Source: a virus. Taken from it: 22,430 nucleotides of DNA. This document shows, piece by piece, positions 1 to 22,430 of the stretch (its first letter is position 1; each line of letters opens with the position of its first letter). The stretch covers positions 1-22,430 of IMG/VR virus record IMGVR_UViG_3300017760_000120. The stretch is one strand, 5' to 3'. The position numbers were made by a program, and so were the translations under genes. Under the pieces are notes generated by a model, which was given only the letters and a program-made list of their open reading frames with translations, did no database searches and was not told the DNA's origin.

Positions 1-16
1 CTGGACAATTAGGTTT

Positions 17-607
17 ATGATACCAAAAATGCCTAGATGGCAATCATACGTTGCCCAAACAACACAACCTATTTTTACACCTGAACAATGCAAAATGATT
101 ATTGATGCAGGTCATCAATGTGCGCCTGAAGAGGCAAAAGTTGGTGGAGGACCTACAGGTAAGCATGATACTAAAAAAAGAGTTACAACAATATCTTGGA
201 TACCTTTTTCTAAATTACCTGAGATGTACAAAGTTATTGAGAATCAATTATCTATTGTAAACTTAAATCATTTTTATTTTGATGGTGTAAGACTTACAGA
301 ACCCGCACAGTTTACAGTGTATCCTAAAGGTGGTTTTTATGATTGGCATATGGACTTAAATGCATTTGGTCAGGATGGTCAAAACCCAATTAGAAAAATA
401 TCTATGACTTGTTTATTATCAGATCCATCAGAGTTTACAGGTGGAGATCTTTTGTTTTCAGATGCTGGTGGAGAACAAACACCATTAAAATTAAAACAGG
501 GACAGGCTATATTTTTTGCATCATTTTTAAGACACAAAGTAGCCCCGGTTAAGAAGGGGGTTAGAAAGTCATTAGTAATGTGGTTTGGAGGACCGCCTTT
601 TAAATGA
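17..607 (+). CDS. 2OG-Fe(II) oxygenase (prolyl-hydroxylase-like, PKHD type)
   Basis: This 196-residue protein has the double-stranded beta-helix signature of non-heme iron, 2-oxoglutarate-dependent dioxygenases. The iron ligands are visible as H111-x-D113 (in YDWHMDLNAFG) and H173 (FLRHKVAPV). R183, ten residues after the distal His, is placed to bind the 2-oxoglutarate carboxylate. The strand FTGGDLLF (140-147) and the turn GQAIFF before H173 are typical of PKHD/PiuC-like members. Enzymes of this family hydroxylate C-H bonds, using O2 and releasing CO2 and succinate; the substrate here is unknown. The gene is the first of three oxygenase-fold genes and its TGA overlaps the next ATG (ATGA, 604-607), so translation is probably coupled. 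The ATG at 17 is close to the window edge, and no clear Shine-Dalgarno is visible. Family assignment is firm, substrate is not. Confidence 0.88.
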   Translation: MIPKMPRWQSYVAQTTQPIFTPEQCKMIIDAGHQCAPEEAKVGGGPTGKHDTKKRVTTISWIPFSKLPEMYKVIENQLSIVNLNHFYFDGVRLTEPAQFTVYPKGGFYDWHMDLNAFGQDGQNPIRKISMTCLLSDPSEFTGGDLLFSDAGGEQTPLKLKQGQAIFFASFLRHKVAPVKKGVRKSLVMWFGGPPFK

Positions 608-1212
608 GTCAACTACAAAGAAAAATACTATTTCCAACTGCTGTTTATTTTAAAGATTTACCTAACTCTAAAGAACTTAATAAATATTTATTCAAGGAAA
701 TAAAAAAGTGGCGTAAAGCAGATCCTAAAGGAGAAGCAAAAACTAATTCTGGTTTTGGTTGGCACAGTAAAACAGATATGGATAAGCGAAAAGAATACCA
801 ACCCCTTATCGATGAATTATTTAAAATGGCTATGGAGTGTAATCAAGATTTTGGTGTTGAAGGTAAATTAGGACTAGGTAATATGTGGGCTAACGTTAAT
901 CCTACATACAGTTATAATAAAACTCATACACACCCAAACTCATTGTGGTCAGGTGTGTATTATATTAAAGTGCCGAAGAACTCAGGCAAGTTATTTTTAG
1001 AAGACCCTAGACCAGGACCTAATACACATATGCCTAGAAGACTAGATAATCTACCCGAACAATTATGGAGAGTATGTGCTTATGAACCTGTAGAGGGACG
1101 TATGATCTTTTTTCCATCTTGGCTTCCACACGGTGTTGATATAAATTTAAATACAGACAAAGGTGAAAAGAACTGGAGAATATCTGTGTCTTATAATTTT
1201 ATACAAATATGA
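604..1212 (+). CDS. Putative 2OG-Fe(II) oxygenase (2OG-FeII_Oxy_5 / TIGR02466-like)
   Basis: This 202-residue protein resembles the 2OG-FeII_Oxy_5 family, which is common in marine phages. The N-terminus (LFPTAVYF) and the segment H108-x-H110 followed by SLWSGVYYI match the family pattern, in which the first ligand motif is HxH rather than HxD. H176 in FFPSWLPHGV is the distal His and R192 in WRISVSYNF is the likely co-substrate arginine. It differs from the upstream oxygenase in motif and spacing, so the two are not simple duplicates. It starts inside the stop codon of the preceding gene and ends in an ATGA overlap with the following one. No activity has been assigned to phage members that I can name with confidence. 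Host-protein, virion-protein and nucleic-acid hydroxylation all remain possible. Confidence 0.85.
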   Translation: MSQLQRKILFPTAVYFKDLPNSKELNKYLFKEIKKWRKADPKGEAKTNSGFGWHSKTDMDKRKEYQPLIDELFKMAMECNQDFGVEGKLGLGNMWANVNPTYSYNKTHTHPNSLWSGVYYIKVPKNSGKLFLEDPRPGPNTHMPRRLDNLPEQLWRVCAYEPVEGRMIFFPSWLPHGVDINLNTDKGEKNWRISVSYNFIQI

Positions 1213-1853
1213 GTTTTAATAAAAATAAATATCAAGTTATACGTGGTGCTATATCTAAAGAGATAGCAGATATAGCTTATAGGTATTTACAAATATCAGC
1301 TGAAGCAGATCGCTGGATGTTACAGAATGGTGTAACACATCCTGGCAATAAACTTATTGGTAATTTTAATGATGCACAGGTTCCAAACTCTTACGCTAAA
1401 TATGGTGATAGACTTATGGAAACACTGCTAGTTAAAACTATAGCTGTAATGCAAAAGAAAACAGGTCTTAAATTAGTGCCTACGTATTCTTATACAAGGC
1501 TATATAGAAACGGTAATATTCTTAAAAGACACAAAGACAGACCAAGTTGTGAAATATCTACCACTCTTAATCTAGGTGGAGATCAATGGCCTATATTTAT
1601 CGATCCTACAGGGTCTGACAACGTCATAGACGAGTATAAAGGCATACATAAGCCTGGAGCACCCAAAGGTATAAAAGTGGATCTAAAACCAGGAGATATG
1701 CTTATTTACTCTGGTTGTGAGTTAGAGCATTGGAGAGAGCCTTTTGAGGGTAAATTATGTGGTCAAGTATTTCTACATTATAATCATGCAGATGGACAGT
1801 TTGCAAAGTCTAATTTATATGATAAAAGACCTATGCTAGGAATAGTCAAATAA
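1209..1853 (+). CDS. 2OG-Fe(II) oxygenase-like protein, third of the cluster
   Basis: This 214-residue protein has a third version of the oxygenase fold. H108-K-D110 lies in LKRHKDRPSCEISTTLNL, a context typical of prolyl-hydroxylase-like proteins. The distal region reads PGDMLIYSGCELEHWREPFEG with H174, followed by QVFLHYN. The position where many relatives carry Arg or Lys for 2-oxoglutarate is not obviously basic: Q186 is 12 residues after H174, and R176 is only two after it. Either another residue binds the co-substrate or the enzyme differs in chemistry. The ATG overlaps the preceding stop (1209-1212). After its TAA at 1851-1853 a 39-base gap with a short inverted repeat separates it from the tail gene, so the three oxygenases form their own translational unit. 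Confidence 0.8.
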   Translation: MSFNKNKYQVIRGAISKEIADIAYRYLQISAEADRWMLQNGVTHPGNKLIGNFNDAQVPNSYAKYGDRLMETLLVKTIAVMQKKTGLKLVPTYSYTRLYRNGNILKRHKDRPSCEISTTLNLGGDQWPIFIDPTGSDNVIDEYKGIHKPGAPKGIKVDLKPGDMLIYSGCELEHWREPFEGKLCGQVFLHYNHADGQFAKSNLYDKRPMLGIVK

Positions 1854-1868
1854 CGTTGAACATCAACG
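1854..1868. repeat. Short inverted repeat between oxygenase and tail genes
   Basis: CGTTGA (1854-1859) and TCAACG (1863-1868) form a perfect 6-bp stem with a 3-base loop immediately after the stop codon of the third oxygenase gene. No run of T follows, so it is not a standard intrinsic terminator. It might protect an mRNA 3' end or mark a processing site, or be chance. Just downstream, GGAG at 1885-1888 is a good Shine-Dalgarno for the ATG at 1893. Confidence 0.35.
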
Positions 1869-1892
1869 CAATCTAATATAATCTGGAGATCT

Positions 1893-4064
1893 ATGTTACA
1901 GAAGATAGGGTTTGCACCTGGAATCAATAAACAAATCACTGCTACGGCTGCTGAAGGCCAGTGGATTGATTGTGATAATGTAAGGTTTAGGTATTCTACA
2001 CCTGAAAAAATAGGGGGTTGGACACAGCTAGGCGCCGATAATATGACAGGCGCAGCGAGAGCTCTACATCAATTTACTAATAGTTTAAGTAGAAAGTATT
2101 CTATCATAGGAACAAACAGAATTTTATATGCTTACTCGGGTGGTGTATTTTATGACATACACCCTATCAAATCTACAAACACATTATCAAATGCATTTAG
2201 TACAACTAACGGATCAGCAACAGTTACTATAAACTTTTCTGGTGATCATGGTATACAAGCTGGAGACATTGTTTTATTAGACAATTTTTCATCTATTACT
2301 AATTCTAATTTTGGTGCATCTGATTTTGATGACATAAGATTTATGGCTACAACAGTGCCATCATCAAGCACCATTACGATAACAATGCCATCAGCAGAAT
2401 CAGGGTCTGGAGCAACACAGTCTGGTGGTATTAGAGTTCAACATTATTATCGCGTTGGACCTGATGTTCAGTCACAAGGTTTTGGTTGGTCACTAGGATC
2501 TTGGGGAGGAGAAGCAGTAGGAGCTTACACAACAGTTTTATCTGCAGACATAAATAGCTCAACAACAAGTATTACTTTAAACGATGCATCACAATTACCA
2601 AGCTCTGGAACAAACTTTATATTAATAGGAACAGAAGAAATATCATACACAGGTATATCCACCAATACTTTAACAGGTGTAACAAGAGGTGTAAGAAATA
2701 CCACAGCAGCATCACACTCTTCAGGAGCCACAGTTACAAATACATCTGAATATGTAGCATGGGGTGAAGCAGCTTCAGGTGACTTAATTGTTGATCCTGG
2801 TATGTGGTCTATTGATAACTTTGGTGACAAAGCTATTTGTTTGATTGTAGATGGTGAAGTATTTGAATGGAACTCTGCAGCAACCGATGCAACTAATTCT
2901 AGAGCAACTATTATTTCAGGTGCACCAACAGCATCAAGACATATGCTCGTATCTACACCGGACAGACACTTAGTATTCTTTGGTACAGAAACTACAATTG
3001 GTACAAAATCTACACAGGACGATATGTTTATTAGATTCTCGGACCAAGAAGATATTAACACGTATACACCTACAGCAACCAATACAGCAGGTACACAAAG
3101 ACTTGCCGACGGATCACGGATCATGGGAGCCATTAGAGGTAGAGATGCGATCTATGTTTACACAGACACAGCTTTGTTTTTACAAAGATTTGTTGGTCAA
3201 CCTTTTACATTTGCTTTTGTTCAAGTTGGAACAAACTGTGGACTAGCTGGAAAGAATGCAGTGGTTGAAGTAGATGGTGCAGCTTACTGGCTATCTGAAA
3301 ATGGTTTCTTTAAATATGCTGGTGCTCTTGAGTCTCTACCATGTTTAGTAGAAGATTTTGTTTATGACGATATTAATTTAGATTCTGGTAATCAGATGAT
3401 TAACGCAGGGCTGAATAACTTGTTTGGTGAGATTATGTGGTTCTATCCAACAGCTAACTCTTCTGTTGTTAATAAAATGGTTTGTTACAATTACCAAGAC
3501 TCTGGACCACAAAGACCTATATGGACAGTAGGTACATTAGCTAGAACAGCTTGGGCAGATTCTGCTGTATTTGGTAATCCTCATGCATTAGAATATGATT
3601 CTGATGGTGTAGAAGGAGCTACTTCATCTACATATGTGCAAGGTAATACAGATGGTATATCAACATACTATCAACACGAAACAGGAACGGATCAGGTTAA
3701 AGGAGGAACTGTAACAGCGATTACAGCAAATATTTTATCAGGAGATTTTGATATAACTCAGCAACAACAAGGTGTAGCTTCACTTCGAGGTGATGGTGAA
3801 TTTTTAATGAAAGTAAGAAGATTTATACCAGACTTTGTGGCTCAAACAGGTAGCACACAAGTTACATTAAATTTAAAAAATTATTCTAATGATACAGCTG
3901 CAAGCTCTGCACTAGGGCCTTTTACAGTAAGTTCATCAACAACTAAAGTTGACACGAGAGCTAGAGCAAGAGCCGTAGCTTTAAAAGTAGAGAATACAAG
4001 CACAGCTCAAGATTGGAAATTAGGAACTTTTAGATTAGATATACAACCAGACGGTAGAAGATAA
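1893..4064 (+). CDS. P22 gp10-like tail hub / packaged-DNA stabilisation protein
   Basis: This 723-residue virion protein resembles the podovirus 'packaged DNA stabilisation' group typified by P22 gp10, which closes the head and joins the tail hub to the needle. Family-like parts are the N-terminus (IGFAPGINKQ, then CDNVRFRYSTPEKIGGW), the middle (GAIRGRDAIYVYTDTALFL at about 412-430; AAYWLSENGFFKYAG at about 463-477) and a C-terminus ending LDIQPDGRR. It is about 250 residues longer than P22 gp10. The extra length is largely two Ser/Thr-rich beta segments near residues 95-185 and 214-285. The second contains ILIGTEEISYTGI and TLTGVTRGV, a pattern I associate with modular phage tail proteins. 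The start has a GGAG ribosome site at 1885-1888. Head-tail or tail location is well supported; the equivalence to gp10 is by pattern recognition only. Confidence 0.72.
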   Translation: MLQKIGFAPGINKQITATAAEGQWIDCDNVRFRYSTPEKIGGWTQLGADNMTGAARALHQFTNSLSRKYSIIGTNRILYAYSGGVFYDIHPIKSTNTLSNAFSTTNGSATVTINFSGDHGIQAGDIVLLDNFSSITNSNFGASDFDDIRFMATTVPSSSTITITMPSAESGSGATQSGGIRVQHYYRVGPDVQSQGFGWSLGSWGGEAVGAYTTVLSADINSSTTSITLNDASQLPSSGTNFILIGTEEISYTGISTNTLTGVTRGVRNTTAASHSSGATVTNTSEYVAWGEAASGDLIVDPGMWSIDNFGDKAICLIVDGEVFEWNSAATDATNSRATIISGAPTASRHMLVSTPDRHLVFFGTETTIGTKSTQDDMFIRFSDQEDINTYTPTATNTAGTQRLADGSRIMGAIRGRDAIYVYTDTALFLQRFVGQPFTFAFVQVGTNCGLAGKNAVVEVDGAAYWLSENGFFKYAGALESLPCLVEDFVYDDINLDSGNQMINAGLNNLFGEIMWFYPTANSSVVNKMVCYNYQDSGPQRPIWTVGTLARTAWADSAVFGNPHALEYDSDGVEGATSSTYVQGNTDGISTYYQHETGTDQVKGGTVTAITANILSGDFDITQQQQGVASLRGDGEFLMKVRRFIPDFVAQTGSTQVTLNLKNYSNDTAASSALGPFTVSSSTTKVDTRARARAVALKVENTSTAQDWKLGTFRLDIQPDGRR

Positions 4065-4228
4065 TGGCAAAGATAGTACAAGTATTAACAAGACCTAGTT
4101 CAGAATATCGACAAGATGTTGCTGATGCACAAGTTAGAGATCTTGATGGTATTATACAAAAATTAAATACAACGTATCAACAAGAATTAAAAGATGAGAT
4201 GGAAGCAGAAAACTTCTTTATAAATTAA
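4064..4228 (+). CDS. 54-residue conserved phage protein in the virion cluster
   Basis: This small gene starts at an ATG sharing its A with the TAA of the tail gene (TAATG) and ends in the same way on the next start (TAATG at 4226-4230), so both ends are fixed by neighbours. The product begins MAKIVQVLTRPSSEYRQD and continues with a charged, probably helical stretch (DAQVRDLDGIIQKL) and an acidic end near EMEAENFF. There is no membrane segment or cysteine. Small proteins of this look occur at this place in related marine phages as far as I recall, but I know of no function. Its position between a tail protein and a structural-type protein suggests a minor virion component or assembly factor. 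Confidence 0.75.
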   Translation: MAKIVQVLTRPSSEYRQDVADAQVRDLDGIIQKLNTTYQQELKDEMEAENFFIN

Positions 4229-4569
4229 TGGCAAATAGTTTTATAAATAAAAAAGTAGATCTTACAACGACAAACCTTACAACACTGTATACGGTGCCGT
4301 CGTTTAAAACATCTGTGATTAAATCGATTTTAGTATCTGAAGATGCAGGATCAGGAGCTAATATAACAGTGACTTTGGTAGACGCGTCATCAAATATATT
4401 TAGCCTGTTTAAAACAAAAGCCATAGCTTCAAATGCTACAACAGAGCTGTTAACACAACCTCTTGTTATGGAGGCTAGTGAGGCTTTGAAAGTACAAGCT
4501 AGCGATGCAAATGAATTGCACGTAATAGCATCAATCCTAGAAATAGAACCAAGAGAGGTAACGACGTAA
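4228..4569 (+). CDS. Putative virion structural protein (beta-rich, 113 aa)
   Basis: The product is a small beta-rich protein. TTNLTTLYTVPSF is followed by a strand rich in V, I and T (SVIKSILVSEDAGSGANITV), then TELLTQPLVMEASEALKVQA and a final strand HVIASILEIE. This alternation is typical of phage proteins that decorate the capsid or tail, and similar sequences follow gp10-like genes in marine podoviruses to my recollection. It is linked to both neighbours by TAATG junctions (4226-4230 and 4567-4571). There is no transmembrane segment and no catalytic motif. A minus-strand reading frame of similar length across the same bases is a shadow. Confidence 0.65.
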   Translation: MANSFINKKVDLTTTNLTTLYTVPSFKTSVIKSILVSEDAGSGANITVTLVDASSNIFSLFKTKAIASNATTELLTQPLVMEASEALKVQASDANELHVIASILEIEPREVTT

Positions 4570-4739
4570 TGCAAACAATAAAGCCAGAAAAGATAATAAC
4601 AACTATATCTAATCTTAAGACAGGTGAGGTATATAAATCAGAGGACGAATGGAAGACAAAAGGCATACCAGAAGCAGAGATTAGAAGAGATGTAAAAGTA
4701 ATTATGCCTTCGCTTGATTTGTTCCCTAAAACCAAGTAG
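4569..4739 (+). CDS. 56-residue conserved phage protein
   Basis: A short gene starts at the ATG that overlaps the previous TAA (4567-4571) and ends at TAG 4737-4739. The product begins MQTIKPEKIITTISNLKTGE and includes VYKSEDEWKTKGIPEAEIRRDV, ending IMPSLDLFPKTK. The composition is charged and soluble, with no signal or membrane segment. The pattern 'N-L-K-T-G-E-V-Y-K-S-E-D-E-W' looks like a compact strand-turn-helix unit. Function is unknown. The junction and the codon use, which matches the adjoining virion genes, are the main reasons to believe it is real; the place in the order suggests a minor structural or assembly protein. Confidence 0.7.
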   Translation: MQTIKPEKIITTISNLKTGEVYKSEDEWKTKGIPEAEIRRDVKVIMPSLDLFPKTK

Positions 4740-4748
4740 TGTGAAAAA

Positions 4749-6467
4749 ATGGCAATAACTAGATCACAAATAGCAAGACAATTATTAGCAGAAGGTGGAG
4801 TATCATTAGATGATGCCAAAATGATGGCACCAGAAGGTGAGTTTCTTGCATACATAAATTCAAAGGAAGCAAAGATGTTAAAACAAGCTGGTGGATCTGG
4901 TATTATGACACCTCTAGGTATTCCTAGTTTTTATGGTTCTGATGCAGGATTTGGTGATGACGATTATAAAGATGAGTCTGCTTCTTTTGATGCTGGTAGT
5001 GGTAGTGGAGATGGAAATGGAGGTGGAGGACCAGGACCAAAAGGACCTCCAGGTGGAGGAAAGGATGATAGATCAACTTATGATGAGTTGGGTTATATTA
5101 CACCAAATCCATATGGCAGACAGGTAACCGATTTTGGAAGAAACGTTGCTAGAGGAACAGCAAGTATTATTGGAGGACCAGTAGCAGGTTTTACGGTAAA
5201 CCAAATGTTATCACGAGAACAAGACAAACAAAAAGAGTTAATGAACGCTATTCAAAGTGGTTCACAATATTTTGGTAAAACACCACAAAGTTTAACAACA
5301 CAATTTAAACAAACAACAGGTATGAAAACTGGACCAAGTGGACCTCCAGGTGGAGGTGGTGGAGATAGTCCAATCATTCCAAGATTACCGCAAGTTGCAT
5401 CATTGCCCACGGACATCGAAACACCAAGAAGTGATTTACAAAAATCATTTGATGTAAGATTCTTTTTAGATCCTAGATTTGCAGCAGCTGAAGGTGGAGA
5501 AGTTTCTGTAGATGATGCAGAGAAGATGGCACCTCCAGGTGAATCATTAGCTTATATTAATAACGATGAAGCAGCATTATTAAAATCATTAGGTGGTGCT
5601 GGAAGACCTGTAAATCCAACAGGCATACCCTCATTTTTTATTAAAAAAGTTTTTAGAGGAGCAAAGAAAGCTGTTAAAGGTATAACAAAAGCTGTTAAAA
5701 AAGTAGCAAAAAGTCCTTTAGGAAAAGCTGCATTAATTTATGGTGCAGGAGCTGGACTTGGAGCTTTTGGTGCCGGAACTGCAAGAGCAGGATCAGGGTT
5801 TGGATTATTTTCACCTGGTAATGTTTTGTCAAATTTACAAACAACAGGTGGAAACATTGCAGGTTTTTTTAGTGGTAGAACAAATTTAAATGATTATAAA
5901 GGTAAAAGAAGTTTATTTGGAAAGGGTTTAGATTATTTAAAAGAAAATCCAGTGACTGCTGGAATAGCAGCGGCCTCAGCTTTACCCTTATTGACAGGTG
6001 CTGGAACAGAGGAAGAAGTTGAAAGCACAGCGCAGAAAATAGCAGATAGAACAGGTATGGATTTACAAGCTATTAGAAAAGAAGTTCAAGATGCTACAGC
6101 ACAAGGTCAAGATGCTTTAGATGCTTTAGCTTCCAAATACCCATTTTTAACAAGAGCTGACTCTGCTTTAAAAGAAGGTGGAAAAGCTAAAAAGAAAACT
6201 TATAAATACAAAGATAAACCTTATGGACCTAAATTCGCTGCAGAAGGTGGTTTAATGAGCCTAGGAGGCATGGAGATGGACCTTAGAGGCGGAGGCTTTG
6301 TTCCTTTAGGAAAAGCTGAAAAAGCAGACGATGTGCCTGCTAGATTATCTAAGAATGAGTTTGTATTCACAGCTGATGCAGTTAGAGCAGCAGGTGGAGG
6401 AAGTGTTGATAAGGGAGCAGATCTAATGTATAAAACAATGAAACAACTAGAGGATAGAGTAGCATAA
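4749..6467 (+). CDS. Virion-associated protein with internal repeats, GPP tracts and cationic helix
   Basis: This 572-residue protein is of a marine-phage type without a settled function. Visible parts are a repeat at residues about 15-60 (MAPEGEFLAYINSKEA, then LGIPSF) recurring at about 248-296 (MAPPGESLAYINNDEA, then TGIPSF), separated by Gly/Pro linkers GPGPKGPPGGG (94-104) and GPSGPPGGGG (195-204). A strongly basic amphipathic stretch at 299-322 (AKKAVKGITKAVKKVAK) runs into a small-residue hydrophobic stretch (ALIYGAGAGLGAFG, 328-341). The C-terminus has DDVPARLSKNEFVFTADAV (527-545), seen in phage tail-related proteins. The basic and hydrophobic pair suggests contact with membrane or DNA during ejection. 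The ATG at 4749 follows the preceding stop by 9 bases, and the end overlaps the next start. A tail or ejection role is inferred from neighbours. Confidence 0.62.
   Translation: MAITRSQIARQLLAEGGVSLDDAKMMAPEGEFLAYINSKEAKMLKQAGGSGIMTPLGIPSFYGSDAGFGDDDYKDESASFDAGSGSGDGNGGGGPGPKGPPGGGKDDRSTYDELGYITPNPYGRQVTDFGRNVARGTASIIGGPVAGFTVNQMLSREQDKQKELMNAIQSGSQYFGKTPQSLTTQFKQTTGMKTGPSGPPGGGGGDSPIIPRLPQVASLPTDIETPRSDLQKSFDVRFFLDPRFAAAEGGEVSVDDAEKMAPPGESLAYINNDEAALLKSLGGAGRPVNPTGIPSFFIKKVFRGAKKAVKGITKAVKKVAKSPLGKAALIYGAGAGLGAFGAGTARAGSGFGLFSPGNVLSNLQTTGGNIAGFFSGRTNLNDYKGKRSLFGKGLDYLKENPVTAGIAAASALPLLTGAGTEEEVESTAQKIADRTGMDLQAIRKEVQDATAQGQDALDALASKYPFLTRADSALKEGGKAKKKTYKYKDKPYGPKFAAEGGLMSLGGMEMDLRGGGFVPLGKAEKADDVPARLSKNEFVFTADAVRAAGGGSVDKGADLMYKTMKQLEDRVA
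4791..5636 (+). repeat. Two protein-level repeats inside the 572-aa virion gene
   Basis: Codons 15-60 (4791-4928) and 248-296 (5490-5636) encode diverged copies of one ~47-residue unit. The shared pattern is EGG, then V-S-(L/V)-D-D-A, M-A-P-(E/P)-G-E, L-A-Y-I-N, E-A, L-K, G-G-(S/A)-G and G-I-P-S-F. The DNA has drifted much more than the protein, pointing to an old duplication kept by selection. Shorter relatives of the EGG element occur at residues 476-478 and 499-501, and as KAEGGRIGYQEGD in the 352-aa protein. Confidence 0.7.
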
Positions 6468-7405
6468 TGGCTGTACAAGAAACGCGAGTATTACCACCAC
6501 AATTTATAGAAGATCTAGCAACAGATTACGGAACGCAGTTAACAGCGTTAACTTCACAAGCTATAGATACATCTAAATTTGCACCTACGGTTGCACAACA
6601 AGATCCTTTACAAGCACAAGCTGCAACACTTGCATCTTCTGGTATTGGATCATTTCAACCTTTTGTTACTGCAGCACAAACACAAGCAGCTGATGCATCA
6701 ACACAATTAGGAACTGCAGCAACAGGTATTGCAGGAGCAGAGTCTTTATTAGGAACTGGCGCTGGAACAGGCACAGGTTCTGTATCTTCTTATATGTCTC
6801 CATATCAAACACAAGTTATTGATGCTACATTACAAGAGTTCGATAGAAACAGAGCAATACAAGAACAAGCAATCAGAGATCAACAAGCACAACTAGGTGT
6901 TCTTGGTGCTGGCAGAGCAGGCGTGCAGCTTGCAGAATATGGTACAGGTCAAGATAGAGAAAGAGCATTACTACAAGCAGGATTATTACAACAAGGTTTC
7001 GGTCAAGCACAATCTGCAAGACAACAAGATTTAAGTAACAGAGCTTCGCTTGCAGGACAAAGAGCAGGATTAGCTGGACAACAATTAGGACAAGCACAAT
7101 TTCAATCAGGATTAGCACAGCTAGTTCCTAGTCTACAAAGAGGCGATATTAGCACGTTAGGATCAGTGGGCGCTATCCAACAAGCACAATCACAAGCGCA
7201 ACTAGATGCAACAAGAGAAGCAAATAGATTACAAGCGTTTGAACCTTACGAAAGACTTGGAACTTTTGGATCTGGTGTTGCACAACTTATAAGTGGATAC
7301 CCAGGACAAAGACAATTTACAACTGTGCCTAACCCAACACCTTTACAAACTTCTCTTGGTATTGGTGCTACATTGGCTGGAATATACGGGAGCTTAAGAA
7401 GATAA
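6467..7405 (+). CDS. Ala/Gln-rich putative internal (DNA ejection) protein
   Basis: The 312-residue product is dominated by Ala, Gln, Gly and Leu and should be largely helical. A central region with MSPYQTQVIDATLQEFDRN (110-128) is followed by RAIQEQAIRDQQAQLG and long Gln-rich heptad-like stretches to about residue 255. The C-terminus (SLGIGATLAGIYGSL, about 296-310) is a short hydrophobic segment with small residues. Small Ala-rich helical proteins encoded between tail genes and a giant internal protein are typical of podovirus ejection sets (T7 gp14, P22 gp7/gp16/gp20), which leave the capsid and span the host envelope. No sequence homology to those can be claimed from reading alone. Start and stop both overlap neighbours by one base (TAATG at 6465-6469 and 7403-7407). 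Confidence 0.6.
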   Translation: MAVQETRVLPPQFIEDLATDYGTQLTALTSQAIDTSKFAPTVAQQDPLQAQAATLASSGIGSFQPFVTAAQTQAADASTQLGTAATGIAGAESLLGTGAGTGTGSVSSYMSPYQTQVIDATLQEFDRNRAIQEQAIRDQQAQLGVLGAGRAGVQLAEYGTGQDRERALLQAGLLQQGFGQAQSARQQDLSNRASLAGQRAGLAGQQLGQAQFQSGLAQLVPSLQRGDISTLGSVGAIQQAQSQAQLDATREANRLQAFEPYERLGTFGSGVAQLISGYPGQRQFTTVPNPTPLQTSLGIGATLAGIYGSLRR

Positions 7406-8463
7406 TGAAAAACAGAATATTAAAAAGACCTATGTTTAAGATGGGTGGATCCACTGACGGTATCATGTCAGGATTAGATACACCTAGTTTAGATGCGTCT
7501 AGAGCTACATATAATAGAGGTGGTGATGTTAGACAAAGAGTAGACACAATAAGAGGTATCTACGATGATATATTACCAGAAAGAGATCGTAGAGGCATGC
7601 CAGGATCTGTATCTAATTTACTAACCGGTTTTGGTTTAAATTTATTAGCACAGCCTGGTGGACAAAATATATTTCAAACAGCTGCAAAAGCAGCACAAAC
7701 GCCTTATCAACAATTTGTTGCAGCAAGAAGAGGTGAACAGGCTGAAGATAGAGCATTAACACAGGCTATTATTGGTGATGCCATTGAACAAGAGTCTGAT
7801 GAAGAAATAGCAAGATTAAAAGGAGAAAAAGGAAAGAGCTATGAGTTTGAAAAAAAATTAGGAGCTTATGAAGGTTTTCAAACAGCAATCTCAAATAATC
7901 TTGAAAAGATTAATTCTATTGATGAAGAAATAAAACAAAAACAAAAAGAACTTACAACAATAGAGGCTGGAGAAAAAGGCGAGATAGATACTGTTAAAGT
8001 AGATTCTATAAATAAAACAATTAAACAATTAGAAAAAGAAGGCAAAGATTTAGCTAGCTCAAATAAAAAAATAAAAAGAAGATCTGAAATAGTTCTTGGA
8101 AATGAATCTGACTTAGATAGACAAGTTCGTTTAGAAAGAGAAGAAGGTAATATAACAGTGGCTGAATATAATGAATATTTAAGAACAGGTAAATTACCTG
8201 AATCTTTAGGAAAAGCTGAAGGAGGTAGAATCGGATACCAAGAAGGAGATATGGTTGATACACCTACATTATCTCGAGCTTCTGCGATAGATTATAACAC
8301 ATTAAGATCAAGGCTTCCAAAAGAAATAGGAAACGATATTGTTAAACTTATATCTGACAGTAATAAAGCCTTGACTGATTTTGCAAATATCAGAACACAA
8401 CAAGACGTAGATCAATTTAACCAAGCATACAACGTAAATCTAGTATTACCAGCGGAGGAGTAA
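7405..8463 (+). CDS. Putative internal/ejection protein with coiled coil
   Basis: This 352-residue protein starts at a TAATG overlap and ends 1 base before the next ATG. Residues 1-110 hold a Gly/Arg-rich start and a helical region with LLTGFGLNLLAQPGGQNIF. Residues about 112-245 are highly charged and predicted coiled coil (for example EEIKQKQKELTTIEA and INKTIKQLEKEGKDLA). At 270-282 it carries KAEGGRIGYQEGD, a short Gly motif that recurs in structural proteins of marine podoviruses. The C-terminal 70 residues look globular and helical. Its place directly before the giant protein suggests the middle member of a three-part ejection set. No enzyme motif is visible. Confidence 0.58.
   Translation: MKNRILKRPMFKMGGSTDGIMSGLDTPSLDASRATYNRGGDVRQRVDTIRGIYDDILPERDRRGMPGSVSNLLTGFGLNLLAQPGGQNIFQTAAKAAQTPYQQFVAARRGEQAEDRALTQAIIGDAIEQESDEEIARLKGEKGKSYEFEKKLGAYEGFQTAISNNLEKINSIDEEIKQKQKELTTIEAGEKGEIDTVKVDSINKTIKQLEKEGKDLASSNKKIKRRSEIVLGNESDLDRQVRLEREEGNITVAEYNEYLRTGKLPESLGKAEGGRIGYQEGDMVDTPTLSRASAIDYNTLRSRLPKEIGNDIVKLISDSNKALTDFANIRTQQDVDQFNQAYNVNLVLPAEE
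8454..8460 (+). promoter_or_regulatory. Strong Shine-Dalgarno for the 1376-aa gene
   Basis: GGAGGAG at 8454-8460 lies 4 bases before the ATG at 8465 and is the best ribosome-binding site seen in the window. It lies inside the last codons of the preceding gene. Most other genes here rely on overlapping stop-start junctions with weak sites, so this one implies high translation of the giant virion protein. Confidence 0.7.
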
Positions 8464-8464
8464 A

Positions 8465-11400
8465 ATGCCTCTATTTAAGGAACCTAAATATAAAACAAGT
8501 AAAATAGATCTTGATAAAGATACAGTCTTTAAATCATTAAAAAAAAGAACAAATCCAAAACCAAAAAAAGAAGTTAAATTTACTTGGAGTGGATTAGGCA
8601 ATCTTGTTAGAAGTCTTGCTCCTACTGATCCTCGTAAATTTGAACGACTTGGTTTATTAGCTAGTGGTGAAGCTAAACCAGAAGAGAAAGACTATATTGA
8701 TTTTTTTGAAGATGTAGAAAAAGGATTATATGGCATAGCAGAAAATACAGCTTACTCTATTGGAGATCTTGCAACTTCAGGAATAGATGCAGTTGCTGGA
8801 ACTAATTTAAATGAAAGATTAGACAAAAGTTTTGAAGAAAATAAAATGGATGATCCTGAAACATTCATAGGTAAAGCTACAGAAATAGTGGGCACATACG
8901 GTATACCAGGAGGTGCTGCGTTTAAAATAATGAATAGAGTGAGAAAGTTATCTCAACTCAAAAGATCCAAAGCATTTTTAAGACTTACTGCGGGCAAGAA
9001 AATTTCTAACATAGCAAGTAGTGCTGGGTACATGGCGGGTGTTGTAGGTGCTACAGATTTTTTAGCTAACGATCCAGATAGACAAACCTTAGCTATTGAA
9101 CAAGAATCATTAGAAGGTTTATCCAGTAGAGAAAGAGTAGCTGCTAAATTTAGAAACAGATTAAGATTTGGTGCTGAAGGTGCTTTAATAGGAGGAGGTT
9201 TTGCTTTAGCAGGTAAACCTATTGCTCTTGGTATTAAATATGGAATTGTTAAGCCGTTAACAACAACCGCAAGTATAGGTTTAAAAGTTGCTGATAAAAC
9301 TGTAGTGCAACCTGTATCTTATCTATTATCAAAAGATAAATTAGTAATACCCACTATATCAAAAGGTTTACAAAAAGGTTCTGCTTATACATTAGAAAAT
9401 ATTTTATCTCCTCTGTTAATTGGTAAAGTGCCATTTAAAACACAGTTACCTAAATTTAAAGATTGGAGAATGTTTTCTGTAAACTCAGAAGACGAGGTTA
9501 AAAGACGTGTTAAAAAATTAGATAATTTTTTAGCTAAATTTAGATCTGTAGGAGAACAAACAGCTCAACAATATAGATTATCTACAGCTGCAAAAACAGA
9601 AATAAAAGCAGTAAATAGAACCATAGAAAAATATTTAGAAGATTTAGAAAAAAGGTCTTATGCTTTAGCAGGAGGTTTTTTAAAACATTATAATACACAA
9701 AAACCATCTCCCGCTTTACGAGACAAATACCTCAATGATGTTTTAGCTTATCTTAAAAAAGAAATGCCATTAGAAAAATTACCTGAAACTTTAAGAGTAT
9801 CCGCAAAAGGATTAGATACAGAGCTAGTAAAAGCTAAACAGAAGTTTGCTGATTTATTACCAGAAGGAGATCTTAAATCTTTTATAATTAATAATGTGCA
9901 ATCTTATATGCGTAAATCTTTCTCGGTGTTTACAAATCCAGAATATGCACCTAAGAAAGAGGTATTTGATGATGCGGTTAAATATTTTTCTACTGTTATA
10001 AAGGGCAATAAAGATATGACAGAAGCTGCATTAAAATTTATTAATAAACCTACCGATCAAGAACGAATTACAGAGTATGCAAAAAGTTTAACTAATAAAT
10101 TGTTAAGAGATGGTAAAAATAATGATTTAGATCCTCTTCAAGTATTACAACGAATAGGAAAAAAAGATTTGCGATTAGACAAAACTATAAAAACAGGAGA
10201 AGAATTACCTGATGCAGTTAAAAGATTACTAGGAGCAGAAGATGATTTAAAAGCATCTGTGTTAACCACAGTTAATCATGCAATCGTAAACACAACGAAT
10301 AAAAAATTAGCGGATAGATTAGCTATATTAGGACAAAGAGAAGGTTGGTTATACAAATCTAGAGAGGCTGCTATTGCAAACGGTATATTAGATCCACATA
10401 GAATACAGGCACCTCAAAGTTTAGGTTTATTAAATACAAGGTTAAATAATTTATATGGTAGTGCTCAAATATCTCAGGCTGTAAGAGGCACACCAGGAAC
10501 TTTAGATAATCTAATACAAAATAAAGCTTACAGAGGGTTATTACAATTTAAAGTAGCAACACAGTTTGGTAAAACGGTATTATCACCAGCCACACAAGTT
10601 CGTAACGTAACATCAGCCAGTCTATTTCCATTAGCCAATGGACATATTGGTGGCCGTGCATCTGTTACAGATGCTGTAAAAATAGTTATGGATGATATCT
10701 TTGGAGCAGGTAAGGATGTAACAACACCTCGGCTTATTAAAAGCATAGAAAATAAAATACGTTTAGGTGTGTTAGATGAAAACATTGTAGCATCAGAACT
10801 TGGTGCTGTATTAAAAGAAATTAAAAAAGGATCTGTAAATAATTTAGACGCTTTATACAATAAATTAACTAATGGTAGATTTTTTAAAGGTGCAACAAGA
10901 TTATATGCTGGAGGTGATAATCTCTGGAAATGGTATGGTCATGAATATGTAAAATCACAATTACGTTCTACTTACAAAAATGTTGATGATATTGCACAAT
11001 GGACTAGAGAAATAACAGGTAAAGAATATGACAGATTTTTACCATTCACAAGACAACTTAAAACATTTGATGATGCATTAGATGAAGCTTCAGCGTGGTA
11101 TATTAGAAACACATATCCAACATATAGTAAAGTTCCTGAAGCTATTAAAGCAATTAGAAAATTACCATTTGGTAACTTCGTGTCTTTCCCTGCAGAGATG
11201 ATACGTACATCATTTAATATTTTAAATATTGGTGCGAAAGAAATTGCATCTAGTAATGAAGCACTTCGTCAAATAGGTTATAGAAGAATGATAGGTGCAA
11301 GTTTTACTCTTGGTGGAGCAGGTACTTCCGCTTTAAATTTAGCTTCTTCGATTACAGGCACAACAGTAGATGAATTAGATGCATATAAACGATCGTTTGC

Positions 11401-12595
11401 AGCACCTTGGAATAAAGATTCTACACTATTACCAATGAATAAATGGAAAAATGGTGTTGGTAAAGCAATAAACTTTTCTTACTTTAGTCCCTATGAAGTT
11501 GTACAGAAACCATTTGAATCTCTAATTACAGAAATAGAACAAGGTAAACTTTTACAAAAAGATATTGATGATAGAACTTTAGAATTAGTCGGTTCTTTTT
11601 TAGGTCCCATTATTGAACCCTTTGTATCTGAAGCAATTGCGCTTGAAAGAACTTCAGACGTTATTCCAGCAGGATTTGGTGTTGGTGGCCGAGGTGGTCA
11701 AACAAAAACAGGAAGTAGAGTTTATTCACCAACTGATAGTGTAGGCGATAAAATAACAAAAAGCTTTGTTCATGTAGTAAAAGGTGTAGAGCCTGGAGTT
11801 TCAACAACAGGTAGAAAAATAGCAAAAGGAATAAATCAAGATTTAACTAGAGGAGGTGTACCTGTTAATTTAAGAGATGAATTATTAGCTTTATTCTCAG
11901 GTATTAGAATTATAAACGTAGATGCACCAAGAGCTTATAATTATAAATTAACTGAATATAATAAAAACAAAAGATCAGTTACTGTATCAGAAAAGTTTTA
12001 TAGTCCTGAAAACGCACAATCAAGAGGCGGAAAAACTTTAGTTAAAGAGTTTGAAAAAATTCAGGATGAGGGTCTTATGGTGCAAAGAAAATTTTATCAA
12101 GTATTAAAAGATGCTGAAGCCATGGGCGTGGACAAAAGAACATTAAGAAAATTAAATAAAGGTAGATTATCTAATAAAGAATTTAACAGAATTTTAAGAA
12201 ACAAATACACACCTGTAGGATACTCAAAATCTAGAATGAACAAGAGAGTTAGAGATATTGAAAAAGCTTTCCCTGATCAAGAAATAGATAAAAGTTTCGC
12301 ATATCCAAGAAGAGAATTAAATCAAATTATTAGAGAATATAGAAATAGACCTTTACAAAAAGAAGAAACAAAAGAGCAAGAAATAGAAGATCAAAGATCA
12401 GAAGTAACACCAAGACAAGAACCAACAAGAGTTAGTCAAGTACAAACACCACCTCTACCAAGAACACCTGCGCCAATAATATCTGGAACACAGACCGCAA
12501 ATGTGGTAAATCCAATGTCTGGGTTGACGCAAACTGAAACTGCATTATTATCCCCAGAAGAACAAATTATAAGACAAAGGACTAAAAGAGTTTAA
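8465..12595 (+). CDS. Giant internal virion / ejection protein (1376 aa)
   Basis: This is the largest gene of the window. The product is mostly helical and soluble, with an amphipathic, small-residue region near 240-290 (IGGGFALAGKPIALGIKYG) and another hydrophobic stretch near 942-965 (GASFTLGGAGTSALNLASS) that could insert in membrane. Residues about 700-960 look most conserved-like (LSPATQVRNVTSASLFPLA; YAGGDNLWKWYGHEY; LPFGNFVSFPAEMIRTSF). The last 85 residues are rich in Arg, Gln and Glu with Pro, probably disordered. Length, position after two helical virion proteins and absence of enzyme motifs fit a large ejectosome protein, the role of T7 gp16. I saw no lytic transglycosylase motif. 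A strong GGAGGAG precedes the start. A minus-strand reading frame at 10528-10860 is a shadow. Confidence 0.62.
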   Translation: MPLFKEPKYKTSKIDLDKDTVFKSLKKRTNPKPKKEVKFTWSGLGNLVRSLAPTDPRKFERLGLLASGEAKPEEKDYIDFFEDVEKGLYGIAENTAYSIGDLATSGIDAVAGTNLNERLDKSFEENKMDDPETFIGKATEIVGTYGIPGGAAFKIMNRVRKLSQLKRSKAFLRLTAGKKISNIASSAGYMAGVVGATDFLANDPDRQTLAIEQESLEGLSSRERVAAKFRNRLRFGAEGALIGGGFALAGKPIALGIKYGIVKPLTTTASIGLKVADKTVVQPVSYLLSKDKLVIPTISKGLQKGSAYTLENILSPLLIGKVPFKTQLPKFKDWRMFSVNSEDEVKRRVKKLDNFLAKFRSVGEQTAQQYRLSTAAKTEIKAVNRTIEKYLEDLEKRSYALAGGFLKHYNTQKPSPALRDKYLNDVLAYLKKEMPLEKLPETLRVSAKGLDTELVKAKQKFADLLPEGDLKSFIINNVQSYMRKSFSVFTNPEYAPKKEVFDDAVKYFSTVIKGNKDMTEAALKFINKPTDQERITEYAKSLTNKLLRDGKNNDLDPLQVLQRIGKKDLRLDKTIKTGEELPDAVKRLLGAEDDLKASVLTTVNHAIVNTTNKKLADRLAILGQREGWLYKSREAAIANGILDPHRIQAPQSLGLLNTRLNNLYGSAQISQAVRGTPGTLDNLIQNKAYRGLLQFKVATQFGKTVLSPATQVRNVTSASLFPLANGHIGGRASVTDAVKIVMDDIFGAGKDVTTPRLIKSIENKIRLGVLDENIVASELGAVLKEIKKGSVNNLDALYNKLTNGRFFKGATRLYAGGDNLWKWYGHEYVKSQLRSTYKNVDDIAQWTREITGKEYDRFLPFTRQLKTFDDALDEASAWYIRNTYPTYSKVPEAIKAIRKLPFGNFVSFPAEMIRTSFNILNIGAKEIASSNEALRQIGYRRMIGASFTLGGAGTSALNLASSITGTTVDELDAYKRSFAAPWNKDSTLLPMNKWKNGVGKAINFSYFSPYEVVQKPFESLITEIEQGKLLQKDIDDRTLELVGSFLGPIIEPFVSEAIALERTSDVIPAGFGVGGRGGQTKTGSRVYSPTDSVGDKITKSFVHVVKGVEPGVSTTGRKIAKGINQDLTRGGVPVNLRDELLALFSGIRIINVDAPRAYNYKLTEYNKNKRSVTVSEKFYSPENAQSRGGKTLVKEFEKIQDEGLMVQRKFYQVLKDAEAMGVDKRTLRKLNKGRLSNKEFNRILRNKYTPVGYSKSRMNKRVRDIEKAFPDQEIDKSFAYPRRELNQIIREYRNRPLQKEETKEQEIEDQRSEVTPRQEPTRVSQVQTPPLPRTPAPIISGTQTANVVNPMSGLTQTETALLSPEEQIIRQRTKRV

Positions 12596-12789
12596 TGGCA
12601 ATAGAACCTAAAACAACTAGAGAACATATTTTATCCCTGTATGGACATATATCAGGAGTTAAAAAAAATATTGCGCACATGCACAAAGGTATTCATGAAT
12701 TGGGTGGCAAGATAGACAAAATCTATTGGGTTCTTTTAGCTGCGGTGGGGACCGTGGCCTTACTTTTATTAGAAAGATTTATAACTTAG
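12595..12789 (+). CDS. Small C-tail-anchored membrane protein (holin-accessory-like)
   Basis: The 64-residue product has a charged helical N-terminal half (about 8-42, with LYGHISGVKKNIAHMHKGI) and one C-terminal transmembrane helix (about 43-60, IYWVLLAAVGTVALLLLE). This plan, a heptad-like amphipathic region before a terminal membrane helix, resembles XhlA-type accessory lysis proteins, but similar short proteins of unknown role are common after the structural genes of marine phages. The ATG overlaps the TAA of the giant virion gene (TAATG, 12593-12597). Its TAG (12787-12789) overlaps the stop of the opposing minus-strand gene (12786-12788), so it closes the rightward structural unit. Membrane location is well supported; a lysis role is only a guess from size and place. 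Confidence 0.68.
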   Translation: MAIEPKTTREHILSLYGHISGVKKNIAHMHKGIHELGGKIDKIYWVLLAAVGTVALLLLERFIT

Positions 12790-12989
12790 TCCTCACGATC
12801 ATCGTGCCAACGCTCGTTGATCTTACTAGCCATCCAATAAGCTATCGGAATACATAGTATAAATGTAATTTCTGCCGCTCTTAAAACACTTATATCCCAA
12901 AGTTTGTATACAATATGATGAATTCCTATCGGTGAGAACGCACCAACACATAATAATATTGCCATTCTAATATAATAAGGATATCTCAT
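12786..12989 (-). CDS. Small two-helix membrane protein (possible holin)
   Basis: This 67-residue minus-strand product has two predicted membrane helices, about 8-27 (RMAILLCVGAFSPIGI) and 36-54 (LRAAEITFILCIPIAYWMA), and a charged C-terminus (INERWHDDRED). Two short helices with a charged tail fit a class II holin or another small inner-membrane protein. Its ATG overlaps the stop of the SNF2 helicase by four bases, so the two are one transcription unit despite their unrelated jobs. It ends by overlapping the stop of the convergent small membrane gene. No lysin is encoded next to it. The gene is believable from the overlap and clean hydropathy; the role is open. Confidence 0.65.
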   Translation of the reverse strand: MRYPYYIRMAILLCVGAFSPIGIHHIVYKLWDISVLRAAEITFILCIPIAYWMASKINERWHDDRED

Positions 12990-14416
12990 ATCCAGTCTCT
13001 TAACTCTTCACCCATGACTTCTGAAGCTATATTTATCTTCTTACGTAAAGCTTTTACAATTTTTTCATCTACCGTATCTTGAGCTATAATATCTACATAG
13101 GTTACTGTTTTCTTTTGACCTATTCTGTGCGCTCTATCCTCTGATTGCATTCTTTTTTCAAGATCATATCCATTAGAATAATAAATCACTGTGTTAGCCT
13201 CTGTAAGTGTAATACCATAACCACCTGTCTGTGGCGTACCGACCAAGAACCGTACACCGTTGTTAGCTTGAAACTTTTTAATATTCTTTTGTCGTTCTTC
13301 TTGTGGAGTTAAACCATAATAACTAACCACGGACCCCGGACCATACTTATCCGTTAGAATATTAACTATGTTTTTTACATCCTGTTGGTAATGTCCCCAG
13401 ATAATAACCTTGCCTTCTATTTCTTCTAATACATCTAAAAGTTCTGTTAATCTATTATTTTTTACAGGCTGTATACTGCCATCATCAGCTGTAAAATGAC
13501 CACAAGTAATCTGCTGCAGTCTCATTAATTGTGTCAGAACAGTAACAGAAGTAACTCGTTTACCATTAAGAGTTGCAAAAGCTTCTTTTTTCATTTGTTC
13601 ATATATTTTAGCTTGTTCTGAAGATAATGTTATTTCTCTTTTGATGTAAACCTTTTCTGGTAGATCTAAACAATCTTGTTTTAAAACTCTGTATGAAAAA
13701 GATTTAAGAGTTTCTGATAACTCTTTTAGATTCTGAAATTGTTTAACTACATTTACACTTCGACCATGGACATGGATAGTCTTCATCTCTGCATATCTAT
13801 TTCTAAAAGCATAGTAAGAAGTAAACTGTAAAAGACTAGGATTTAAAAACTCACATTGAGAGTATAAATCTAATGGATTTCTAGTTACAGGCGAACCTGT
13901 CATTATTCTTCTATACTTGCAAAGATCACCTAGTGATAGAATATTTTTAGTTCTCTTTGCTTTTGGATTTTTTATTGTAGTGGATTCATCAATAGCTAAC
14001 ATTGATTTGTGTGATCTTAAAAATTTAGCAGCAAATAGTTTACCTTTATCTGTGCTTAGAGCTTCAACGTTCATAACTAGAATGTGTAGGTCTTGACCCG
14101 TTTCGAACAGTCGATCTAATTTCTCTTGTTGTTTTTTATTTATGTTAGGCTGCCATAATACTGTCACATTTTCGATATGATCAGGTAAGTGTGTGGGTAA
14201 CTCTTGGTTGTACCAGGTTCCTACAACTCCTTTTGGAGCAATAATTAAAGCACCATCAACTTTACCTTTGTCATAAAGCATAGCTAAATTATCAATTAGA
14301 ACTTTTGTTTTGCCAGTTCCCATTTCCATAAAATATGCATACTCTTCTTTGTGCCAAGAATTTTCTAAAGCAGTAAGCTGATGCGCATATGGCTTCGTTT
14401 TAAATTTGTAGTTCAT
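12986..14416 (-). CDS. SNF2-family helicase-like ATPase
   Basis: This 476-residue protein has the full set of SF2/SNF2 motifs: the Q-like YAHQLTALE (10-18), Walker A GTGKT (33-37), motif Ia APKGVVGTW (60-68), DEST (143-146, replacing DEAH/DExx as is usual in phage SNF2 proteins), motif III MTGSP (172-176), motif V-like GYGITLTEA (399-407) and motif VI QSEDRAHRIGQ (424-434). It is close to a minimal SNF2 core, with no extra DNA- or chromatin-binding domain. Such proteins translocate on double-stranded DNA; in phages they are thought to aid replication, recombination or removal of bound proteins. It is the only large minus-strand gene here, divergent from the replication genes and convergent with the structural genes. 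The promoter is probably in 14417-14459. Confidence 0.92.
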   Translation of the reverse strand: MNYKFKTKPYAHQLTALENSWHKEEYAYFMEMGTGKTKVLIDNLAMLYDKGKVDGALIIAPKGVVGTWYNQELPTHLPDHIENVTVLWQPNINKKQQEKLDRLFETGQDLHILVMNVEALSTDKGKLFAAKFLRSHKSMLAIDESTTIKNPKAKRTKNILSLGDLCKYRRIMTGSPVTRNPLDLYSQCEFLNPSLLQFTSYYAFRNRYAEMKTIHVHGRSVNVVKQFQNLKELSETLKSFSYRVLKQDCLDLPEKVYIKREITLSSEQAKIYEQMKKEAFATLNGKRVTSVTVLTQLMRLQQITCGHFTADDGSIQPVKNNRLTELLDVLEEIEGKVIIWGHYQQDVKNIVNILTDKYGPGSVVSYYGLTPQEERQKNIKKFQANNGVRFLVGTPQTGGYGITLTEANTVIYYSNGYDLEKRMQSEDRAHRIGQKKTVTYVDIIAQDTVDEKIVKALRKKINIASEVMGEELRDWI

Positions 14417-14459
14417 CTTTCTATTGACAGGTATATAGGATTTTGCTAATAAGTCAAGT
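14417..14459. promoter_or_regulatory. Divergent control region with overlapping promoter-like elements
   Basis: This 43-base gap separates the leftward helicase unit from the rightward replication unit. Rightward, TTGACA (14424-14429) is a perfect -35 consensus, with GCTAAT (14445-14450) as a possible -10 at a short 15-base spacing. Leftward, AGTCAA on the plus strand (14452-14457) reads TTGACT, followed after 14 bases by TATATA (plus-strand 14432-14437). The two elements are mirror images (TTGAC at 14424-14428, GTCAA at 14453-14457), so the promoters would occupy the same DNA in opposite directions. A rightward start near 14457 would give an almost leaderless mRNA, which fits the absence of a Shine-Dalgarno before the ATG at 14460. 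Neither spacing is ideal. Confidence 0.5.
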
Positions 14460-14867
14460 ATGAAAGAAAAAGAAAGTATAGATCTTGCAGAGGTAAGAAA
14501 AAATAAACCGCCGACAGTTTATGTGGTGCAAGAAATTGCAGGCACAAGAGAAGGTCGTCCTAAATTTAATATTATGGGTGCTGCTCAATACGGCAACTTA
14601 AAATTTTTATTAGATGAAAGATCACAGATTATATTTTCTCCAGGTCCGTTAATATTTAAATTAAGAAATGCCTTAAGAGATTTTAAGAGCACAGACTATT
14701 TGCTATTAACTGGAGACCCTGCTATAATAGGTGTGACTTGTAGCATTGTATCAGAGTATACAAACGGCAAGTTCAATTTATTGAAGTGGGATAAACAAGA
14801 AAAAAGATATTATCCTATCGAGATAAATCTTTATGAAACAGGAGCAACGAATGACGATAGACTTTGA
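14460..14867 (+). CDS. Conserved phage protein of unknown function (135 aa)
   Basis: This is the first gene of the rightward replication unit. The product is a small alpha/beta protein: after a charged leader, PPTVYVVQE (17-25) forms a strand, then FSPGPLIFKLRNALRDF (59-75) a helix, DYLLLTGDPAIIGV (79-92) a buried strand and turn, and FNLLKWDKQEKRYYPIEINL (105-124) a terminal hairpin. The segment TGDPAIIG is the most motif-like, but I cannot link it to a known nucleotide-binding site. I recall similar proteins beside helicase and replication genes in many uncultured marine phages, always without function. No ribosome-binding site precedes the ATG, fitting a leaderless or near-leaderless transcript. 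Its end overlaps the next gene. Confidence 0.72.
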   Translation: MKEKESIDLAEVRKNKPPTVYVVQEIAGTREGRPKFNIMGAAQYGNLKFLLDERSQIIFSPGPLIFKLRNALRDFKSTDYLLLTGDPAIIGVTCSIVSEYTNGKFNLLKWDKQEKRYYPIEINLYETGATNDDRL

Positions 14868-15402
14868 GAAAGATCAAGAAGAAATATTGGATAAGACTGC
14901 CAATATTAATAAGCTAGCAGATAAGATTAGAGAAATGCAAGCAGTTCAAAAAACCATCGAAGCTGAAGAAGAACAACTCAAACAAAATAAAAAACATTTA
15001 GACTACATATCTGGTGAAGTTATACCTACAATGTTGTCTGAAATGGGTTTGTCTTTTTTAAAACTTCAAGATGGATCATCTATAGAAGTAAAAACAAATT
15101 ACAGCGCCACAATTACACAAGCTAAAAAAGCTGAGGCGTTTAACTGGCTTCGTGAGAATGGCCTGGGCGATATAATCAAAAATGAGATATCCGTATCGTT
15201 CGGTCGTAACGAGGATAACAAGGCGGCTGATTATGCCGAACTTGCAAAGAGTCAGGGTTTAGACCCGATGCAAAAGCTGAAGGTCGAACCTATGACTCTA
15301 AAAGCGCTAGTCCGTGAGCGTATGGAGGCAGGAAAAGAAATGCCGACGGAACTTTTCAACATCTTTGTTGGAAATAAAACAACAATAAAAAGGAAACAAT
15401 AA
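14851..15402 (+). CDS. Coiled-coil replication-region protein of unknown function (183 aa)
   Basis: I place the start at the ATG of 14851 rather than at the in-frame ATG of 14833, because GGAG (14841-14844) stands 6 bases before it. This gives 183 residues and a 17-base overlap with the previous gene. The first ~65 residues are charged and heptad-like (NINKLADKIREMQAVQKTI), probably a coiled coil. A globular part follows with GLSFLKLQDGSSIEVK, EAFNWLRENGLGDIIKN and SVSFGRNED, and the end carries VEPMTLKALVRERM and LFNIFVGNKTTIKRK. Similar proteins precede a partner like the next gene in marine phages, as I recall. A role in replication or single-strand DNA handling is suggested only by position. 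The segment 15121-15360 is much richer in GC than its surroundings. Confidence 0.68.
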   Translation: MTIDFEKDQEEILDKTANINKLADKIREMQAVQKTIEAEEEQLKQNKKHLDYISGEVIPTMLSEMGLSFLKLQDGSSIEVKTNYSATITQAKKAEAFNWLRENGLGDIIKNEISVSFGRNEDNKAADYAELAKSQGLDPMQKLKVEPMTLKALVRERMEAGKEMPTELFNIFVGNKTTIKRKQ

Positions 15403-15404
15403 CC

Positions 15405-16175
15405 ATGAGTGAAGTAACAAAAAAAGAAAGCAGCGGAGCATTAGCAGCTGTAAATTTCGAAGCTGATGCAGGCCAAGGCTTGAACATGTCGCAAGATGAT
15501 CTTGCGTTACCGTTCTTAAAAGTTCTTGGTCAACTATCACCCGAGTGTAATAAAAGGGACGCTAAATATGTCAAGGATGCAGAACCTGGCATGATTATAA
15601 ATACCGTGACAAACGAGATTTATGATGGCGAATCGGGGATAGATGTTGTGCCTGTTCATTATAAAAGACAATATATTGAATGGCAGGACAGAGGTGAGAG
15701 TCAAGGTGCTCCGGTAAAGATATATGAAGCTGGAGATGACCTACCGTCAACTACAAGAGACAAGTTTAATAAAGATAGATTAGCAAACGGTAACTATCTT
15801 GAAAATACAGCTAGTCATTTCGTAGTGATACTTGGTAATAACCCGGCAACAGCTTTGATTTCTATGAAAGCTACTCAATTAAAAGTGAGTAGAAAGTGGA
15901 ACTCAATGATGATGGGTATCAAGATGCAAGGTAAAAATGGAATGTTCACACCTCCAACATATAGCCACACTTATAAACTAAAAACTGTTCAACAGTCTAA
16001 CGACAAAGGAACATGGTTTGGTTGGGATGTAGCAAGGGTTGGACCAATTCAGGATGCGGGTATTTACAAGATAGCAAAAGACTTTGGTTCAAGTGTAGCC
16101 AAAGGTGCTGTCAAAGCAAAACACGAAGCTGAAGCTCCTAAAAGTCAAAAAGCAAAAAAAACATTAGACTTATAA
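15405..16175 (+). CDS. Putative ssDNA-binding-type replication protein (256 aa)
   Basis: The product begins with an Ala/Glu-rich leader and then DDLALPFLKVLGQLSPE (26-42), a segment I recall as conserved in a phage family sitting beside primase and helicase genes. Further marks are TNEIYDGESGIDVVPVHYKR (59-78), KVSRKWNSMMMGIKMQGKNG (about 159-178) and TWFGWDVARVGP. The middle is strand-rich, compatible with an OB-like or RecT/gp2.5-like DNA-binding fold, and the C-terminal 30 residues are Lys/Ala-rich. A classic acidic SSB tail is not present: the end is KKTLDL. Single-strand binding is therefore a guess from context. AAGGA at about 15390-15394 serves the ATG at 15405. A GC-rich hairpin follows the gene, which may set high expression of this unit against that of the primase. 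Confidence 0.55.
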   Translation: MSEVTKKESSGALAAVNFEADAGQGLNMSQDDLALPFLKVLGQLSPECNKRDAKYVKDAEPGMIINTVTNEIYDGESGIDVVPVHYKRQYIEWQDRGESQGAPVKIYEAGDDLPSTTRDKFNKDRLANGNYLENTASHFVVILGNNPATALISMKATQLKVSRKWNSMMMGIKMQGKNGMFTPPTYSHTYKLKTVQQSNDKGTWFGWDVARVGPIQDAGIYKIAKDFGSSVAKGAVKAKHEAEAPKSQKAKKTLDL

Positions 16176-16184
16176 GTTCCTATG

Positions 16185-16231
16185 TAGGGAAACGGGGCCG
16201 GCTAGGGAGACTGAAACGGCCCCATACTTTT
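16185..16231 (+). terminator. GC-rich hairpin: terminator or structured leader of the primase gene
   Basis: GGGGCCG (16194-16200) and CGGCCCC (16217-16223) form a perfect 7-bp GC stem with a 16-base loop, in otherwise AT-rich DNA. ATACTTTTATTT follows, a broken T-run, so an intrinsic terminator or attenuator is plausible. TAGGGAAAC (16185-16193) and TAGGGAGAC (16203-16211) are near-identical direct copies, one before the stem and one in the loop. The primase ATG is 12 bases after the stem with no Shine-Dalgarno between, so the fold could also gate its translation. Confidence 0.55.
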
Positions 16232-16235
16232 ATTT

Positions 16236-17696
16236 ATGATAAAAAATGGACCAAGAACTCATGAAGAATGGCTAGACACAGGTAGGATAATTATCCCCTG
16301 TGTAAATAAAAAATCAGTCATACCTAAGTGGTCCGATCCAGAATTTAAAATTTCAAAACAAGAGTGGCAAGATCATCATATTGGAAAACAGATTGCCATA
16401 AGATTAGATAACGATACAGACTTTGATATTGATAATCCAAGAGTTAAATATTTTGTTCATGATCATCTAAAATATCGTGGTGCGGTATTTGGTAGAAAGA
16501 ATAACACACAAAGTCATTATATATTTAAAGGAGCTATCAAATCTAAAAAATATATTTTACCAAACGATTTAAAACAATATTGTGAAAAAGATGCGCATGG
16601 TGCAACATTATGTGAAATAAGATCTGGTATAAAAGAATACACGGTCGTTCCAGAGTCCCAATATCACTTAGGTAAAGAACTAATAGAGTGGGAAAATTAC
16701 GAAAGCATATCCGAGTATCCTGATGATTTAACGCAAGACATTGGTAGAATCGCCTTGCAATCAGCTCTTTGTATTTTGTATCCAACAACGGGATCAAGAG
16801 ATGCATACTGCACGGCAATAGCTGGTGTATTATTGAAACACTCAACATGGACCCCGGAACAAATTGATTACTTTGTACATAGAATTGCTATCGAAGCAAA
16901 AGACGATGAGGCAAACTTAAGAAATAAAAAAGGAACTTCTCACAATAAAACAAACAGAAAATTTGGTATGACTAAAATATCAGAGATTGTTCAATGTTCT
17001 GTAAAAAGTATAGCATTCTTATTTCAATGGATTGGTATTGGATATCAAACTGTTGAGGGTTCTTCGGCCATAGGAGAGATAACCGAATATGCAAAAGATA
17101 GGTATGAGGTGAAGATATATGGAACTAAGAATGGTGAGGCTATCGAAAAGATTGTTTTAATAGACGGACCTACGTTGATGAATCAAAAATTATTTTATGA
17201 GACAGTCATTCAACAAGCTCAGATATGGATACCAAAGATGAAAACCATGGATTTTGAAACGATAGTAAAAAATAAATTTGAAGAGAGAATCAGATCAAAG
17301 AATTACATAGAGGGGGATGGAGAACATGAAGTATTTATAAAATATTTTAGACAATACATCGAAAGTAAAACTGCTTTTACAGATAAGAAAAACTTACTAG
17401 ATTTTGGTTTGCCAGTGTTTGATTTAGAAAAAAACTATTTAGATTTTAAATTAGACTCATTCGAAGATTATTTAGAAGCTAGAAGAATAAAAATACAACG
17501 TGTTGATCTAAAAAAGAAATGTGAAGTAATACTTAAGGCTAAGAAAGTTAAAGGTAAGATTCTTAAACACTCTTGTGTGTTCTTTAGAATTGCAGACTAT
17601 GAGATAGAAAAAGAAAATTTAACTATAGATGTTCAACCAGAGGAAGGAAAAGAGGTAAAACAAATTGATTTCGAAGCAGACGCTAGACAAGATTAG
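16236..17696 (+). CDS. AEP-type DNA primase (Prim-Pol-like)
   Basis: This 486-residue protein has the pattern of archaeo-eukaryotic-type prim-pol enzymes of phages and plasmids. The N-terminal IIIPCVNKKSVIPKW (18-32) matches the leader 'I-P-x-K-x-P-x-x-W'. FDIDN holds D64 and D66 (motif I), QSHYIFK holds H94 (motif II) and CEIRSGIKEYTVVPES holds E127 (motif III, acidic ligand). A helical region at about 165-265 (AYCTAIAGVLLKHSTWTPEQ) resembles the linker that precedes the helicase domain in primase-helicase fusions, yet no Walker A or B follows. The C-terminal ~210 residues are of unknown type. Helicase activity is likely supplied by the next gene, which overlaps by 32 bases. No Shine-Dalgarno is seen before the ATG, which sits just after a GC-rich hairpin. 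Confidence 0.72.
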   Translation: MIKNGPRTHEEWLDTGRIIIPCVNKKSVIPKWSDPEFKISKQEWQDHHIGKQIAIRLDNDTDFDIDNPRVKYFVHDHLKYRGAVFGRKNNTQSHYIFKGAIKSKKYILPNDLKQYCEKDAHGATLCEIRSGIKEYTVVPESQYHLGKELIEWENYESISEYPDDLTQDIGRIALQSALCILYPTTGSRDAYCTAIAGVLLKHSTWTPEQIDYFVHRIAIEAKDDEANLRNKKGTSHNKTNRKFGMTKISEIVQCSVKSIAFLFQWIGIGYQTVEGSSAIGEITEYAKDRYEVKIYGTKNGEAIEKIVLIDGPTLMNQKLFYETVIQQAQIWIPKMKTMDFETIVKNKFEERIRSKNYIEGDGEHEVFIKYFRQYIESKTAFTDKKNLLDFGLPVFDLEKNYLDFKLDSFEDYLEARRIKIQRVDLKKKCEVILKAKKVKGKILKHSCVFFRIADYEIEKENLTIDVQPEEGKEVKQIDFEADARQD

Positions 17697-19305
17697 ACCC
17701 ATTGTAGGTCCACCAGGTACAGGTAAAACGCATATTAAAATTAAAAAACTATATGCTGAGCTGTCTGATAAATATGGCACCGAAAGAGGCATTGTGTTAT
17801 CTCATACAAAAGTTGCAGCAGCTGAACTACAAGCAACTATTAAATCAATAGATAAAATTAAAACTAGTAATTTACTACAATTAGACGAAGATTATTTTCA
17901 ATATAGAATATGCACCATACACAGCTATGCTAAAAAACATGGAGGTGAACGTAGAGAAGTATTTAGTAGTAAATCTGATTTTAATAATTTGTGTAATCAT
18001 GTTCCCTTATTTAATTTAAAAAAGAATGCAGCAATTACAAAAGACCCACAAAAAAATCATCCTTTCTTTAGATGCAATGCTGAAGCACACGGTCGAGGTT
18101 TAAATATATCTGACCACTGGCACACTGCAGCTGATCCTCATAATAGTTACAAGCCTTACAATCTACAATTAATTTTAAAAATGAAAGAAGGTTATGAAAA
18201 ATTTAAGAAGGATGAATTTTTACAGGACTATCAAGACATGATAGATGTGTACGTAAGAAAACCAAAAGTTCCTGCAGTTGATTTTTTAATTATAGACGAA
18301 GCACAAGATTGTAGTAAACCACAACTACTAGCAATAGAGAGGATGGCTGAACATGTGCGCTCAAAAGATGTAATTATGGTCGGCGACCCTAATCAAACTA
18401 TTTTTAAATTTGCTGGGTCTGATCCAGATTTTTTTGAAAAACTATTTAAAGACGCAAGGGGAGAAGACGAACTTGAAGTAGGATTAAGATGTAGTAAAGC
18501 GATTAATAAATTTTGCAAAGAGATAATAAAACCTGTGTGGGAAAAGTACGGATACACAAGAGTTTGGGAGCCTACAGAGGTTGAAGGAAATGTTTATCGT
18601 ATACCAGATTTAAATAAATCATTTGGTTTATCTAAACTATTAGAGAAAATAAAAAACTCTGATGAACAGTTTCTGTTTACTTATCGAAGTTTAAAATCAA
18701 AAGAATGGCTAGTGCCTTTCTTTGAAAGATATGGTTTAAAATATAAACATGTTGGTTCAGAACACTTGCACGTTTCTGATGCAGAATTAAATTCCCACTA
18801 CACTTGGCCTTTGTTTATAAAAGGCACACCACAATCCCTAGAACAAATTCAAGCCTATTGGAAGCACTTAGATAAAAGATATAAGAAGAAAGACGCTAGA
18901 ATATTTAAAAAGATGATAAATAAATCTTATACTTTTCAAGAGTTTGTTAATTTAGAATTTTTAGATTCTACGCTAAGTGATACCCTTGATTTTTATAAAC
19001 TTATAAAAACACCAAAAGATGTTGAGGGTAAGAATAGACTACAGCAAAGAGTAAAATATATAAGATCTATTATTAATAATAATAATTTAAATCAATCAGC
19101 TACCATTGAGTATGGTAATTTTCATAAGATAAAAGGTTTAACCAGAGATAACGTTATCGTTGATCTTTCAATTACTCGTGCTGAACCTTATCATGAACAA
19201 TTATATTTAGGATACACTGCATGTAGTAGAGGTAGGTATGATTTATGGATTTTAAAATCACAAACAGGGAAGGAGTTATTAGATAAACATGAGCACATAC
19301 AATAA
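17665..19305 (+). CDS. SF1 (UvrD/Rep-like) DNA helicase with TTG start
   Basis: This 546-residue superfamily 1 helicase has Walker A GPPGTGKT (15-22), motif Ia LSHTKVAAAEL, a TIHSYAKKHG element (84-93), Walker B/motif II DEAQD (211-215), motif III GDPNQTIFKFAGSD (240-253), motif IV-like GLRCSKAI (273-280), motif V FHKIKGLTRDNVIV and motif VI YTACSRGRYDLW. It should unwind DNA during replication or repair. The only start before Walker A with a ribosome site is TTG at 17665, preceded by AGAGG (17651-17655); the first internal Met is near residue 173, past Walker A. The gene overlaps the primase by 32 bases in another frame, so the two are probably made together. Its own end overlaps the DUF3310 gene by 17 bases. 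Confidence 0.9.
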   Translation: MISKQTLDKIRPIVGPPGTGKTHIKIKKLYAELSDKYGTERGIVLSHTKVAAAELQATIKSIDKIKTSNLLQLDEDYFQYRICTIHSYAKKHGGERREVFSSKSDFNNLCNHVPLFNLKKNAAITKDPQKNHPFFRCNAEAHGRGLNISDHWHTAADPHNSYKPYNLQLILKMKEGYEKFKKDEFLQDYQDMIDVYVRKPKVPAVDFLIIDEAQDCSKPQLLAIERMAEHVRSKDVIMVGDPNQTIFKFAGSDPDFFEKLFKDARGEDELEVGLRCSKAINKFCKEIIKPVWEKYGYTRVWEPTEVEGNVYRIPDLNKSFGLSKLLEKIKNSDEQFLFTYRSLKSKEWLVPFFERYGLKYKHVGSEHLHVSDAELNSHYTWPLFIKGTPQSLEQIQAYWKHLDKRYKKKDARIFKKMINKSYTFQEFVNLEFLDSTLSDTLDFYKLIKTPKDVEGKNRLQQRVKYIRSIINNNNLNQSATIEYGNFHKIKGLTRDNVIVDLSITRAEPYHEQLYLGYTACSRGRYDLWILKSQTGKELLDKHEHIQ

Positions 19306-19495
19306 ACAAATTGCAGGATCACATTATAAAAAATTTAAGATTCAGCCCAGTAAGTTTATAAATGACAACAAGTTGCTTTTCGCGGAGGGCAATGCTATAA
19401 AATACATATGCAGGCATCCTCATAAAAATGGGAGAGAAGATCTTGAGAAGGCCATGCATTACATAGAAATGATAATAGAGAGGGATTATAAATAA
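19289..19495 (+). CDS. DUF3310 family small protein
   Basis: This 68-residue protein fits DUF3310, a family common in phages and sometimes listed as a putative nucleotide kinase without firm evidence. The family pattern is clear: NKQIAGSHYKK (5-15), then IQPSKFI (18-24), FAEGNAIKYICRHPHKNG (31-48) and REDLEKAMHYIEMIIE (49-64). The conserved HY, KYICR and DL..A.HY residues are all present, so it looks intact. It lies between the SF1 helicase, which it overlaps by 17 bases, and the DNA polymerase, which starts at a TAATG overlap (19493-19497). That fits a role in nucleotide supply or replication, but biochemical function is not established. Confidence 0.88.
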   Translation: MSTYNKQIAGSHYKKFKIQPSKFINDNKLLFAEGNAIKYICRHPHKNGREDLEKAMHYIEMIIERDYK

Positions 19496-21507
19496 TGTGT
19501 ACTGTGCCAGAGATAACTGATTTAGATTTATCAGGTGTTACTACAGTGGCTGTAGACTTAGAAACCTATGATCCTAATTTAAAAACAAAAGGCTCGGGTG
19601 CTATAACAGGTAATGGTTTTGTCTGTGGTATTGCAGTAGCAACGCACAAACAAACATTATACTTTCCAATTAAACATGCAATGACAAGTAATCTTAATGA
19701 AGATAAAACTTGGGATACTCTTAACAAATTAATTTTTCAAAACGAAAACATAGCTAAAGTTTTTCATAACGCTATGTACGATGTGTGTTGGATTAGAGCA
19801 ACCACAGGACTAATGTTAAAAGGACCAATCTATGACACTATGATAGCGGCCTCAGTGATAGATGAAAACAGGATGAAATATTCTTTGGATGCTTTAAGTA
19901 AAGATTATCTAGACGACTCTAAATATAAATGGGATTTAAAAGATAAGTCTTTGTCTCAATACGGTATTAGTGATCCTATGAGTAACATGCACAAACTTCC
20001 TTACGTCTTAGTAAAAGATTATGCTGAACAAGATGTAAGTTTAACTTTTAGGCTGTGGGATTTATTTAGTAAAAAATTAGACGAAATTATATACCCCCCA
20101 AAGGGTAAAAGTCCACGAAAAATTTTTAATTTAGAAACTAAATTATTCCCATGTTTAGTTGACATGAAGTTCAAAGGAGTTAAAATTGATGTCCAAAAAG
20201 CTGAGCTGTTTGGTAAGTTTTTAGAAAGAAGAAAACAAAAATTAATTAAAATTATAAAAGATAAAACGGGTATTGAAGTTGAAATATGGGCAGCTGCATC
20301 TATAAAAAAACTTTTAGATAAATTAAAAGTAACAGATTATAAAAAGACACCAAAGTCTGGTATGCCTCAGTTACCTAAAAACTATTTACAAACACACAAA
20401 GAACCTCTGCTAAGATTAATAGCAAAGGCTAGAGAATGTGAAAAAGCAAACAATGCTTTTGTAGAGGGTTTATTAAGTTTTGTCCATAAGGGTAGAATAC
20501 ATGCTGACATAAATCAAATAAGATCTGACCAAGGTGGCACAGTCACAGGTAGATTTTCTATGAGTAATCCAAATCTACAGCAGATTCCTGCAAAAGGATG
20601 GATAGGTAAAAAGATGAGAGAGCTGTTTACGCCAGAAGATAATTGTATTTGGGGTAGTTTTGACTATTCACAACAAGAGCCTAGAATTGTAGTGCATTAT
20701 GCAATTAAATTATTAAAAAATAATCCTAATTTGTTAGAGGCAAGGATACCGAAGAAGTATAAAAATCATAACAAACAACAAATTATTAAGAGTGTTGAAA
20801 AGATAGAAAAATTTTATCAAGATAATCCAGATGCTGACTTTCACCAAGTGGTTGCAGACATGGCTAAAATACCAAGAAGACAAGCAAAGACCATAAATCT
20901 AGGTATGTTTTATGGTATGGGAAAAATAAAACTACAAAAAGAGTTAAACTTAGAGAGACAAGAAGCCAGAGAATTATTTGAACAATACCATGCTGAGGCT
21001 CCCTTTGTTAAGAAACTATCAGAAGAGCTTATAGAGTTTGCAACTGATAATGAGTTACTGTTCACACTTGGAGATAGATTTTGCAGATTTAATAAATGGG
21101 AAACAACAGATAAGAAATGGAATAATAAGATAGGAAGATTTGACCCAGTGCCTTTGTTGACAAAAGAAGAGGCAAAAAAAGAATATCGAACTTTTTTATT
21201 AGAACATCAAAAAGAAAAAGATGATCAGTACGAAAACTTACTATATTACTATGCTCCAGCGTTTACATACAAGGCTTTAAATAGATTAATCCAGGGTTCT
21301 GCTGCTGACATGACAAAGCAAGCTATGGTTAATTTGTATGAGCAGGGTATATTACCGCACATACAAATACATGACGAGTTGTGCATTTCTATAAAAGATG
21401 ATAATCAAGTAAGAGTAGTAATGAAAACTATGGAAGAAGCTATTCCTTTATTAATAAAAAATAAAGTAAGTTATAAAAAAGGAGATAGTTGGGGCAACGC
21501 AAAATGA
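19495..21507 (+). CDS. polA: Family A DNA polymerase with 3'-5' exonuclease
   Basis: This 670-residue PolA-type replicative polymerase lacks a 5'-nuclease domain, as in T7. The proofreading domain is complete: DLET (D21, E23; ExoI), HNAMYDVCW (91-99, D96; ExoII) and YAEQDVSLTF (176-185, D180; ExoIII). The polymerase domain shows TGRFSMSNPNLQQIP (351-365), motif A FDYSQQEPR with D390, motif B RRQAKTINLGMFYG (461-474, K465 and Y473) and motif C QIHDEL (624-629, with D627). Aligning motif B with E. coli RRAAKAINFGLIYG puts L469 at the position of Phe762. The segment between motifs A and B is long and lysine-rich. The ATG overlaps the DUF3310 stop. The enzyme probably copies the phage genome with the neighbouring primase and SF1 helicase. 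Confidence 0.95.
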   Translation: MCTVPEITDLDLSGVTTVAVDLETYDPNLKTKGSGAITGNGFVCGIAVATHKQTLYFPIKHAMTSNLNEDKTWDTLNKLIFQNENIAKVFHNAMYDVCWIRATTGLMLKGPIYDTMIAASVIDENRMKYSLDALSKDYLDDSKYKWDLKDKSLSQYGISDPMSNMHKLPYVLVKDYAEQDVSLTFRLWDLFSKKLDEIIYPPKGKSPRKIFNLETKLFPCLVDMKFKGVKIDVQKAELFGKFLERRKQKLIKIIKDKTGIEVEIWAAASIKKLLDKLKVTDYKKTPKSGMPQLPKNYLQTHKEPLLRLIAKARECEKANNAFVEGLLSFVHKGRIHADINQIRSDQGGTVTGRFSMSNPNLQQIPAKGWIGKKMRELFTPEDNCIWGSFDYSQQEPRIVVHYAIKLLKNNPNLLEARIPKKYKNHNKQQIIKSVEKIEKFYQDNPDADFHQVVADMAKIPRRQAKTINLGMFYGMGKIKLQKELNLERQEARELFEQYHAEAPFVKKLSEELIEFATDNELLFTLGDRFCRFNKWETTDKKWNNKIGRFDPVPLLTKEEAKKEYRTFLLEHQKEKDDQYENLLYYYAPAFTYKALNRLIQGSAADMTKQAMVNLYEQGILPHIQIHDELCISIKDDNQVRVVMKTMEEAIPLLIKNKVSYKKGDSWGNAK

Positions 21508-21516
21508 GAATTTATT

Positions 21517-22167
21517 ATGGCATATCTAAACGCAAACATTCCTGTAGAGTACGCTCAAATAAAGAGAGAATATCTTTATGACCTTAAGAAACATCATGGT
21601 GAAGTTGAAGACTGCATTATTTTTGGTCTTTCGGCTCTTACAGGGCGTAGTATCCTTTTTCATTGTATTATGGAAAATGGAGCTGTCTACTATCGTCTAC
21701 CGATATCTGCGTTCATTCAAAGAGGCTTTAAGCCAGAAGAAGTTCCTAGACGTAGACTTGATGAGTTACAGCTTTGGAATTGTTTCAGTTATTATCCTGC
21801 TGTTACTACTTGGGATATTTTAGAAGCACAAGCCGGTAAATACATTGGTAAAGATAAGAAATGGCACCACGGTAAATACTTATTTACGGTTGACTTTGCC
21901 CATCCTGAAGCTAATATATTAGACACGGATCATTCAGAGATACCGCACGAGCACAAGTGTGCTCACATCATAGCCCTAGACGACGGGAACTATGCAGCAC
22001 AACCAAACAACAGATGCATTTGGGATATACCTTCATTTACAGTGAAAGATAATATTCCAGACTGGAAAGTGCAGACTTCTGAATGGAATGTAGAAAACAC
22101 AAGTAAGTGGAAGACGGAAGACACAGATAACTTCTTCTACGAAATTGAGGAGAAAAAACATGATTAA
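21517..22167 (+). CDS. Conserved marine-phage protein of unknown function (216 aa)
   Basis: This protein begins 9 bases after the polymerase stop. I recognise the general type (MAYLNANIPVEYAQIKREYL at the start; ALTGRSILFHCIMENGAVYY at 40-59; YRLPISAF; LQLWNCFSYYPAVT) as one often found beside PolA in uncultured marine phages, but no function is known. It appears globular, with many aromatic residues. A His/Cys cluster reads HSEIPHEHKCAHI (about 139-151), near two further His-bearing strands (KWHHGKYLFTVDFAHPE), so metal binding is possible but not shown. AAQPNNRCIWDIPSFT (about 160-175) is another conserved-looking patch. The last 30 residues are acidic and probably flexible. The end overlaps a tiny downstream gene by 8 bases. 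Confidence 0.75.
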   Translation: MAYLNANIPVEYAQIKREYLYDLKKHHGEVEDCIIFGLSALTGRSILFHCIMENGAVYYRLPISAFIQRGFKPEEVPRRRLDELQLWNCFSYYPAVTTWDILEAQAGKYIGKDKKWHHGKYLFTVDFAHPEANILDTDHSEIPHEHKCAHIIALDDGNYAAQPNNRCIWDIPSFTVKDNIPDWKVQTSEWNVENTSKWKTEDTDNFFYEIEEKKHD

Positions 22168-22240
22168 AAAAATTTGGAACAAAATTAAAGGTCTTTGGGA
22201 TAAGTATGTTAAATGGATCTTTAAAGGTTTTTATAAGTAA
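22160..22240 (+). CDS. 26-residue cationic amphipathic peptide
   Basis: ATG at 22160 overlaps the previous gene by 8 bases, and TAA at 22238-22240 shares its A with the next ATG (TAATG), so both ends fit the genome's compact style. The product starts MIKKIWNKIKGLW and ends FKGFYK. It has eight Lys and one Asp (net about +7) and three Trp. Hydrophobic residues at 2, 5, 6, 9, 12, 13, 16, 17, 20, 21 and 24 fall on one face of an alpha helix, with Lys on the other. That is the plan of membrane-active helical peptides. It could disturb the host membrane at lysis, bind nucleic acid, or partner the membrane protein encoded next. The AGG and AGAAA before the start could serve as a ribosome site. Expression is not proven. 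Confidence 0.62.
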   Translation: MIKKIWNKIKGLWDKYVKWIFKGFYK

Positions 22241-22430
22241 TGAAAAAAGTAAAAACAAAAAGTAAATTATCCAGATTTGAATGGGTAAAAAAGAATATAG
22301 TGATTGTTCCGGTTGTAGCAGCTATACTAGCCGGAACTTTCACATCAGTTAGATATGTTCTTAATCTTACTGATACGATAGAAGCAAACAAATCAACTCT
22401 TGTAAATATTGAAAGAGATTTAAAAGTAGC
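22240..22430 (+). CDS. Membrane-anchored coiled-coil protein, partial at window edge
   Basis: The gene begins at a TAATG junction and runs off the window end after 63 codons plus two bases. The visible part has a basic N-terminus (MKKVKTKSKLSRFEWVKK), one transmembrane helix (about 19-36, NIVIVPVVAAILAGTF) and then a polar, probably helical region (DTIEANKSTLVNIERDL). Basic residues before the helix suggest N-terminus inside and the rest outside the inner membrane. A single anchor followed by a coiled coil is the plan of inner-membrane spanins (Rz-like), but also of many other phage membrane proteins. Without the C-terminus the role cannot be fixed. It may work with the amphipathic peptide encoded just upstream. 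Confidence 0.6.
   Translation, partial: MKKVKTKSKLSRFEWVKKNIVIVPVVAAILAGTFTSVRYVLNLTDTIEANKSTLVNIERDLKV

Follow-up and report, generated by a model that had tools for sequence, protein, structure and literature searches.

A short tryptophan-rich cationic peptide gene in pelagiphage-like viruses and its possible place in host-cell lysis

Does a reading frame of 26 codons, squeezed between two other genes at the end of a viral contig, encode anything, and if so, what would its product do? The window, by which we mean the complete IMG/VR contig of 22,430 bases analysed here, resembles in its gene content the HTVC023P/HTVC027P-type pelagiphages, viruses of the ocean's commonest bacteria. Its plus strand encodes at 22160-22240 (stop codon included) the 26-residue peptide MIKKIWNKIKGLWDKYVKWIFKGFYK, recognized here by its ORF, family and selection, which is cationic, amphipathic and Trp-rich, with 8 Lys and 1 Asp (net charge +7) and 3 Trp. 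A Shine-Dalgarno sequence, GAGGAG, lies 7 nt before the ATG on the same strand (22147-22152), within the upstream gene, which codes for a protein of 216 residues (21517-22167, plus strand). These two genes overlap by 8 nt (ATGATTAA, 22160-22167, plus strand), while the stop codon of the peptide gene overlaps the ATG of the next gene in a TAATG junction. A preliminary description of the contig had noted that the frame was locked in place by these two contacts and that its residues would make an amphipathic, threefold Trp-containing peptide of charge about +7. Both observations were upheld: the hydrophobic moment of the peptide is 0.79 (shuffle p = 0.0017), a value reached by 0 of 5653 background short ORFs. 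No transmembrane (TM) segment, lipobox or coiled coil was found in it. The next gene, here termed MEMcoil, runs off the end of the contig (22240-22430, plus strand, 63 residues of its 5' part). It had been taken to specify a membrane-anchored coiled-coil protein, and its full-length relatives agree: they have 103-109 residues, a single TM segment at the N-terminus and a coiled coil.

A frame of this length, whose first codons are also constrained as part of the upstream gene, could in principle be a chance ORF; the probability of this is now negligible. We surveyed 146 related loci that have room after the 216-aa gene. In 128 of them a short ORF occupies this slot, amounting to 99 distinct DNA sequences and 94 distinct peptides, mostly of 17-39 residues, K/W-rich and amphipathic, of a kind that the preliminary description had proposed to look for in relatives. 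The frame and its overlap with the upstream gene persist across the 99 distinct sequences, 97 of which have a ribosome site, and the lengths of the peptides differ by whole codons. Selection was measured as pN/pS along minimum-spanning-tree pairs, excluding codons that overlap neighbouring genes. The ratio is 0.28 in the peptide frame versus 0.82 and 1.48 in the other frames; the argument rests on this contrast between frames, the p-value of 7e-25 being nominal in that it assumes independent changes. In the window's own subgroup the ratio is 0.25. Purifying selection, for which a dN/dS test had been suggested as a check, is seen in the peptide frame only. Broken copies lying between intact flanking genes were sought among the relatives, and none was found; where another gene occupies the slot, the peptide is often present elsewhere in the same contig (for example in L055, L071, L102 and L145), or a TM peptide is found there. 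Because the selection test is frame-specific, even without the overlap codons, the chance reading is refuted: the peptide frame is a real protein-coding gene.

What is conserved in this gene is a physical character and not a sequence. Non-TM peptides in the slot have a mean charge of +5.4 and a median of 3 Trp, and about two thirds of them individually exceed composition shuffles (p < 0.05). Moment, charge and Trp are retained despite wide sequence variation (Fisher p ~1e-54, with sequences treated as independent). Other occupants of the slot are TM peptides (L052, L079, L081, L084), peptides with a CKxxCC segment, and peptides with a Cys-rich, zinc-knuckle-like N-terminus, so that amphipathic and TM forms replace one another at this place. 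Exchange is fast. Using motif classes of our own definition, pairs of loci whose 216-aa proteins are 95-98.5% identical differ in peptide class in 71% of cases; at 98.5% identity or above the figure is 12%. This turnover indicates that close relatives exchange the peptide but retain its physical character.

Many relatives carry the peptide as the C-terminal part of a larger protein, the N-terminal 28-58 residues of which are Cys-rich and zinc-knuckle-like. This could not be seen from the window alone, and the preliminary picture, right about the gene, has to be extended accordingly. An internal ATG preceded by a Shine-Dalgarno sequence falls exactly at the junction in 46 of 47 such fusions. 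The first set had the internal site at the peptide Met in 23 of 23 fusions, where the amino acids and the codon usage (GAG for 25% of Glu, AAG for 15% of Lys) would predict 6.4, and out-of-sample new loci had it in 23 of 24; in the background, only 92 of 5041 internal ATG codons (1.8%) follow a Shine-Dalgarno sequence. Counted by distinct context, 34 of 35 have the site versus 11.0 expected (P = 6e-18 treating contexts as independent, which they are not fully). The internal ribosome sites of the fusions are thus selected. A near copy of the window peptide is fused in this way to a zinc-knuckle-like module in L473, with its internal site, and in L449 a gene beginning MEMLICSSCGHPCHCKG places such a module in frame with a TM peptide, again with an internal ribosome site, which suggests that TM and amphipathic peptides are interchangeable. 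The arrangement varies: L153, L108 and L148 encode a similar Cys-rich protein in a nearby gene of its own, HTVC027P gp12 has the Cys-rich form with no internal Met before the helix, and the window copy has the short form only, with no Cys-rich extension and hence no second start. Fusion genes of this kind predict two products. The short peptide is probably a product in its own right, the long form being a second, regulatory or targeting one, which may bind zinc to judge from its Cys/His spacing. To our knowledge the zinc-knuckle two-start form has no counterpart, and it is the most unusual part of the system.

Two starts in one frame recall the holin/antiholin pairs of phage lambda (S107/S105) and phage 21 (S71/S68) (PMC9239132), for the fusion relatives appear to encode, from two in-frame starts, both a long product and a short one. 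The extension here is, however, a Cys-rich domain of 28-58 residues and not a few residues, the window copy is of the short form only, and most of the peptides have no TM segment. The predicted layout nevertheless lends some colour to the idea that the peptide is a regulator or a tether, a peripheral helix that would anchor or time the neighbouring coiled-coil membrane proteins or the holin in the manner of an antiholin. The replacement of the amphipathic peptide by TM peptides would fit this role, and so would its neighbours, since the gene immediately downstream encodes a TM-coiled-coil protein in 109 of 146 loci (COIL2 in 74, MEMcoil in 35). This same count does not support the strict pair with a single downstream membrane gene that the preliminary description had proposed. 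Against a regulator or tether, the rapid exchange of classes described above, with charge and amphipathicity kept, suggests, if indirectly, that the target is lipid. We consider this role a possibility worth keeping in mind, at a level well short of an even chance.

Gene context brings the peptide towards lysis. A profile search returned 216 copies in the fetched loci, 168 of them after the 216-aa gene and 48 elsewhere, or 165 distinct loci once duplicates were removed. They fall into at least four gene orders, in nearly all cases next to the two kinds of coiled-coil gene, and are not tied to DNA polymerase. In the window, the peptide follows DNA polymerase and the 216-aa gene. In HTVC033P, L315, L300 and others the order is a small TM gene, amidase, a two-TM gene, a coil gene and the peptide; in L102, L149, L238 and others it is a capsid-side gene, the peptide, COIL2 or MEMcoil, secreted genes, the 216-aa gene and an M15 peptidase gene; in L266-L269 the peptide gene overlaps that of the amidase. 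A hydrolase of the M15 or amidase type lies within 3 kb of the peptide in 48 of the 68 loci having at least 3.2 kb downstream, and none was found within that distance in the other 20 by the labels used; PHROGs profiles label the hydrolases amidase/endolysin (8.8e-55, 1.2e-46). This linkage is known from relatives, the window contig ending 190 nt past the peptide. The suggestion that the peptide and its neighbour belong to an undescribed lysis or membrane unit thus gains from its context, both in coiled-coil genes and in endolysin, once loosened from the fixed pair.

HTVC033P is particularly telling. A direct search of annotated phages with the peptide gave it as the single credible match; matches in Miami-like jumbo phages and in tape-measure genes fell within large proteins, and we put them down to chance. 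The HTVC033P peptide, MIQKIKEKIKNLWAKFVDWLFSGYDK, also of 26 residues, is encoded at 20551-20631 (L326, MZ892993) behind a GGAGG ribosome site and is unannotated in the record, an example of a short form overlooked by gene annotation. Not every relative has the amphipathic form: HTVC023P shows no clear copy, and in psg01 the peptide is of the TM type and the M15 gene lies far from the slot. In HTVC033P, the late-gene strand carries the whole cassette, peptide included, and the opposite strand the replication genes. This placement speaks strongly against a role in replication or nucleotide metabolism, such as that of a membrane anchor, and favours a late role at the envelope. Proximity to DNA polymerase and the 216-aa gene in the window is what a replication role has for it, but in HTVC033P and the capsid-side gene orders the peptide lies well away from the replication genes, and the 216-aa protein itself gives no help, so that we hold such a role to be very improbable. 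GenBank records of relatives give its gene the name "purM", and purM has been reported as an auxiliary metabolic gene in 45% of the genomes of this lineage (PMC9599517). Searches of Pfam and NCBIfam gave no PurM family match and profile or fold searches no PurM structure; with no match to the domains or fold of AIR synthetase, we rejected the identity, and the label looks unsupported. AlphaFold predicts a mostly beta fold (pTM 0.74), to which tandem-Tudor matches were weak (TM-scores ~0.2) and were set aside. In HTVC033P the 216-aa gene is itself on the late strand, with the lysis genes.

Could the peptide rather be turned against the living host, altering its inner membrane for takeover or for superinfection exclusion? 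Its apparently membrane-active cationic character would suit such a task, and its diversification is fast, with pN/pS of 0.28 versus 0.075 for the 3' end of the upstream 216-aa gene, as happens in arms races. Through several gene orders, however, the peptide remains in the company of a hydrolase and of late genes, and in HTVC033P it is on the late strand. Nothing specific was found in favour of the anti-host peptide that the preliminary description had entertained, and we think a host-directed role rather unlikely.

We favour, with middling confidence, a membrane-disrupting peptide of the lysis cassette. Its physical character and its cassette fit the work of a disruptin, as does the fact that no lipobox protein was seen in HTVC033P or HTVC027P. 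The disruptin of phage phiKT, gp28, has a published activity (Holt et al., 2022, J Bacteriol, as presented in PMC12819732), and the great diversity of disruptins is said to make their prediction difficult (PMC12819732). Like gp28, which has 56 residues, a charge of +7 and a gene placed between those of endolysin (gp27) and holin (gp29), the window peptide is short, cationic and amphipathic, with a predicted helix and neither TM segment nor signal peptide. It probably belongs to a lysis cassette, to judge from its relatives; the HTVC033P copy comes after the amidase and a two-TM gene, much as gp28 sits near endolysin and holin. It differs in having 26 residues instead of 56, in its richness in Trp, which gp28 does not share, and in the zinc-knuckle extended form of its relatives, which is not seen for gp28. 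BLASTP returned no similarity to gp28 (E > 1), nor was there a credible profile alignment, and nothing similar was found in the open-licence papers searched. The proposed likeness is one of working. The peptide would be made in the cytoplasm without a signal peptide, fold as an amphipathic cationic helix, bind anionic membrane surfaces and help to open the envelope when the hydrolase is at work. Most plausibly it would disrupt the outer membrane and so stand in for a lipoprotein spanin, like the disruptin of phiKT. Where there is a long zinc-knuckle form, it may restrain the short form or direct it to its target. The peptide would then probably be an unrecognised, perhaps regulated, part of host-cell opening by these viruses.

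Replacement of spanins calls for some caution. The window peptide is not itself a spanin, being neither an outer-membrane lipoprotein nor an inner-membrane subunit with a periplasmic coiled coil, nor both; nor is it a holin, which would have at least one TM segment, as the TM variants in the same slot do. A simple motif scan of the complete HTVC033P and HTVC027P genomes gave no sense-strand ORF with a credible lipobox. Some uncultured relatives do, however, encode lipobox-bearing lipoproteins of 41-44 residues, some 3-4 kb downstream from the peptide gene (L089 7506-7631, L100 7298-7423, L008 7520-7654, L013 7517-7651, L095 7832-7963); these are possible o-spanins, and they weaken the argument that the peptide acts instead of spanins. 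MEMcoil and COIL2 resemble inner-membrane subunits of N-in topology with a coiled coil, and MEMcoil overlaps the next gene, which codes for a secreted Cys-containing protein, by about 30 nt (L095 4296-4327 and relatives), which recalls the overlapped Rz/Rz1. The product of that next gene has a signal-peptide-like start but no lipobox Cys, and its structure model is poor (pLDDT 57, pTM 0.20); in HTVC033P and HTVC027P the scan showed no lipobox o-spanin. A match of COIL2 to a PHROG spanin was not significant (E = 0.043).

Dozens of natural variants with clear gene context and frame-specific selection would make a large comparative data set for disruptin-like lysis, and the probable two-product form would offer a way to test whether an isoform can time lysis peptides. 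For work at the bench the HTVC033P copy, from a cultured phage, is the best target.

Several other genes merit mention. The window has a small TM protein of 64 residues after the gene for a 1376-aa protein (12595-12789); its counterpart in HTVC033P precedes the amidase, and the psg01 gene in that place precedes the M15 peptidase, a placement from which it may be a holin. Neither the small TM genes nor the two-TM genes have a family match, and their labels as candidate holins come from topology judged by eye. Close to the cassette in some relatives, ORF starts of the AYLAGLFDGEG type resemble LAGLIDADG homing endonucleases (L095 7960, L008 7638, L013 7635, L079 7939). At the other end of the window, three consecutive ORFs (17-1853) resemble 2OG-Fe(II) oxygenases.
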